NCBI RefSeq assembly: GCF_030817655.1
Contig: NZ_JAUSZM010000003.1
Coordinates: forward strand, 6,448,001-6,512,000
Direction of reading: 5' to 3'
Origin: Streptomyces sp. V4I2
Lineage (GTDB): Bacteria > Actinomycetota > Actinomycetes > Streptomycetales > Streptomycetaceae
DNA: 64,000 bases
A program made the position numbers and the translations under genes. Below are positions 1 to 64,000 of the stretch, in pieces. Below the pieces are notes generated by a model. The model ran no database searches and was not told the DNA's origin. It saw nothing but the letters and a program-made list of their open reading frames with translations. How positions within the stretch are numbered: the first letter of the stretch is position 1; every line of letters starts with the position of its first letter.

Positions 1-406
1 CGCCCACCAGGGGCAGCACCGTGTTGACCAGCAGTGCCAGCAGCATGTCCCCGATGATGACCAGGCCGACCGAGACCAGCGTGCGGCCGCTGCCCGTCGG
101 CACGATCCGCCCGGCGAGCGGACGCCACAGCTGCAGCGGGGCGCCGAAGAGCAGATACAGCCCGGCCGCGAGACGTACCAGCGAGGGCGTGACGGGCATG
201 AGCACCGCGAGGGTGCAGAGCGCGGAGGCGATCAGCACGGCGGTGTCCGGCACCGCGGACCGCTTGGTTTTGCGGCGGCGGTCGGTGCGCGTGCCGGTTC
301 CTGTGTCGCTCCCTGTGTCGCTCCCTGTGTCGCTTTCCGTCCGGTGCTGCCGGTCGTGCGTCACGGTGGTCAGCGCAAGGGTGTTGTCGTCCGTCTCGAG
401 CGTCAT
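1..406 (-). CDS. Membrane protein, N-terminal part only (cut by window edge)
   Basis: This is the first 135 codons of a leftward gene; the rest lies outside the window. The ATG overlaps the stop of the upstream glycosyltransferase gene (ATGA), so it is probably the fourth gene of the operon that starts at 2901. About 55 polar residues come first, including a short Gly-Ser-Asp-Thr repeat. Two hydrophobic segments follow, around residues 60-95 and 107-135, so a multi-span membrane protein is likely. I do not recognise the family. Its position behind two glycosyltransferases suggests a role in making or exporting a surface polysaccharide or glycolipid, but that is inference. Confidence 0.7.
   Translation of the reverse strand, partial: MTLETDDNTLALTTVTHDRQHRTESDTGSDTGSDTGTGTRTDRRRKTKRSAVPDTAVLIASALCTLAVLMPVTPSLVRLAAGLYLLFGAPLQLWRPLAGRIVPTGSGRTLVSVGLVIIGDMLLALLVNTVLPLVG
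301..334. repeat. 12-nt tandem repeat inside coding sequence
   Basis: The unit CTGTGTCGCTCC occurs twice in full and once in part. On the minus strand it encodes a Gly-Ser-Asp-Thr repeat in the hydrophilic N-terminal tail of the membrane protein. Because the unit is a multiple of three, copy-number change would stay in frame. Confidence 0.8.
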
Positions 407-1524
407 GCCAACGCCTCGTTGTAGACGCGCTCGACGCGCTCGGCCACCCGGGACCACGACAGCCCCGCCGCGGTGCGGGCGCTGCGCTCGGCCAGGCTCC
501 GCCACAGGTCCGCGTCGGCGGCCAGCTCGTCGATCCGCCGGGCCAGCGCGGCCGGGGCGGGCGCCGCGAGCAGCCCGGTGCCGTCGACCAGTTCACGGTT
601 GCCGGGCACATCGGTGGCGATGACGGGAAGCCCCGAGGCCATCGCCTCCAGCAGCACGAGAGGCATCCCCTCCTTGTCGGAGGGCAGCACGAAGGCATCG
701 CTGTCCGCGTACGCCTTCACCAGGTCGTCCCCGTACAGCGCACCCACGAACTCGACGTTCCGCAGCCCGAGCCGGGCCGCCTGTGCCATGAGCGGCTCGC
801 GCAGTTCGCCGTCGCCGACGATCCGCAGCCGTACGTCCTCCTGGACCTGGGCCATCGCGTCCAGCAGCCGGGCCACGTTCTTCTGGATCTGCAGACGTCC
901 GACGAAGAGCAGGCGCAGCGGCCGGGCCGGAGCGGGCCGGGGCGGCAGGAAGTACGCGTCCGACACGCCGTTCGGCACGATGTGCAGCCGCTGCCGGGAC
1001 ACCCCGTACCGCTCGACCAGGAACTCCGCCATCTCCTCGGTGAGCGCGACCACTGCGACGGCCCGGCGCAGCACCCGGCCCAGGAAGTGCTGCTTGTACC
1101 AGGGCAGCAGCCGCCCCAGCGGGCCGCTGGCGTCCACGTCGAGATGGAAGTGGGCGACATACGGAACCTGCCGCAGCGCGGCGACCGCGGAGACGAGTTC
1201 GGGGACGAGGGCGTGCGCGATGTGCAGATGTACGACGTCCCCGGGCCGCGCCTTGGCGAGTTGGACGGGCAGCAGCGCCGAGATGGCGGTGTTGGCCACC
1301 TCCACGGCGGGCAGCCGGTGCACGTGCACGCCGTCCTCGACACTGTGCCGCGGCAGGCCTGACGTCCGCAGTCCCGTGGTCACCACGTGCACTTCGTGCC
1401 GGTGCGCCAGCTCCTGGGACAGCTGCGCCACCACCCGCTCGAGCCCGCCGAGGGCCGGCGGGTAGTAGGGGGTGACCTGAATGACTCTGCGCCCCATGAG
1501 GCCCGCCTCTGTCTCCGCGCTCAT
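403..1524 (-). CDS. GT4-family glycosyltransferase
   Basis: Predicted retaining glycosyltransferase of 373 aa with two Rossmann domains (GT-B fold). The N-terminal acceptor domain opens with VIQVTPYYPPALGGLERVV, which has the Gly-Gly-x-E/ERV pattern of GT4 enzymes. The C-terminal domain carries the nucleotide-sugar signature DKEGMPLVLLEAMASGLPVI, including the E-x7-E pair. I chose the ATG at 1524 because it overlaps the upstream stop (ATGA) and has GGAG before it; the frame stays open further upstream, but that stretch lies inside the neighbouring gene. It likely transfers a hexose to a surface glycan or glycolipid on the cytoplasmic side of the membrane. Donor and acceptor cannot be told from sequence. 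Confidence 0.88.
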   Translation of the reverse strand: MSAETEAGLMGRRVIQVTPYYPPALGGLERVVAQLSQELAHRHEVHVVTTGLRTSGLPRHSVEDGVHVHRLPAVEVANTAISALLPVQLAKARPGDVVHLHIAHALVPELVSAVAALRQVPYVAHFHLDVDASGPLGRLLPWYKQHFLGRVLRRAVAVVALTEEMAEFLVERYGVSRQRLHIVPNGVSDAYFLPPRPAPARPLRLLFVGRLQIQKNVARLLDAMAQVQEDVRLRIVGDGELREPLMAQAARLGLRNVEFVGALYGDDLVKAYADSDAFVLPSDKEGMPLVLLEAMASGLPVIATDVPGNRELVDGTGLLAAPAPAALARRIDELAADADLWRSLAERSARTAAGLSWSRVAERVERVYNEALA

Positions 1525-2051
1525 CCGGTGGTCTCCAGATGACCGACTACGTACTCGGACCGGCCCGCCACCGAGACGCGCAGCGCGTCGGCGTCCTCGC
1601 CCTTCGGCAGGTCCACGTCCATGTTCACGACGCTTGCCTTCCCGTCGACGGCACGCACGGTGGCCCACCCGGTGGCCAGGGGCTCACCGTCCCGGTCCGC
1701 TTCGGCCTTCAGTACGAAGGTGTCCGTCCCGGGCCGGGGTGCTCCCGCGGCCCGCTCCTTCGCCGACGGCCCCGTGGACCGCACGCCGCCGTGTGGAGTG
1801 AAGGCGACCTGGGCCTTGACCCGGTCGCCCACATAGGACGGCAACTCGATGAAGTACAGCTCCAGATAAGGGCGGTCCTGGCGGGTGAAGGACTTCGTCA
1901 GTTCCGTGCGGACCGCCGGTGTGGACCAGGCGACGACCACCGCGGCGACCACCGCGACGGCCACCAGGACACGCCGGATCACAGGGCCGCGCCCGCCGAC
2001 TGTCCCGTCGGCGCTGCCGCGTTGCCCCTCGCGCGTTGTCTCAGTCCGCAT
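1521..2051 (-). CDS. Membrane-anchored extracytoplasmic protein, function unknown
   Basis: A 176-aa protein with a short cytoplasmic tail, one transmembrane segment (about residues 26-43, rich in Val and Ala) and an outside domain of about 130 residues that reads as beta-strand rich. I do not recognise the family. GAAAGG stands 7 nt before the ATG. It lies between a GT2 gene (25 nt upstream) and the GT4 gene, with which it overlaps by 4 nt, so the three are almost certainly co-transcribed. A partner of the glycosyltransferases at the cell surface is a reasonable guess only. Confidence 0.72.
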   Translation of the reverse strand: MRTETTREGQRGSADGTVGGRGPVIRRVLVAVAVVAAVVVAWSTPAVRTELTKSFTRQDRPYLELYFIELPSYVGDRVKAQVAFTPHGGVRSTGPSAKERAAGAPRPGTDTFVLKAEADRDGEPLATGWATVRAVDGKASVVNMDVDLPKGEDADALRVSVAGRSEYVVGHLETTG

Positions 2052-2076
2052 CGTGGCCTTTCAGCAGCCCTGCTCG

Positions 2077-2901
2077 TCACAGGCCATGGTTCCCTGTCCT
2101 CACCATCTTCTGCGGCGCTTCGGCGGGTGCCGCCTGCCGCTGCGCCGGCATCAGCGGCGGCGGGACGGGCCGGGTGGAACGGTCGCGCCACTGGGACCGG
2201 GTGTCGGTGCGCAGCCCGTTGTCCTTGAGCCGGTGGCGGAACAGCTGGGCCAGATTGGACACCCCGTCGGAGACGGCGTTGAGCTTCACCTCACCGCCGC
2301 GGGGCCGGTACTCGATCGGTACCTCCAGGCAGCGGAAGCCTTCCCGGACGGCGGCGTTCTTGATCTCCTGGGAGAAGCCCATGCCGTCGGAAGTGACCTT
2401 GAGGGACTCCCAGATGTAGCGACGGAACACCCACATCCCACTCTGGGAGTCGCGCATCTGGCTCTTGAACAGCTTGCGGCTGATCAGACTCAGGGCGTGA
2501 TTGGCCACGGTGTGCGAGGGCTTCATGGCCTCGCGGTTCTCCCGGCCGAGTCTGTTGGTGTTGAGGAACTCGACCTGCTTCTCGTCGACGATGCGCAGCA
2601 GTCTGGGCAGGTCGTCGAACGGGTAGGTGCAGTCGGCGTCGCCGGTGGCGATCACCTCGCCGCGCGCGGCGGCGATGCCGGCCTTGTAGGCGTTGCCGTA
2701 GCCGCGCAACGGCTGGTGGACCACTCGCGCTCCGTAGGAGGCGGCGATCTCGGCGGTCCCGTCCGTGGAGCCGTTGTCGGCGATGACCACCTCGACTCCC
2801 CAGCCTTCCTGGGTGAGTTCCTCGAGCGGGATCGTCGCGAAGACGTGCGGCAGGTTCTCGGCTTCGTTCAGGGCAGGTATGACGATGGACAAAGTGGACA
2901 C
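2077..2901 (-). CDS. GT2-family glycosyltransferase (polyprenyl-phosphate type)
   Basis: A 274-aa GT-A fold enzyme. It starts VSTLSIVIPALNEAENLP, the usual opening of dolichyl/polyprenyl-phosphate sugar transferases. It then has IADNGSTDGTAEIA (nucleotide binding) and ATGDADCTYPFDD with the metal-binding DAD motif near residue 95. The C-terminal part has no clear membrane spans. I chose the GTG at 2901 because a G-rich Shine-Dalgarno (GGGGGAG) lies about 8 nt before it and homology to the family begins there; the longer open frame upstream is not family-like. It probably charges a polyprenyl phosphate with a sugar for the downstream GT4 enzyme. First gene of the leftward operon. Confidence 0.87.
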   Translation of the reverse strand: MSTLSIVIPALNEAENLPHVFATIPLEELTQEGWGVEVVIADNGSTDGTAEIAASYGARVVHQPLRGYGNAYKAGIAAARGEVIATGDADCTYPFDDLPRLLRIVDEKQVEFLNTNRLGRENREAMKPSHTVANHALSLISRKLFKSQMRDSQSGMWVFRRYIWESLKVTSDGMGFSQEIKNAAVREGFRCLEVPIEYRPRGGEVKLNAVSDGVSNLAQLFRHRLKDNGLRTDTRSQWRDRSTRPVPPPLMPAQRQAAPAEAPQKMVRTGNHGL

Positions 2902-3021
2902 AGTGGGCTCCCCCCCAACTGGTGATGCACATAAGCGCTCGGGATTCAAGGCCCGGTGCCTGCGTTTCCACAGTCCCCACCAACCCCCCCCGATGGCAGC
3001 GCTTACTTTAAGCTCACTGAA

Positions 3022-3027
3022 CTTATA
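3022..3027 (-). promoter_or_regulatory. Candidate -10 for the leftward glycosyltransferase operon
   Basis: Read on the minus strand, TATAAG sits in an unusually AT-rich patch (about 3000-3040) roughly 120 nt before the GT2 start. I see no convincing -35. The gap 2902-3142 holds nothing else I can identify. Confidence 0.3.
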
Positions 3028-3142
3028 AACACACTTTCGCCGCAGGATTGTGATCTGTATCCCCTCGTCCCGTGGGGTGCTCGGGTGTACGCAACCTCCC
3101 CGTGACCGGACGTTAACCTTGCGGCGAGGACGGGCGGGGGCT

Positions 3143-4455
3143 GTGACCACAACAAGGCGCTCTGTGCTTCGATCCGCAGCGGGGCCGGAGGCCTCGCTCT
3201 GGCCGTAACGGCCGCGAGCACGAGTACCACCGAGGCGGCCACGACGCGATCGATGCCGCCAGTGACGCGGGCGGGGGCACGGCGGGTCCGCCGTGGCCTT
3301 CACCGACTTCGCCGTCGAAGGCCTCACCTTCCGCGGCCCCGTCGACGAGTCACCCGCCACGCCGAAGCGCGGACGCCCCGCCTCCGGCCCTGGCGCGCAG
3401 ACCGCCGTCTTCCTCTCCGGCGATCTCGACACCACAGGCAGCGGCCAGGCGCGGCTCACGATCTTCACCATGCGCGACCGCGCCGTACGGAACATGACCG
3501 CGCTGCCCATCAGTGACCGGCTGCGAGTTGACCAACAACCAGGACGCAGGCTTCCTCTTCTGCGAGGAAGTGATCTTCCAGGGCGATCACGTCCGCCAGT
3601 CCGCGGAGTACGGCGCGATCACGGGCAACGAGATCGACTGCGGACTCTTCCGGGGCCCCTCCGACAGACCGAGCGACCTGAACGGAGCCGGTATCTACCT
3701 CGGTGGATTTCCGATCACGGACCGGGCAACCCCACCGACTGGGCGGAGGGCATCACCGTCGTCGGCAACCACATCCGCAGGGCCGCCCGCGCCGGCGTCT
3801 ATCTGAACGGCGTCAGGCACGTCCAGGTGACCGGCAATCAGATCAGCGACGTCGGCACCGCACGCCTCGCGGACGGTACGACCGTCATCGGGAGCGGCGA
3901 TCTCACGCAGAACATCGGAATCCTCATGGAGAACCCAGTAACCTCCGCCGATGTCACCGTCGCCTTGAACTCGGTGGTCGCCACAAGAGCGACCCGAGCG
4001 CCTCGGCGGTCAACGCCCATCTCAACACGGTGACCGGCACTCGGCAGGCCGGCGATCCGCTGGAGACCGGTCCCACCCGCACATGGCAGGCCGCGCACCG
4101 CTTCAACGGTGACATCCGGTTGAACGCCCACGTCATCGGCGGAGGCACCGCCGTGACCGTCACCGCGGGGGCGCAGTCGGCATCCGCGGCCGCCGGGAGC
4201 AACGGGGCCAAGGACAATGCCGGCGTCATCAACACCACGGCCGCCGCCTCTCCCGCGGCGGGAACCATCGTCCGCGTCACCTATGTCACGGCCTACGACG
4301 CCATTCCCAAGGTCGTCCTCACCGCGCGCAACGCGGCCGCCGCCGCGGTCGGCCTGTACGTGACCGCGGAGAGCGCCGCCGGATTCTCCGTCGCCACCGC
4401 GATCGTCCCCGGCGCCGGTGCGGCTCTCCCCTTCACGTACCACGTCGTGGGCTGA
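3143..4455 (+). pseudogene. Broken secreted beta-helix (pectate-lyase-like) protein
   Basis: Pieces of one protein appear in all three plus frames in order. From 3143 (GTG): VTTTRRSVLRSAAG, a Tat-type RR signal start. Then GGLALAVTAASTSTTEAA one frame back from about 3184, then DAIDAASDAGGGT one more frame back from 3243, which is the usual opening of pectate-lyase superfamily beta-helices. FTDFAVEGLTFRGP follows from about 3296, GCELTNNQDAGFLFCEEV from 3519, EGITVVGNHIRRAARAGVYL from about 3749, and a C-terminal domain of about 150 residues from about 3985 to the TGA at 4455. Each junction needs a 1-nt (or 2-nt) indel; most fit loss of one base. No single frame can make the protein. The parent was probably an exported polysaccharide-binding or polysaccharide-cutting protein. 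Sequencing error is the alternative explanation. Confidence 0.75.
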
Positions 4456-4538
4456 CGACCGTGGTCGGTGCGGGAACCTGTCCCCATATCGGCGCGTTGG
4501 AGCATCATGGAGGCATTCGACCTCTCAGGGGGTACTCC

Positions 4539-5168
4539 GTGTCGCAACCGTCATGGCAGCCGTGGCAGGACAAGGACAAGGACAAGGACAAGGACGAGTC
4601 GTCGTCGCCGTCAGGACTGAGCGGCAGTGCCGGCGGTGGTGTTCCGCGGCTGTGGCAGGGCGGAGGTGCGCAGCAGTCCTGGCAGCCCTACAGTGCCCCG
4701 TCCATGCTCGCCTCCCACGCCGACCGCGAGCGTGCCGTCGACGTGCTTCGGGCCGGGTACGGAGAGGGGCGACTGGACAAGGGCGAGTTCGACAAGCGCG
4801 TGGCGCGGGCCTACGTCGCCCGCACCGTGGACGAGCTGGCGCTGATCGTCGCCGACCTGCCCCTGGGCCCCGTACCGCACCCGGCGCCCGTCACGGCCGT
4901 CCCGCGGACGTTTCTGCCCGCGCCGCAGCCGCGGACCAACGGGAAGGCCGTGGGTGCCGCCGTGTGCGGGCTGCTGTGCGTGCCGACCTTCGGGTTCACC
5001 GGGATTCCGGCGGTGATCCTCGGGCACGCGGCGCGTTCGGAGATGCGGTCCACGGGGGAGGGCGGCGAAGGGCTGGCCCTGACCGGGCTGGTCCTCGGCT
5101 GGCTGTACACCGGGGGCTGGGCGCTCGTTCTGACGCTGTTGCTCTTCGTGGGCCTCGCGTCCGGATGA
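4539..5168 (+). CDS. DUF1707-DUF4190 membrane protein
   Basis: A 209-aa protein. After a low-complexity N-terminus with a (Lys-Asp) repeat encoded by the 6-nt repeat at 4569-4595, the DUF1707 motif is clear: ASHADRERAVDVLRAGYGEG, then LDKGEFDKRVARAY (about residues 57-95). The C-terminal third has two hydrophobic spans (about 133-155 and 180-203) typical of DUF4190. DUF1707 is a short actinobacterial module of unknown role, often attached to membrane or regulatory domains. I chose GTG 4539 because AGGGGG stands 7 nt before it; the open frame reaches back to 4461 without family resemblance. Last gene before the str operon promoter, same strand. Confidence 0.8.
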   Translation: MSQPSWQPWQDKDKDKDKDESSSPSGLSGSAGGGVPRLWQGGGAQQSWQPYSAPSMLASHADRERAVDVLRAGYGEGRLDKGEFDKRVARAYVARTVDELALIVADLPLGPVPHPAPVTAVPRTFLPAPQPRTNGKAVGAAVCGLLCVPTFGFTGIPAVILGHAARSEMRSTGEGGEGLALTGLVLGWLYTGGWALVLTLLLFVGLASG

Positions 5169-5219
5169 GACGTGACACGTCCGCCCGCAGGTAGCAGGCA
5201 GGGGCGAGGTCCAGTTGTT

Positions 5220-5248
5220 TTGACCGCAGCGTATGAGGTAGGTACGCT
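5220..5248 (+). promoter_or_regulatory. Promoter of the str operon (rpsL)
   Basis: TTGACC (5220-5225), a 17-nt spacer and TACGCT (5243-5248) form a near-consensus HrdB-type vegetative promoter. It leaves a leader of about 190 nt before rpsL. The leader contains the hairpin element at 5369-5393. Confidence 0.75.
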
Positions 5249-5368
5249 CAGACCTTGTGCCTGGGGTGTGCCCTGGCTCTCGTGCGTGCCTTCAACCGCA
5301 CATAGGGAGCCGTCACTGGCCACCGTAATCTGCGCTCCTTCTGCCTCGCGGCGGGGGTCTGCAGCATT

Positions 5369-5393
5369 CGACACACCCGACCGCGTGGGTCGG
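5369..5393 (+). promoter_or_regulatory. str leader hairpin element (copy shared with S10 leader)
   Basis: A 25-nt stretch identical to 13178-13202 upstream of rpsJ. Its core folds as CCGACC-GCGTG-GGTCGG, a 6-bp stem. It lies 50 nt before rpsL. Being present in the leaders of two separate ribosomal operons, it may bind a regulator or act in transcription processivity or RNA processing. Confidence 0.65.
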
Positions 5394-5443
5394 CGACGTT
5401 CCAGGTTAGCTTCACCATTCGGCACACAGAAACCGGAGAAGTA

Positions 5444-5815
5444 GTGCCTACGATCCAGCAGCTGGTCCGGAAGGGCCGGCAGGACAAGGTCGAGAAGAAC
5501 AAGACGCCCGCACTCGAGGGTTCCCCTCAGCGTCGTGGTGTCTGCACGCGTGTGTTCACGACCACCCCGAAGAAGCCGAACTCGGCCCTGCGTAAGGTCG
5601 CGCGTGTGCGTCTGACCAGCGGGATCGAGGTCACCGCTTACATTCCGGGTGAGGGGCACAACCTGCAGGAGCACTCCATCGTGCTCGTGCGTGGCGGTCG
5701 TGTGAAGGACCTGCCCGGTGTTCGCTACAAGATCATCCGCGGTTCGCTCGACACCCAGGGTGTCAAGAACCGCAAGCAGGCCCGCAGCCGCTACGGCGCC
5801 AAGAAGGAGAAGTAG
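5444..5815 (+). CDS. rpsL: 30S ribosomal protein uS12
   Basis: S12 of 123 aa, the decoding-centre protein of the small subunit. Lys43 (in [14 protein letters not shown]) and Lys88 (in [11 protein letters not shown]) are the wild-type residues; substitutions there are the classical streptomycin-resistance changes, so this allele predicts a sensitive ribosome. The GTG start at 5444 follows CGGAGAAGTA. It opens the str operon and is separated from rpsG by 2 nt, which suggests translational coupling. Confidence 0.98.
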
Positions 5816-5817
5816 AA

Positions 5818-6288
5818 ATGCCTCGTAAGGGCCCCGCCCCGAAGCGCCCGGTCATCATCGACCCGGTCTACGGTTCTCCTCTGGTGACCTCCCTCATCAA
5901 CAAGGTGCTGCTGAACGGCAAGCGCTCCACCGCCGAGCGCATCGTGTACGGCGCCATGGAGGGCCTGCGCGAGAAGACCAGCAATGACCCGGTCATCACG
6001 CTGAAGCGTGCGCTGGAGAACATCAAGCCGACCCTCGAGGTCAAGTCCCGCCGTGTCGGTGGTGCGACGTACCAGGTTCCGATCGAGGTCAAGCCCGGTC
6101 GCGCCAACACGCTCGCGCTGCGCTGGCTGGTCGGTTACTCCCGCGCCCGTCGCGAGAAGACCATGACCGAGCGTCTGCTCAACGAGCTTCTCGACGCCTC
6201 CAACGGCCTCGGTGCCGCTGTGAAGAAGCGCGAGGACACCCACAAGATGGCCGAGTCCAACAAGGCCTTCGCGCACTACCGCTGGTAG
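5818..6288 (+). CDS. rpsG: 30S ribosomal protein uS7
   Basis: S7 of 156 aa, the primary assembly protein of the 30S head that binds the 3' major domain of 16S rRNA. The N-terminus [20 protein letters not shown] and the C-terminal [15 protein letters not shown] ending are typical of actinobacterial S7. In E. coli S7 represses its own operon by binding the S12-S7 intercistronic region; here that gap is only 2 nt, so that mechanism cannot operate in the same way. It is followed after 39 nt by fusA. Confidence 0.98.
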
Positions 6289-6327
6289 TCGCTACCCACA
6301 TCGAGACCGAGAGAAGACGAAAGCCTT

Positions 6328-8454
6328 ATGGCTACCACTTCACTTGACCTGGCCAGGGTCCGCAACATCGGGATCATGGCCCACATCGACGCGGGCAAGA
6401 CGACCACCACCGAGCGGATCCTCTTCTACACCGGCGTCAGCTACAAGATCGGTGAGGTCCACGACGGCGCTGCCACAATGGACTGGATGGAGCAGGAGCA
6501 GGAGCGTGGCATCACGATCACGTCTGCTGCCACCACCTGTCACTGGCCGCTTGAGGACAACGACTACACGATCAACATCATCGACACCCCGGGCCACGTC
6601 GACTTCACGGTCGAGGTGGAGCGCTCGCTGCGCGTCCTCGACGGTGCCGTCACGGTGTTCGACGGTGTCGCCGGTGTCGAGCCGCAGTCCGAGACGGTGT
6701 GGCGTCAGGCCGACCGTTACGGCGTGCCGCGCATCTGCTTCGTGAACAAGCTGGACCGTACCGGCGCCGAGTTCCACCGCTGCGTGGACATGATCAAGGA
6801 CCGGCTCGGTGCCGTGCCGATCGTCATGCAGCTGCCCATCGGTGCCGAGATGGACTTCAAGGGCGTTGTGGACCTGGTCCGCATGAAGGCGCTCGTGTGG
6901 TCCGCCGAGGCGGCCAAGGGCGAGATGTACGACGTCGTCGACATCCCCGCCACGCACGCCGAAGCTGCCGAGGAGTACCGCGGCCGGCTGGTCGAGACTG
7001 TCGCGGAGAACGACGACGAGATCATGGAGCTGTTCCTGGAGGGCCAGGAGCCCACCGAGGAGCAGCTGTACGCCGCGATCCGTCGTATCACCATCGCGTC
7101 CGGCAAGTCCGACGGCATCACGGTCACCCCGGTGTTCTGTGGCACCGCGTTCAAGAACAAGGGCGTCCAGCCCCTGCTCGACGCGGTCGTGCGCTACCTG
7201 CCGACCCCGCTCGACGTCGAGGCCATCGAGGGCCACGACGTGAAGGACCCCGAGCTGGTCGTCAAGCGCAAGCCGTCCGAGGACGAGCCGCTGTCCGCGC
7301 TCGCGTTCAAGATCATGAGCGACCCGCACCTGGGCAAGCTCACCTTCGTCCGGGTCTACTCGGGCCGCCTGGAGACTGGCACCGCCGTGCTGAACTCCGT
7401 CAAGGGCAAGAAGGAGCGCATCGGCAAGATCTACCGCATGCACGCGAACAAGCGTGAGGAGATCGCGGCGGTGGGCGCCGGCGACATCGTCGCCGTGATG
7501 GGTCTGAAGCAGACCACGACCGGTGAGACGCTCTGTGACGACAAGAGCCCGGTGATCCTGGAGTCCATGGACTTCCCGGCGCCGGTCATCCAGGTCGCCA
7601 TCGAGCCGAAGTCCAAGGGTGACCAGGAGAAGCTGGGTGTAGCCATCCAGCGTCTCGCGGAGGAGGACCCCTCCTTCCAGGTTCACACCAACGAGGAGAC
7701 CGGCCAGACCATCATCGGCGGCATGGGCGAACTGCACCTCGAGGTGCTGGTCGACCGTATGCGCCGTGAGTTCAAGGTCGAGGCCAACGTTGGTAAGCCG
7801 CAGGTCGCGTACCGTGAGACGATCCGTAAGGCCGTCGAGCGTGTGGACTACACCCACAAGAAGCAGACCGGTGGCACCGGCCAGTTCGCCAAGGTGCAGA
7901 TCGCGATCGAGCCGCTCGAGGGTGGCGACACCTCGTACGAGTTCGTGAACAAGGTGACCGGTGGCCGTATCCCGAAGGAGTACATCCCTTCGGTGGACGC
8001 CGGTGCGCAGGAGGCCATGCAGTTCGGCATCCTCGCCGGGTACGAGATGACGGGCGTTCGCATCACGCTTCTCGACGGTGCCTACCACGAGGTCGACTCC
8101 TCCGAGCTCGCGTTCAAGATCGCCGGTTCGCAGGCCTTCAAGGAGGCCGCCCGCAAGGCCAGCCCCGTGCTGCTCGAGCCCATGATGGCCGTCGAGGTCA
8201 CCACGCCCGAGGACTACATGGGTGAGGTCATCGGCGACATCAACTCCCGCCGTGGCCAGATCCAGGCCATGGAGGAGCGTGCCGGTGCCCGCGTCGTGAA
8301 GGGCCTCGTGCCCCTCTCGGAGATGTTCGGCTACGTCGGAGACCTCCGCAGCAAGACCTCGGGTCGCGCAAGCTACTCGATGCAGTTCGACTCCTACGCC
8401 GAGGTTCCGCGGAACGTCGCCGAGGAGATCATCGCGAAGGCCAAGGGCGAGTAA
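6328..8454 (+). CDS. fusA: Elongation factor G
   Basis: EF-G of 708 aa, the GTPase that drives translocation on the ribosome. The G domain shows [14 protein letters not shown] (P-loop), the [10 protein letters not shown] switch I, DTPGHVDF and [10 protein letters not shown]. Domains II-V follow in normal order (domain IV with [15 protein letters not shown]). Full length, ATG start with a weak AGAAGACGAAAG upstream. It lies in the str operon between rpsG and tuf, and fusidic acid is its classical inhibitor. Confidence 0.98.
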
Positions 8455-8473
8455 CGCACCCCGTTCCCACGCT

Positions 8474-8526
8474 TTAGGCTTGACACCGACCGCCGGGGCT
8501 CACCCGGCAAGGGAAAACCCCGGCGG
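8474..8526 (+). promoter_or_regulatory. fusA-tuf spacer: candidate tuf promoter and 9-bp leader hairpin
   Basis: The 144-nt spacer contains TAGGCT (8474-8479), overlapping a TTGACA (8480-8485). A hairpin with 9-bp arms CCGCCGGGG (8490-8498) and CCCCGGCGG (8518-8526) follows. Streptomyces tuf1 is known to have an extra promoter in the fusA-tuf gap, which would raise EF-Tu output above that of the other str genes. Which hexamer pair is used cannot be told by eye. Confidence 0.45.
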
Positions 8527-8598
8527 GCGGCATCCCAGCAAAGATCACCCTGGCGCCGATGAGCAAGGCGTACCAGAACCACTCCACAGGAGGACCCA

Positions 8599-9792
<1,194 letters not shown>

Positions 9793-9836
9793 GCTTGTTG
9801 ACCTGACCTGGTAGCTCCAGCGCGAGCACCTGAAGG

Positions 9837-9872
9837 GGCCCGTACGACTTCGGTCGTGCGGGCCTCTTCGCT
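9837..9872 (+). terminator. Terminator of the str operon
   Basis: A 12-bp stem (GGCCCGTACGAC / GTCGTGCGGGCC, one G-U pair) closes on a UUCG tetraloop. A pyrimidine-rich CTCTTCGCTG follows. It lies 45 nt after the tuf stop. Confidence 0.85.
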
Positions 9873-10015
9873 GTCTGTGGGCGCCTTCAGGACGCTTCCG
9901 GCACCGGTTGCGGGCCGAGTGCCAGGCACACGAGGATGGTCGCCCGGACGATGAGGCCCCCGAGCGGCGCGGCCAGGAGACGAAGTCGGGCCAGCGGGTG
10001 TGCCAAGAGGCGTCA

Positions 10016-10798
10016 TCACTGGATGTTCTGCAGATGCGGATGGTCGTACGAGAGCAGTGTGGGACCGGCCGGAGTGCGGTCGGTGTCCTCCAGCGGCCGC
10101 CGGCTTCGGCTGCCGCCGTTCCATTCGCCGCTGGCGATCGTGAGCAGGGGACGCACGGCCGAGCCGCAGTCGGGGCAGGCCATGGGGAACGGGTCGGTGT
10201 AGCTTCAGGGGGTATGGTCGGCGACCTTGCAGCCCGGGGCGACGCCGAGGTCGTACTGGTAGAAGAGCCCCTGCCCCTCCGCCCACGCCTCGATCCGGTC
10301 CGCCGGCTCCTCGGGCAGCTCGGTAACGCTCGCGGCCCAGTACGGGGGTCCGCGGGGCCGGGACCGGATCCGTGACCTCGGCGGCGGTGCGCCGGCGCAG
10401 TGCGACGCGGGGCATGTGACCCTCATGGCCGAACGGGCACCACAGGAGTTGCAGGAGGTCGGTGCCGTCCGGGCGGGGGAGTCCGGGGACGTCGGTGAGC
10501 GGGATCGGCGTGGCCTCTTCGGCGCGGTCGACGAGCGCGCGCTCCTGTGGAGTCAGCAGGGCGGCGCCCTTCTCGCGCGGCCGGCTCCAGGCCTCACGGA
10601 GGATCCGCCGTCGCAGCCGTACGTCCTCGGGGGTGTGACCGAGCTGACGGGGGCCGCCGATCGAGCTGCTGTTTGCCGCGGTGGGGGACCCGGGGCGCGG
10701 GTGCAGTCGTACGGTCGTACGGTCGTGCGGGCGAGGGGCGCGAGCTCGGGGAAGTGGGCGGCGACGTAGACCGGGCGGGGTGGGGTGGTGCGGGGCAT
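10016..10798 (-). pseudogene. Decayed Streptomyces hypothetical gene
   Basis: Read leftward from ATG 10798, one protein is spread over several frames. The pieces in order are MPRTTPPRPVYVAAHFPELA; a stretch beginning LHPRPGSPT; ALLTPQERALVDRAEEATPI; LLQLLWCPFGHEGHMPRVAL; GPPYWAASVTELPEEPADRI; YQYDLGVAPGCKVADH; then SYTDPFPMACPDCGSA with a CxxC pair; and LLTIASGEWNGGSRSRRPLE. The order and wording match a common Streptomyces hypothetical family of roughly 260-320 aa whose C-terminus contains a CxxC pair and the phrase LLTIASGEW. Its function is unknown to me. A small duplication (GTACGGTCGTACGGTCG, about 10707-10723) marks one frameshift site. The flanking gaps 9873-10015 and 10799-11039 hold nothing recognisable. 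Confidence 0.7.
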
Positions 10799-11039
10799 GG
10801 GGCCGAGGGAGGCTATGTGCCGAACATCCTTTGCGGGCAGGGGAGTTGCCCAGGGGCGTGCGTCAAGTGAAGTGTTGCGGAACGCCGGGGGACGTGCTGG
10901 CGAGGTCTCGGGCAACTCGGGGTCGCGGTGGTGCGGAATGTTCTGGTCTGTTCTCTCTGGGGTGATGGCGACGGTCGTAGCGTGAGCGGCGGCCGGGAGC
11001 CGCCCGGACCGGGATTCCCTCGTGAGGACGGACTGACAG

Positions 11040-12266
11040 GTGCCGATGCGTGGTGCGGACGGCAGAACGACGATCCCGACGCGGGTGGCGGGCTTCGGCG
11101 GCGGGCTGCAGCAGCCGCTGCCCCCGCTCGTCGCGCCCAGGGGGCGGCCGCCGCAGCCCGCCGGAGCGGGCCGCCGGGCCGTCGTACGGGAGCGGGTGGG
11201 CCGCCGGCTGTACGCCATCGACGGCATCCGGCTGCTCGCCGCCCTGATGGTCGCCGTGCACCACTTCGCCGGCACCAACCGCGTCAACCAGCCGGGCAAC
11301 GTGATCTGGGACCGGCCGGTGTCCGAGATCATGCCCACGGTGTTCCGCCTCGCCTCCTACGGCTGGATCGGCGTCGAGATCTTCTTCGTGATCAGCGGCT
11401 TCGTGATCTGCATGTCCTGCTGGGGGCGCACGCCGCGGCAGTTCTTTGTGTCACGGGTGATCCGGCTGTACCCGGCGTACTGGTTCGCGGTGCTGTTCAC
11501 CACGGGCGTGCTGATGGCCGTACCGGGGGTGTGGGAGCGGCTGCGGCTGCGCGAGGTCCTGCTCAACCTCACGATGCTGCAGTCCGGTTCGGGCGTGGCC
11601 AACGTCGACGGCGTGTACTGGACGCTCTGGTCCGAGCTGCGCTTCTACCTGCTGTTCCTGCTGGTGGTCGCCACCGGGCTGACCTACCGCAAGGTCGTGG
11701 TCTTCTGCTGCGTGTGGGGTGCGGCGGCGATGCTCGCACCGGTGTCCGAGTTCCCCCTGCTGGAGCTGGTCGCCAACCCGGAGGGCGCCTGGTACTTCAT
11801 CGCCGGGCTTGCGCTGTACCTCATGCACCGCTTCGGCCAGGACCTGCTGCTGTGGGGCATCCTCGCCATGGCGTGGCTGATGGGCCAGCTGGAGCTCGGG
11901 CACCGGATCGACGAGGTCGAGCACGTGTCCGGGTGGCGGGGAAGCGTCCTGATCTTCACGGTCTTCCTGCTGGCCATGGTGGCCGTCGCCCTCGGCGCGA
12001 CGGACCGCGTCCGCTGGAAGTGGCTGGTGACGGCCGGCGCACTGACGTATCCGCTGTACCTGATGCACTACGCGGCCGGTACGACGCTCATCAACCGCCT
12101 GCGGGACACGATGGACGCCCGGTTGCTGGTCGCCGTGGTGATCGCCGGTTTCCTGGTGTTGAGTTGGCTGGTGCACCGGGCTGTGGAGCGGCCGGTCTCG
12201 CGGCTGCTCAAGAGCGGGCTGGACACGTCGTTCGCGCGCCTGCGGAACGCGGGGTCGGGGGCATGA
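11040..12266 (+). CDS. Acyltransferase-3 family membrane protein
   Basis: A 408-aa polytopic protein of the OafA/YrhL family. These proteins O-acylate sugars of surface polysaccharides, peptidoglycan or secondary metabolites by moving acetyl or longer acyl groups across the membrane. The family hallmark YAIDGIRLLAALMVAVHHFA is at about residues 58-77, followed by about nine further hydrophobic spans. The first 57 residues are Pro/Arg/Gly-rich and cytoplasmic. The GTG at 11040 follows GTGAGGACGGAC; an in-frame ATG at 11046 is equally possible. No SGNH domain is fused. Substrate unknown. It stands alone between a decayed gene and a small gene with its own promoter. Confidence 0.87.
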   Translation: MPMRGADGRTTIPTRVAGFGGGLQQPLPPLVAPRGRPPQPAGAGRRAVVRERVGRRLYAIDGIRLLAALMVAVHHFAGTNRVNQPGNVIWDRPVSEIMPTVFRLASYGWIGVEIFFVISGFVICMSCWGRTPRQFFVSRVIRLYPAYWFAVLFTTGVLMAVPGVWERLRLREVLLNLTMLQSGSGVANVDGVYWTLWSELRFYLLFLLVVATGLTYRKVVVFCCVWGAAAMLAPVSEFPLLELVANPEGAWYFIAGLALYLMHRFGQDLLLWGILAMAWLMGQLELGHRIDEVEHVSGWRGSVLIFTVFLLAMVAVALGATDRVRWKWLVTAGALTYPLYLMHYAAGTTLINRLRDTMDARLLVAVVIAGFLVLSWLVHRAVERPVSRLLKSGLDTSFARLRNAGSGA

Positions 12267-12287
12267 CCGGAGCAACTCACCCCCGAA

Positions 12288-12293
12288 TAGGCT
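12288..12293 (+). promoter_or_regulatory. -10 element of a leaderless-type start
   Basis: TAGGCT ends 6 nt before the ATG at 12300, and TGACCG lies 18 nt further upstream (12264-12269). There is no Shine-Dalgarno, so the mRNA probably starts at or next to the A of ATG. Confidence 0.55.
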
Positions 12294-12299
12294 GACTTC

Positions 12300-12812
12300 A
12301 TGGGACTCCTCGACAAGCTGACCGGAACCAAGCATCCCGACGAAGGTGTCGTGCCCCGCTCGGCCGAGGAGGTGCGGACCGCCCTGCTCGGCCTCGACCG
12401 GCCGGATGCCCCGTACGTCATCCGCGACGGCGCTCCGGAGGGCGCCGACCTGGTGGCGGAGTGGCGGGTGCGGGACCCCGCCTGGGAGAACTTCTTCGTC
12501 CGGTCGCAGCTGTCCCGCGCCGTCCGGATCCGGATGCGCCTGGTCCAGGACGGCCATCAGGTGCGCGCCCTCGAGGAGGGGTGGGAGGTCACCCGGGTCG
12601 GGAATCCGCCGAGGCTCGCGATCTCGAAGCAGTACACGCGCGGGCCCGACAGGACCGTCTCCCGCCGCTACACGGTCCAGCGTGGAGACAGTGGCGGCCT
12701 GGAAGCGACGGAGACGTTCCGCTTCGACAGCGGGGAGCTGCGCAACCCCCTGCGGGACGCCGTCCTCACGTCGGGCTGGACCTGGCGCAGCGTGGTCTTC
12801 GGCAAGCTGTAG
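12300..12812 (+). CDS. Conserved hypothetical protein
   Basis: A soluble 170-aa protein starting MGLLDKLTGTKHPDEGV. The middle has DLVAEWRVRDPAWENFFV and a run of alternating strands (RIRMRLVQDGHQVRALEEGW), suggesting an open beta sheet. There is no signal peptide or membrane span. I recognise it only as a gene often kept in Streptomyces; no function is assigned. It stands on its own between the acyltransferase gene and the S10 leader, with a leaderless-type promoter. Confidence 0.75.
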   Translation: MGLLDKLTGTKHPDEGVVPRSAEEVRTALLGLDRPDAPYVIRDGAPEGADLVAEWRVRDPAWENFFVRSQLSRAVRIRMRLVQDGHQVRALEEGWEVTRVGNPPRLAISKQYTRGPDRTVSRRYTVQRGDSGGLEATETFRFDSGELRNPLRDAVLTSGWTWRSVVFGKL

Positions 12813-12854
12813 CGGCCGGCGGGGCCGTGACCGGCCCCTGCTCGCCCCGCTGGT

Positions 12855-12882
12855 TTGACCTGCGTCACTCCCGGGGTATTGT
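12855..12882 (+). promoter_or_regulatory. Promoter of the S10 operon
   Basis: TTGACC (12855-12860), a 16-nt spacer and TATTGT (12877-12882) form the best vegetative promoter in the 454-nt gap before rpsJ. It implies a leader of roughly 375 nt. Confidence 0.65.
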
Positions 12883-12954
12883 CTCCGGCTCGATTGGCCA
12901 GGCCCCTGCCCCATATGGCAGACTGTCGGAGTTGCTCGGTCGAGTGTTGATGCT

Positions 12955-13266
12955 GCGCGCCTCCCGCCGGGAGGACCGGAAGCGAGTCCCACAGTACTCG
13001 TCGCCCCAACTGCCACATGGCAGCGCTGGGGCGGACGTACGGGAATCTTTCGGGAAGTGTCAGTGCAGCGCCGGCCAGGCGCCCGGTGGGTTTTCGCCCT
13101 CGGCTTGCGGTTCCGGAAGGGCCGTGCTTTCCCAGACGGGAAGTTCCAGAGATGGGACTTCTGTGTCAGTGAGAGCGCGACACACCCGACCGCGTGGGTC
13201 GGAGGAGCGAGTGTTCGGAACACCGGGTTCCAGAGCGTTAAACGAGAGACAGGACTACTAGTAGCC
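12955..13266 (+). promoter_or_regulatory. Long structured leader of the S10 operon
   Basis: This part of the gap between 12812 and rpsJ shows structure rather than coding sequence. CCTCCC-GCC-GGGAGG is a hairpin at about 12960-12974. A two-part hairpin at 13002-13033 has outer arms CGCCCCA/TGGGGCG and inner arms CTGCC/GGCAG. The 25-nt shared element follows at 13178-13202. No T-run follows the large hairpin, so a simple terminator is unlikely. In E. coli the S10 leader binds L4; whether this one does is unknown. Confidence 0.5.
13178..13202 (+). promoter_or_regulatory. S10 leader hairpin element (copy shared with str leader)
   Basis: Identical over 25 nt to 5369-5393, with the same CCGACC-GCGTG-GGTCGG stem. 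Here it lies 64 nt before rpsJ. Confidence 0.65.
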
Positions 13267-13575
13267 ATGGCGGGACAGAAGATCCGCATCCGGCTCAAGG
13301 CCTACGACCACGAGGTCATCGATTCCTCGGCGAAGAAGATCGTCGAGACGGTGACGCGTACTGGTGCGTCGGTCGCGGGCCCGGTGCCGCTGCCCACTGA
13401 GAAGAACGTGTACTGCGTCATCAAGTCGCCGCACAAGTACAAGGACTCGCGCGAGCACTTCGAGATGCGCACGCACAAGCGCCTGATCGACATCCTCGAC
13501 CCGACGCCCAAGACCGTTGACTCTCTGATGCGACTCGACCTCCCGGCCGGTGTCGACATCGAGATCAAGCTCTAG
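13267..13575 (+). CDS. rpsJ: 30S ribosomal protein uS10 (NusE)
   Basis: S10 of 102 aa, [19 protein letters not shown] to the GVDIEIKL end. It is a 30S head protein and, as NusE, part of the antitermination complex with NusB and the link to NusG. The frame is open back to 13057, but family similarity begins at ATG 13267, 5 codons after an in-frame CTAG-rich stretch. First gene of an r-protein cluster that runs almost without gaps to rplO. Confidence 0.98.
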
Positions 13576-13592
13576 GGGTCGGTGATCTGAGA

Positions 13593-14237
13593 ATGGCTAA
13601 GCAGATCAAGGGCATCCTGGGCGAGAAGCTCGGCATGACGCAGGTGTGGGACGAGAACAACCGCGTTGTTCCCGTCACCGTCGTCAAGGCCGGCCCCAAC
13701 GTCGTCACCCAGGTCCGTACGAACGACGCCGACGGCTACGAGTCGGTCCAGATCGCCTTCGGCGAGATCGACCCTCGCAAGGTGAACAAGCCCCTCAAGG
13801 GTCACTTCGCCAAGGCCGACGTCACTCCCCGCCGCCACCTCGTCGAGATCCGTACCGCTGACGCCAGCGAGTACACCCTCGGCCAGGAGATCACCGCTCA
13901 GGTGTTCGAGGCCGGCATCAAGGTCGACGTGACCGGCAAGAGCAAGGGCAAGGGCTTCGCCGGTGTCATGAAGCGTCACAACTTCAAGGGCCTCGGCGCC
14001 GGTCACGGCACCCAGCGCAAGCACCGCTCTCCTGGCTCCATCGGTGGCTGCGCCACCCCCGGCCGTGTCTTCAAGGGCATGCGTATGGCGGGCCGTATGG
14101 GTAACGAGCGGGTCACCACCCAGAACCTGACCGTCCATGCTGTTGACGCGGAGAAGGGACTGCTCCTCATCAAGGGAGCCATCCCCGGTCCGAACGGCGG
14201 CCTCGTCCTGGTCCGCACCGCGGCCAAGGGGGCCTGA
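13593..14237 (+). CDS. rplC: 50S ribosomal protein uL3
   Basis: L3 of 214 aa, an early-assembly protein whose long loop reaches the peptidyl-transferase centre. [17 protein letters not shown] opens it; the conserved [20 protein letters not shown] segment near residue 155-175 contains the Gln/Gly-rich loop. Start ATG 17 nt after rpsJ with a GGTGATCTGAGA ribosome-binding region. rplD begins 8 nt downstream. Confidence 0.98.
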
Positions 14238-14245
14238 GGTAACCG

Positions 14246-14902
14246 ATGAGCACTGTTGACATCCTTTCGCCTGCAGGCGAGAAGACCGGAAGCGTCGAGC
14301 TCCCCGCGGAGATCTTCGGCGTGGAGAAGATCAGCATCCCGCTGATCCACCAGGTCGTCGTCGCGCAGAACGCCGCTGCCCGCCAGGGCACGCACAAGAC
14401 CAAGCGTCGCGGTGAAGTCCGTGGTGGCGGCAAGAAGCCGTACCGCCAGAAGGGCACCGGCCGCGCCCGTCAGGGCTCGACCCGCGCGCCGCAGTTCGCA
14501 GGCGGTGGCGTCGTCCACGGCCCGCAGCCGCGTGACTACTCGCAGCGGACCCCGAAGAAGATGAAGGCCGCGGCCCTGCGCCACGCCCTCACCGACCGGG
14601 CCCGCCACAACCGCATCCACGTCGTCACCGGCGTGATCGAGGGCGAGAACCCCTCCACGAAGGCCGCCAGGACGCTGTTCGGCAAGATCTCGGAGCGTAA
14701 GAACGTGCTCCTGGTCATCGACCGCGCCGACGAGGCCGCGTGGCTCTCCGCCCGCAACCTGCCCCAGGTCCACATCCTGGAGCCGGGCCAGCTGAACACG
14801 TACGACGTGATCGTCTCCGACGACGTGGTCTTCACCCAGGCCGCTTTCGAGTCCTTCGTGTCCGGCCCGCAGGCCACCGACACCGAAGGGAGCGAGGCCT
14901 GA
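14246..14902 (+). CDS. rplD: 50S ribosomal protein uL4
   Basis: L4 of 218 aa. The globular domain binds 23S rRNA domain I, and the extended loop ([20 protein letters not shown], about residues 60-80) lines the exit tunnel near the macrolide site. In gamma-proteobacteria L4 also represses the S10 operon; in actinobacteria this is unproven. The stop overlaps the start of rplW by 1 nt (TGATG), which predicts coupled translation. Confidence 0.98.
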
Positions 14903-15321
14903 TGGCTACGCGTCACCCGAGCATCGCCTCGAAGGCCGCCAAGGCCAAGAAGGTCGCGCGCGTCGCCAAGGCGCGCCGCCACGAGGCCGAAGGCAAGAAC
15001 ACCGTCGTCACCCCGGTGAGCAAGTCGTTCACGGACCACCGTGACATCCTGCTCAAGCCGGTCGTGTCCGAGAAGAGCTACGCGCTTCTCGACGAGGGCA
15101 AGTACACCTTCATCGTCGCCCCGGGCGCCAACAAGACCCAGATCAAGCAGGCCGTCCAGGCGGTCTTCTCGGTCAAGGTCACCGGGGTCAACACGATCAA
15201 CCGCCAGGGCAAGCGCAAGCGCACCAAGACCGGCTTCGGTCAGCGTGCCGGCTCCAAGCGCGCGATTGTGACCCTCGCTGAGGGCGACCGTATCGACATC
15301 TTCGGCGGTCCGACCGCCTGA
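14902..15321 (+). CDS. rplW: 50S ribosomal protein uL23 with N-terminal extension
   Basis: L23 of 139 aa. The usual 95-residue core begins at about residue 45 ([20 protein letters not shown]). An Ala/Lys/Arg-rich extension ([20 protein letters not shown]) precedes it. L23 sits at the tunnel exit and docks trigger factor, SRP and SecYEG. The ATG overlaps the rplD stop, so the extension is really translated unless an internal start is used. Similar extensions occur in other Streptomyces L23 proteins. Confidence 0.96.
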
Positions 15322-15361
15322 CGGCGGTCCGGATCGTCCGATATCGGACGAGGACTGAGAA

Positions 15362-16198
15362 ATGGGAATCCGCAAGTACAAGCCGACTACGCCGGGCCGT
15401 CGTGGCTCCAGCGTCGCCGACTTCGTCGAGGTCACGCGGTCCACGCCGGAGAAGTCGCTGGTTCGCCCGCTGCACAGCAAGGGCGGCCGTAACAATTCCG
15501 GTCGTGTGACCGTTCGCCACCAGGGTGGCGGACACAAGCGCGCCTACCGAGTGATCGACTTCCGTCGTCACGACAAGGACGGCGTGCCGGCGAAGGTCGC
15601 GCACATCGAGTACGACCCCAACCGCACCGCGCGCATCGCGCTGCTGCACTACGCGGACGGCGAGAAGCGCTACATCCTCGCCCCGCGCAACCTGCAGCAG
15701 GGTGACCGCGTCGAGAACGGTCCCGGGGCCGACATCAAGCCGGGCAACAACCTGGCGCTCCGCAACATCCCGGTCGGTACCACGATCCACGCGATCGAGA
15801 TCCGTCCCGGTGGCGGCGCCAAGTTCGCCCGCTCCGCAGGCGCCTCGGTGCAGCTGCTGGCGAAGGAGGGCACGATGGCCCACCTTCGTATGCCCTCCGG
15901 TGAGATCCGCCTGGTCGACCAGCGCTGCCGCGCCACGGTCGGCGAGGTCGGCAACGCCGAGCAGAGCAACATCAACTGGGGCAAGGCCGGCCGCAAGCGC
16001 TGGCTGGGCGTCCGCCCGACCGTTCGCGGTGTGGCGATGAACCCGGTTGACCACCCGCACGGTGGTGGTGAGGGCAAGACCTCCGGTGGTCGCCACCCGG
16101 TCTCGCCGTGGGGTCAGAAGGAGGGTCGTACTCGTTCGCCGAAGAAGGCTTCGAACAAGTACATCGTCCGCCGCCGCAAGACGAACAAGAAGCGCTAG
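15362..16198 (+). CDS. rplB: 50S ribosomal protein uL2
   Basis: L2 of 278 aa, needed for subunit joining and peptidyl-transferase activity. The C-terminal [20 protein letters not shown] contains the conserved His near residue 230 that lies close to the catalytic centre. ATG start 40 nt after rplW with GAGGACTGAGAA upstream. Standard length. Confidence 0.98.
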
Positions 16199-16210
16199 GA
16201 GCGGGTTTAG

Positions 16211-16492
16211 ATGCCGCGCAGTCTCAAGAAGGGGCCCTTCGTCGACGACCACCTGATCAAGAAGGTGGACGTCCAGAACGAAGCGGGTTCCAAGAACGTC
16301 ATCAAGACCTGGTCCCGTCGCTCGATGATCGTCCCGGCCATGCTGGGCCACACGATCGCGGTGCACAACGGCAAGACCCACATTCCGGTGTTTGTCACCG
16401 AGTCGATGGTCGGCCACAAGCTCGGCGAGTTCTCGCCGACGCGCACCTTCCGGGGTCACGTCAAGGACGACCGGAAGTCGAAGCGCCGCTAA
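16211..16492 (+). CDS. rpsS: 30S ribosomal protein uS19
   Basis: S19 of 93 aa, [20 protein letters not shown] to the basic KSKRR end. It is a head protein of the 30S that pairs with S13 and contacts 23S bridge B1a. Start 12 nt after rplB, following TAGGAGCGGG. Standard length and sequence. Confidence 0.98.
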
Positions 16493-16533
16493 CGCGGGGT
16501 GGAATGACCATGACAGACACTGGAAGGACAACC

Positions 16534-16881
16534 ATGGAAGCCAGGGCCCAGGCGCGGTACATCCGCGTCACGCCCATGAAGGCCCGCCGCGTGGTGGACC
16601 TTATCCGTGGCATGGACGCCACGGAGGCTCAGGCGGTCCTGCGTTTCGCCCCGCAGGCCGCGAGCGTGCCGGTCGGCAAGGTGCTTGACAGCGCCATCGC
16701 CAACGCCGCACACAACTACGACCACACCGACGCCGGCAGCCTCGTCATCTCCGAGGCGTATGTCGACGAGGGTCCGACCCTGAAGCGGTTCCGTCCGCGT
16801 GCCCAGGGCCGCGCCTACCGGATCCGCAAGCGGACCAGCCACATCACCGTGGTCGTCAGCAGCAAGGAAGGAACCCGGTAA
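16534..16881 (+). CDS. rplV: 50S ribosomal protein uL22
   Basis: L22 of 115 aa, starting [20 protein letters not shown]. Its beta-hairpin ([20 protein letters not shown], about residues 80-100) lines the exit tunnel at the macrolide constriction. I chose ATG 16534 because GGAAGG lies 6 nt before it. In-frame ATGs at 16504 and 16510 would add 10 or 8 residues, with a poorly spaced Shine-Dalgarno. The stop TAA overlaps the rpsC ATG (TAATG). Confidence 0.95.
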
Positions 16882-17717
16882 TGGGCCAGAAGGTTAACCC
16901 GCATGGGTTCCGGCTCGGCATCACCACGGACTTCAAGTCCCGTTGGTACGCCGACAAGCTGTACAAGGACTACGTCAAGGAAGACGTCGCCATCCGTCGG
17001 ATGATGACGTCCGGCATGGAGCGCGCCGGCATCTCCAAGGTGGAGATCGAGCGCACCCGTGACCGCGTCCGTGTGGACATCCACACGGCCCGTCCGGGCA
17101 TCGTCATCGGCCGCCGTGGCGCCGAGGCCGACCGCATCCGCGGTGACCTCGAGAAGCTCACGGGCAAGCAGGTCCAGCTGAACATCCTCGAGGTCAAGAG
17201 CCCCGAGACCGACGCTCAGCTGGTTGCCCAGGCCGTTGCCGAGCAGCTCTCCTCCCGCGTCTCCTTCCGTCGCGCCATGCGCAAGAGCATGCAGGGCACG
17301 ATGAAGGCCGGCGCCAAGGGCATCAAGATCCAGTGCGGTGGCCGCCTCGGCGGCGCCGAGATGTCCCGTTCGGAGTTCTACCGCGAGGGCCGTGTGCCCC
17401 TGCACACGCTCCGCGCGAACGTGGACTACGGCTTCTTCGAGGCCAAGACGACCTTCGGCCGCATCGGCGTGAAGGTCTGGATCTACAAGGGCGACGTCAA
17501 GAACATCGCCGAGGTCCGCGCCGAGAACGCTGCTGCCCGCGCCGGCAACCGCCCGGCCCGTGGTGGCGGCGGCGCCGACCGCCCGGCCCGTGGTGGCCGT
17601 GGTGGCGAGCGTGGCGGTCGCGGTCGCAAGCCGCAGCAGGCTCCCGCCGCCGAGGCCCCCAAGGCCGAGGCTCCGGCGGCTGCCGCTCCGGCTGAGAGCA
17701 CCGGAACGGAGGCCTGA
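16881..17717 (+). CDS. rpsC: 30S ribosomal protein uS3 with Gly/Arg- and Ala-rich tail
   Basis: S3 of 278 aa, part of the mRNA entry helicase of the 30S. The KH domain ([20 protein letters not shown]) lies at about residues 73-92. The core ends near residue 212. About 65 extra residues follow: first Gly/Arg-rich ([14 protein letters not shown]), then Ala/Pro/Glu-rich. Such tails are typical of Streptomyces S3 and probably add a flexible RNA-binding arm. The start overlaps the rplV stop. Confidence 0.97.
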
Positions 17718-17722
17718 CCGAC

Positions 17723-18142
17723 ATGCTGATCCCCCGACGGGTCAAGCACCGCAAGCAGCACCACCCGAAGCGCCGTGGCCAGGCCAAGGGCGGTACGACG
17801 GTCGCGTTCGGCGAGTACGGCATTCAGGCCCTCACGCCGGCGTACGTGACCAACCGCCAGATCGAGGCGGCCCGTATCGCGATGACCCGCCACATCAAGC
17901 GTGGTGGCAAGGTCTGGATCAACATCTACCCGGACCGCCCGCTCACGAAGAAGCCTGCCGAGACCCGCATGGGTTCCGGTAAGGGTTCGCCGGAGTGGTG
18001 GATCGCGAACGTGCACCCGGGACGGGTCATGTTCGAACTGTCCTACCCCAACGAGAAGATCGCCCGTGAGGCCCTGACTCGCGCCGCTCACAAGCTGCCG
18101 ATGAAGTGCCGGATCGTCAAGCGCGAGGCAGGTGAAGCGTGA
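17723..18142 (+). CDS. rplP: 50S ribosomal protein uL16
   Basis: L16 of 139 aa, which organises the A-site tRNA binding region of the 50S. It opens [20 protein letters not shown], and the conserved [20 protein letters not shown] lies at about residues 81-100. In bacteria the Arg in MGSGKG context is often hydroxylated. Its stop overlaps the rpmC start. Confidence 0.98.
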
Positions 18143-18366
18143 TGTCGGCCGGTACCAAGGCGTCCGAGCTGCGCGAACTGGGTGACGAGGAGCTTCTTGC
18201 GAAGCTTCGCGAAGCCAAGGAAGAGCTGTTCAACCTCCGCTTCCAGGCGGCGACGGGTCAGCTCGAGAACCACGGTCGGCTGAAGGCCGTCCGTAAGGAC
18301 ATCGCGCGGATCTACACCCTGATGCGTGAGCGCGAGCTGGGCATCGAGACGGTGGAGAGCGCCTGA
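18142..18366 (+). CDS. rpmC: 50S ribosomal protein uL29
   Basis: L29 of 74 aa, a two-helix protein next to L23 at the tunnel exit. The conserved [20 protein letters not shown] is at about residues 27-46. I chose ATG 18142, which overlaps the rplP stop (TGATG); a GTG one codon upstream is possible. The stop overlaps the rpsQ ATG. Confidence 0.97.
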
Positions 18367-18653
18367 TGAGTGAGAACAACGTGACTGAGCAGACTGCAGA
18401 GGCCCGCGGCTTCCGCAAGACCCGTGAGGGTCTCGTCGTCAGCGACAAGATGGACAAGACCGTCGTCGTCGCCGTCGAGGACCGCGTCAAGCACGCGCTG
18501 TACGGCAAGGTCATCCGCCGTACGAACAAGCTCAAGGCGCACGACGAGCAGAACGCTGCCGGCGTCGGCGACCGCGTCCTCCTGATGGAGACGCGTCCGC
18601 TGTCCGCCACGAAGCGCTGGCGCATCGTCGAGATCCTCGAGAAGGCCAAGTAA
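18366..18653 (+). CDS. rpsQ: 30S ribosomal protein uS17
   Basis: S17 of 95 aa, an OB-fold primary binder of the 16S 5' domain. The core ([20 protein letters not shown]) starts near residue 21 after a short polar N-terminal extension. Start ATG overlaps the rpmC stop. It closes the tightly overlapped first half of the cluster; a 103-nt hairpin-rich gap follows. Confidence 0.98.
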
Positions 18654-18658
18654 ATCTC

Positions 18659-18730
18659 CTGCGGGCATCCCCGCAGGACAGTTCCGCCAGGCTCGGCGAG
18701 CTGCGTGAGTCACTTACGCAGCTCGCCGGG
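18659..18730 (+). promoter_or_regulatory. Two hairpins between rpsQ and rplN
   Basis: First hairpin: CCTGCGGG-CATC-CCCGCAGG (about 18659-18678). Second: arms GGCGAGCTGCGT (18695-18706) and ACGCAGCTCGCC (18716-18727), a perfect 12-bp stem that can be extended by up to three pairs, with a 9-nt loop. No T-run follows either. They could be an attenuator, an RNase III-type processing site that separates the S10 and spc transcripts, or an mRNA-stability element. Confidence 0.7.
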
Positions 18731-18756
18731 AACCGGCAGACAAACAGGAGATAGAC

Positions 18757-19125
18757 GTGATCCAGCAGGAGTCGCGACTGCGTGTCGCCGACAACACTGG
18801 TGCGAAGGAAATCCTTTGCATCCGTGTGCTCGGTGGCTCCGGTCGCCGCTACGCGGGCATCGGTGACGTCATCGTCGCCACCGTCAAGGACGCGATCCCC
18901 GGTGGCAACGTGAAGAAGGGTGACGTCATCAAGGCGGTCATCGTTCGCACCGTCAAGGAGCGCCGCCGTCCGGACGGCTCGTACATCCGCTTCGACGAGA
19001 ACGCCGCCGTCATTCTCAAGAACGACGGCGACCCTCGCGGCACCCGTATCTTCGGCCCGGTGGGTCGTGAGCTGCGCGAGAAGAAGTTCATGAAGATCAT
19101 CTCGCTCGCGCCGGAGGTGCTGTAA
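18757..19125 (+). CDS. rplN: 50S ribosomal protein uL14
   Basis: L14 of 122 aa, [20 protein letters not shown] from a GTG start. It sits at the subunit interface and forms bridge B8; it is the docking site of the silencing factor RsfS. ACAGGAGATAGAC gives a good Shine-Dalgarno. It is the first gene of the spc-type segment, after the two hairpins. Confidence 0.98.
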
Positions 19126-19127
19126 GC

Positions 19128-19451
19128 ATGAAGATCAAGAAGGGCGACCTGGTCCAGGTCATCACCGGTAAGGACAAGGGCAAGCAGGGCAAGGTCATCG
19201 CGGCCTTCCCCCGTGAGGACCGTGTCCTGGTCGAGGGTGTCAACCGGGTCAAGAAGCACACCAAGGCCGGCCCGACCGCCAAGGGTTCGCAGGCCGGTGG
19301 CATCGTCACGACCGAGGCCCCTGTTCACGTGAGCAACGTTCAGCTCGTCGTGGAGAAGGATGGCAACAAGGTCGTCACGCGTGTCGGTTACCGCTTCGAC
19401 GACGAGGGCAACAAGGTTCGCGTTGCCAAGCGGACGGGTGAGGACATCTGA
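19128..19451 (+). CDS. rplX: 50S ribosomal protein uL24
   Basis: L24 of 107 aa with the KOW motif [20 protein letters not shown] at residues 4-23. It is an assembly initiator of the 50S that binds the 5' end of 23S rRNA. Starts 2 nt after rplN; its stop overlaps the rplE ATG (TGATG). Confidence 0.98.
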
Positions 19452-20008
19452 TGACGACCACCACCACTCCGCGTCTGAAGACGAGGTACCGCGAGGAGAT
19501 CGCGGGCAAGCTGCGTGACGAGTTCAAGTACGAGAACGTCATGCAGATCCCCGGTCTCGTCAAGATCGTGGTCAACATGGGTGTCGGCGACGCCGCCCGT
19601 GACTCGAAGCTCATGGACGGTGCCGTCCGTGACCTGACCACCATCACCGGTCAGAAGCCGGCCATCACCAAGGCCCGCAAGTCCATCGCGCAGTTCAAGC
19701 TGCGTGAGGGTCAGCCGATCGGTGCCCACGTCACGCTTCGTGGCGACCGCATGTGGGAGTTCCTGGACCGCACCCTGTCGCTGGCGCTCCCGCGCATCCG
19801 CGACTTCCGCGGCCTGTCTCCCAAGCAGTTCGACGGTCGTGGCAACTACACCTTCGGTCTCACCGAGCAGGTCATGTTCCACGAGATCGACCAGGACAAG
19901 ATCGACCGCGTCCGGGGTATGGACATCACCGTGGTCACCACGGCGACCAACGACGCTGAGGGCCGTGCGCTCCTTCGTCACCTCGGCTTCCCCTTCAAGG
20001 AGGCGTGA
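19451..20008 (+). CDS. rplE: 50S ribosomal protein uL5
   Basis: L5 of 185 aa, a 5S rRNA-binding protein of the central protuberance that contacts P-site tRNA and S13. NIGVGDA-type motif ([20 protein letters not shown], about residues 38-57) and [20 protein letters not shown] are typical. Standard length. The next start is 5 nt downstream. Confidence 0.98.
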
Positions 20009-20013
20009 GCGAG

Positions 20014-20199
20014 ATGGCGAAGAAGGCTCTGATTGCCAAGGCTGCTCGTAAGCCCAAGTTCGGAGTACGTGGCTACACGCGCTGCCAGCGCTGTGGTCGT
20101 CCGCACTCCGTGTACCGCAAGTTCGGCCTGTGCCGCGTGTGCCTTCGTGAGATGGCTCACCGTGGCGAGCTGCCGGGCGTGACCAAGAGCTCCTGGTAG
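20014..20199 (+). CDS. rpsZ: 30S ribosomal protein uS14, zinc-binding type Z
   Basis: S14 of 61 aa, the short zinc form. It has two CxxC pairs (RCQRCGRPH and CRVCLRE, residues 24-27 and 40-43) that bind one Zn. The ATG at 20014 gives the standard 61 residues; a GTG 9 nt upstream overlapping rplE is less likely. Streptomyces usually carry a second, Cys-free S14 elsewhere under Zur control for zinc shortage; none is in this window. Confidence 0.97.
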
Positions 20200-20410
20200 T
20201 CCCGTACTTCGGGATTGCAGGAACTCTCGGTAAGTAAAGGGCGGTGTCAGGTGCCCACCCCTTCGTGGCTTAGGCTAGGAGGGTTGGGCGCTTGGACGCC
20301 CATACGACTTACTACGCCGTAGGTCCACCGCGCCGCACCCGCCCCGTCTCGGATCGGGGAGAGGGATGGCGCACCAGGAAACCCCGGCGAGAGAGGCCGA
20401 AGGCCAATTC
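20200..20410 (+). other. 211-nt gap between rpsZ and rpsH with two small hairpins
   Basis: TCCCG-TACTT-CGGGA (20200-20214) and TGGGCG-CTTGGA-CGCCCA (20285-20302) can fold. A TAGGCT lies between them (about 20271-20276) and could serve as a -10, but I see no paired -35. In E. coli S8 regulates the spc operon from a site near L5; the location here is similar, but no sequence match was attempted. Confidence 0.4.
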
Positions 20411-20809
20411 ATGACCATGACTGATCCGATCGCAGACATGCTTACGCGTCTGCGGAACGCGAACTCGGCATACCACGACTCCGTGACGATGCCGGCATCG
20501 AAGATCAAGTCGCACATCGCGGAGATCCTCCAGCAGGAGGGCTTCATCACCGGCTGGAAGATCGAGGACGCCGAGGTCGGCAAGAACCTCGTCCTCGAGC
20601 TGAAGTTCGGCCCGAACCGTGAGCGCTCCATCGCGGGCATCAAGCGGATCTCCAAGCCCGGTCTCCGGGTGTACGCGAAGTCCACCAACCTGCCGAAGGT
20701 GCTGGGCGGCCTGGGCGTGGCGATCATCTCCACGTCGCACGGGCTCCTCACCGACAAGCAGGCCGGCAAGAAGGGCGTAGGCGGAGAAGTTCTCGCCTAC
20801 GTCTGGTAG
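20411..20809 (+). CDS. rpsH: 30S ribosomal protein uS8
   Basis: S8 of 132 aa, a primary binder of the 16S central domain. It starts [20 protein letters not shown]; the C-terminal GEVLAYVW end is standard. The frame is open back to 20366, but the homologous start is ATG 20411, following AGGCCAATTC. S8 is the autogenous repressor of the spc operon in E. coli. Confidence 0.97.
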
Positions 20810-20833
20810 CGGAAGGGAACGGAGGAAACAGCT

Positions 20834-21373
20834 ATGTCGCGCATTGGCAAGCTCCCCATCACGGTTCCCGCCGGCGTGGACGTCACCATCGACGGCCGTA
20901 CGGTTTCGGTCAAGGGCCCCAAGGGTTCCCTGAGCCACACCGTCGCTGCGCCGATCGACATCGCCAAGGGTGAGGACGGCGTGCTCAACGTCACCCGCCC
21001 CAACGACGAGCGTCAGAACAAGGCCCTGCACGGCCTGTCCCGCACGCTGGTGGCGAACATGATCACCGGCGTGACCGAGGGTTACGTGAAGAAGCTCGAG
21101 ATCAGCGGTGTCGGTTACCGCGTACAGGCCAAGGGATCGAACCTCGAGTTCGCTCTGGGCTACAGCCACCCGATCACCGTCGAGGCGCCCGAGGGAATCA
21201 CCTTCAAGGTGGAGAACCCGACCCGCTTCCAGGTCGAGGGCATCGACAAGCAGAAGGTCGGCGAGGTTGCGGCCAACATCCGCAAGCTGCGCAAGCCCGA
21301 CCCGTACAAGGCCAAGGGTGTCAAGTACGAGGGCGAAGTCATCCGCCGCAAGGTCGGAAAGGCGGGTAAGTAA
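20834..21373 (+). CDS. rplF: 50S ribosomal protein uL6
   Basis: L6 of 179 aa with the usual duplicated fold; the C-terminal repeat ends in the signature [20 protein letters not shown]. It lies near the factor-binding site by the sarcin-ricin loop. Start after GGAACGGAGGAAACAGCT. rplR begins 3 nt downstream. Confidence 0.98.
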
Positions 21374-21376
21374 GCC

Positions 21377-21760
21377 ATGGCATACGGACAGAAGATCCTC
21401 AAGGGCGACGCCTACAAGCGCGCCGCGATCAAGCGCCGCCACATCCGGATCCGCAAGTCGATCAACGGTACGGCGGAGCGTCCTCGTCTGGTCGTGACCC
21501 GCTCGAACCGCCACATCGTGGCCCAGGTGATCGACGACCTCAAGGGTCACACCCTTGCGTCGGCGTCCACCCTGGACACCTCGATCCGCGGAGCGGAGGG
21601 CGACAAGTCCACGCAGGCCAAGCAGGTCGGCGCCCTGGTCGCCGAGCGCGCCAAGGCCGCCGGTGTCGAGGCTGTCGTATTCGACCGTGGAGGCAACCAG
21701 TACGCCGGGCGCATCGCTGCCCTGGCGGACGCCGCCCGCGAAGCCGGACTGAAGTTCTGA
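21377..21760 (+). CDS. rplR: 50S ribosomal protein uL18
   Basis: L18 of 127 aa, a 5S rRNA-binding protein. Basic N-terminus ([20 protein letters not shown]), then the conserved [20 protein letters not shown] near the end. Standard length and position between rplF and rpsE. Confidence 0.98.
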
Positions 21761-21801
21761 GCCGGTTCCGTAGCTAGCGGAAACAGAGAGAGGTAATTCC
21801 A

Positions 21802-22410
21802 ATGGCTGGACCCCAGCGCCGCGGTGGCGGTGCCGGTGGCGGCGAGCGGCGGGACCGGAAGGGTCGCGACGGTGGCGCTTCTGCTGCCGAGAAGACCGCG
21901 TACGTTGAGCGCGTTGTCGCGATCAACCGCGTCGCCAAGGTTGTGAAGGGTGGTCGTCGCTTCAGCTTCACCGCGCTGGTCGTGGTGGGCGATGGTGACG
22001 GCACCGTGGGTGTCGGTTACGGCAAGGCCAAGGAGGTGCCGGCCGCCATCGCCAAGGGTGTTGAGGAGGCCAAGAAGCACTTCTTCAAGGTCCCCCGTAT
22101 CCAGGGCACCATCCCGCACCCGATCACGGGTGAGAAGGCTGCCGGCGTCGTGCTGCTCAAGCCCGCGTCTCCGGGTACCGGCGTTATCGCCGGTGGTCCG
22201 GTGCGTGCCGTGCTCGAGTGCGCCGGTATCCACGACATCCTGTCGAAGTCGCTCGGCTCGTCGAACGCGATCAACATCGTGCACGCGACCGTGGCGGCCC
22301 TGAAGGGCCTGCAGCGTCCCGAGGAGGTCGCGGCCCGCCGCGGTCTGCCGCTCGAGGACGTCGCTCCCGCGGCTCTGCTGCGTGCGCGTGCCGGGGCTGG
22401 TGCTGCGTAA
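21802..22410 (+). CDS. rpsE: 30S ribosomal protein uS5
   Basis: S5 of 202 aa, which guards decoding fidelity and mRNA entry; spectinomycin-resistance changes map to its loop near [21 protein letters not shown] Gly/Arg-rich N-terminus ([20 protein letters not shown]) adds about 30 residues to the core, as in other actinobacteria. Stop TAA overlaps the rpmD ATG. Confidence 0.98.
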
Positions 22411-22592
22411 TGGCTCAGCTCAAGATCACGCAGACGAAGTCGTACATCGGCAGCAAGCAGAACCACCGTGACACCCTGCGCTCCCTTGGTCTCAAGGGGA
22501 TCAACACGCAGGTCGTCAAGGAGGATCGTCCCGAGTTCCGCGGCATGGTGCACACCGTCCGCCACCTCGTGACGGTCGAGGAGGTCGACTGA
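22410..22592 (+). CDS. rpmD: 50S ribosomal protein uL30
   Basis: L30 of 60 aa, [20 protein letters not shown] to [13 protein letters not shown]. The short bacterial form without the eukaryotic extension. The ATG overlaps the rpsE stop (TAATG), which decides the start; the frame is open further upstream inside rpsE. rplO follows after 2 nt. Confidence 0.97.
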
Positions 22593-22594
22593 TC

Positions 22595-23050
22595 ATGGCG
22601 GAGAACAACCCGCTCAAGATCCACAACCTCCGTCCCGCCCCGGGCGCCAAGACCGCCAAGACCCGTGTGGGTCGTGGTGAGGCGTCGAAGGGTAAGACGG
22701 CCGGTCGTGGTACCAAGGGCACGAAGGCCCGTTACCAGGTTCCGGAGCGCTTCGAGGGTGGCCAGATGCCCCTCCACATGCGTCTCCCGAAGCTCAAGGG
22801 CTTCAAGAACCCGTTCAAGACCGAGTTCCAGGTCGTGAACCTCGACAAGCTGGGCGAGCTGTACCCGGAGGGTGGCGAGGTCACCGTCGAGGGTCTCGTC
22901 GCCAAGGGTGCCGTTCGCAAGAACAGCCTCGTCAAGGTCCTCGGCCAGGGCGAGATCTCCGTGGCGCTGCAGGTGACGGTCGACGCCGTCTCCGGCTCCG
23001 CCAAGGAGAAGATCACCGCTGCCGGCGGTACCGTCACCGAGCTCGTCTGA
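22595..23050 (+). CDS. rplO: 50S ribosomal protein uL15
   Basis: L15 of 151 aa. The extended Gly/Lys-rich N-terminus ([20 protein letters not shown]) threads into 23S rRNA, and the C-terminal domain shows [20 protein letters not shown]. Last gene before a double hairpin. In many bacteria secY follows directly; here a 442-nt gap separates them. Confidence 0.98.
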
Positions 23051-23086
23051 TTCCCTCGGACGTCTCGCTGACTTGAACGACCCCGA

Positions 23087-23154
23087 CCGGGGATACCTCT
23101 TTTGTGGGTATCCCCGGCCGAAAAAGACCCGCCGATATTTCGGCGGGCCTTTTT
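23087..23154 (+). terminator. Double hairpin terminator after rplO
   Basis: The first stem is CCGGGGATACC/GGTATCCCCGG (23087-23097, 23107-23117). The second is CCCGCCGA-TATT-TCGGCGGG (23128-23147), flanked by AAAAA before and TTTTT after, so it works as an intrinsic terminator in either direction. It suggests that most spc transcripts stop here and that secY has its own promoter. Confidence 0.85.
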
Positions 23155-23330
23155 CATATGAGGCGTGTCATGAGGCGGGTCATGAGACGTGTCACCGCAC
23201 GCGTCTCCACACAGTTCGGCCGCTTTCGTAGAGGTGATTGATGCGAAATGCGGCGGTGTGTGAGGAAGAGACGATTCCTGGCCGTGGCGGAGAGCCGGTC
23301 CCGGGCGGCCGTCGTCGGGTTCGTCCGCTT

Positions 23331-23358
23331 CTTGCAAGGGGGTCGGCACTGTTAGAGT
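23331..23358 (+). promoter_or_regulatory. Candidate promoter of secY-adk-map
   Basis: CTTGCA (23331-23336), a 16-nt spacer and TAGAGT (23353-23358) lie 134 nt before the secY start. The rest of the 442-nt gap (23051-23492) holds the double terminator and no coding sequence that I can support. Confidence 0.45.
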
Positions 23359-23492
23359 CCTGTGGTCCATCCATAGCTAGTGGTGACAGGTGTCTGTCTC
23401 CCTCAGCACTGTTGGGCGACCGTCTACTGGCTTTCAAGGCCTTGTCAACGACTAGCCTCCCTGCTCTGCGTGCGGGGGGCGCAGGAGGCTCC

Positions 23493-24806
23493 GTGCTCAC
23501 CGCGTTCGCCCGGGCGTTCAGGACGCCCGACCTGCGCAAGAAGCTGCTCTTCACGCTCGGCATCATCGTGGTCTACCGAGTCGGCACGCATGTACCGATC
23601 CCGGGTGTCGACTACAAGAACGTACAGACCTGCATCGACCAGGCCAGCGCGAACCAGGGTCTGTTCGGGCTGGTCAACATGTTCAGTGGTGGCGCGCTGC
23701 TGCAGATCACGATTTTTGCGCTCGGCATCATGCCGTACATCACGGCGAGCATCATCCTGCAGCTGTTGACCGTCGTGATCCCGCGTCTGGAGGCCCTCAA
23801 GAAAGAGGGACAGGCCGGTACCGCGAAGATCACGCAGTACACCCGCTATCTGACGGTGGCGCTCGCCGTCCTGCAGGGCACCGGCCTGGTGGCCACCGCC
23901 CGCAGCGGTGCGCTCTTCAGCGGTTGCCCGGTCGCGACCTCGATCGTGCCCGACCGCTCGATCTTCACCACGATGACCATGGTCATCACGATGACCGCCG
24001 GCACCGCCGTCGTCATGTGGCTCGGTGAGATCATCACCGACCGCGGTATCGGCAACGGCATGTCGATCCTGATGTTCATCTCGATCGCCGCGACCTTCCC
24101 GTCCGCGCTGTGGGCCATCAAGCAGCAGGGCTCGCTGGCCGACGGCTGGATCGAGTTCGGCACGGTGATCCTGGTCGGTCTGGTCATGGTCGGCCTGGTG
24201 GTCTTCGTCGAGCAGGCCCAGCGCCGTGTCCCGGTGCAGTACGCGAAGCGGATGATCGGCCGCCGTTCCTACGGCGGTACCTCGACCTACATCCCGCTGA
24301 AGGTCAACCAGGCTGGTGTGATCCCGGTCATCTTCGCTTCGTCGCTGCTCTACATCCCGGCGTTGATCGTGCAGTTCTCCAACTCCAATGCCGGTTGGGC
24401 GACCTGGATCGAGAAGAACCTCGCGGATACGGCGGCCACGCCGCACATCATCCTGTACTTCTTCCTCATCGTGTTCTTCGCCTTCTTCTACGTGGCTATC
24501 TCGTTCAACCCCGAGGAAGTCGCGGACAACATGAAGAAGTATGGTGGCTTCATCCCGGGCATCCGGGCTGGCCGACCGACCGCTGAGTACCTGTCCTACG
24601 TACTCAACCGGATCACCTGGCCGGGTTCGCTGTACTTGGGGCTGATCGCTCTCGTGCCGACGATGGCGTTGGCTGGTTTCGGGGCAAACCAGAACTTCCC
24701 GTTCGGCGGGACCAGCATCCTGATCATCGTGGGTGTGGGTCTCGAGACGGTGAAGCAGATCGAGAGTCAGCTTCAGCAGCGCAATTACGAAGGGTTCCTC
24801 CGCTGA
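23493..24806 (+). CDS. secY: Protein translocase subunit SecY
   Basis: SecY of 437 aa with ten transmembrane helices, the channel of the Sec translocon. It begins [22 protein letters not shown]1 is followed by the periplasmic plug region ([20 protein letters not shown]), and the C-terminal [12 protein letters not shown] is standard. I chose GTG 23493 because GGAGG lies 5 nt before it and the family length fits; the open frame begins much earlier. The stop overlaps the adk ATG. Confidence 0.96.
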
Positions 24807-25465
24807 TGCGTATCGTCCTCGTCGGGCCGCCGGGTGCCGGTAAGGGAACGCAGGCCGCGTTCCTCGCCCAGAACCTGTCGATCCCGCACATCTCCACGGG
24901 CGACCTGTTCCGGGCCAACATCAGCCAGCAGACGGAACTCGGCAAACTGGCGAAGTCCTACATGGACGCGGGCAACCTGGTCCCGGACGAGGTCACCATC
25001 GGGATGGCCAAGGACCGCATGGAGAAGCCGGACGCCGAGAACGGCTTCCTTCTCGACGGCTTCCCGCGGAACGTGTCGCAGGCCGAGGCGCTGGACGAGA
25101 TGCTGCAGGACGAGGACATGAAGCTCGACGGGGTCCTGGACCTCGAGGTCCCCGAGAAAGAGGTCGTCAAGCGCATCGCCGGCCGTCGTATCTGCCGTAA
25201 CGACTCGGCGCACGTCTTCCACGTGTCGTACAAGGCGCCGAAGCAGGACGGCGTCTGTGACGTCTGCGGCGGCGAGCTCTACCAGCGCGACGACGACTCC
25301 GAGGAGACCGTCCGCAAGCGGCTGGAGGTCTACCACACGCAGACCGAGCCGATCATCGACTACTACAAGGCGCAGGGCCTGGTGGTCACGATCTCGGCGC
25401 TCGGCAAGGTGGAGGACGTCACCGCGCGGGCCATGGAGGCCCTGAAGCGCGAGGACGTCGCGTAG
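24806..25465 (+). CDS. adk: Adenylate kinase
   Basis: Adenylate kinase of 219 aa, converting ATP and AMP to two [23 protein letters not shown] is the P-loop; [17 protein letters not shown] binds AMP. It is the long type with a LID of about 40 residues ([13 protein letters not shown] to [14 protein letters not shown]). That LID keeps the C-terminal CxxC, but only one Cys of the first pair, so zinc binding through four Cys is not complete. Translationally coupled to secY (TGATG), a common actinobacterial order. Confidence 0.97.
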
Positions 25466-25602
25466 CCGTTCTTCGTACATCCTTCTTCGTACGTGTCGCC
25501 GTAGCCGCGGTTCCCTTCCCAGGGGGCCGCGGCTGCTGCGTGGGTGCACGTATCGTTGAAGGCGCCCGTGACACCCCCGGTCCGAGAAAGGCCCCCGCCC
25601 CC

Positions 25603-26439
25603 ATGGTGCAGATCAAGACCCCCGAGCAGATCGCCAAGATGCGTGAGGCGGGGCTGGTCGTGGCCGCCATCCACGCGGCGACGCGTGAGGCCGCGGTGCC
25701 CGGGGCCACGACGAAGGACCTGGACCAGGTCGCGCGCAAGGTGCTCGCGGAGCACAACGCGAAGCCGAACTTCCTCGGGTACGGCGGCTTCCCCGCGACG
25801 ATCTGCACCTCGGTGAACGAGGTCGTGGTCCACGGCATCCCGTCCGACGAGGTCGTCCTCAAGGACGGCGACATCATCTCCATCGACTGCGGCGCGATCA
25901 TCGACGGCTGGCACGGCGACGCCGCGTACACCGCCTTCGTGGGCTCCGGGCACGCTCCGGAGCTGATCGAGCTCTCCCGGGTGACCGAGGAGTCGATGTG
26001 GGCCGGCATCGCGGCCATGAAGCAGGGCAACCGGCTGGTGGACGTCTCCAAGGCCATCGAGACGTACATCCGGCGCCAGCCGAAGGCCGGCGGCGGTCGC
26101 TACGGCATCATCGAGGACTACGGCGGCCACGGCATCGGCACCGAGATGCACATGGACCCGCACCTGCTGAACTACGTCGACCGGCGCCGCGGCAAGGGCC
26201 CCAAGCTGGTCCCCGGCTTCTGCCTCGCCATCGAGCCGATGGTCTCCCTGGGCACCCCGAAGACGGAGGTCCTCCAGGACGACTGGACGGTCATCACCAC
26301 CGACGGCACCTGGTCCTCCCACTGGGAGCACTCCGTCGCCCTCACGGAGCAGGGACCGCTGGTCCTGACGGCTCCGGACGGCGGCAAGGCGAAGCTCGCG
26401 GAGCACGGGATCACGGCGGCGCCGGACCCGCTGGCCTGA
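25603..26439 (+). CDS. map: Type I methionine aminopeptidase
   Basis: Methionine aminopeptidase of 278 aa, removing the initiator Met from nascent proteins. The metal ligands of the pita-bread fold are visible in ISIDCGAIIDGWHGDAAYT, GYGGFPATICTSVNEVVVHG, GGHGIGTEMHMDP and CLAIEPMVSLG. Streptomyces carry several map paralogues; this is the one linked to secY and adk. I chose ATG 25603, the family start; the frame reaches back to GTG 25540. The Shine-Dalgarno (GAGAAAGG) is rather far away. TATCGT at about 25550 could be a local -10. Confidence 0.93.
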   Translation: MVQIKTPEQIAKMREAGLVVAAIHAATREAAVPGATTKDLDQVARKVLAEHNAKPNFLGYGGFPATICTSVNEVVVHGIPSDEVVLKDGDIISIDCGAIIDGWHGDAAYTAFVGSGHAPELIELSRVTEESMWAGIAAMKQGNRLVDVSKAIETYIRRQPKAGGGRYGIIEDYGGHGIGTEMHMDPHLLNYVDRRRGKGPKLVPGFCLAIEPMVSLGTPKTEVLQDDWTVITTDGTWSSHWEHSVALTEQGPLVLTAPDGGKAKLAEHGITAAPDPLA

Positions 26440-26543
26440 GCGCGTTCCGGGATGCGGGGTCCTGTCTTCCCAGGCCGACGCGTGCTTAGAGATCTCCGGC
26501 TCGGGGCAGACTCTCTCGATTCGTCATTCCGGGTGCGCTGACG

Positions 26544-26549
26544 TAGACT
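26544..26549 (+). promoter_or_regulatory. Candidate -10 for infA
   Basis: TAGACT lies 92 nt before infA in the 202-nt gap after map. The hexamer 17 nt upstream (TCGTCA) is a weak -35. Confidence 0.35.
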
Positions 26550-26641
26550 GACTCGTCGGCTCTCGTGCACCCGCATGTCCGCATGCGCCCGTAAGGGACG
26601 CAAAGGGAGTCGATCAAGGTAGTCGATTCGAAGGGCGAAGC

Positions 26642-26863
26642 GTGGCCAAGAAGCAAGGTGCCATCGAGATCGAGGGCACTGTCGTCGAGTCTCTTCCGAA
26701 CGCCATGTTCAAGGTCGAGCTCCAGAACGGCCACCAGGTCCTGGCGCACATCAGCGGCAAGATGCGTATGCACTACATCCGTATCCTCCCTGACGACCGG
26801 GTCGTGGTGGAGCTGTCTCCGTACGACCTGACGCGTGGCCGGATCGTCTACCGGTACAAGTAG
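26642..26863 (+). CDS. infA: Translation initiation factor IF-1
   Basis: IF-1 of 73 aa, a single OB fold that occupies the A site during initiation. [20 protein letters not shown] to [20 protein letters not shown] is near-invariant. GTG start after GAAGGGCGAAGC. rpmJ begins 58 nt downstream. The infA-rpmJ-rpsM-rpsK order is typical of Gram-positives. Confidence 0.98.
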
Positions 26864-26921
26864 ATCTTGCCTTTGCCCCGTTCCGGCGGGGTGGTGGCAC
26901 TGACCCGGAGAACCTCACCCC

Positions 26922-27035
26922 ATGAAGGTCAAGCCGAGCGTCAAGAAGATCTGCGACAAGTGCAGGGTGATCCGCCGTCACGGTCGGGTCATGGTCATCT
27001 GCGAGAACCCGCGCCACAAGCAGCGCCAGGGCTGA
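26922..27035 (+). CDS. rpmJ: 50S ribosomal protein bL36, zinc form
   Basis: L36 of 37 aa: [20 protein letters not shown] through [11 protein letters not shown]. The zinc ribbon is complete (CDKC, a third Cys and His), so this is the C+ form. Shine-Dalgarno CCGGAGAA. It is too short to be noticed by length filters. Streptomyces often hold a zinc-free paralogue elsewhere. Confidence 0.96.
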
Positions 27036-27244
27036 CGCACGACCCACCCTCTGCTCACCGCAGAACTTCGCGCGACGCGAGCTGAACATGTTCATACGCA
27101 GGACCCAGGCATCGCGAGCGATCGCCTGACACCCCCGGTTCGGAGGCCGGGGACCCAGTTCGTACCTAATCTTTGAAACAAAAGAGGCCGGCGGCTGGGG
27201 GTCGGTTCTGTGGAAGACCTCCGAAGATCAACTGGAGCCATTGA

Positions 27245-27625
27245 ATGGCACGCGTTTCCGGTGTTGACATCCCGCGCGAAAAGCGTGTGGAGGTCGCCCT
27301 GACCTACGTGTTCGGCATCGGCCGGACCCTTTCCCAGCTCACGCTGGCCGAGACCGGCATCAACCCGAACACCCGGGTTCGCGACCTCTCCGAGGAGGAG
27401 CTGGTCGCGATCCGCGAGTACGTCGACAACAACATCAAGACCGAGGGTGACCTCCGTCGCGAGGTCCAGGCCGACATCCGCCGCAAGGTGGAGATCGGCT
27501 GCTACCAGGGTCTCCGTCACCGTCGCGGTCTGCCTGTCCGCGGTCAGCGCACCAGCACGAACGCCCGCACCCGCAAGGGCCCGCGTCGCGCCATCGCCGG
27601 TAAGAAGAAGCCGGGCAAGAAGTAG
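27245..27625 (+). CDS. rpsM: 30S ribosomal protein uS13
   Basis: S13 of 126 aa, a head protein contacting S19, P-site tRNA and L5. [20 protein letters not shown] opens it; the C-terminal [20 protein letters not shown] is the usual basic tail. A leader of about 210 nt separates it from rpmJ. The leader includes the hairpin CCCCGG-TTCGGAGG-CCGGGG and the AT-rich TTTGAAACAAAAG. Confidence 0.98.
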
Positions 27626-27691
27626 TCCTCAGCGGACGCTTGAACAAGCGGTCTTCGCTGTAGGACCGACCACCTCCCGTAGGAGTTATAG

Positions 27692-28096
27692 ATGCCCCCC
27701 AAGGGTCGTCAGGGCGCTGCCAAGAAGGTGCGCCGCAAGGAAAAGAAGAACGTCGCTCACGGCCACGCGCACATCAAGAGCACGTTCAACAACACGATCG
27801 TCTCGATCACGGACCCCTCGGGCAACGTGATCTCCTGGGCCTCCGCCGGCCACGTCGGCTTCAAGGGCTCGCGCAAGTCGACGCCCTTCGCCGCGCAGAT
27901 GGCCGCCGAGTCGGCCGCCCGTCGCGCGCAGGAGCACGGCATGCGCAAGGTCGACGTCTTCGTGAAGGGCCCGGGCTCCGGTCGCGAGACCGCGATCCGC
28001 TCCCTCCAGGCCACTGGCCTCGAGGTCGGCTCCATCCAGGACGTCACCCCCACCCCGCACAACGGCTGCCGTCCGCCCAAGCGCCGCCGCGTCTGA
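27692..28096 (+). CDS. rpsK: 30S ribosomal protein uS11
   Basis: S11 of 134 aa, on the 30S platform near the E site. After a basic N-terminus the core reads [20 protein letters not shown], and the end [14 protein letters not shown] is standard. The gene that follows in most bacteria, rpsD, is absent; rpoA comes next after 140 nt. Confidence 0.98.
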
Positions 28097-28118
28097 GGCT
28101 CGGTTGTCTTGAGGTTGC

Positions 28119-28150
28119 GGGCGGTACGGCTCTTCGGAGGCGTGCCGCCC
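28119..28150 (+). promoter_or_regulatory. Hairpin between rpsK and rpoA
   Basis: Arms GGGCGGTACG (28119-28128) and CGTGCCGCCC (28141-28150) form a 10-bp stem with a 12-nt loop. No T-run follows. It sits where rpsD would be in other bacteria and may tune rpoA expression. Confidence 0.55.
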
Positions 28151-28236
28151 GTACCCTTGCAGAAGTAACAACATCGGGCTACCGCCCGGTGGGTAGGGCG
28201 TCAAATAGCGGGCGCCCATGACCGAAGGATCACCAC

Positions 28237-29259
28237 ATGCTGATTGCTCAGCGTCCGTCCTTGACCGAAGAGGTCGTCGACGAGTTCCGCTCCCGGTTCG
28301 TGATCGAGCCGCTGGAGCCGGGCTTCGGCTACACCCTCGGCAACTCCCTGCGTCGTACGCTCCTCTCCTCGATCCCGGGTGCGGCGGTCACGTCCATCCG
28401 TATCGACGGCGTTCTGCACGAGTTCACCACCGTGCCGGGCGTCAAGGAGGACGTCACCGACCTGATCCTCAACATCAAGCAGCTGGTCGTCTCCTCGGAG
28501 CACGACGAGCCGGTCGTGATGTACCTGCGCAAGCAGGGTCCGGGTCTGGTCACCGCCGCCGACATCGCGCCCCCGGCCGGTGTCGAGGTGCACAACCCCG
28601 ACCTCGTCCTCGCCACGCTCAACGGCAAGGGCAAGCTGGAGATGGAACTGACGGTCGAGCGTGGCCGCGGTTACGTCTCCGCCGTGCAGAACAAGCAGGT
28701 CGGTCAGGAGATCGGGCGTATCCCGGTCGACTCGATCTACTCGCCGGTTCTCAAGGTCACCTACAAGGTCGAGGCGACCCGTGTCGAGCAGCGCACCGAC
28801 TTCGACAAGCTGATCGTCGACGTCGAGACCAAGCAGGCCATGCGTCCGCGTGACGCCATGGCGTCGGCCGGCAAGACCCTGGTCGAGCTGTTCGGTCTGG
28901 CCCGTGAGCTCAACATCGACGCCGAGGGCATCGACATGGGCCCGTCCCCCACGGACGCCGCCCTTGCCGCTGATCTCGCCCTGCCGATCGAGGAGCTCGA
29001 GCTCACCGTCCGTTCGTACAACTGCCTCAAGCGCGAGGGCATCCACTCCGTGGGTGAGCTCGTGGCGCGTTCCGAGGCCGACCTGCTCGACATCCGCAAC
29101 TTCGGTGCGAAGTCGATCGACGAGGTCAAGGCGAAGCTGGCCGGCATGGGCCTGGCCCTGAAGGACAGCCCGCCCGGATTCGACCCGACCGCCGCCGCCG
29201 ACGCCTTCGGCGCCGACGACGACGTGGACGCGGGCTTCGTGGAGACCGAGCAGTACTGA
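28237..29259 (+). CDS. rpoA: RNA polymerase alpha subunit
   Basis: RNA polymerase alpha of 340 aa. The N-terminal dimerisation domain includes [20 protein letters not shown] (residues about 18-37). The C-terminal domain, which binds UP elements and activators, has [20 protein letters not shown] and [20 protein letters not shown]. An acidic tail closes it. ATG start after GAAGGATCACC. Followed by rplQ after 116 nt. Confidence 0.98.
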
Positions 29260-29375
29260 TCGGCACCACCTCCGGGGGTCTCGCTGAGGCCCCCGGATCT
29301 TCGACGGGCGACCGCCCGCTCGGATACTGACCCCGGTACCTGATACGGCCGGGGCAGACACCTAGGAGAAACACC

Positions 29376-29903
29376 ATGCCGAAGCCCACCAAGGGTGCCC
29401 GTATGGGCGGCAGTGCCGCGCACGAGAAGCTGCTTCTCGCGAACCTCGCGAAGTCGCTGTTCGAGCACGGCCGTATCACCACCACCGAGGCGAAGGCGCG
29501 CAAGCTGCGTCCGTACGCCGAGCGGCTGGTCACCAAGGCGAAGAAGGGCGACCTTCACAACCGCCGTCAGGTGCTCCAGGTGATCACGGACAAGAGCATC
29601 GTGCACACGCTCTTCACCGAGATCGGCCCGCGCTACGAGAACCGCCCGGGTGGCTACACCCGCATCACCAAGATCGGTAACCGCCGTGGCGACAACGCGC
29701 CCATGGCTGTCATCGAGCTGGTCGAGGCGCTGACGGTCGCGCAGCAGGCGACCGGCGAGGCCGAGGCCGCCACCCAGCGTGCCGCCAAGGACGCCGAGGC
29801 TGTCACCGAGGCTCCGGCCGCCGAGGAGACCAAGGTCGACGTGACCAAGGCCGACGAGGCTGTCGAGGACGCGGCTCCGGCCGAGGAGTCCAAGGACGCC
29901 TGA
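29376..29903 (+). CDS. rplQ: 50S ribosomal protein bL17 with acidic Ala-rich tail
   Basis: L17 of 175 aa. The core ([20 protein letters not shown] to about residue 120) is normal and sits near the tunnel exit. A tail of about 55 residues rich in Ala, Glu and Lys follows (for example [20 protein letters not shown]), common in Streptomyces L17 and probably disordered. A terminator follows 17 nt after the stop. Confidence 0.97.
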
Positions 29904-29920
29904 GGTTGAACCTCGCATGG

Positions 29921-29963
29921 AGCGGGTCTGCCCCCTTGGGGCGGGCCCGCTTTCACGTTTTTG
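29921..29963 (+). terminator. Terminator of the alpha operon
   Basis: AGCGGG-TCT-GCCCC / GGGGC-GGG-CCCGCT forms a long stem with one 3x3 internal loop. TTTCACGTTTTT follows. Confidence 0.85.
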
Positions 29964-29993
29964 AAAGCGATGCAGCGCTGAGAGGATCTAGGG

Positions 29994-30857
29994 GTGAGTG
30001 ACGAAGTACAGCCCGGGTTCGTACGGGTGCGTTTGGACCTCTCGTACGACGGGACCGCGTTCTCCGGGTGGGCCAAGCAGGCCGGGGGACGGCGGACCGT
30101 GCAGGGGGAGATCGAGGATGCCCTGCGGACGGTGACGCGGTCGCGGGAGACGACGTACGAGCTGACCGTGGCCGGGCGGACCGACGCCGGGGTGCATGCC
30201 AGGGGCCAGGTCGCCCATGTCGATCTGCCTCGGGAAGTCTGGGCCGAGCAGCACGGGAAGCTGCTCAAGCGGCTCGCCGGGCGGCTGTCCAAGGACGTAC
30301 GGGTGTGGGCCCTGCGGGAGGCACCCAGCGGCTTCAACGCCCGCTTCTCCGCGGTCTGGCGGCGGTACGCCTATCGCGTGACCGACAACCCCGGCGGCGT
30401 CGACCCCCTGCTGCGGAGCCATGTGCTCTGGCACGACTGGCCCCTCGACGTCGACGCGATGAACGAGGCCGCGGGGCGGCTCCTCGGGGAGCACGACTTC
30501 GCCGCCTACTGCAAGAAGCGCGAGGGCGCGACCACCATTCGTACGCTCCAGCAGCTGAGCCTGGAGCGAGGGGACGACGGGATCATCACCGCCACGGTCC
30601 GCGCCGACGCCTTCTGCCACAACATGGTGCGGTCGCTGATCGGTGCGCTGCTGTTCGTGGGGGACGGACACCGTCCGCCCGACTGGCCGGGCAAGGTGCT
30701 CGCCGCCGGCGTACGGGACTCCGCCGTGCACGTCGTACGGCCGCACGGGCTGACGCTGGAGGAAGTCGGCTATCCGGCCGACGAGTTGCTGGCCGCGCGG
30801 AACCTGGAGGCGCGGAACCGGCGGTCTCTGCCGTCGGGGGGCGGGTGCTGCGGCTAG
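29994..30857 (+). CDS. truA: tRNA pseudouridine synthase A
   Basis: TruA of 287 aa, which isomerises U38-U40 in the tRNA anticodon stem. The catalytic Asp64 is in [20 protein letters not shown]. The substrate-contact motif [20 protein letters not shown] lies near residue 200. GTG start after GAGAGGATCTA. Next to rplQ, as in most actinobacteria, but separated from it by a terminator. Confidence 0.96.
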
Positions 30858-30980
30858 TACTCCGGCCGCGCGGGGCGGCCGGGCGTCAGCCGGAACGCAC
30901 CGCACCCGCCCTGAACGTCTCCTGGGAATCCCGGTGACGGTGACGGTGACGGGGTCGAGCCGAGGTCCGGGCAGGTCTCG

Positions 30981-31865
30981 TCACTCGTTGGCCGCCGCCG
31001 ACGCCTGGGCCTCGCCGCGTCGCCGGATCTGGCGGAACGTGAACTCGCCGAGGTCGTCGCCGGTGGTGAAGACGGCGGTGTCCTTCGTCGTCACGTCCTT
31101 GCCGTTGGTGAAGCCGGCGATCGTGAAGTAGGCGTAGCGGCCGTAGGAGTTGGTGGTCGAGCGGCAGACCGCGGAGTTGCAGAACTCCTTGACGCCGTCG
31201 CCGGCCAGGGACGCGACGATGCTCTTGGTGTCGGCGTCCTTCTTGGCCTTGACTGCCTGTGCCTCGGTGTCGAAGACCGCCACGCCGACCGTGACCGCGA
31301 CGCCGTCCTTGGTGTAGGTGACGCGCATCAGGCGGGTGCAGTCGTTGTCGTTGAGGACCTTCACGAGGGTGCCCTTGGCCGCCGCGGCGCAGCTCTTGGT
31401 GTCGGCCGTCGCGCCCTTCTTGTAGACGGTCGTGCCCATGGTCAGCTGCGTGCCCGGGAACAGGATGTTCGGGCCGATCGGGGCCGTGTCCTTGTTCTTG
31501 CTGGACACGAACTCCTTCGGGTCCAGCGGCGGCGGGGCGCTGGTCGGCTCGAACGACGGCTCCGCGGTCCCCGTCCCGCTCGGAATGTCCGCACTGTTGG
31601 GGAGAGTGGACGGCCGGCCCGATCCCTCGGGGTCGCCGTCCGCCGACACCACGGCCATCGCCACGGCCGTGCCGATCGCCAGCGTGGCCAGTGCGCCGCC
31701 ACCGATGAACAGCAGCCGGCGCCGCTTGGCGCGCGTCTCGGAGGCCTCGGCGAGCGCGGCCCAGTCCGGGGCGCCGCCGGAGTCGCCGCCGTTCCACGGC
31801 TGCTGGGATTGCGGTGTCCAGGGATCCCACTGGGACTGGGGTCCCCCCTGCTGCCCATAGCTCAT
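30981..31865 (-). CDS. Membrane-anchored extracytoplasmic protein, function unknown
   Basis: A 294-aa protein. The first 50 residues are Gln/Gly/Pro/Trp-rich (MSYGQQGGPQSQWDPWTPQS), followed by a basic patch (RAKRRR) and one transmembrane segment (about 53-75). A Ser/Pro-rich linker and an outside domain of about 180 residues with four spaced Cys (in KSCAAAAKGT, DNDCTRLMRV and FCNSAVCRS) follow. I do not know the family. I chose ATG 31865 from the composition. The frame is open to 32138, where an ATG has a strong AGGAGGAG, so a longer form or a coupled upstream remnant is possible. It lies alone between truA and rplM, where mycobacteria keep ESX-4. Confidence 0.68.
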   Translation of the reverse strand: MSYGQQGGPQSQWDPWTPQSQQPWNGGDSGGAPDWAALAEASETRAKRRRLLFIGGGALATLAIGTAVAMAVVSADGDPEGSGRPSTLPNSADIPSGTGTAEPSFEPTSAPPPLDPKEFVSSKNKDTAPIGPNILFPGTQLTMGTTVYKKGATADTKSCAAAAKGTLVKVLNDNDCTRLMRVTYTKDGVAVTVGVAVFDTEAQAVKAKKDADTKSIVASLAGDGVKEFCNSAVCRSTTNSYGRYAYFTIAGFTNGKDVTTKDTAVFTTGDDLGEFTFRQIRRRGEAQASAAANE

Positions 31866-32281
31866 GAGCCGCATCTTAGACGGCGGAAGCGGTGTGCCGG
31901 TCCGCCTCAAGGGGCTCTGGAACACCTGGCGTTCGCTCGGTGAGCGAGCACAAAGGCGACATCTCCGGGTGGTTGGTGCGAAGGGTGACCCGGCAGGTGT
32001 GGGTGGGTCGGCGGCGATACCGGGCGCCCTCGCGACGCCTACGGTACGGCTGACCTCGGACGGCGGACCGGACGACGCCGTCGTCGTCCGGTCCGCGCGC
32101 ACCTGGACGGCGACCGGGTCTGTGCCCTGCGTCTCCATGGCCTGCTCCTCCTGTCAGACTGGACGGCGCCTGCGGCTGTTGTCACGTTGTGTGCACCGGT
32201 GATCACCGTGGTGTCCCACGGGAGGATCCGGCGGTGTGCGGGGCGGGTAGAATCGGTTCGGACGGCTGCAGTCGCCTCGTT
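31866..32281. other. Gap upstream of rplM with an orphan Shine-Dalgarno-ATG
   Basis: On the minus strand ATG 32138 stands 6 nt after AGGAGGAG and opens METQGTDPVAVQVRADRTTT, which has normal Streptomyces codon bias for about 40 codons and then loses it before the gene at 31865. It could be the N-terminus of a longer version of that gene or a remnant of a lost gene. The plus strand shows TAGAAT at 32248-32253 as a possible extra -10 for rplM. Confidence 0.4.
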
Positions 32282-32311
32282 TTGACCCGTACGGGCCAGC
32301 GCAGGTATCCT
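32282..32311 (+). promoter_or_regulatory. Promoter of rplM-rpsI
   Basis: TTGACC (32282-32287), an 18-nt spacer and TATCCT (32306-32311) make a good vegetative promoter. The leader to rplM is about 175 nt. Confidence 0.7.
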
Positions 32312-32490
32312 GCTTCTTCGTTGTGTATTGGCTTGCTCATTCTCACGGGACGGGCCCTTACACCGGTCCACCGGGCCGATGACCAGCGACCCCACGCACG
32401 CGGTATGCGTCGCCGCCGTGGGCCCAGGCTGTCGTGATCGTTTCGGTGACCTTGTTTAGGACCATTCACTCGAAGCGAAGGCTACGAACC

Positions 32491-32934
32491 GTGCGTACGT
32501 ACAGCCCCAAGCCCGGCGATGTGACGCGCCAGTGGCACGTCATCGACGCTCAGGACGTTGTCCTGGGTCGTCTCGCCACCACCGCCGCCACGCTTCTGCG
32601 GGGCAAGCACAAGCCGATCTACGCCCCTCACGTCGACACCGGTGACTTCGTCATCATCATCAACGCCGACAAGGTGCACCTCTCCGGCAACAAGCGGACC
32701 CAGAAGATGGCCTACCGCCACTCGGGCTACCCGGGTGGTCTGCGCTCCGTCCGTTACGACGAGCTGCTCGACAAGAACCCCGAGAAGGCCGTCGAGAAGG
32801 CCATCAAGGGCATGCTCCCCAAGAACACTCTGGGCCGTCAGATGCTCTCGAAGCTGAAGGTCTACAAGGGTGACCAGCACCCGCACGCCGCCCAGCAGCC
32901 GGTGCCGTTCGAGATCACCCAGGTCGCGCAGTAA
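32491..32934 (+). CDS. rplM: 50S ribosomal protein uL13
   Basis: L13 of 147 aa, an early assembly protein of the 50[21 protein letters not shown] from GTG 32491 is the family start; the frame is open a little further upstream. [20 protein letters not shown] is the conserved C-terminal segment. Forms a two-gene operon with rpsI, as in nearly all bacteria. Confidence 0.97.
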
Positions 32935-32975
32935 GTCCGGCCACCCCTAAGACCGAACAGAATCTGAGGAGAATC

Positions 32976-33503
32976 GTGGCCGAGACCACCGTTGAGCAGC
33001 CGGTCGAAGAGACCGAGACCGAGCTCGTCGACATTGACAGCTACACCACCGAGTCCGAGGTCCCCGTCGAGGGTGAGTACACCTCGGAGTCCCTCGCAGG
33101 CCGCTTCGGCGACCCGCAGCCGGCCGCCGGCCTGGGCCGTCGCAAGAACGCCATCGCCCGCGTCCGGATCGTCCCGGGCTCCGGCAAGTGGAAGATCAAC
33201 GGTCGCACCCTTGAGGACTACTTCCCCAACAAGGTGCACCAGCAGGAAGTCAACGAGCCCTTCAAGGTGCTCGAGCTCGAAGGCCGCTACGACGTCATCG
33301 CCCGCATCGCGGGTGGCGGTGTCTCCGGTCAGGCCGGTGCGCTCCGTCTCGGTGTCGCCCGCGCGCTGAACGAGGCCGACGTGGACAACAACCGCGGCGC
33401 CCTCAAGAAGGCCGGGTTCCTCCGTCGCGACGACCGTGCGGTCGAGCGCAAGAAGGCCGGTCTCAAGAAGGCCCGCAAGGCCCCGCAGTACAGCAAGCGT
33501 TAA
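32976..33503 (+). CDS. rpsI: 30S ribosomal protein uS9 with acidic N-terminal extension
   Basis: S9 of 175 aa. The core starts near residue 50 ([20 protein letters not shown]) and ends with the basic tail [11 protein letters not shown], whose last Arg touches P-site tRNA. Before it lie about 48 acidic residues ([20 protein letters not shown]), an extension found in several actinobacteria. GTG start after CTGAGGAGAATC, a strong Shine-Dalgarno. Confidence 0.97.
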
Positions 33504-33554
33504 GCTTCGCTGCCTGCTCGTACTCGCGGTACTACCAGCAGTACGCAGTACGTC

Positions 33555-33601
33555 CGAACGCCCCGGCGGCACGCCACAGTGCCGTCGGGGCGTTCGTTTT
33601 A
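33555..33601 (+). terminator. Terminator of rplM-rpsI
   Basis: An 18-bp stem, CGAACGCCCCGGCGGCAC with GTGCCGTCGGGGCGTTCG and one G-U pair, has a 6-nt loop and is followed by TTTTATC. Among the strongest intrinsic terminators in the window. Confidence 0.93.
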
Positions 33602-33691
33602 TCACAGTCATGGGCGTATAACGGCACAAGACGTTCAAGGGCTTGTGTGATCGCGTGATCTCCGAAAGTGACGCTTTATCCAGGAGGACAA

Positions 33692-35050
33692 GTGGGACGA
33701 CTCTTCGGCACGGACGGCGTGCGCGGTGTCGCCAACGCGGATCTGACGGCCGAGATGGCGCTCGGCCTCTCCGTGGCCGCGGCGCACGTACTGGCCGAGG
33801 CGGGAACCTTCGAGGGCCATCGGCCGACGGCCGTGGTCGGACGGGACCCGCGCGCGTCCGGGGAGTTCCTGGAGGCCGCGGTGGTCGCGGGCCTCGCCAG
33901 CGCGGGCGTCGACGTCCTGAAGGTGGGCGTGCTGCCCACTCCGGCGGTCGCCTACCTCACGGCCGACCTCGGCGCCGACCTCGGTGTCATGCTCTCCGCC
34001 AGCCACAACGCCATGCCCGACAACGGCGTGAAGTTCCTCGCCCGCGGCGGGCACAAGCTCGACGACGAGCTGGAGGAGCGGATCGAGGCCGTCTACGAGG
34101 AGCACCGCACCGGCGCCCCCTGGGACCGGCCGACGGGCTCGGGCGTGGGGCGCGTGCGGACGTATGACGAAGGGGCCGAGAAGTACGTCTCCCACCTCGT
34201 CGGCGTTCTCCCGAACCGGCTCGACGGGCTGAAGATCGTCCTCGACGAGGCGCACGGCGCGGCCGCCCAGGTCTCGCCCGAGGCGTTCACCCGGGCCGGC
34301 GCCGAGGTCATCACCATCGGTGCCGATCCGACCGGGCTCAACATCAACGAGGGCTGTGGCTCCACCCACCTCGGCCTCCTCAAGGCCGCGGTCCTCGAAC
34401 ACGGTGCCGCGTTCGGCATCGCGCACGACGGGGACGCGGACCGGTGCCTCGCCGTCGACCACACCGGTGAGGAGGTGGACGGCGACCAGATCATGGCCGT
34501 ACTCGCGCTTGCGATGCGGGAGCGTTCCGCACTGCGCTCCGGCACCGTTGTCGCGACGGTCATGTCGAACCTCGGGTTCAAGCTGGCGCTGGAGCGGGAG
34601 GGGCTGAAGCTCGTCCAGACGGCGGTGGGTGACCGGTATGTGCTCGAGGAGATGAAGGAGCACGGGTACGCGCTGGGAGGCGAGCAGTCCGGGCACGTGA
34701 TCATCCTCGATCACGCGACCACCGGGGACGGCACGCTGACCGGGCTGCTGCTGGCCGCGCGGGTCGCGGAGAGCGGGCGGTCGTTGCGGGAGCTGGCGGC
34801 TGTGATGGAGCGGTTGCCGCAGGTGCTGATCAATGTGCCGGATGTTGATCGGTCCCGGGTCGGTACGTCCGCGGAGTTGACGACGGCTGTTGCTGACGCG
34901 GAGCGGGAGCTCGGGGCTACGGGGCGGGTGTTGCTGCGGCCTTCCGGGACCGAGCCGTTGGTTCGGGTGATGGTCGAGGCGGCTGATATTGATCAGGCTC
35001 GGTCTGTGGCCGGGCGGTTGGCCGATGCGGTGAAGTCGGCGCTGGGGTAG
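33692..35050 (+). CDS. glmM: Phosphoglucosamine mutase
   Basis: GlmM of 452 aa, turning glucosamine-6-phosphate into glucosamine-1-phosphate for UDP-GlcNAc and peptidoglycan. [16 protein letters not shown] opens it. The phospho-serine is Ser104 in [11 protein letters not shown]; the Mg site is [12 protein letters not shown]; the phosphate-binding loop is [12 protein letters not shown] near the end. GTG 33692 follows AGGAGGACAA. It acts directly after GlmS, which is encoded 4.2 kb downstream. Confidence 0.97.
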
Positions 35051-35090
35051 GTCTTTCCGGGTTCGGGGTGGGGGGGTCTGTGCTTTGCGG

Positions 35091-35179
35091 GCTGCGGCTG
35101 CGGCTGCGGCTGCGTCGTGGCTGGTCGCGCCCACGCGGCGGAGCCGCATATGGACAGAGCCCCGCGCCCCTGAGGGGCG
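35091..35179. terminator. GCTGCG repeat and CGCCCC-TGA-GGGGCG hairpin between convergent genes
   Basis: Four tandem GCTGCG units (35091-35114), a small GCGGCGGAGCCGC fold, and the hairpin CGCCCC-TGA-GGGGCG (35165-35179) lie between the ends of glmM and the DUF389 gene. The wording GGAGCCGCATAT... GCCCCGCGCCCCTGA is a frequent Streptomyces intergenic motif and probably works as a bidirectional terminator. Confidence 0.6.
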
Positions 35180-35197
35180 TAGCTCAACTCCGGTGTT

Positions 35198-36133
35198 TCA
35201 GAGTGCCGTTCGTTTGCGCTGGGTCGACCAGAGCCACTTCTGGAGCATGAGGGTCAGGGTGCCGGCCAGGATGATGCCCAAGAGGTTCAGCAGGAGCTGT
35301 TCCGAGGAGCGCCAGGCCTGGTTGGTGTCGCTGTAGATCAGGGCGACGGCCGCGTTGGCGGCTGCGGGGACCGTCGTCACCGAGATGGCTACGCCAACAA
35401 GGGCGCCGGACTTGGCGGACGTCAGGGAGAGGGTGCCGGCGGCTCCGGCGAGGACGGCCACGACGAACGAGAACCAGTCCGGGGCGTAGATGAAGCCGGT
35501 GTTGGGGCGGTCGGCCTCCAACAGGTCCTTGGTGAACAGGCCGACGGCGTCCATGAAGAGGCTGAAGCCGACCGTCACCGCCATCGCCACCGCGAACCCC
35601 ACCAGCAGGGCGATCAACGAACGCAGTGCCAGGCGTGGCGCGCGCTGTACCGCGGCCGTGCAGATACCGGCCAGCGGGCCGAACTCCGGGCCGACCGCCA
35701 TCGCGCCGACGATCAGGATCGCGTTGTCCAGGACCACACCGCAGGCCGCGATCATCGTGGCGAGCGTGATGAACGCGAGGTAGGTGACGGAGAGGGTCGA
35801 CTCCTCGTGCGTCGCGTCCGTCAGGTGGTCCCACAGGACCGCGTCCGCGCCCTCGCCGGGTGCGTCCTCCTCGGCCCGGTCGGCGCGCTTGGACAGGGAC
35901 AGGTCGATGTTCTCGACGGCGATGGAGCCGCAGTCCTCGAGGCCCAACCTCTGGAGACCGGTGAGGAGTTCGTCTCCCGCCTCGCGGGCCACGTCGCACA
36001 TCACCACGTCTCCGGCCGGGTCGCGGGCGGCGCCCGGCATGACGACGAGGTGCGCGGTGCCGACCGTCTTCTCGATCAGGCGCACCACTTCGTCGGTCTT
36101 GCCGGATGGGGTGATCAGACGCAGATGCAGCAT
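35198..36133 (-). CDS. DUF389 membrane protein
   Basis: A 311-aa protein. The N-terminal 110 residues form a small soluble domain (MLHLRLITPSGKTDEVVRLI), followed by about six transmembrane segments. GAMAVGPEFGPLAGICTAAV is the DUF389 hallmark around residue 145. The family is known as an uncharacterised hydrophobic domain (TIGR00341-like); no activity is established to my knowledge. The start ATG is 31 nt from the coaA stop on the same strand, so it may be co-transcribed downstream of coaA. Confidence 0.85.
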   Translation of the reverse strand: MLHLRLITPSGKTDEVVRLIEKTVGTAHLVVMPGAARDPAGDVVMCDVAREAGDELLTGLQRLGLEDCGSIAVENIDLSLSKRADRAEEDAPGEGADAVLWDHLTDATHEESTLSVTYLAFITLATMIAACGVVLDNAILIVGAMAVGPEFGPLAGICTAAVQRAPRLALRSLIALLVGFAVAMAVTVGFSLFMDAVGLFTKDLLEADRPNTGFIYAPDWFSFVVAVLAGAAGTLSLTSAKSGALVGVAISVTTVPAAANAAVALIYSDTNQAWRSSEQLLLNLLGIILAGTLTLMLQKWLWSTQRKRTAL

Positions 36134-36164
36134 GGGGTCTTTCTAACAGGCCCTGGTTACGGCG

Positions 36165-37154
36165 TCACAGCTTGCGCAGGCTCAGGCGCTGGACCTTGTG
36201 GTCCGGGCCCTTGCGGATGATGAGGGTGGCGCGGCCGCGGGTCGGGGCCACGTTCTCGATCAGGTTCGGACGGTTGATGGTCCGCCAGGTCGTGCGGGCG
36301 TAGTCGAGGGCCTCCTCCTCGGACACCTGGGTGTACTTGCGGAAGTACGAGGAGGGGTTCTGGAAGGCGGTCGCGCGCAGCTTCTTGAAGCGGTTGAGGT
36401 ACCAGCGCTCGATGTCCTCGGCGCGGGCGTCGACGTACACGCTGAAGTCGAAGTAGTCGGCGAGACCGACCCGGGTGCGGCCGTCCTTGCCGGGCAGGGC
36501 GGGCTGGAGGACGTTCAGGCCCTCGACGATCAGGATGTCGGGGCGGCGGACCGTGAGCCGCTGGTCCGGGACGATGTCGTAGATGAGGTGGGAGTAGACC
36601 GGGGCCGTCACCTCGTCCTTGCCCGCCTTGATGTCGGCGACGAAACGGGTCAGGGCGCGGCGGTCGTACGACTCGGGGAAACCTTTCCGCGACATGAGGC
36701 CGCGGGCCTGGAGCTCCTTGGTGGGCAACAGGAAGCCGTCGGTGGTGACTAGTTCGACGCGCGGGTGCTCGGGCCAGCGCGAGAGCAGGGCCTGGAGGAG
36801 GCGGGCGACCGTGGACTTTCCCACGGCGACCGAGCCGGCGACCCCTATGACGAACGGGGTGCCGGACTGGGAGCCCTGTTCGCCGAGGAAGGTGTTCAGG
36901 GCACCGCGCAGGCCGTCGGTGGCCCCGATGTAGAGGTTCAGGAGCCGGGACAGCGGGAGGTAGATGTCCCGCACCTCGTCGAGGTCGATGACGTCGCCGA
37001 GGCCGCGCAGCTTCTCGACCTCCTCGGCGGTGAGCGGCAGCGGCGTCTTCTCGCGCAGCGCACTCCACTCGGCTCGGGTGAGGTCGACGTAGGGAGTCGC
37101 CTCCGGCCTGTGCCGGTGGGCGCTCCGGGGCATCGGGGAGACCGGAGAGATCAC
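36165..37154 (-). CDS. coaA: Pantothenate kinase, type I
   Basis: CoaA of 329 aa, the first step of coenzyme A synthesis (pantothenate to 4'-phosphopantothenate). The P-loop is [20 protein letters not shown] near residue 105; [20 protein letters not shown] and IVEGLNVLQ follow. GTG 37154 is the start that I favour; an ATG seven codons later (PRSAHRH) is possible. CoaA supplies the CoA that AcpS, encoded 9.5 kb away, uses as donor. Confidence 0.95.
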
Positions 37155-37314
37155 AGTCCATTGTTACGGCAGTACGAACGGATGGCGGGGTGGGGTCCGT
37201 CACGCATCAGGATTCGGGGCGAACCCGGGCAAGACGGGGAATGTCAGTGCCGTGCGTCACAGTTGTGGGAGAGGTGGGCCCAGGCCGGGGTCCACGAACC
37301 CCGAGGGGTGACCC

Positions 37315-38322
37315 ATGACGTATGCGATTGAGGCGGAAGGCCTGGTCAAGCGGTTCAAGGAGACAGAGGCGCTGGCCGGCGTCGACCTGGGAGCCCGCAA
37401 GGGCTCGGTGCTCGGGCTGCTGGGTCCCAACGGCGCGGGGAAGACGACCGCGGTGCGGATCTTCGCGACGCTGCTCAGGCCCGACGCGGGCCGGGCCCAG
37501 GTGGCCGGGCACGACGTGGTCCGGGAGGCCGGGGTCGTGCGCTCCATGATCGGGCTGACCGGGCAGTACGCGGCGGTGGACGAGAACCTGACCGGCACGG
37601 AGAACCTGCTGCTCATCGGCCGGTTGCTCGGTCTGCCGCGGCGGGAGGCCAAAGCGCGGGCGGGTGAGCTGCTGGAGCGCTTTCAGCTGACGGACGCGGC
37701 CGGGCGGGCCGTGAAGACCTTCTCCGGGGGCATGCGCAGGCGCCTGGACCTGGCGGCCAGCCTCGTGGGCCGGCCCAGCATCCTCTTCCTCGACGAGCCG
37801 ACCACCGGCCTGGACCCGCACAGTCGCGGTGAGCTGTGGAAGATGCTGCGCGGCCTGGTCGCGGACGGCGCGACGGCCTTGCTGACCACGCAGTATCTGA
37901 ACGAGGCCGATGTCCTCGCCGACGACATCGTGGTGATCGACAAGGGCCGGGTGATCGCCGAGGGCACGCCGGACCAGCTGAAGTCGCAGGTCGGCGGCCA
38001 GGTGCTGCAACTGCGGCCGGTGCTGGCGCAGGACCTCACGCGGGTGCACGCGCTCGTCGCCCAGGCGGCCGGTCCGCAGGCCCAGATAGAGGGCGAGACC
38101 ATCACGGCGCCGGTGAAGGACCCCGAGCTGATGCCGGCCGTCGTGCGCACGCTCGACCGGGAGGGCATCGCGGTGGGCGAGCTGGCCCTGCGCCGCTCCT
38201 CGCTCGACGAGGTCTTCATGGCCCTGACCGGCCATCGCGCCGAACCCGGCGGGCCGGAGGGCAACGGCGGCGCGGCCGTCCGGGACGACAGCGAGAGGGA
38301 GAAGGCGGTGAGCCGGTCATGA
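37315..38322 (+). CDS. DrrA-type ABC transporter ATP-binding protein
   Basis: A 335-aa ATPase of the daunorubicin-resistance (DrrA) family. Walker A LGPNGAGKTTAVRI, Q-loop GLTGQYAAVDENLTG, signature KTFSGGMRRRLDLA, Walker B ILFLDEPTTGLDP and the H-loop replaced by Gln (LLTTQYLNEAD), as is usual in DrrA proteins. The C-terminal 100 residues match the DrrA extension. The ATG overlaps nothing upstream; the stop overlaps the permease start (ATGA). The pair likely exports a hydrophobic compound or antibiotic; substrate unknown. There is no biosynthetic cluster nearby. Confidence 0.93.
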   Translation: MTYAIEAEGLVKRFKETEALAGVDLGARKGSVLGLLGPNGAGKTTAVRIFATLLRPDAGRAQVAGHDVVREAGVVRSMIGLTGQYAAVDENLTGTENLLLIGRLLGLPRREAKARAGELLERFQLTDAAGRAVKTFSGGMRRRLDLAASLVGRPSILFLDEPTTGLDPHSRGELWKMLRGLVADGATALLTTQYLNEADVLADDIVVIDKGRVIAEGTPDQLKSQVGGQVLQLRPVLAQDLTRVHALVAQAAGPQAQIEGETITAPVKDPELMPAVVRTLDREGIAVGELALRRSSLDEVFMALTGHRAEPGGPEGNGGAAVRDDSEREKAVSRS

Positions 38323-39128
38323 CCGCCACCACCATCACGGCGCCGGTCACCGAATCCGGCCGTGTGCGGCCCCTCGACGGACTGCGGCAGACCTTCACCA
38401 TGGCCTGGCGCAGCCTGGTCGCTGTCAAACACAACCCGCTCGAACTGGTCGACTACAGCATCACGCCGATCATGTTCGTGTTCCTCTTCACGTACGTGCT
38501 GGGCGGGCAGATGGCCGGATCGCCCGAGGCGTATCTGAAGTACGCGCTGCCCGGGATCATCGTGCAGAACACCCTGTTCATGACCATGTACACGGCTATG
38601 GCGCTCAACACGGACCTCACCAAGGGCGTCTTCGACCGGCTGCGCAGCCTCCCGATAGCGCGGTCCGCGCCGCTGATCGGGCGGATCACCGCGGACCTGG
38701 CCAAGCATGTGTGGGCCCTGCTGCTGATGATCGGGCTCGGTCTGCTGCTCGGCTTCCGGATCACGGGCGGGCTCGACGGCTTCCTGCTCGGCACGCTGCT
38801 GGTGGTGGTGTTCGCCGCGGCCGTGTCGTGGAGCGCGGTGCTGATCGGGATGCTCGCCGGCGACGCGGAGAAGGTGCAGGCGTTCGCGTTCACGCTCATC
38901 TTCCCGATCACGTTCACCAGCAGCGCGTTCGTCGTCGTGGACACCATGCCCGGCTGGCTCCAGGCGTGGAGCGACGTCAACCCGGTCACCCATCTGTCCG
39001 ACGCCTTCCGCGGGCTGCTGCTCGGCGGGCCGGTGGCGGAGCCGGTGCTGTGGTCGCTGGTGTGGGCGGCAGGAATCGCGCTCGTGTTCTACCCGCTGGC
39101 GATGAGGGCCTACCGGGCGAAGGTATGA
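38319..39128 (+). CDS. DrrB-type ABC-2 transporter permease
   Basis: A 269-aa integral membrane protein with six predicted spans. It has the ABC-2 fold and DrrB-like wording (FTYVLGGQMAGSPEAYLKYA; GVFDRLRSLPIARSAPLIGR; FTSSAFVVVDTMPGWLQAWS). The start is fixed by the ATGA overlap with the ATPase gene. It forms an exporter with that ATPase as a dimer of each. I see no regulator beside the pair. Confidence 0.92.
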   Translation: MTATTITAPVTESGRVRPLDGLRQTFTMAWRSLVAVKHNPLELVDYSITPIMFVFLFTYVLGGQMAGSPEAYLKYALPGIIVQNTLFMTMYTAMALNTDLTKGVFDRLRSLPIARSAPLIGRITADLAKHVWALLLMIGLGLLLGFRITGGLDGFLLGTLLVVVFAAAVSWSAVLIGMLAGDAEKVQAFAFTLIFPITFTSSAFVVVDTMPGWLQAWSDVNPVTHLSDAFRGLLLGGPVAEPVLWSLVWAAGIALVFYPLAMRAYRAKV

Positions 39129-39152
39129 GCTCCCGGAGGGTCTGTAACCCGC

Positions 39153-39212
39153 TGAGAATTTCCGATTTCGGGCAGGAGGTACCGAGTTCCGGCGGCTGTC
39201 GGCCTCTAGGCT
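39153..39212 (+). promoter_or_regulatory. glmS upstream region: TGAGAATTTCCGA motif and leaderless-type -10
   Basis: TAGGCT (39207-39212) ends 7 nt before the glmS ATG and there is no Shine-Dalgarno, so a leaderless mRNA is likely. TGAGAATTTCCGA (39153-39165), about 42 nt before the -10, also occurs at 63319-63331 before the LCP gene. Confidence 0.5.
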
Positions 39213-39219
39213 GCGGTCC

Positions 39220-41067
39220 ATGTGCGGAATCGTGGGATACGTGGGGTCGCAGTCGGCGCTTGATGTCGTGATGGCCGGACTGAAGCGACTGGAGTACCGG
39301 GGGTACGACTCGGCAGGCGTCGCCGTGCTCGCGGACGGCGGGCTGGCGGCGGCCAAGAAGGCCGGGAAGCTGCTCAACCTGGAGAAGGAACTGGTCAACC
39401 GGCCGCTGCCGACCGGTGTGACGGGCATCGGGCACACGCGATGGGCCACGCACGGGGGACCGACGGACGCGAACGCCCATCCGCACCTCGACAACGCGGG
39501 GCGGGTCGCGGTCGTGCACAACGGGATCATCGAGAACTTCGCCGCCCTGCGGGCCGAGTTGGAGGAGCGGGGGCATTCGCTGGGCTCCGAGACCGACACC
39601 GAGGTCGTCGCCCATCTGCTCGCCGAGGAGTTCTCCGTGACCTCCGACCTGGCGGAGTCGATGCGGCTGGTGTGCCGGCGGCTGGAGGGCGCGTTCACGC
39701 TGGTCGCGGTGCATGCGGACGAGCCTGGTGTGGTGGTGGGGGCGCGGCGGAACTCGCCGCTCGTGGTGGGCGTCGGAGACGGCGAGGCCTTTCTCGCCTC
39801 GGACGTCGCCGCGTTCATCGCCCACACGCGCTCGGCGATCGAACTGGGCCAGGACCAGGTGGTGGAGCTGCGGCGGGACGGGGTGACGGTGACGGGCTTC
39901 GACGGCCGCCCGGCGGACGTGCGCTCGTATCACGTCGACTGGGACGCCTCGGCCGCCGAGAAGGGCGGCTACGACTACTTCATGCTCAAGGAGATCGCCG
40001 AGCAGCCCAAGGCCGTCGCCGACACGCTGCTGGGCCGCATCGACGCGTCCGGCTCGCTGGCACTGGACGAGGTCCGTATCTCCGCCGGTGAGCTGCGGGA
40101 GGTGGACAAGGTCGTCATCGTCGCGTGCGGCACGGCCTTCCACGCCGGGATGATCGCCAAGTACGCCATCGAGCACTGGACGCGGATTCCGTGCGAGGTC
40201 GAGCTCGCGAGCGAGTTCCGGTACCGGGATCCGATTCTGGATGCCCGGTCGTTGGTCATCGCCATCTCTCAGTCCGGCGAGACCATGGACACCTTGATGG
40301 CCCTACGGCACGCCCGCGAGCAGGGCTCCAAGGTGCTGGCCATCTGCAACACCAACGGGTCGACGATCCCGCGCGAGTCGGATGCCGTGCTGTACACGCA
40401 TGCGGGGCCGGAGGTCGCCGTTGCTTCCACCAAGGCGTTCCTGACGCAGCTCGTGGCGTGTTATCTCGTCGCGCTGTATCTGGGGCAGGTGCGCGGCACC
40501 AAGTGGGGCGACGAGATCAGCGCCGTGATTCGCGACCTGTCGCACATCTCCGGTGAGGTCGACCGCGTGCTGGAGACCATGGAGCCGGTGCGGGCGCTGG
40601 CGCGGTCCTTGGCGGGGAAGGGGACGGTGCTGTTCCTCGGACGGCATGTGGGGTATCCCGTGGCGCTCGAAGGTGCGTTGAAACTCAAGGAACTCGCCTA
40701 CATGCACGCCGAGGGCTTCGCCGCGGGTGAGTTGAAGCACGGGCCGATCGCCTTGATCGAGGACGACATGCCCGTGGTGGTCGTTGTGCCGTCGCCTCGG
40801 GGGCGGTCCGTACTGCACGACAAGATCGTGTCCAACATCCAGGAGATCCGGGCGCGGGGTGCGCGGACGATCGTCATCGCGGAGGAGGGGGACGAGGCGG
40901 TCGTGCCGTACGCCGATCACCTGATCCGGATTCCGGCTACGCCGACGCTGCTTCAGCCGTTGGTGGCGACCGTGCCCTTGCAGGTGTTCGCCTGTGAGTT
41001 GGCCACGGCTCGGGGCAACGACGTGGATCAGCCTCGGAACCTGGCGAAGTCGGTGACGGTGGAGTAG
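39220..41067 (+). CDS. glmS: Glutamine-fructose-6-phosphate aminotransferase
   Basis: GlmS of 615 aa, making glucosamine-6-phosphate from fructose-6-phosphate and glutamine. Cys2 in MCGIVGYVGSQ is the glutaminase nucleophile; GHTRWATHGGPTDANAHPHL is the glutaminase loop. Two SIS domains follow (SQSGETMDTLMALRHAREQG), and the C-terminus DQPRNLAKSVTVE is conserved. No glmS ribozyme is seen upstream, as expected for actinobacteria. The last 40 nt overlap the convergent DUF397 gene. Confidence 0.97.
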   Translation: MCGIVGYVGSQSALDVVMAGLKRLEYRGYDSAGVAVLADGGLAAAKKAGKLLNLEKELVNRPLPTGVTGIGHTRWATHGGPTDANAHPHLDNAGRVAVVHNGIIENFAALRAELEERGHSLGSETDTEVVAHLLAEEFSVTSDLAESMRLVCRRLEGAFTLVAVHADEPGVVVGARRNSPLVVGVGDGEAFLASDVAAFIAHTRSAIELGQDQVVELRRDGVTVTGFDGRPADVRSYHVDWDASAAEKGGYDYFMLKEIAEQPKAVADTLLGRIDASGSLALDEVRISAGELREVDKVVIVACGTAFHAGMIAKYAIEHWTRIPCEVELASEFRYRDPILDARSLVIAISQSGETMDTLMALRHAREQGSKVLAICNTNGSTIPRESDAVLYTHAGPEVAVASTKAFLTQLVACYLVALYLGQVRGTKWGDEISAVIRDLSHISGEVDRVLETMEPVRALARSLAGKGTVLFLGRHVGYPVALEGALKLKELAYMHAEGFAAGELKHGPIALIEDDMPVVVVVPSPRGRSVLHDKIVSNIQEIRARGARTIVIAEEGDEAVVPYADHLIRIPATPTLLQPLVATVPLQVFACELATARGNDVDQPRNLAKSVTVE

Positions 41068-41249
41068 GGCGGCTTGAGTGCCTCGATAAAGGTGGTGAAG
41101 GCTCCGGTCGGGATGGTGAGGGGTGTCCTGGCCGGGGCCTTTGAGTCGCGGACGGCTATGTGGGTGGGGGAGTTTGCGATCTCGACGCAGTCGTTGCCCT
41201 CACCTCCACCGGAGTAGGAGGACTTCTTCCAGTGGGTGGGGGTGGTCAT
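41028..41249 (-). CDS. DUF397 protein
   Basis: A 73-aa member of DUF397, the family that also contains BldB-like proteins. TTPTHWKKSSYSGGGEGNDC followed by VEIANSPTHIAVRDSKAP is typical. The gene starts 7 nt after the XRE regulator gene on the same strand, with GAGGAC at the junction, so the two are a transcription unit. In Streptomyces such pairs form whiJ-like loci in which the small protein is thought to modulate the DNA-binding partner. Its last 40 nt overlap glmS convergently. Confidence 0.88.
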   Translation of the reverse strand: MTTPTHWKKSSYSGGGEGNDCVEIANSPTHIAVRDSKAPARTPLTIPTGAFTTFIEALKPPYSTVTDFARFRG

Positions 41250-41256
41250 GTCGTCC

Positions 41257-42108
41257 TCACAGTTCCTTGGCCAACTGGTGGATGAGGTCGCGTGACTGCT
41301 CCGGGGGGAGTGACGCTTCCTTCACCCTACGGAAGAGCGTTCGAAAGTGCTCCAGTTGGGCCTCGGAGTCGAGGAAGGCCGTGCCGTGCGGAGCGTCGCG
41401 CACCACGGTGTCCAGGCGGGGGACCGTTCCGCCGAGGTGTACGAGGGTGCTACCGGCTCCGGCGAAGTCGTCCAGTGCGAAGGGGATGACCTGAACGGTG
41501 ACGTGATCAGCCTCGGACATTTCCAGGATGCGAGCCAGTTGGGCCTGCGAGGCGGTGCGTCCGGCCACCCTGATTCGGAGTGCGGCTTCGTGGATCACGG
41601 TCTCGTACGGGATGGGATCGGGGCCTTCGATGACCACCTTCCGTTTCATCCGGTGTTCCACCCGGAGCTCGACCTCGCCTTCGGGGAACTCCGGGTTCAT
41701 GTAAGCGAAGAGGGCCCGCGCGTAGTCCGCCGTCTGAAAGAGTCCCGGCACGTGAATCACCGTCACGTCGTGACGAGAGGTGGCGTGGTGATCAAGCTCG
41801 GCGAGATCCTGATAGGCGGAGGGGAGCACGCCCCGATACTCCTCCCACCAGCCCCGGGTTCGGTCGGTCGCCATGGTCACCAGGGCATCGATCAATTCGG
41901 CATCTGAACAGGCGTAGTTGGCTGCGAGGCGGCGCAACCGCTTCTCGCTCACACCCGCGAGCCCGGCCTCGATCTGGCTGATCTGCGCGGAGCTCACCCC
42001 GAGCAGTGCCGCCGCGTCACGGGTCGTGAGCCCCGCCGCGTCACGCAGTTTCCGGAGCTCGACCGCCAAGCGCATCTGACGTGCCGTTGGCTCGCGCCTC
42101 AATGCCAT
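41257..42108 (-). CDS. XRE-family regulator with DUF5753 domain
   Basis: A 283-aa regulator. The N-terminal helix-turn-helix (LRKLRDAAGLTTRDAAALLG then VSSAQISQIEAGLAGVSEKR) covers residues about 15-60. The DUF5753 domain fills the rest (VTVIHVPGLFQTADYARALF, ILEMSEADHVTVQVIPFA). ATG 42108 has GGGAGGAGCGGACA before it; the frame opens slightly earlier. It is the DNA-binding member of a whiJ-like trio with DUF397 downstream and a HATPase gene divergent from it. Its ligand and targets are unknown; an inverted repeat at 42185-42201 may be its own operator. Confidence 0.9.
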   Translation of the reverse strand: MALRREPTARQMRLAVELRKLRDAAGLTTRDAAALLGVSSAQISQIEAGLAGVSEKRLRRLAANYACSDAELIDALVTMATDRTRGWWEEYRGVLPSAYQDLAELDHHATSRHDVTVIHVPGLFQTADYARALFAYMNPEFPEGEVELRVEHRMKRKVVIEGPDPIPYETVIHEAALRIRVAGRTASQAQLARILEMSEADHVTVQVIPFALDDFAGAGSTLVHLGGTVPRLDTVVRDAPHGTAFLDSEAQLEHFRTLFRRVKEASLPPEQSRDLIHQLAKEL

Positions 42109-42184
42109 TGTCCGCTCCTCCCAACACGCCTGCACGCGCGACTCGTTCGGGGGCTACTTTAAGCGACTGGCTTGCAAACCCTAA

Positions 42185-42201
42185 ACGGTTAGACCTACCG
42201 T
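42185..42201. promoter_or_regulatory. Inverted repeat in the XRE-HATPase divergent region
   Basis: ACGGT-TAGACCT-ACCGT: 5-bp arms with a 7-nt centre, between the divergent starts at 42108 and 42331. A plausible operator for the XRE regulator. Confidence 0.4.
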
Positions 42202-42330
42202 CGGTGATGCGACGCACACGCTGCGAAACCCCGGGGTACCGGAAGCGCACCGCCCCGTCCTGCCATGGCGGCCGCGGCACTGCCACCGCCCGGCGTCTTC
42301 AACTCCCCATCACACGAACGGAGTTCACCC

Positions 42331-42711
42331 ATGCCCGAAAACGAAGCCGAACCGTGGGAGTACTGCCTCTACATCCCGAACGACCTGCGCGCGGTCACCG
42401 TCAGCCGCCGCACCCTCCGCCTGATCCTCACCATGCACGGACTGATCGGCCTCGTCGACGTCGCCGAACTCCTCGCCGCCGAGTTGGTCTCCAATGCCGT
42501 ACGGCATACCAAGGGGCCGGCCGCCCTCAGGGTGTGCTGGTCGGCGGGGGTGTTGCGGATCGGGGCGTGGGACGCCGACCTGTGGGGGTGGCATCCGCTG
42601 GCCAGGCAGGGCAACCGCGGCAAGTTCGTGTGGTGCGAGCTTGCCGCGGCCACTGCTTACGTGGGGAACTCTCCGCACCAGTTGCGGCCCAGGAGCGTCG
42701 CGGGCAGGTAG
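42331..42711 (+). CDS. RsbW-like ATPase with internal deletion
   Basis: A 126-aa HATPase_c protein of the anti-sigma-factor-like type abundant in Streptomyces. The N box is clear (ELLAAELVSNAVRHTKG, about residues 46-62). After RIGAWDAD the sequence jumps straight to LWGWHPLARQGNRGKFVWCE. Family members normally have about 30 more residues there, with the ATP-lid G box (E-x-GRGL). So an in-frame deletion seems to have removed part of the nucleotide pocket, and the C-terminal 18 residues run into the next gene. Probably unable to bind ATP normally. ATG after GGAGTTCACCC. It overlaps the convergent Imm49 gene by 55 nt. Confidence 0.75.
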   Translation: MPENEAEPWEYCLYIPNDLRAVTVSRRTLRLILTMHGLIGLVDVAELLAAELVSNAVRHTKGPAALRVCWSAGVLRIGAWDADLWGWHPLARQGNRGKFVWCELAAATAYVGNSPHQLRPRSVAGR

Positions 42712-43508
42712 TCGGACTCGACCTCGAGGGGGATGCCCGCGTCGTGCGCCATGCAGGCGATGGCGAGCGGGGCGAGAGCGACGAGGCCCGAGGCCTGGAA
42801 GGCCCGGCTCTCCTCGGTCCAGTAGTCCTTGTGCAGTTCGAGGGCCCTGGTCAGCGCGCGGTTGAAACCGGCGTTGTCCTTGCGGATGAAGCGGTGGAAC
42901 ATCTCCATCGGCGGGTACAGCAGCTTGCCCACGGTCTCCGGGTCGGCGACGGCTTCCGGTTCGGTGCCGTCGACCGCGGCGACGAGCTTCGGGCCGAGGT
43001 CGGGGCCCCCGAGCCAGTACGTCTGGAGGGTGTCGATCCAGGCGTAGTGGTACTCCTCGAACTGCGCGCCGTTCTCCCGGAGCAGGGCCATGGGTACGTT
43101 GCACAGGGCCGTGATCCTGTCCCGCTCCCGGCACACCACGGCCAGGTAGAAGGCGCTGATCCAGGCGCCCGGAGTCACGTACCACTGCGGGCCGGTGGCC
43201 TGGAGGGTGCGGTCCTTGTGCGCGATGCGGCACTGGACCTGGTCCTCGGTCGTGGTCGCGGCGGCGAACACGGCGGAGCTGACCTGCATCGCGTTGACCC
43301 AGGCGTCCCACGTGGGGAAGATCGACGCCCGCGGGTCCACCAGGCAGCGCGACTGGGCCAGGGTGAGCGTGATGCGCTGGGTGTCGCCCAGGCGCGTGGA
43401 GCGTTCTTCCAGACCGTCGATCAGCTCCTGAGCGTTCTCCTGGAGCATGGCGAGGCCCTCTTCCGCGTTCCCCGTGGGCAGGGGAGGGCGGGAAATGATC
43501 GAGACCAA
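42657..43508 (-). CDS. Imm49-type immunity protein
   Basis: A 283-aa soluble protein matching the immunity 49 family in wording and order: AWISAFYLAVVCRERDRITA, WIDTLQTYWLGGPDLGPKLV, LLYPPMEMFHRFIRKDNAGF, ALELHKDYW, GLVALAPLAIACMAHDAGIP, and the end YLPATLLGRNWCGEFPT. The start is TTG 43508, with GGAG 8 nt before it, placed right after the toxin stop, so the two genes are coupled. Expected role: bind and silence the upstream toxin in the producing cell and kin. The family has no known catalytic activity. Confidence 0.85.
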   Translation of the reverse strand: MVSIISRPPLPTGNAEEGLAMLQENAQELIDGLEERSTRLGDTQRITLTLAQSRCLVDPRASIFPTWDAWVNAMQVSSAVFAAATTTEDQVQCRIAHKDRTLQATGPQWYVTPGAWISAFYLAVVCRERDRITALCNVPMALLRENGAQFEEYHYAWIDTLQTYWLGGPDLGPKLVAAVDGTEPEAVADPETVGKLLYPPMEMFHRFIRKDNAGFNRALTRALELHKDYWTEESRAFQASGLVALAPLAIACMAHDAGIPLEVESDYLPATLLGRNWCGEFPT

Positions 43509-43519
43509 CGCATTTCTCC

Positions 43520-46396
43520 TTAGAAGAGCTTGAGGTGCTTGAGCTCGGCACCAGCATACTTACCGGTGTTTTCGGTGGCCTGGACGAGCACGTACTGCAG
43601 GGTTTTGTTGTCGATGGCCGTGCGGATCTCCTTGGCGTACTGGGCGTCCTTCGGCGAGAAGACGGCCCGCTCGTCCATGTCGGCCAGGATCGTGCGGACG
43701 TACTCGATGGTGCCCTGCTTCACCATGGTGCCGCTGTCCTGCGCACCGTTGCCCTGGCGCCAGTCCAGCCTGGCGTTGGGGCCCTTGGCCTCGACGATGA
43801 TGAGGTTGCCGTCCTTGTCGCGCCAGAGCTGGTCGAACCTCTTCGAGCCGTTGGCCGTCTGCGGAAGGTCGGTGACCTCGCGGGCTCCCGCGAACTCCTG
43901 CTGCTGGAGCATGTGCCGGCGTGCGGCCTCCTCGCCGAGGGCCTCGCCGAGCTTGCTGTTGTTGGAGACGCCCTCACCGACCGTCGCGTGGAAGTGGTCC
44001 TGCGCGTCGGCGAGTGCCCTCGCGGTGTCATCGGTCGGATTGGCCAGGTAGGCCCGCTCGGCGTTGGACAGGTCCATGCCTGCCACGCGCCTGGCCGAGA
44101 CGTCGTCGAGGTGGTTGAGCTCATTGGGGGCGACGGTGTCCCGGCCCCGCTCCAGGGGATTGAGGTGGAACCGCTCCGAGTTCGCGTACGGCAGGTTGTC
44201 GGCGGCCATCCAGCCGCCGCCCGGCTTCTCGACGAGCTTCGGCAGGAGCTGGCCGTCCACCATGGCCTCGGCACTGTTGCGGTAGCCGGGCCCCCACTTG
44301 TCGTAGTGCTGTGCGCGCCAGGCCGGATCCTCGTTGGCCAGCCGGACGTGCTCGTCGCTGATGGCCGCTCGCTCGGCCGGCGTCCGCTCGTCGGCCGGCT
44401 TCTCGCGGGCGGCCTCGTACTCCGCGCGCTGGGCCGCGTCGTCCGTCTGCCGCGCCGCGTCGTCCGCGCCACGGGCCGCGTCGTCCAGGCCGCCGGGGTG
44501 GACGCCGCCCGTCGACGGGGGATCGAGAGGGCCGCCGCCGGTGCCCGGGCCGTCGGTGTGGGTGCCGCCCGAGCCCGGACCGTCCGCGTGGTTGGCGCCG
44601 CCTGCGTTGTCGGCGGCGGACGACGGGGTGGTGTCCGGGTGGCTGTTGCCCGTGGACGGAGTGTCCCCGTTGCCTTGGCGGAGCGGGTCGTTCAGGTCGT
44701 TCCTGGGCATGTTGTCGCCCGCGGTGCCGCCGGGCGTCTGGCCCGCCGTGCCGCCCGGAGTGGTGTCCGGGGTGGTGTCCGGGCGGCCCGTGGGCAGGTC
44801 GTCGCCCACGCGGCCGACGTCGCCGAGGTTGGTGTCGAGGCTGTTGCCCAGGCGGATGTGCTGGCCGGCCCCTTCGGCGGCGTTGGTGGCGGCGCCGACC
44901 AGGGCCGGTTCCCTGACCGGGGAGTCCACGCGCGGGACGTCCGCGCCCGCGGTCGGGGCCGGGTCGCCGGAAGCCGGTCGGTCGACGATGTCCGTCGGGC
45001 CGGGCGCCTTGGCGTCCAGCTGGATGTTGCCGCGCTCGTCCAGGATGTTGCCGTCGCGGTCGGCGAACAGCATCGGCTCGCCCTCGGGCGTGTTCAGCCG
45101 CTCCGCGCCCGCCGGCAGGACCGGGGTGTCGTCCGGGAGTTTGACGTTGCCGTCCGGGAGCCGGGTCGCGCCCTCCGGGATGGCGGCGCCCTCGGGGAGT
45201 CGCACCGTGCCGTCCGGGAGCCTGAGCGCGCCCTCGGGGAGGGTGATCGCGTTCTCCGGGAGGGCGGGGATGTCGATGTTGCCGACACCCTTCAACGCCG
45301 CGCTGATGTCGCCGATCTTCGACAGGCCCGCGCCGGCGCCCTTGGCGATGTAGGTCATCGGGTCGATGACCTTCCCCGCCTTGCCCGCCGCCGACAGCAC
45401 CTTCGCGACCGCGCCCGCCTTGCCCGCGCCCGACACACCGGCACCGGCGCCGCCCGTGAACACGGTCGTCAGCACGTTGAAGGTGACCGCACCGGCCGCA
45501 CGACCGGGGTTCTTCCCCCACTCGTCCCACGCCACCAGCGCCTTGCCCGTCTCCTTCATCGCGGTGCGCGAATCACGGATCCACGACGGCAGCTTGTCGT
45601 CCGGAAGCGTCCAGAACAGCGCGCCCGCACCCGGGATCGAGGAGATCACCAGACCGGTCGCGAGCTGAGCGAGGCCCTTCCAGGCCTGGCCCATCGCGTC
45701 CCAGCCGCCGAAGCCCACCAGCGTGCCCAGGCCCTTGATGGTGCCCCAGATGCCGTCCACGATCAGGCCGTCCCACACAAAGGACTTCACCCAGTGGCCG
45801 ACCTCGTACCAGTGATGCTTCTCCTCGACCGGATCGCCCCACGGCACCTGGGCGTTCTTCATGTCCTCGGCGTTGAACCCGTACTGGTCCGTGCGCTCGG
45901 AGCCGTCACCGGCGACCATCTGGGTGCCGCCCCACAACGCGGTGATCTTGTTGTGGGCGTTCCGCTCGGCAGCCCAGAACGCCGCCACCGTCGCGGTGAT
46001 GTCGTCCCGGAGCTGGTTGTGCTCCTCGACCTTGTCGCCGTCGTACTCCCACTCGTCGTCGTCCTTGACGGAGTCGACGAACGTCGTGGCCTGGGTCTTC
46101 AGTTGCTCCAGCTTGTCGACGAGAGGCCGGATCTCGGTGGCGTACGACGACAGGGCGGAGGACACCGTCTCCAGGTCGTCGGCGAACGCGTCCGACCGGT
46201 CCTGCACCGGCTTCGTCGTCGCGAAGAGCTGCTCCGCCTCCGGGGCGGTGTAGTACGCCGACAGGCCCTGGAACTGGGAGTGCACGTCCCCGCCGGTCTT
46301 GCGGACGTTGCCCGCGTCCTTCTTCAGCTCCGCGTAGTCGGTCTCCAGCTGCGGCAGATTGCCAGTGAACTGCGGTATCTCCCCCGGTTTGAGCAC
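43520..46396 (-). CDS. Large polymorphic toxin, nuclease-like C-terminus
   Basis: A 958-aa protein built like a polymorphic toxin. Residues 1-160 are helical and WXG/LXG-like, with no Sec signal. Residues about 215-350 are Gly/Ala-rich and hydrophobic. Residues about 375-430 hold LPEGA/LPDGT repeats. Residues about 480-640 are a Thr/Gly/Pro-rich linker. A conserved pre-toxin region follows (ISDEHVRLANEDPAWRAQHY). The C-terminal 130 residues carry GSKRFDQLWRDKDGNLIIVE then AKGPN, a D...E-x-K pattern of PD-(D/E)XK nucleases. It likely leaves by a type VII (ESX-like) route and cuts nucleic acid in rival cells. The immunity gene follows 11 nt later. GTG start after GAGGG. Export route and target are inference. 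Confidence 0.82.
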   Translation of the reverse strand: MLKPGEIPQFTGNLPQLETDYAELKKDAGNVRKTGGDVHSQFQGLSAYYTAPEAEQLFATTKPVQDRSDAFADDLETVSSALSSYATEIRPLVDKLEQLKTQATTFVDSVKDDDEWEYDGDKVEEHNQLRDDITATVAAFWAAERNAHNKITALWGGTQMVAGDGSERTDQYGFNAEDMKNAQVPWGDPVEEKHHWYEVGHWVKSFVWDGLIVDGIWGTIKGLGTLVGFGGWDAMGQAWKGLAQLATGLVISSIPGAGALFWTLPDDKLPSWIRDSRTAMKETGKALVAWDEWGKNPGRAAGAVTFNVLTTVFTGGAGAGVSGAGKAGAVAKVLSAAGKAGKVIDPMTYIAKGAGAGLSKIGDISAALKGVGNIDIPALPENAITLPEGALRLPDGTVRLPEGAAIPEGATRLPDGNVKLPDDTPVLPAGAERLNTPEGEPMLFADRDGNILDERGNIQLDAKAPGPTDIVDRPASGDPAPTAGADVPRVDSPVREPALVGAATNAAEGAGQHIRLGNSLDTNLGDVGRVGDDLPTGRPDTTPDTTPGGTAGQTPGGTAGDNMPRNDLNDPLRQGNGDTPSTGNSHPDTTPSSAADNAGGANHADGPGSGGTHTDGPGTGGGPLDPPSTGGVHPGGLDDAARGADDAARQTDDAAQRAEYEAAREKPADERTPAERAAISDEHVRLANEDPAWRAQHYDKWGPGYRNSAEAMVDGQLLPKLVEKPGGGWMAADNLPYANSERFHLNPLERGRDTVAPNELNHLDDVSARRVAGMDLSNAERAYLANPTDDTARALADAQDHFHATVGEGVSNNSKLGEALGEEAARRHMLQQQEFAGAREVTDLPQTANGSKRFDQLWRDKDGNLIIVEAKGPNARLDWRQGNGAQDSGTMVKQGTIEYVRTILADMDERAVFSPKDAQYAKEIRTAIDNKTLQYVLVQATENTGKYAGAELKHLKLF

Positions 46397-46618
46397 GCCG
46401 GCCCTCGCCCCCCGTTAATCCCAGACGTCGTCGACTTGAGCATCTGTATCAATGGACGTATCGCGTCCGCAATGCGGTTCCAGCGTAGGAGCTGAACGGC
46501 TGTTCCGGGAGGGGTGGTGCTGTTGCGAGGGGTGAGGGGGCCCTGACGTGTGTCAACGTTCGCGTCGGTGACCGCCGACCGTTGGCAGTGACGCGCGTGT
46601 CGGCCGAGGCGCCGGTCG

Positions 46619-46624
46619 TAGGGT
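46619..46624 (+). promoter_or_regulatory. -10 of a leaderless-type start for acpS
   Basis: TAGGGT ends 7 nt before ATG 46632 with no Shine-Dalgarno. The 235-nt gap between the divergent toxin and acpS genes shows no other clear signal. Confidence 0.45.
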
Positions 46625-46631
46625 GCTCGGC

Positions 46632-47003
46632 ATGAGCATCATCGGGGTCGGGATCGACGTGGCCGAGATCGACCGCTTCGCGGCGGCGCTGGAGCGTACG
46701 CCCCACATGGCCCAGCGTCTGTTCCTGCAGAGCGAGTTGCTGCTGCCGAGCGGTGAGCGACGGGGTGTCGCCTCGCTCGCGGCGCGGTTCGCGGCGAAGG
46801 AGGCGCTCGCCAAGGCGCTGGGCGCCCCGGCGGGGCTGCACTGGACCGACGCCGAGGTCTACGTCGAGGACAGCGGGCAGCCGCGGCTTCGGGTGACGGG
46901 GACGGTGGCGGCCCGGGCGGCGGAACTCGGCGTGCGGTCCTGGCATGTGTCGCTGAGCCATGACGCGGGGGTGGCCTCGGCGGTCGTCGTCGCGGAGGGG
47001 TGA
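46632..47003 (+). CDS. acpS: Holo-[acyl-carrier-protein] synthase
   Basis: AcpS of 123 aa, moving 4'-phosphopantetheine from CoA to acyl carrier proteins. [20 protein letters not shown] holds the Mg-binding Asp; [16 protein letters not shown] is the CoA-binding motif; [19 protein letters not shown] closes it. ATG 46632 gives the family length; a GTG three codons earlier is in frame. It belongs to the conserved acpS-nnr-alr-tsaE neighbourhood of Streptomyces, here opened by inserted genes. Confidence 0.96.
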
Positions 47004-47034
47004 CGACCGCCGGGGCCTCCTGCCGTACGGGCCG

Positions 47035-48195
47035 TCAGCAGATCGACTGGCTGCTGTTGACCAGGGTGTTGTTGCGGAACGTGGTGTTCGTGCCGCAGGG
47101 GCTTTCCCTGATCGCGGAGTTGGTCACCGTCAGGTTCTGGATGAGGATGTCCGAGTTGTTGGGGAACTCGGAGCGGGCCGCGAGGCGGATCTCGCCGCCG
47201 CCGGTGACCGTGCCGCTCTGGGCGGCGAGGTTCACGTTGTAGCAGTTCTCGATCAGGACCGCGTTGTTGCCGGTGTTGGAGAGGGTCACCTTGTCGATGA
47301 CCGCGCCGCCGCTCTCCGACACGCAGAACACACCGCGTCCGCCGCCGCGTGCGACGACCTCGCCGACGCGGATGTTGGTGGGGTAGCCGCTGCCGACCCG
47401 GCCGTTGCGGTTGGCCATGCGGAAGGCCGCGTAACCGGTGCCCGCGCCCGCGTTGTCCGCGTCGACCTTCGTGACCGTCGCGTTGATGGTCTGGTTCAGC
47501 AGCAGGCCCGACTCGCCGACGTTGCGGGCGGTGACCGTACCGACGGTCAGGCCGTCCACGCCGTACGTCTCGACCGCGTGGCTGGAGGCGCCGGAGACGT
47601 ACGCGTTGTCGATGCGGACGTTGCGGGTCCATTGGGAGGTGTCGCCGCGGTTGTCGATGCGTACGCCGAGGCCCGCCGACAGGCGCATGTCGAGCTGGCC
47701 GAGGACCACGTTCTGGACGTTGCGCAGGAAGATGCCGTAGAGCGGGCTGCCGGTGAGGTTGAGGTGCTGGACCTCGATGTCGCGGGTGCCGCGGGAGTAC
47801 ACCGGGGCCTGGTCGCCGGAGCCGGTGCCGGTGACGTTGATGGTGCCGCAGACGTCGAGGGCGGTGTAGCTCGGGAGCGAGATGCGTGAGCCCGCGGACA
47901 TGGAGCCCGAGCCGCGCACGACGACCCGCTCCTTGGCGGTGCGGCCGGCCGTGAGGCTGTTGACCGCCGCCTGGACCGCCGCGCGCAGGTCGGTGCCGGT
48001 GTAGACGGTCGAGCTGCCGCGGCGGGCCGTCCAGGTGCTGCCGTTGAGGACGGCCTCGGCCTGGTAGGAGCCTTCGCCGCAGGCGGCGGCCGCGGCCGGT
48101 GCGGGGGCGGCGATGGCCGGTGCCGTGAGGGTGCCGACGGCGGTCAGGAGGGCGGCTGTACCGGCGGCGGCGATGAGTGCGGCTCTGCGTCCCAT
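47035..48195 (-). CDS. Secreted right-handed beta-helix protein
   Basis: A 386-aa exported protein. A signal peptide (GRRAALIAAAGTAALLTAVG, cut near APAIAA) is followed by a pectate-lyase-like beta-helix with many Asn/Thr-rich turns (IEVQHLNLTGSPLYGIFLRN, NVRIDNAYVSGASSHAVETY, GNNAVLIENCYNVNL). No catalytic Asp/Arg set can be assigned by eye, so it may be a polysaccharide lyase or a non-catalytic surface protein. GAGAGGA lies 8 nt before ATG 48195. Leftward, against acpS and nnr; it has its own upstream region with two palindromes. Confidence 0.85.
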   Translation of the reverse strand: MGRRAALIAAAGTAALLTAVGTLTAPAIAAPAPAAAAACGEGSYQAEAVLNGSTWTARRGSSTVYTGTDLRAAVQAAVNSLTAGRTAKERVVVRGSGSMSAGSRISLPSYTALDVCGTINVTGTGSGDQAPVYSRGTRDIEVQHLNLTGSPLYGIFLRNVQNVVLGQLDMRLSAGLGVRIDNRGDTSQWTRNVRIDNAYVSGASSHAVETYGVDGLTVGTVTARNVGESGLLLNQTINATVTKVDADNAGAGTGYAAFRMANRNGRVGSGYPTNIRVGEVVARGGGRGVFCVSESGGAVIDKVTLSNTGNNAVLIENCYNVNLAAQSGTVTGGGEIRLAARSEFPNNSDILIQNLTVTNSAIRESPCGTNTTFRNNTLVNSSQSIC

Positions 48196-48261
48196 GGGAG
48201 TGCGTCCTCTCGTGGAGCTCGTCGAGCTCGTGACGTTTCTGGAGCTCTCGTGGCTCTCGTC

Positions 48262-48285
48262 GAATCGATTCGACTGAATCGATTC
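48262..48285. promoter_or_regulatory. Two GAATCGATTC palindromes between divergent genes
   Basis: Perfect 10-bp palindromes at 48262-48271 and 48276-48285, centres 14 bp apart, lie 67 nt before the beta-helix start. Nearby GAGCTCGT repeats (48213-48232) add to a non-random upstream region. They are likely operators, probably of a carbon-source regulator. Confidence 0.55.
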
Positions 48286-48375
48286 ATCCGGTGGGGGCCG
48301 GTGAGTTTGGCAAAGGGGTGGCAAAGGGTCAATGCCTGTGACGAGGTTCCTGCGGTACGGGGGAGACTCGACGGC

Positions 48376-49848
48376 ATGCGTACTGCGTACAGCGTGGAGA
48401 CGGTCAGGACGGCCGAACGGGAGCTGATGGCACGGCTCCCCGACGGGGCGTTGATGCAGCGGGCGGCGGCCGGACTCGCCGCCGCCTGCGCGGACTTGCT
48501 GGGGCGGGTCTACGGCAGCCGGGTCGTGCTGCTGGTCGGCAGCGGCGACAACGGCGGCGACGCGCTGTACGCCGGGGCCCGGCTGGCGCGTCGCGGAGCC
48601 GGCGTCACGGCGGTGCTGCTGGCGCCCGAACGGACCCACGCCGGTGGACTTGCCGCGCTGCGGCGGGCCGGTGGCAGCGTGGCGCCGAGCAGGCAGGCGG
48701 ACGGCATCCCGGCCTTCCTGCGTGCCGCCGCCGACCTGATCGACCGGGCCGACCTCGTCCTCGACGGGATCGTCGGCATCGGCGCCAAGGGGCCGTTGCG
48801 GCCGGACGCGGCGCCCCTCGCCGCGCTGGCCTCGCAGGCCCGGGCCGCCGTCGTCGCCGTCGACCTGCCGAGCGGCGTCGACCCCGACACCGGCGAGGTC
48901 GACGGCGAGGCGATCCGGGCCGACCTCACGGTCACCTTCGGGACCCACAAGCCGGGGCTGCTGGTCGATCCCGGGCGGGAGTACGCCGGTTCGGTCCGGC
49001 TCGTCGACATCGGGCTGTCGCTGCCCGATGAGGCCGCGTTGGAGGCCTTGCAGCACGCGGACGTGGCGCGGTTGCTGCCGGTGCCGGGGGTCGAGAGCGA
49101 CAAGTACCGGCGGGGGGTCGTCGGGATCGCCGCCGGTTCCGCGCGGTATCCGGGGGCCGCGGTGCTCGCGGTGTCGGGGGCGCTGCGGGGCGGGGCCGGG
49201 GCCGTGCGGTACGTCGGGCCCGCGGCGGATGCCGTCATCGCGCGCTTTCCCGAGACGTTGGTGTCGGACCGGGGGCCTCGGAAGGCCGGGCGGGTGCAGG
49301 CGTGGGTCGTCGGGCCCGGGGCCGGGGACGACGCGTCGGCGGTGGCGGAGGTGCTGGCGGCGGACGTGCCCGTGCTGATCGACGCGGACGGGCTTCGGTT
49401 GGCGGACGTGGATGCGGTGCGGGGGCGTGACGCGCCGACGCTGATGACTCCGCATGCCGGGGAGGCCGCTGCGCTGCTGGGGGTTGCTCGGGAGGAGGTC
49501 GAGAGGGCTCGGCTGGACTCTGTGCGGGAGTTGGCGGGGCGGTACGGGGCGACCGTGCTGCTGAAGGGGTCGACGACGTTGGTGGCCGGGCCGGGGAGCG
49601 GGGCGGCGGCGGTGGTGCGGGTGAATGCGACGGGGACGTCCTGGCTGGCCACGGCCGGTAGTGGGGATGTGCTGTCGGGGCTGACGGGGTCTTTGCTGGC
49701 GGCGGGGTTGTCGGCGGTCGATGCGGGGAGTGTGGGGGCGTATCTGCATGGGCTGGCGGGGAGGTTGGCGGCGGACGGGGCGCCGGTGGGGGCGCATGAT
49801 GTGGCGGCGGCCGTGCCTCGGGCGTGGCGGGATGTCGTGCGGGGCTGA
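48376..49848 (+). CDS. nnr: Bifunctional NAD(P)H-hydrate epimerase/dehydratase
   Basis: A 490-aa repair enzyme. The N-terminal YjeF domain epimerises R- to S-NAD(P)HX (VGSGDNGGDALYAGARLARR, VDLPSGVDPDTGEVDG). The C-terminal ribokinase-like domain dehydrates S-NAD(P)HX with ADP (TPHAGEAAALLGVAREEV, NATGTSWLATAGSGDVLSGL). The two are fused as in most actinobacteria. ATG after GGGGGAG. Codon use shifts to more G-ending codons over the last third, but the frame stays intact. It lies between acpS and alr. Confidence 0.95.
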   Translation: MRTAYSVETVRTAERELMARLPDGALMQRAAAGLAAACADLLGRVYGSRVVLLVGSGDNGGDALYAGARLARRGAGVTAVLLAPERTHAGGLAALRRAGGSVAPSRQADGIPAFLRAAADLIDRADLVLDGIVGIGAKGPLRPDAAPLAALASQARAAVVAVDLPSGVDPDTGEVDGEAIRADLTVTFGTHKPGLLVDPGREYAGSVRLVDIGLSLPDEAALEALQHADVARLLPVPGVESDKYRRGVVGIAAGSARYPGAAVLAVSGALRGGAGAVRYVGPAADAVIARFPETLVSDRGPRKAGRVQAWVVGPGAGDDASAVAEVLAADVPVLIDADGLRLADVDAVRGRDAPTLMTPHAGEAAALLGVAREEVERARLDSVRELAGRYGATVLLKGSTTLVAGPGSGAAAVVRVNATGTSWLATAGSGDVLSGLTGSLLAAGLSAVDAGSVGAYLHGLAGRLAADGAPVGAHDVAAAVPRAWRDVVRG

Positions 49849-50030
49849 AGTCGTACGGGGCTGAAGTCGTACGGGGCTGAAGGGGTGCTCGGCGGTGGGG
49901 GTGGGCGTCGGGGTGGTTTCGCCCCCTCCGCCCCTTCCCGTCCCGTCCCTGGGGGCTGCCGCCCCCAGACCTCCGCTTCGGCCCTAAGGGCCTCGTCCTC
50001 AAGCGCCGGACGGGCTGAAAGATGCGGGCG
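49845..50030. repeat. Tandem 16-nt repeat and dispersed Streptomyces intergenic element
   Basis: TGAAGTCGTACGGGGC occurs twice in tandem plus a partial copy just after the nnr stop. Then comes a sequence found between many Streptomyces genes: the hairpin CTGGGGGC-TGCC-GCCCCCAG (49949-49968), GGCCC-TAA-GGGCC (49980-49992) and the phrase CAAGCGCCGGACGGGCTGAA. It likely acts as a terminator for nnr; its origin as a mobile repeat is plausible. Confidence 0.65.
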
Positions 50031-50117
50031 GGCTGAGATACGCGGCTGCTCGGCAATAAGGGTGACCCCACCGCGCGGCAACCCCCTTGCATCACACCCC
50101 CGCGATTCTCTGATCGC

Positions 50118-51014
50118 ATGATCAGCAGACGTATCGCGCCTCGATGTCTTGCCGTGGTCCTCGCCGCAGCCGCAGCCGCCGTCCTCCCCGTCGCTACCGC
50201 CTCCGCCGAGCCGGTGCCGCCCGCTTCCGGGGCCGAGGCCGAGCTGGTGCCCGGGGTTGCGCCGGGGCCTGGGTATCAGCCGTGGCAGATCGACACGCCT
50301 GATCAGGCGTTGCCGCCGCGGGTGTATGAGCCCGGCGAAGAGGAGGACGCGGTGGAGCCTCGGGGTGCGGTGGCGGGGACGTACGACCTCGTCGAGTTCG
50401 TGCCGCTCGCCGATGCTGTCGCTCGGGTTGCGTGCACCAGGTCCGCCGGGCCCCATCAACGGCAGGTCGAGCGGTGGCTGAAGCGGACGGTGGACGGGAA
50501 GCAGTCGGCGGGGGACTGCAAGGCGATCCGGGCCTTCCAGGTCAAGGAGAAGATCAAGCCGGCGATCGGGTTCGCCGGACCCGTCACCTGGGCGCGGATG
50601 CAGCTCCTCTCCGCGAGGAAGAACCCGAACGCCGCCAAGAAGTGTCCGGTGCGGTCGTACCGGGTCGCCTGTGTCGATCTCACGCGGCAGCTGACCTGGG
50701 TGCAGCAGGGCGAGAAAGTCGTGTACGGGCCGGTGCCGATGAGGAGCGGGCGGGCGGGGTACCGGACCCGGGCCGGGTGGCACACGGTCTACTGGCGGCA
50801 CAAGAACCATGTGTCGACGCTGTACAACCAGCCCATGCCGTACTCCCAGTTCTTCAGCGGTGGGCAGGCCTTCCACGCCGTCTACGGCAGCATCTTCACC
50901 ACGGTCGGCTCCATGGGCTGCGTCAATCTGCGCCTGGGCGACGCCCGCAAGCTGTGGGGAGTGCTGAAGAAGGGCGACCGGGTGTACGTGTGGGGGCACA
51001 GGCCGGGGACGTAG
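50118..51014 (+). CDS. L,D-transpeptidase (YkuD) with N-terminal binding domain
   Basis: A 298-aa secreted enzyme. A signal peptide ends near ATASA (residue 30). A Cys-containing peptidoglycan-binding-like domain follows (about 105-165, GDCKAIRAFQVKEKIKPAIG), then the YkuD domain (about 175-295). It has His253 in AFHAVYGSIF and the nucleophile Cys268 in VGSMGCVNLR. It forms 3-3 cross-links in peptidoglycan in the wall space. ATG after TTCTCTGATCGC, with a weak Shine-Dalgarno. It stands next to alr, another wall gene. Confidence 0.93.
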   Translation: MISRRIAPRCLAVVLAAAAAAVLPVATASAEPVPPASGAEAELVPGVAPGPGYQPWQIDTPDQALPPRVYEPGEEEDAVEPRGAVAGTYDLVEFVPLADAVARVACTRSAGPHQRQVERWLKRTVDGKQSAGDCKAIRAFQVKEKIKPAIGFAGPVTWARMQLLSARKNPNAAKKCPVRSYRVACVDLTRQLTWVQQGEKVVYGPVPMRSGRAGYRTRAGWHTVYWRHKNHVSTLYNQPMPYSQFFSGGQAFHAVYGSIFTTVGSMGCVNLRLGDARKLWGVLKKGDRVYVWGHRPGT

Positions 51015-51059
51015 GCGTCCGGCGGTCCTGTCGGACCCCTCTGAGACACTGGGGGCGCG

Positions 51060-52220
51060 ATGAATGAGACAGCACCTGCCCCGACCGCACCGCTGCGTGC
51101 CCGCGCCGAGATCGACCTGGCCGCGCTGCGGGCCAACGTGCGGACCCTGCGTGCCCGCGCGGCAGGGGCGGCCGTCATGGCCGTGGTGAAGTCCGACGGG
51201 TACGGGCACGGGGCCGTGCCGTGCGCTCGCGCGGCCGTGCAGGCGGGGGCGACCTGGCTGGGTACGGCGACGCCCGAGGAGGCCCTCCAGCTGCGGGCAG
51301 CCGGGCTGACCGGGCGCATCATGTGCTGGCTCTGGACGCCCGGCGGGCCCTGGCAGGCGGCCGTCGAGGCCGACCTGGACGTGTCGGTCAGCGGGATGTG
51401 GGCCCTCAGGGAGGTCACCGAGGCGGCTCGCCGCGCTCGTACTCCCGCACGCGTGCAGCTCAAGGCCGACACCGGGCTGGGGCGGAACGGCTGTCAGCCG
51501 GGGGAGGACTGGGCCGAGCTCGTCGGGGAGGCGCTGAAGGCTGAGGGCGAGGGGCTGGTCCGGATCACCGGGCTCTGGTCGCACTTCGCCTGCGCCGACG
51601 AACCCGGGCATCCCTCCATCGCCGCCCAGCTCACCCGGTTCCGGGACATGCTGGCGTATGCGGAGGGGCAGGGGGTGCGGCCCGAGGTGCGGCACATCGC
51701 CAACTCACCGGCCACGCTCACGCTTCCCGAGGCCCGCTTCGACCTCGTACGGACCGGGATCGCGATCTACGGCATCTCGCCGAGCGCCGAGATCGGCGGC
51801 CCGGCCGACTTCGGGCTGCGGCCCGTGATGACGCTGTCGGCGTCCGTCGCACTCGTCAAGCAGGTGCCGGGCGGCCACGGCGTCAGTTACGGGCATCACT
51901 ACGTCACGCCGGGCCAGACCACCCTCGGACTGGTGCCCGTCGGCTACGCGGACGGCATCCCACGGCACGCCTCCGGGACCGGCCCGGTCCTGGTCGGCGG
52001 CAAGTGGCGCACGGTCGCCGGGCGGGTCGCGATGGACCAGTTCGTTGTTGATCTGGGTGGTGACGAGCCCGAACCGGGCGCGGAGGCCGTGCTGTTCGGG
52101 CCCGGCGACCGTGGGGAGCCCACCGCCGAGGACTGGGCCCAGGCGGCGGGGACCATCGCGTATGAGATCGTCACCCGGATCGGAACGCGCGTTCCCCGCG
52201 TCTATGTGAATGAGGAATGA
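51060..52220 (+). CDS. alr: Alanine racemase
   Basis: Alanine racemase of 386 aa, making D-Ala for peptidoglycan with PLP. The PLP lysine is in MAVVKSDGYGHGAVPCARAA (about residue 43); the catalytic Tyr is in GVSYGHHYVTPGQTTLGLVP. The fold order, an N-terminal TIM barrel then a C-terminal beta domain, is normal. Target of D-cycloserine. Start ATG 45 nt after the L,D-transpeptidase gene; no clear Shine-Dalgarno. The hydrolase gene follows. Confidence 0.97.
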   Translation: MNETAPAPTAPLRARAEIDLAALRANVRTLRARAAGAAVMAVVKSDGYGHGAVPCARAAVQAGATWLGTATPEEALQLRAAGLTGRIMCWLWTPGGPWQAAVEADLDVSVSGMWALREVTEAARRARTPARVQLKADTGLGRNGCQPGEDWAELVGEALKAEGEGLVRITGLWSHFACADEPGHPSIAAQLTRFRDMLAYAEGQGVRPEVRHIANSPATLTLPEARFDLVRTGIAIYGISPSAEIGGPADFGLRPVMTLSASVALVKQVPGGHGVSYGHHYVTPGQTTLGLVPVGYADGIPRHASGTGPVLVGGKWRTVAGRVAMDQFVVDLGGDEPEPGAEAVLFGPGDRGEPTAEDWAQAAGTIAYEIVTRIGTRVPRVYVNEE

Positions 52221-52347
52221 GGAACGAGCCGGGTAACCGCAAGAGCGCGGAAGCACAGCAAGCCCGGCAACATCCAGCACCATCCGGCAACTCCTGTGTC
52301 ATCCGGCGCAGCGAACCACCAGCCAGTCCGGCGAAGAGGAGCGGTAC

Positions 52348-53595
52348 GTGAGCGAGAGCAGTGCGGAGGTCGTCGCGGACGCCGCCGCGGCCGTCGCCTC
52401 CGCCACGGGGGCGGCCGCCGGGTGGCGCCGGGCGACCGGCATCGCGGGCGCCGCCATAGGAGTGGTCGCCGCGGGCGCGGCCGCCGGAGTCGCCATAGAG
52501 CGGCTCACCGTCGGCCGCGGCATGCGCAAGAAGGCACGGCTCGCGCTCGACTCGACCGGGCCGTACGGCGCGTTGCGCGGCATGCCCGGCAAGGCGTACG
52601 CCGACGACGGCACCGAGCTGTACTACGAGGTCGACGACGTGGAACCGGAAGGCGGCTCGGCGCCCCGGCGCCGGCGGCTCTTCGGCCGCAAGGCGCCCCT
52701 GCCCGTCACCGTCGTCTTCAGCCACGGCTACTGCCTCAGCCAGGACTCCTGGCACTTCCAGCGCGCCGCCCTGCGGGGCGTCGTACGGACCGTGCACTGG
52801 GACCAGCGCAGCCACGGCCGGTCCGCGCGGGGCGTGGCCCAGATGCAGGACGACGTGCCGGTCAGCATCGAGCAGCTCGGCCGCGACCTGAAGGCCGTCA
52901 TCGACGCCGCCGTGCCGGAGGGACCGATCGTGCTGGTCGGGCACTCCATGGGCGGCATGACCGTCATGGCCCTCGCCGACCAGTACCCCGAGCTGATCCG
53001 CGAGCGGGTGGTGGCGGCCGCCCTGGTCGGCACGTCGTCCGGGCGGCTCGGCGAGGTGAACTTCGGTCTGCCCGTCGCCGGCGTGAACGCCGTACGGCGG
53101 GTGCTGCCCGGCGTACTGAGGGCGCTGGGGCAGCAGGCCGCCCTGGTGGAGAAGGGCCGCCGGGCCACCGCCGACCTGTTCGCCGGGGTCATCAAGCGGT
53201 ACTCCTTCGCCTCCCGGGACGTCGACCCGGCCGTCGTCCGGTTCGCCGAGCGGATGATCGAGGGCACGCCCATCGACGTGGTCGCCGAGTACTACCCGGC
53301 GTTCAACGACCACGACAAGACCGAGGCCCTCGCCCTCTTCACGGACATGCCGGTGCTCGTGCTGGCCGGAGTGGGGGACCTCGTCACGCCCAGCGAGCAC
53401 AGCGAGGCCATCGCCGACCTGCTGCCGGACGCCGAGCTGGTGCTCGTGCCGGACGCCGGGCACCTGGTCATGCTGGAACACCCGGAAGTGGTCACCGACC
53501 GCCTCGCCGACCTGCTCACCCGGGCGGGTGCCGTACCCGCAGGCGCTACCGTGAATGGTTATGGAAGCACCAGCAGCGCCGCACGACCCGGCTGA
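52348..53595 (+). CDS. Alpha/beta hydrolase
   Basis: A 415-aa hydrolase. The N-terminal 75 residues include a hydrophobic Ala/Gly/Val segment (about 31-52, IAGAAIGVVAAGAAAGVAIE) that may anchor it to the membrane. The core shows the oxyanion strand HGYCLSQDSWHF, the nucleophile elbow VGHSMGGMTVMALADQ and the catalytic His in PDAGHLVMLEHPEVVTDRLA. GTG 52348 follows AGAGGAGCGG. Substrate unknown. This gene regularly stands between alr and tsaE in Streptomyces; its last 41 nt overlap tsaE. Confidence 0.9.
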   Translation: MSESSAEVVADAAAAVASATGAAAGWRRATGIAGAAIGVVAAGAAAGVAIERLTVGRGMRKKARLALDSTGPYGALRGMPGKAYADDGTELYYEVDDVEPEGGSAPRRRRLFGRKAPLPVTVVFSHGYCLSQDSWHFQRAALRGVVRTVHWDQRSHGRSARGVAQMQDDVPVSIEQLGRDLKAVIDAAVPEGPIVLVGHSMGGMTVMALADQYPELIRERVVAAALVGTSSGRLGEVNFGLPVAGVNAVRRVLPGVLRALGQQAALVEKGRRATADLFAGVIKRYSFASRDVDPAVVRFAERMIEGTPIDVVAEYYPAFNDHDKTEALALFTDMPVLVLAGVGDLVTPSEHSEAIADLLPDAELVLVPDAGHLVMLEHPEVVTDRLADLLTRAGAVPAGATVNGYGSTSSAARPG

Positions 53596-54073
53596 CACCG
53601 AGCTGACCGTCACCTCCCCCGACCAGATGCGCGAGTTGGGGCGCCGCCTCGCCAAACTGCTGCGTGCCGGCGACCTCGTGATGCTCACCGGGGAGCTGGG
53701 CGCGGGCAAGACGACGCTGAGCCGGGGGCTCGGCGAGGGGCTCGGCGTCCGCGGGGCCGTGACGTCCCCGACCTTCGTGATCGCCCGTGTGCATCCGTCC
53801 CTCGGGGGCGGGCCGCCGCTCGTCCACGTCGACGCGTACCGCCTGGGCGGCGGGCTCGACGAGATGGAGGACCTCGACCTCGACGTCTCGCTGCCCGAGT
53901 CCGTGATCGTCGTGGAGTGGGGCGAGGGCAAGGTCGAGGAGCTGACCGACGACCGGCTGGAGGTCGTCATCCACCGGGCCGTCGGCGATACGACGGACGA
54001 GGTGCGGCACGTGACGCTGACCGGGCTGGGGGAGCGGTGGGCGGCGGTGGATCTGAGCGTGCTCGCCGCCTGA
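53555..54073 (+). CDS. tsaE: tRNA t6A synthesis ATPase TsaE
   Basis: TsaE of 172 aa (about 170 from the second ATG at 53561). P-loop LTGELGAGKTTLSRGLGEGL; VTSPTFVIARVHPSLGGGPP; LVHVDAYRLGGGLDEMEDLD. It drives turnover of the TsaB-TsaD complex that makes N6-threonylcarbamoyl-A37 on ANN-decoding tRNAs. The start lies inside the end of the hydrolase gene. tsaB and tsaD follow about 1 kb later, after two small genes. Confidence 0.94.
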   Translation: MVMEAPAAPHDPADTELTVTSPDQMRELGRRLAKLLRAGDLVMLTGELGAGKTTLSRGLGEGLGVRGAVTSPTFVIARVHPSLGGGPPLVHVDAYRLGGGLDEMEDLDLDVSLPESVIVVEWGEGKVEELTDDRLEVVIHRAVGDTTDEVRHVTLTGLGERWAAVDLSVLAA

Positions 54074-54156
54074 CCGCACGGTTGATGAATGTTCCGACAA
54101 GACGTCGGCAAGATGTTGCGTTGCGCGTCTTCGGCGTGGTCACATGGTACCCAGTC

Positions 54157-54180
54157 CGTAGTTAGGTCTACCTAACTACG
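54157..54180. promoter_or_regulatory. 24-bp palindrome upstream of a 56-codon gene
   Basis: Arms CGTAGTTAGGT and ACCTAACTACG are perfect 11-bp inverted repeats around CT. It ends 27 nt before the small gene at 54208. TTAGGT/ACCTAA half-sites recall the DmdR1/IdeR iron box, but the spacing differs. A strong operator candidate. Confidence 0.65.
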
Positions 54181-54207
54181 CCCGCCCCCGAACTTCAGGA
54201 GGCGTCC

Positions 54208-54378
54208 ATGTCGGCCACCGAGAACAAGCCGGAGCCGCGGCCCTACGCGGTCGTCGCCGGCGTGTCCATGCGCGATCTGCTGGCGTCCTGCGCGGCCGCG
54301 AGTGCCGTGTCCACGCCGCCGCGCCTGCCCGATCCCGAAACGCTGCGGGCGCCGTCGGAGCACCGTAAGGCCGCCTAG
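54208..54378 (+). CDS. Small hypothetical protein, 56 aa
   Basis: ATG 54208 is preceded by a full AGGAGG at 7-nt spacing. The product opens MSATENKPEPRPYAVVAGVS, goes on MRDLLASCAAASAVSTPPRL and ends EHRKAA. Third positions are G/C-rich throughout, which supports real coding. There is no signal peptide or span. No family recognised. The palindrome at 54157-54180 suggests its own regulation. Its stop overlaps the stop of the convergent gene by 3 nt. Confidence 0.75.
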   Translation: MSATENKPEPRPYAVVAGVSMRDLLASCAAASAVSTPPRLPDPETLRAPSEHRKAA

Positions 54379-54929
54379 CGGATCACGACGACCCTCACGC
54401 CGATCGTCGCGAACTTCCACAGCGCGTCGCCGTCCGCCCGGGACTCCCGGACACCGCCCGCCTTGACCGTCGGTGCGGGCGCCGGCGTGGAGCCGTCCAC
54501 CGCCGCGCTGAAGCCGACCGGCACGCCGTTCACGGTGGTGAAGCGCACGACGTGTTCGACGGGGATGCCGTCGGTGCCGGTGATCCGGTTCGAGCGGGAC
54601 GTGACCGCGTAGGTGCCCGGGGCCGGGTCGACGGTGCCCGGGGTGACCTTGAAGGTGCGGCTGACCCTGTCGCCCCGGCCGACCAGCCACACCCGGTCGT
54701 CGTCCACCGAGTACACGACCCGTTCACCCGTACCGGAGCGCTCGGGCGGCGCGGCCGGGTCCGGCACGTCCCGGGGCGCCTTCGAGGCGGCCGCCGCGAG
54801 CGCGCCGTCGGCGTCGGGGCTGCCGAGGTCCGCGGGGACGCCCGCCGAGGCCTGGTAGGCGAGGAAGCCGACCGTCGCCAGCGCCGTCACGGTGAGCCCG
54901 GCCACGATTCCCGAGCTGCTGCCTGCCAC
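54375..54929 (-). CDS. Membrane-anchored protein with degenerate YkuD-like domain
   Basis: A 184-aa protein. An N-terminal hydrophobic segment (GIVAGLTVTALATVGFLAYQ, residues about 7-26) serves as a signal anchor. The outside part reads like an L,D-transpeptidase domain: ERVVYSVDDDRVWLV, TVDPAPGTYAVTSRSNRITG, NGVPVGFSAAVDGSTP, VRESRADGDALWKFATIGVR. At the places where YkuD enzymes have the catalytic His and the SHGC Cys, there is Ser and no Cys at all. So it is probably a non-catalytic relative, perhaps a wall-binding or regulatory protein. GTG after GAGGTGG. Confidence 0.7.
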   Translation of the reverse strand: MAGSSSGIVAGLTVTALATVGFLAYQASAGVPADLGSPDADGALAAAASKAPRDVPDPAAPPERSGTGERVVYSVDDDRVWLVGRGDRVSRTFKVTPGTVDPAPGTYAVTSRSNRITGTDGIPVEHVVRFTTVNGVPVGFSAAVDGSTPAPAPTVKAGGVRESRADGDALWKFATIGVRVVVIR

Positions 54930-55030
54930 CGTCGTCCACCTCAGTCTTGTGTAGTACGTCCCGCTTTGCCGCGACGGTAGCAGCAGGTGACGGCCCGATC
55001 TGTACGGCCGTGCCCGCGGCGCAGGAGCCG

Positions 55031-55036
55031 TAGGCT
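55031..55036 (+). promoter_or_regulatory. -10 of a leaderless-type start for tsaB
   Basis: TAGGCT ends 6 nt before GTG 55043; no Shine-Dalgarno is present. Confidence 0.5.
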
Positions 55037-55042
55037 GTTTGC

Positions 55043-55699
55043 GTGCTCTTGCTCGCTCTGGATACCGCCACCCCCGCCGTCACCGTCGCGTTGTACGACG
55101 GCACGGACGTCATCGCCTCGTCGAGTCAGGTGGACGCGCGCCGGCACGGTGAGCTGCTGCTGCCGGCCGTCGACCGTCTGCTCGTCGAGGCCGGTCTCAC
55201 GCTGGACGCCGTCACCGGTGTCGTCGTCGGCATCGGCCCCGGCCCCTACACCGGGCTGCGCGTCGGCCTGATGACCGCGGACACCTTCGGGCTCGCCCTC
55301 GGTGTGCCCGTGCACGGTGTGTGCACGCTCGACGGCCTCGCGTACGCGGCCGACATCGAGAAGGGCCCCTTCGTCGTGGCGACCGACGCCCGGCGCAAGG
55401 AGGTCTACTGGGCGAAGTACGCCGACTCCCGCACCCGCCTCACCGACCCCGCGGTCGACCGGCCCGCCGACATCGCCGACCGGGTCGCCGGACTGCCGGC
55501 CGTCGGCGCGGGCGCGCTGCTCTACCCGGACACCTTCCCGGTCGCGCACGAGCCCGAGCACGTGTCCGCCGCGGCGCTCGCGCGGCTGGCCGCCGAGAGA
55601 CTGGCGGCGGGCGAGGAACTGCCCGCTCCGCGGCCGCTGTACCTGCGCCGCCCCGACGCCCAGGTCCCCAAGAACTACAAGGTGGTCACCCCCAAGTGA
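55043..55699 (+). CDS. tsaB: tRNA t6A synthesis protein TsaB
   Basis: TsaB of 218 aa, an inactive TsaD-like scaffold of the t6A complex. LLLALDTATPAVTVALYDGT opens the ASKHA fold; VVVGIGPGPYTGLRVGLMTA is the conserved motif near residue 70. First gene of a four-gene overlapping run (tsaB-rimI-tsaD-57292), with a leaderless-type promoter. The stop overlaps the rimI GTG. Confidence 0.95.
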   Translation: MLLLALDTATPAVTVALYDGTDVIASSSQVDARRHGELLLPAVDRLLVEAGLTLDAVTGVVVGIGPGPYTGLRVGLMTADTFGLALGVPVHGVCTLDGLAYAADIEKGPFVVATDARRKEVYWAKYADSRTRLTDPAVDRPADIADRVAGLPAVGAGALLYPDTFPVAHEPEHVSAAALARLAAERLAAGEELPAPRPLYLRRPDAQVPKNYKVVTPK

Positions 55700-56217
55700 C
55701 CGACACCGTGACCCGCACCATGACTCCTCGACTGCGCGAGATGCGCTGGTGGGACATCGACCCCGTGCTCGAACTGGAGCGGGACCTTTTCCCCGAGGAC
55801 ACCTGGTCCCGGGGGATGTTCTGGTCGGAGCTGGCCCACTCCAGAGGGTCCGAGGCGACCCGGCGGTACGTCGTCGCCGAGGACGCCGGCGGGCGGCTCG
55901 TCGGGTACGCGGGACTGGCCGCCTCCGGAGACCTGGCCGACGTACAGACGATCGCCGTCGCCCGCGACCACCAGGGCACCGGTCTCGGCGGACGGCTGCT
56001 GACCGACCTGCTGCGGGCCGCGACCACCTTCGAGTGCGCCGAAGTGATGCTGGAGTGCCGGGTGGACAACCTTCGCGCCCAGAAGCTCTACCAGCGCTTC
56101 GGGTTCGAGCCCATCGGTTTCCGGCGCGGCTACTACCAGCCGGGCAATGTGGACGCCCTGGTGATGAAACTGACCGACCCTTCGACTTCCCTGCAAGGAA
56201 CCGAGATCCATGGCTGA
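55696..56217 (+). CDS. rimI: Ribosomal protein S18-alanine N-acetyltransferase
   Basis: A GNAT enzyme of 173 aa. [20 protein letters not shown] and the acetyl-CoA loop [20 protein letters not shown] (R-x-x-G-x-G/A pattern) are typical of Rim[21 protein letters not shown] ends the domain. I chose GTG 55696, which overlaps the tsaB stop; an ATG eight codons later ([11 protein letters not shown]) is possible. Placement between tsaB and tsaD is common in bacteria. The end overlaps tsaD by 8 nt. Confidence 0.92.
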
Positions 56218-57295
56218 CGAACCGCTCGTCCTCGGCATCGAGACCTCCTGTGACGAGACCGGCGTCGGCATCGTCCAGGGCACCACCCTGCTGGCCGACG
56301 CCATCGCCTCCAGCGTCGACGAGCACGCCCGCTTCGGCGGGGTCGTGCCGGAGGTGGCCTCCCGGGCCCACCTCGAGGCGATGGTGCCGACCATCGACCG
56401 CGCGCTGAAGGAAGCGGGGGTGAGTGCGAAGGACCTGGACGGCATCGCCGTGACGGCCGGTCCGGGTCTCGCCGGTGCCCTGCTCGTCGGGGTCTCGGCG
56501 GCGAAGGCGTACGCCTACGCGCTCGGCAAACCGCTGTACGGCGTCAACCACCTGGCCTCGCACATCTGCGTGGACCAGCTGGAGCACGGGGCGCTGCCGG
56601 AGCCGACGATGGCGCTGCTGGTGAGCGGCGGCCACTCGTCCCTGCTGCTCTCCTCGGACATCACCTCCGACGTACGGCCGATGGGCGCGACCATCGACGA
56701 CGCGGCGGGCGAGGCCTTCGACAAGATCGCGCGGGTGCTCAACCTCGGCTTCCCGGGCGGTCCGGTCATCGACCGGTACGCCAAGGAGGGCGACCCGTCG
56801 GCCATCGCGTTCCCGCGCGGTCTGACCGGGCCGCGCGACCCGGCGTACGACTTCTCCTTCTCCGGGCTGAAGACGGCCGTGGCCCGCTGGATCGAGGCGA
56901 AGCGGGCGGCGGGGGAGGAGGTGCCGGTGCGGGATGTGGCGGCGTCCTTCCAGGAGGCGGTGGTGGACGTGCTGACCCGGAAGGCGGTCCGGGCCTGTCG
57001 CGACGAGGGCGTCGACCACCTGATGATCGGCGGCGGCGTCGCCGCCAACTCCCGGCTGCGGGTGCTGGCCCAGGAACGCTGCGAGGCGGCCGGGATCCGG
57101 CTGCGGGTGCCGCGGCCCAAGCTGTGCACGGACAACGGGGCGATGGTGGCGGCGCTGGGCGCGGAGATGATGGCGCGGGGCCGGGCCGCGTCGAGCTGGG
57201 ACCTGTCGGCGGACTCATCGCTCCCGGTGACGGAGCCTCATGTGCCGGGGCACGACCACGTTCACGAGGTCAGCAAGGAGAACCTGTACTCGTGA
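56210..57295 (+). CDS. tsaD: tRNA N6-adenosine threonylcarbamoyltransferase TsaD
   Basis: TsaD of 361 aa, which transfers the threonylcarbamoyl group to A37. [20 protein letters not shown] opens it; the metal-binding His pair is in [30 protein letters not shown] and [17 protein letters not shown] follow. Standard length. The ATG lies 8 nt inside rimI, and the stop overlaps the next GTG. Confidence 0.97.
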
Positions 57296-57546
57296 CGGTC
57301 ACGTTGATGTGGGAGGCGAAGGCGGCCGAGGGGCGGGGCGGGGAACTGCTCGCCTGGGCGCGGGCGCAGGACCTGGCCGAGGCCCCGCTGCGGCGGGAGA
57401 CCTTCCGGGCGCCGGGGGACCGGGTGCTGGTCATCACGTGGTGGGATGCCGCGTACGACGCCGAGTTGCCCGAACTGCCGGAACCGGACGGCGAGTTGAT
57501 CACCCGGGCGGTGCATCGCTGGCGGTTCGAGCCGGTGGACGACTGA
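57292..57546 (+). CDS. Small hypothetical protein after tsaD
   Basis: An 84-aa soluble protein, [20 protein letters not shown] to [15 protein letters not shown] 57292 overlaps the tsaD stop, so it is coupled to the operon. Trp-rich and acidic; [20 protein letters not shown] suggests a small alpha/beta (dimeric barrel-like) fold. Function unknown. Its last 47 nt overlap the convergent DUF4253 gene. Confidence 0.75.
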
Positions 57547-58219
57547 TCGGGGCGCGCGAGGCGTGGACGCCGGAGCCAGGTGAGCCGTGACGTTCAGTCA
57601 CGTCGGGGCAGGCGAGGTAGTGCTCGGCGGCCAGGATCTGGGCCTCATGCAGGTCTCGCGGGGGCGTGGCGGCCGAGAGGTGCAGGCTGCCGTGTCCGAA
57701 GGCCACGACCCGGGCGCCGAAGCGGTCCTCCCAGGAGCGGAGTACCGCCGACAGCTCGTCCGCGCCGATGTGGTTCGCCCCGCCCGTCCAGTGGAGCGCG
57801 GCCGGTGCGTCGGAGGCCCGTTCGACCTGGACCAGTGCGAGGCAGTGGGCCAGGTTCTCCCGCACGACGGTGGTCGCCACCTCGGCCGCGCACGTGTCGG
57901 GGTCGCGCCCCGTCGTAGCCGGTGTCGCGAGGCCCGGCCACTGCGGGAAGTCCGGCCAGGAGCCGGGCTCCCACCGGCCCCGGAGGTACTCGGTGGCGTC
58001 CACCGGAGCGCCCCCGTCGGCCCCGTGGCCGTGCCAGTCCTCGCAGTACTCGAGGAGGACGGGGTACAGGCCGGTCCGGCCCCGCTCGGCGCAGAGGCGT
58101 CTCCACCACACGTCCGCGTCCGGCAGCCTGCCGTCGCTCATCCACACCAGGCGGCCTGATCGGCCGTACGAGTCGATGATCCGGCCCGGCGGCAGGGATT
58201 CCGGCAACGATGGGTCCAT
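57500..58219 (-). CDS. DUF4253 protein
   Basis: A 239-aa soluble protein. The DUF4253 wording is clear in the second half (ELSAVLRSWEDRFGARVVAF then GHGSLHLSAATPPRDLHEAQ), and an N-terminal part includes LYPVLLEYCEDWHGHG. The family is common in Streptomyces and without known function; it often appears near stand-alone immunity-like genes. The ATG has no Shine-Dalgarno, but TAGATT stands 6 nt upstream on the same strand (58231-58226), so it may be leaderless. The C-terminal 30 residues run past the usual domain end. Confidence 0.83.
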   Translation of the reverse strand: MDPSLPESLPPGRIIDSYGRSGRLVWMSDGRLPDADVWWRRLCAERGRTGLYPVLLEYCEDWHGHGADGGAPVDATEYLRGRWEPGSWPDFPQWPGLATPATTGRDPDTCAAEVATTVVRENLAHCLALVQVERASDAPAALHWTGGANHIGADELSAVLRSWEDRFGARVVAFGHGSLHLSAATPPRDLHEAQILAAEHYLACPDVTERHGSPGSGVHASRAPISRPPARTASDAPPG

Positions 58220-58340
58220 GGCCGGAATCTACGGCCAGCCACTGACAACGGCCCTACGCCTGCGGAGTCGGCTCGCTCCCGTCGCTCGCGCGCCCGGGGT
58301 GCCGGGGGCCTGTGGCGTACCGGCACCCCGCAGCCGCGCG

Positions 58341-60671
58341 TCAGTCACCCGGGACGGCCGCCGACACCTTGGCCGACTCCGTCTCGCACCGCAGCCGGCG
58401 TTCCACGCCCAGTTCCCGCACCGGCCCGGTCAGCGTCAGTCGTGCCACATGCCGTACCTCCGTGCTGGACGCCCCCAACCGCAGCTCCAGTGCTCCCGGT
58501 TCGACCACGCGACGCCCTTGGCGGTCGGTGAACGCCGACAGGTCGGCGTCGAAGCGGAAGGTCACGCGGCTCGCCTCGCCGGGCTCCAGCTCCAGCCGCC
58601 GGTAGCCGATCAGCCGTACGTCCGGTCGCGTGACGCTCGCCACCGGGTCGTGCAGATACAGCTGGACGACCTCGGCGCCGGCGCGCTCGCCGGTGTTGCG
58701 GACCGTGACCGACACGTCGTACGAACCGTCCGTGTCCACTTCCGTCTGCGGGCCGCCCGTGAAGTCCTCCCAGGTGAACGCGGTGTACGCGCGCCCGTGC
58801 CCGAACGGGTACAGCGGCGTCGGGTCCAGGTTGGTGACGCCGGCCTTCAGGCCCAGCGGCGGCTGGAGGTACGTCCACGGCTGGCCGCCGGGGACGCGCG
58901 GGACGCTCACCGGGAGGCGGCCCGAGGGGTTCACGCGGCCCGACAGCACTCCCGCCACCGCCGGGCCGCCCTCCTCCCCCGGGAAGAAGGCCTGGACGAC
59001 GGCGGCGAGCCGGCCGTCCCAGCGGCCGAGCGCGTAGGGGCGGCCGGTCAGCAGGATCAGGACCACCGGGACGCCCGTCGCCACCAGTGCGTCCAGCAAC
59101 TCGCCCTGGGCGCCGGGGATGTGCAGGTCCGACGCGTCGCAGCCCTCGCCCGAGGTGCCCCGGCCGAACAGGCCCGCCCGGTCGCCGAGCACGGCCACGC
59201 AGACGTCCGCCTCGGCCGTCCGGGCCACCGCCTCCTCGAAGCCCGAGGTGTCCGGGTCCGAGACCCCGCAGCCCTCCGCGAACGTGACCTTCGCGTCGGG
59301 GAGTTCGGCCCGCAGCGACTCCAGCAGGGTCGGGATCTCGACACCCGTCGGCACCTCGGGATGGTGCGTGAGGACGTGGGACGGGAAGGAGTAGCAGCCG
59401 AGCATCGCCAGGGCGTCGTCGGCTCGCGGGCCGACCACCGCGATGCGGGTGTCCGGGGCCAGCGGCAGCAGTCCGTCCGGGTTGTCCAGCAGGACCACCG
59501 ACTCCTCGGCCAGACGGCGGGCCAGGGCGCGGTTCGCCGCCGAGTCGAGGGTGATCCGCCCGGCCGGCTCCGGGTCCCAGTCCTCGTCCAGCAGGCCCAG
59601 TTCGCACTTCTGGAGCAGCACCCGGCGGGCCGCGCGGTCGATCAGGGACTCGGGGACCGAGCCCGCCCTGACCGCCTCCAGCAGTGGTGTGCCGTAGCAC
59701 TTGAGCGTCGGCAGTTCCACGTCGACGCCCGCCGCCAGCGCCGCGTGCGCCGCCTCCGCCTCGGTCCCCGCCACCCGGTGCAGGGTCTGCAGGAAGCCGA
59801 TGCCGAAGTAGTCGGAGACCACCGTGCCGGTGAACCCCCACTGCTCCCGCAGGAGTTCGGTCAGCAGGCCGGTGTCCGCGTGGGCCGGGACGCCGTCCGT
59901 GTCGTTGTACGCGGCCATCACCGAGCGGGCGCCGCCCTCGCGCAGGGCCAGCTCGAACGGCGGGAGCGTCACATCGGCGAACTCCCGGATCCCGGCCCGC
60001 ACCGGGGCCTGATTGCGGGCGCCGGCCGAGGAGGCGTACCCGGCGAAGTGCTTGAGCGTGGCGATGATCCCGGCCGATTCGAGGCCGCGGACGTAGGCGG
60101 CGCCGACCGTGCCGACCAGATACGGGTCCTCGCCGATGGTCTCCTCCACCCGGCCCCAGCGCAGATCCCGTACGACGTCCAGGACCGGGGCGAGGCCCTG
60201 GTGGACGCCGACCGAGCGGAGGTCCTGGCCGATGCGGCGGGCCATCTCCTCGACCAGCTCAGGGTCGAAGGTCGCACCCCAGGCCAGCGGGACGGGGTAG
60301 GCGGTGGCCTGCCAGGCCGTGAAACCGGCCAGGCACTCCTCGTGGGCGATCGCGGGGATGCCGAAGCGGCCGGCCCCGGCGATACGGCGCTGGGCGCGGG
60401 CCAGCGCCCGCGCGCCCAGCACCGGGTCCACGGGGGCCGTGCCGAAGGGGCGGGTGAGCTGGCCCAGGCCGTGGGTGATCAGCTCGTCCCACTCGTAGTC
60501 CGCGGTCATTTCGCGCTGGAGGGGCGCGACTTCGCCGCCGTCCGTCGCAGTGGCGCCCACCCACACGCCGTAGAGCTGGGCGGTCTTCTCCTCCAGGGTC
60601 ATCCGGGAGAGGAGGTCGTCGACGCGGGCGGCGGCGGGCAGGGCGGGGTCACGCCAGGGCGCGGTGGTCAT
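58341..60671 (-). CDS. GH3 beta-glycosidase
   Basis: A 776-aa glycoside hydrolase of family 3. The N-terminal TIM-barrel domain has the nucleophile Asp287 in GTVVSDYFGIGFL and the sugar-binding KHFAGY. The C-terminal alpha/beta sandwich (ESVVLLDNPDGLLPL to about residue 580) is followed by the fibronectin-III-like domain (PLYPFGHGRAYTAFTWEDF onward). No signal peptide, so it cleaves imported xylo- or gluco-oligosaccharides in the cytoplasm. AGGAG before the ATG. It is divergent from a LacI regulator with repeat operators between, and a GH10 xylanase is next. beta-Xylosidase or beta-glucosidase cannot be separated by eye. Confidence 0.93.
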   Translation of the reverse strand: MTTAPWRDPALPAAARVDDLLSRMTLEEKTAQLYGVWVGATATDGGEVAPLQREMTADYEWDELITHGLGQLTRPFGTAPVDPVLGARALARAQRRIAGAGRFGIPAIAHEECLAGFTAWQATAYPVPLAWGATFDPELVEEMARRIGQDLRSVGVHQGLAPVLDVVRDLRWGRVEETIGEDPYLVGTVGAAYVRGLESAGIIATLKHFAGYASSAGARNQAPVRAGIREFADVTLPPFELALREGGARSVMAAYNDTDGVPAHADTGLLTELLREQWGFTGTVVSDYFGIGFLQTLHRVAGTEAEAAHAALAAGVDVELPTLKCYGTPLLEAVRAGSVPESLIDRAARRVLLQKCELGLLDEDWDPEPAGRITLDSAANRALARRLAEESVVLLDNPDGLLPLAPDTRIAVVGPRADDALAMLGCYSFPSHVLTHHPEVPTGVEIPTLLESLRAELPDAKVTFAEGCGVSDPDTSGFEEAVARTAEADVCVAVLGDRAGLFGRGTSGEGCDASDLHIPGAQGELLDALVATGVPVVLILLTGRPYALGRWDGRLAAVVQAFFPGEEGGPAVAGVLSGRVNPSGRLPVSVPRVPGGQPWTYLQPPLGLKAGVTNLDPTPLYPFGHGRAYTAFTWEDFTGGPQTEVDTDGSYDVSVTVRNTGERAGAEVVQLYLHDPVASVTRPDVRLIGYRRLELEPGEASRVTFRFDADLSAFTDRQGRRVVEPGALELRLGASSTEVRHVARLTLTGPVRELGVERRLRCETESAKVSAAVPGD

Positions 60672-60702
60672 GAAACTCCTGTCGGGGTGAATGGCCCTCT
60701 CG

Positions 60703-60734
60703 CGAATGTTTCGAGATGTAAGTCGAATGTTTTG
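60703..60734. promoter_or_regulatory. Repeat operators between GH3 and LacI genes
   Basis: CGAATGTTTCG (60703-60713) and CGAATGTTTTG (60724-60734) are direct repeats 21 bp apart, two helical turns; the first is close to a palindrome (CGAA...TTCG). They sit in front of the GH3 gene and are the likely binding sites of the divergent LacI protein. Confidence 0.65.
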
Positions 60735-60780
60735 GGAACCTAGGCCGGTGAGAGGGGTTCGTCAAGAGGTCGCGCAGGGA

Positions 60781-60786
60781 TACGAT
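60781..60786 (+). promoter_or_regulatory. -10 of a leaderless-type start for the LacI gene
   Basis: TACGAT ends 7 nt before ATG 60794; TTCGTC lies 17 nt upstream as a weak -35. No Shine-Dalgarno. Confidence 0.45.
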
Positions 60787-60793
60787 CGCCGCC

Positions 60794-61855
60794 ATGACAC
60801 CCCCGGAGCCCGCAGAAACCCGGACGACAACCCCGACGGCCGGACGGTCCGCACAGACCGCGACGCTCGCCGAGATCGCCCGCGAGGCCGGCGTTTCGGC
60901 GCCGACAGTTTCGAAGGTCCTGAACGGACGTGCCGACGTCGCCCCGGCGACCCGCAGCCGCGTGGAGGACCTGCTGCGCGCGCACGGCTATCGGCGCCGG
61001 CGTGCCGAGGCGAGCCGCTCGCCCCTGATCGACCTGGTCTTCCATGAGCTGGAGAGCGCCTGGGCGATGGAGGTCATCCGGGGTGTGGAGAACGTGGCGC
61101 GGGACGCCGGGCTGAGTGTGGTGCTGAGCGAGAGCGCCGGGCGGCTCACCCCCGGGCGGACCTGGGCCGACCAGGTCGCCGCCCGCCGTCCGCACGGTGT
61201 GGTCCTCGTGCTGTCCGGGCTCGACGAGTCCCAGCGCGCCCTGCTCAACAGCCGGTCCATCCCGTTCGTGGTGATGGACCCGGCCGGCAACCCGGGCGCC
61301 GACGTGCCCTCGATCGGCGCCACCAACTGGCAGGGCGGCCTCGCCGCGACCCGGCATCTGGTCGAGCTCGGCCACACCCGCATCGGCGCGATCACCGGAC
61401 CGTCCCGGATGATGTGCAGCCGCGCCCGCGTCGACGGCTACCGGGCCGCCCTGGAGACCGCCGGGCTGCCGGTCGACCCCGAGCTGATCGCGGCCGGCGA
61501 CTTCCACCACGAGGCCGGCTACCGGCGGGGCCTGGAACTGCTGCGCCGCCCGGACCGGCCCACCGCCGTCTTCGCCGGCAACGACCTCCAGGCGCTCGGG
61601 CTGTACGAGGCCGCGCGCGAGCTGGGACTGCGCATCCCGGAGGACCTGAGCGTGGTCGGGTTCGACGATCTGCCGGTGGCGCCCTGGGTGGGGCCGCCGC
61701 TGACGACCGTACGACAGCCCCTGACCGAGATGGCCGAGGCGGCCGCCAAGCTGGTGCTCGACCTCGGGCGGGCGGAAGGGACCCTGGCCGCCACCAGGGT
61801 CGAGCTGGCGACCAGCCTGGTGGTGCGGGCGAGTACGGGGGCGCCGCCGAGTTAG
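60794..61855 (+). CDS. LacI-family transcriptional regulator
   Basis: A 353-aa regulator. Helix-turn-helix and hinge: ATLAEIAREAGVSAPTVSKV, then LNGRADVAPATRSRVEDLLR (about residues 17-56). The periplasmic-binding-protein-like core follows (GVVLVLSGLDESQRALLNSR, AVFAGNDLQALGLYEAAREL, LSVVGFDDLPVAPWVGPPLT). By position it is the local repressor of the divergent GH3 gene and perhaps of the xylanase downstream, released by xylo-oligosaccharides, like BxlR-type repressors. The effector is inference. Confidence 0.92.
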   Translation: MTPPEPAETRTTTPTAGRSAQTATLAEIAREAGVSAPTVSKVLNGRADVAPATRSRVEDLLRAHGYRRRRAEASRSPLIDLVFHELESAWAMEVIRGVENVARDAGLSVVLSESAGRLTPGRTWADQVAARRPHGVVLVLSGLDESQRALLNSRSIPFVVMDPAGNPGADVPSIGATNWQGGLAATRHLVELGHTRIGAITGPSRMMCSRARVDGYRAALETAGLPVDPELIAAGDFHHEAGYRRGLELLRRPDRPTAVFAGNDLQALGLYEAARELGLRIPEDLSVVGFDDLPVAPWVGPPLTTVRQPLTEMAEAAAKLVLDLGRAEGTLAATRVELATSLVVRASTGAPPS

Positions 61856-61922
61856 TCGTGTTTCTGCGTTGACGGGTGTGGTGAGGCCCCTCACACTGCT
61901 CCGAAGCCAATCGGTTGCACAA

Positions 61923-61935
61923 CCGAAACTTTCGG
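61923..61935 (+). promoter_or_regulatory. CCGAAACTTTCGG palindrome overlapping the xylanase Shine-Dalgarno
   Basis: A perfect 13-bp palindrome 11 nt before the xylanase ATG. It matches the GAAA-N-TTTC pattern known upstream of Streptomyces xylanase genes. It overlaps the CGGAGG ribosome-binding site, so a bound repressor would block both transcript and translation start. Confidence 0.8.
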
Positions 61936-61946
61936 AGGCACCCGCA

Positions 61947-63302
61947 ATGAGATCTCTGAGAACAGGCTTATCCCTCGCATCCCTGACCTCCCTGGTGAGT
62001 GGCGTCGCGATGCTCGGCGCGCTGCTGGTCACCGTCCCCGCCGCGCACGCCGCCGACGCGCCCCTGCGCGACCTCGCCGCCGCCAAGAGCAAGGTCATGG
62101 GCACGGCGGTCACCGGGTCCAAGCTGACCGGGACGTACGGCGAGACCGCCGCCCGCGAGTTCAACGCGCTGACCCCCGGCAACGCCATGAAGTGGGGCTC
62201 GGTCGAGCCGGCCCGGGGCAGCTTCGACTGGGCCGAGGCCGACCGGATCGTCGACTTCGCGGAGGCCAACGGGCAGCAGGTGCGCGGTCACACCCTGGTC
62301 TGGCACAGCCAGAACCCGGGCTGGCTGACGAACGGCACCTGGACGCCGGCCCAGCTGAGCCAGCTGATGAACGACCACATCGCGTTGGAGGTCGGTCGCT
62401 ACAAGGGCCGGCTGGCCACCTGGGACGTCGTCAACGAGCCGTTCAACGAGGACGGCACCTACCGCCAGACCCTCTGGTACAACGGCCTCGGCGCCGACTA
62501 CATCGCCCAGGCCCTGACCGCGGCCCGCGCCGCCGACCCGGCCGCCAAGCTGTACATCAACGACTACAACGTCGAGGGCGTCAACGCGAAGAGCACCGCC
62601 CTGTACAACCTGGTCAAGTCCCTCAAGGAGCGCGGCGTCCCGATCGACGGGGTCGGGCTCCAGGCCCACCTCATCGTCGGCCAGGTGCCGTCCACCCTCC
62701 GGCAGAACATCCAGCGCTTCGCCGACCTCGGCGTGGACGTGGCGATCACCGAGCTGGACATCCGGATGCAGCTGCCGTCGGACAGCGCCAAGCTGACCCA
62801 GCAGGCCGCCGACTACAAGGCAGTCGTCGGCGCCTGCGTGGCGGTGGCCCGGTGCGTCGGCGTCACGGTGTGGGGCTTCACCGACTCCGACTCCTGGATC
62901 CCGGACACCTTCCCGGGGCAGGGCGCGGCGACGCCGTACGACGAGAACTACGCGCCGAAACCGGCGTACGAGGCGATCGCGCAGGCGCTCGGCGGCAGCC
63001 AGTCCACGGAGGGTTGTACGGCGACGTACAGCGTGACCAGTCAGTGGAGCACCGGCTTCACGGGGCAGGTGCGGATCGCCTGCTCCGGGGCCGCGCTGTC
63101 GTCGTGGAAGGCCGACTGGACGTACGGCGCGGGGCAGCGGATCACGCAGGCCTGGAACGCGACCTGCGCCCAGACGGGGACGGCGGTCAGCTGCTCCAAC
63201 GCCTCCTACAACGGGACGGTGGCGGACGGCGGGTCGGTGACCTTCGGGTTCAACGCGTCGTGGGGCGGGAGCAATCCGGTGCCGGTGGTGACACTGGGGT
63301 GA
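61947..63302 (+). CDS. Secreted GH10 endo-xylanase with CBM2
   Basis: A 451-aa endo-1,4-beta-xylanase. The signal peptide ends at AHA (residue 35). The GH10 barrel spans about 40-348, with acid/base Glu164 (TWDVVNEPFNE) and nucleophile Glu269 (AITELDIRM); GHTLVWHSQNPGW and YINDYNVEG are typical. A very short linker (GGSQSTEG) leads to a CBM2 (about 355-451) with the usual end-to-end Cys pair and surface Trp. It cuts xylan outside the cell; the products would feed the GH3 enzyme. ATG after CGGAGG. Confidence 0.96.
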   Translation: MRSLRTGLSLASLTSLVSGVAMLGALLVTVPAAHAADAPLRDLAAAKSKVMGTAVTGSKLTGTYGETAAREFNALTPGNAMKWGSVEPARGSFDWAEADRIVDFAEANGQQVRGHTLVWHSQNPGWLTNGTWTPAQLSQLMNDHIALEVGRYKGRLATWDVVNEPFNEDGTYRQTLWYNGLGADYIAQALTAARAADPAAKLYINDYNVEGVNAKSTALYNLVKSLKERGVPIDGVGLQAHLIVGQVPSTLRQNIQRFADLGVDVAITELDIRMQLPSDSAKLTQQAADYKAVVGACVAVARCVGVTVWGFTDSDSWIPDTFPGQGAATPYDENYAPKPAYEAIAQALGGSQSTEGCTATYSVTSQWSTGFTGQVRIACSGAALSSWKADWTYGAGQRITQAWNATCAQTGTAVSCSNASYNGTVADGGSVTFGFNASWGGSNPVPVVTLG

Positions 63303-63318
63303 GGCGATCCTGAGAAGG

Positions 63319-63388
63319 TGAGAATTTCCGAAGAAAACCGTCTCCCACCCCCGTCCCTAACATTCTCCTAATAATTCGGACTTACGTT
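63319..63388 (+). promoter_or_regulatory. LCP upstream region: TGAGAATTTCCGA motif and candidate -10
   Basis: TGAGAATTTCCGA (63319-63331) is identical to the motif before glmS. TAATAAT (63369-63375) and TACGTT (63383-63388, 7 nt before the GTG) are both possible -10 elements. No Shine-Dalgarno. Confidence 0.4.
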
Positions 63389-63395
63389 CCTACCC

Positions 63396-64000
63396 GTGAC
63401 CGGACGTGAAGAGAACGGCGACGAGGGCAGACGAAGAGGCCGGCGGTCTGGAGCGCTCAAGGCCGTCGGTCTCACCCTCGCGGGCGCACTGGTGCTGGGC
63501 GCCGCCGCGGCGGGGTGGGCCTACTGGCACCTCAACAGCAACATCAAGAGCGTCGACATCAACAGCGCGCTCGGCGACGACCGCCCGGCGCAGGCGGTGA
63601 CGACGCCCACCCCGTCCGGTACCGCCTCGGCGTCCGCCGCCCCGCTGCCCACCAAGGCCCTGAACATCCTGGTCCTCGGCTCGGACTCGCGCAGCGGCGA
63701 GGAGAACCAGGCGCTCGGCGGCGGCGACAGCTCCGGCGCCCGGTCCGACACGGCGATGGTGGTGCACCTCGCCGCGGGCCGTACGACGGCGACCGTGGTC
63801 AGCATCCCGCGCGACACGCTCGTCACCCGGCCGTCCTGCCCGCTGTCCTCCGGGGGGTCGACGGCGGTGGCGTACAACTCGATGTTCAACAGCGCCTACT
63901 CGGTGGGCGGTCCGGTGTGCGCGGTCAAGACGGTCGAGTCGATCACCGACGTCCGCATGGACCACTACATCGAGATCGACTTCGCCGGCTTCGCGAAGCT
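63396..64000 (+). CDS. LytR-CpsA-Psr (LCP) family protein, 3' end outside window
   Basis: The first 201 codons of a membrane-anchored phosphotransferase that attaches glycopolymers (teichoic acids or capsule) to peptidoglycan. A short basic cytoplasmic tail and one transmembrane span (about 22-43, GLTLAGALVLGAAAAGWAYW) precede the LCP domain. NILVLGSDSRSGE, GARSDTAMVVHLAAG and VVSIPRDT carry the Asp and Arg residues that bind Mg and the lipid pyrophosphate. GTG 63396 is the only good start that I see; there is no Shine-Dalgarno, so a leaderless start is likely. Confidence 0.88.
   Translation, partial: MTGREENGDEGRRRGRRSGALKAVGLTLAGALVLGAAAAGWAYWHLNSNIKSVDINSALGDDRPAQAVTTPTPSGTASASAAPLPTKALNILVLGSDSRSGEENQALGGGDSSGARSDTAMVVHLAAGRTTATVVSIPRDTLVTRPSCPLSSGGSTAVAYNSMFNSAYSVGGPVCAVKTVESITDVRMDHYIEIDFAGFAK

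Follow-up and report, generated by a model that had tools for sequence, protein, structure and literature searches.

A small-protein gene conserved in Streptomyces and the candidate single-palindrome iron box upstream of it

What reads a perfect palindrome placed directly upstream of a gene for a protein of only 56 amino acids? The question is raised by a locus of Streptomyces sp. V4I2, located in the window, that is, the whole stretch of 64,000 nucleotides analyzed here. At 54157-54180, CGTAGTTAGGTCTACCTAACTACG forms a perfect palindrome (P) with 11-bp arms and a 2-bp centre, followed by an AGGAGG ribosome-binding site and a frame of 56 codons. The original prediction had described these three features, and all of them are real and correctly positioned. 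It had further proposed a dedicated repressor and a condition-specific small protein. The features of the locus are the following:

53555-54073, plus strand: tsaE, the upstream neighbor (Pfam TsaE, 1e-32)
54094-54108, plus strand: element U, CCGACA-N3-YGTCGG, an imperfect dyad
54108-54120, plus strand: GCAA-N4-TTGC-G, between U and B
54135-54147, plus strand: element B, CGTGGTCACATGG, with promoter or activator contact as candidate roles
54157-54180, no strand assigned: palindrome P, proposed as a single-palindrome iron box or DmdR1-type operator
54161-54176: core of P, GTTAGG-TCTA-CCTAAC
54197-54202, plus strand: ribosome-binding site AGGAGG
54208-54378, plus strand: small gene of 56 codons (56 aa), ATG at 54208 and TAG at 54376-54378
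54375-54929, minus strand: convergent conserved gene of 184 aa, its stop codon overlapping that of the small gene; presumed position of SCO4749

The small gene was found in 99 of the 101 Streptomyces genomes, in one copy each, using a profile of 38 proteins (E 0.001). A draw across the order recovered it in 44 of 45 Streptomyces genomes, two of which have a second, weaker match. In a draw across the family (E 0.01), 85 of 101 genomes and 14 of 17 genera carried it, several of the hits being weak. Loci were obtained from 13 genera besides that of the window, and 11 of them have the expected neighbors; the exceptions are g6 (L166), which lacks these neighbors, and g21 (L145), in which the script found no start codon. 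The other families of the same order gave no convincing hit in 15 genomes, and the one weak hit outside the family (G104, E 0.007) has neither tsaE nor tsaB beside it. In a search of named genomes, 37 loci were retrieved, 36 from Streptomyces and one from a genome labelled Actinobacteria bacterium, with tsaE and tsaB near all 37. The ribosome site is AGGAGG in 35 of 38 rows and GGGAGG in the other three, the starts having been picked by script for the best such site.

Locus counts refer to 154 distinct loci, from which L165 and L166 (weak hits, no synteny), L145 (the missing start codon), L038 (a duplicate of the window), loci with no profile hit and identical duplicates had been dropped. In 141 of them tsaE precedes the small gene and the convergent gene follows it, with tsaB farther on, and in 10 at least one neighbor was not located in the stretch retrieved or inside the distance limits. 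In the remaining three the small-gene unit is inverted: in L007 (4001-4168) and L102 (1501-1668) the small gene alone is turned between its neighbors, and in L164 (1492-1662) the inversion takes the convergent gene along. All three keep U and P, with up to one mismatch in U, and B is full in L007 and L102 and present with 10 of its 13 bases in L164. Since these inverted loci retain the upstream elements, the small gene seems to constitute its own transcription unit.

In Streptomyces coelicolor, TsaE is SCO4747 and TsaB is SCO4750 (PMC4932002), and thus the small gene should occupy the position of SCO4748. SCO4749 has been described as a member of a convergent pair with overlapping transcripts that is altered when RNase III is missing (PMC3765725); its convergent partner would be the small gene, which hints that the latter is transcribed. 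Text searches with SCO4748 or with peptide strings found no literature on the small gene, and it is in none of the titles listed for Streptomyces small proteins, iron starvation or DmdR1. The convergent 184-aa gene has no Pfam or NCBIfam match at E 1.

The length of P, taken alone, is weak evidence of function, since arms of at least 11 bp occurred in 3 of 10 windows simulated with a first-order Markov model. Within the window, the only inverted repeat (gap of up to 6) with longer arms is a perfect, GC-rich hairpin at 32063-32096 with 15-bp arms; this longest short-gap inverted repeat of the window is a possible terminator. Among the 154 loci, the core GTTAGG-N4-CCTAAC is complete (12/12 bases) in 124, has 11 bases in 16 and 10 bases in four. 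The other 10 loci have nine core bases or fewer, that is, no recognizable site, and keep the small gene. A palindrome not conserved in relatives, or a frame broken in them, had been named as fatal to the original prediction; both were looked for and the finding survived, with a regulated small-protein gene well supported by the conservation.

P is accompanied by a second set of conserved elements. U matches at least 10 of its 11 fixed bases in 149 of the 154 loci and begins 41 bp before B in most of them. It is followed by AA-NN-T-N-TTGC-G, in which the four TTGC positions are conserved in 148 (T), 145 (T), 147 (G) and 145 (C) of 149 loci; TTGC could be a -35-like element. The 14-nt spacer from TTGC to B is poorly conserved in sequence and nearly constant in length, and this fixed spacing of variable sequence has the appearance of promoter or activator geometry. 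The distance from B to P ranges from 5 to 15 bp (mostly 12-13) and the start codon follows P after 28-75 bp, mostly after about 47; given the variable spacing up to it, P looks like an operator. The module formed by U, TTGC and B (54094-54147) is rigidly spaced, about as conserved as P, and intact in the genome only at the small-gene promoter. The combination of U and TTGC gives one exact match in the genome and four others with three mismatches, against five for the reversed control, and U by itself does not clearly exceed its control (16 vs 14). B, with up to one mismatch, is found in 17 places including the small-gene promoter (reversed control 3), and the other 16 are all devoid of the surrounding module. 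No shared regulon was found through U, U plus TTGC or B in other promoters of the genome.

A palindrome in a leader may also act in the mRNA, as a hairpin for stability or attenuation. The leader folds better than its shuffles (z = -3.1, equalled by 1 of 200), with P as a 10-bp stem, and it does so because of the palindrome. At two variable pairs, G-T mismatches outnumber A-C ones (43 vs 12 and 30 vs 8). However, the column frequencies predict more of both kinds (G-T/A-C 53/21 and 35/13), so no wobble preference exists; the variable outer pairs of P carry mismatches of both kinds. The core pairs are near-invariant instead of covarying, compensatory covariation was not seen in the stem, the ribosome site lies outside it and the leader has no Rfam match. 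In 144 sites with at least 10 of the 12 core bases, a selection that itself favors invariance, T1, A3, G4 and G5 of the half-site and their partners are identical in all 144, and the other positions are the same in 130-141. Near-invariant half-sites lacking a wobble preference favor recognition as DNA, perhaps with a minor role in the RNA, and a hairpin as the main function of P appears very improbable. In the Rfam scan of 53900-55100, a viral-leader match at 54924-54982 stayed below threshold (21.9 vs 70 bits) and was taken as chance.

In the 11.1-Mb genome, TTAGG-N4-CCTAA occurs at 13 sites and the reversed pattern at one. Neighbors were determined by a Pfam scan of 20 flanking frames, picked by codon-position GC and not comprising every frame. 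Seven of the 12 other sites adjoin genes with iron- or haem-type Pfam names: SIP, haem oxygenase, Peripla_BP_2, a decarboxylase (with SIP on the other side), SIP, ferrochelatase and Lys/Orn oxygenase. Three more are located at 9.28-9.30 Mb, a stretch they share with the Lys/Orn oxygenase gene, and the last two lie by DoxX and by an aminoglycoside acetyltransferase. The latter site, TTAGGTTTACCTAA (L188, G000:C3:2759606-2759619), adjoins an aminoglycoside 3-N-acetyltransferase gene and is the sole one of the 12 with no iron link in the frames scanned.

The exact 16-mer GTTAGGTNNACCTAAC was searched in the 101 Streptomyces genomes and gave 70 sites in 63 genomes, the reversed control giving none. 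Fifty-one of these sites are within 200 bp of the small gene, and 19 are elsewhere (L223 and L224, both small-gene sites, are left out of the 19). According to a Pfam scan of 27 chosen flanking frames, 16 of the 19 are next to genes linked to iron, haem, siderophores or DmdR1: eight by SIP, four by FecCD or Peripla_BP_2, one each by ferrochelatase, aconitase and DoxX, and one by a chorismate-binding/AMP-binding pair, presumably the start of a siderophore cluster. L212, L215 and L219 have no iron-type Pfam match among the flanking frames scanned; a SLAC1 channel gene is found near L219. In two genomes, a single-palindrome iron-box-like site, GTTAGGTGACCCTAAC in L195 (G000:C3:7892261-7892276) and GTTAGGTGAACCTAAC in L218, has ferrochelatase on one side and a divergent MFS transporter on the other.

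These neighborhoods bear directly on the dedicated repressor of the original prediction, which would be unrelated to iron. The concentration of exact copies at the small gene (51 of 70) would suit such a protein, but the remaining copies are mostly iron-linked (16 of 19), the immediate neighbors are tsaE and the convergent gene and include no regulator, and the one DtxR-family gene detected in the genome is of the iron-repressor type. A dedicated repressor is therefore disfavored, and we regard it as highly unlikely.

The DtxR-family gene in question was the only one detected (PF02742). It passes the NCBIfam model NF053665, the actinobacterial equivalog of the iron-dependent repressor DtxR, with 380 bits vs a cut-off of 290, and carries N-terminal, metal-binding and SH3-type domains. 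We infer that it is DmdR1. The genome has three Nramp genes; a separate DtxR-type manganese regulator was considered and rejected, as the single DtxR-family gene found is of the iron type.

Like the 19-bp iron box of DtxR/IdeR/DmdR1, TTAGGTTAG(G/C)CTAACCTAA, P contains TTAGG-N4-CCTAA, that is, inverted iron-box half-sites N4 apart, is located upstream of a gene start and has genomic copies at iron genes. Unlike that box, it has one of the two overlapping palindromes. DtxR-type regulators bind as two dimers, and we read the iron box TTAGGTTAGSCTAACCTAA as a pair of overlapping TTAGG-N4-CCTAA-like palindromes, shifted by 5 bp and each serving one dimer. P corresponds to a single unit of this pair, and the second, overlapping unit is missing. 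The full 19-bp double-palindrome consensus is not matched by P (12/19 in both registers), which would make it a single-palindrome variant and not a canonical iron box. The original prediction had noted halves reminiscent of iron boxes in a different geometry: the difference holds as far as the missing unit is concerned, but TTAGG-N4-CCTAA itself is the geometry of one iron-box unit, and the link to iron is stronger than was then thought.

In accordance with this form, the small-gene sites score a mean of 13.3 against the 19-bp box (138 loci; random flanks 12.9), and the 16 other iron-linked exact sites a mean of 16.4. The 12/19 of P is the lowest score of the 13 TTAGG-N4-CCTAA sites in its genome. 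The poorest boxes of the exact-palindrome set are P and, with 14/19 each, those by aconitase (L088), DoxX (L211) and ferrochelatase (L218), which less clearly seem to be of the single-palindrome form too. A low score does not exclude binding of a DtxR-type protein at P, since the 31 motifs listed for DtxR of Corynebacterium glutamicum match the iron box at 11-16 of 19 positions (PMC1382209). In the dtxR mutant of C. glutamicum, expression decreased for three genes that have motifs of this kind (PMC1382209), so the direction of regulation at P is a guess. A 14-bp form has been printed as the iron box before SVEN_1503 of Streptomyces venezuelae, TTAGGTCAGCCTAA (PMC6401478). It begins 57 nt before the start codon there, and the one here 46 nt before; that box differs from P in heading a gene for a candidate siderophore enzyme and is itself a putative site. 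Among the literature matches listed for the short motif string, none contains the full palindrome strings, and the titles deal with other subjects.

DmdR1 sites have been predicted at the DoxX gene SCO2350 and by the aconitase SCO5999, and the expression of both genes was reported not to correlate with that of dmdR1 (PMC12161575). This leaves two options, a different mode of action of DmdR1 at such sites or their recognition by another protein. On the second supposition, a regulator other than DmdR1 would recognize the single palindrome GTTAGGTNNACCTAAC and control a small iron-linked set (the small gene, ferrochelatase, aconitase and DoxX), separate from the siderophore genes with their two-dimer iron boxes. 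The poor 19-bp boxes shared by P and the aconitase, DoxX and ferrochelatase sites, as well as the expression data, agree with such a set, but the exact 16-mer is also found by eight SIP and four Fec/siderophore-binding genes, the search for regulators, which covered the DtxR family, gave no candidate for the role, and we consider a separate regulator unlikely. Further points against DmdR1 at P are the 10 loci that keep the small gene with no recognizable palindrome and the main text of that DmdR1 regulon paper, in which gene names of the SCO47xx range do not appear (PMC12161575).

The probable reading, judged from sequence comparison, is that P is a single-palindrome operator of DmdR1 (IdeR/DtxR family) and that the small gene is iron-responsive, with a disordered modulator as its product. 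Upstream of P is the promoter-like module, whose conservation is unusual. When Fe(II) suffices, P would be occupied by a DmdR1 dimer and transcription of the small gene blocked; a drop in iron would allow its expression. We picture the product as a largely disordered small protein that has a single conserved helix and probably binds or modulates another protein; the Ala-Ala at its end may serve as a signal for fast turnover.

The protein alignment shows a conserved core, VSMRDLLASCAAAxAVSTPP, between flanks that vary in composition and length. The pN/pS ratio, a rough figure obtained from distant pairs and a gappy alignment, is 0.44 in the core, where non-synonymous change is constrained, and 0.99 outside, with no measurable constraint. 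AlphaFold2 places a single helix at residues 21-35 with the rest at low confidence (mean pLDDT 65), so that a short helix in disordered flanks is predicted; such an architecture points to a peptide that docks onto a larger partner. The 56-aa product has no Pfam model above cut-off and NCBIfam gives nothing. Homology to DUF6374 (PF19901) was rejected (E 0.11, 12.6 vs a curated cut-off of 25 bits); this domain was found in one of 148 genomes of the class, which is outside the family of the window. C-terminal Ala-Ala is present in 145 of 154 proteins. This near-invariant terminus is similar to termini that ClpX recognizes. ClgR and PopR have been shown to be substrates of ClpXP1P2 in Streptomyces (PMC9765437).

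Our best guess for the role of the product is that of a fast-acting, short-lived modulator under iron limitation. Bacillus subtilis offers a comparison in FbpA, FbpB and FbpC, which are Fur-regulated small basic proteins tied to the sRNA FsrA. The common feature is a very small protein under an iron regulator, as proposed here, and the differences lie in phylum, regulator and sequence.

A bolder but rather doubtful extension can be formulated, in which the small protein is a core effector of iron economy throughout the Streptomycetaceae, controlled by a single-palindrome iron box and, through U and B, also by a further regulator or sigma factor of its own. The single-palindrome class would then be common to ferrochelatase, aconitase and DoxX and be read differently from the two-dimer boxes of siderophore genes, and the rigid U/B module would be the part seen only at the small gene. 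Nearly every Streptomyces genome sampled keeps the small gene, most loci keep its promoter elements, and no Pfam or NCBIfam family covers it. If it is controlled by iron, the iron regulon, known to date from siderophores, uptake and oxidative stress, would gain a small-protein arm, and the question of one palindrome or two in iron boxes would become testable.

Another symmetrical sequence of the window is found at 48262-48285, where GAATCGATTC-GACT-GAATCGATTC forms an inverted repeat with perfect 10-bp arms, each arm being a palindrome too.
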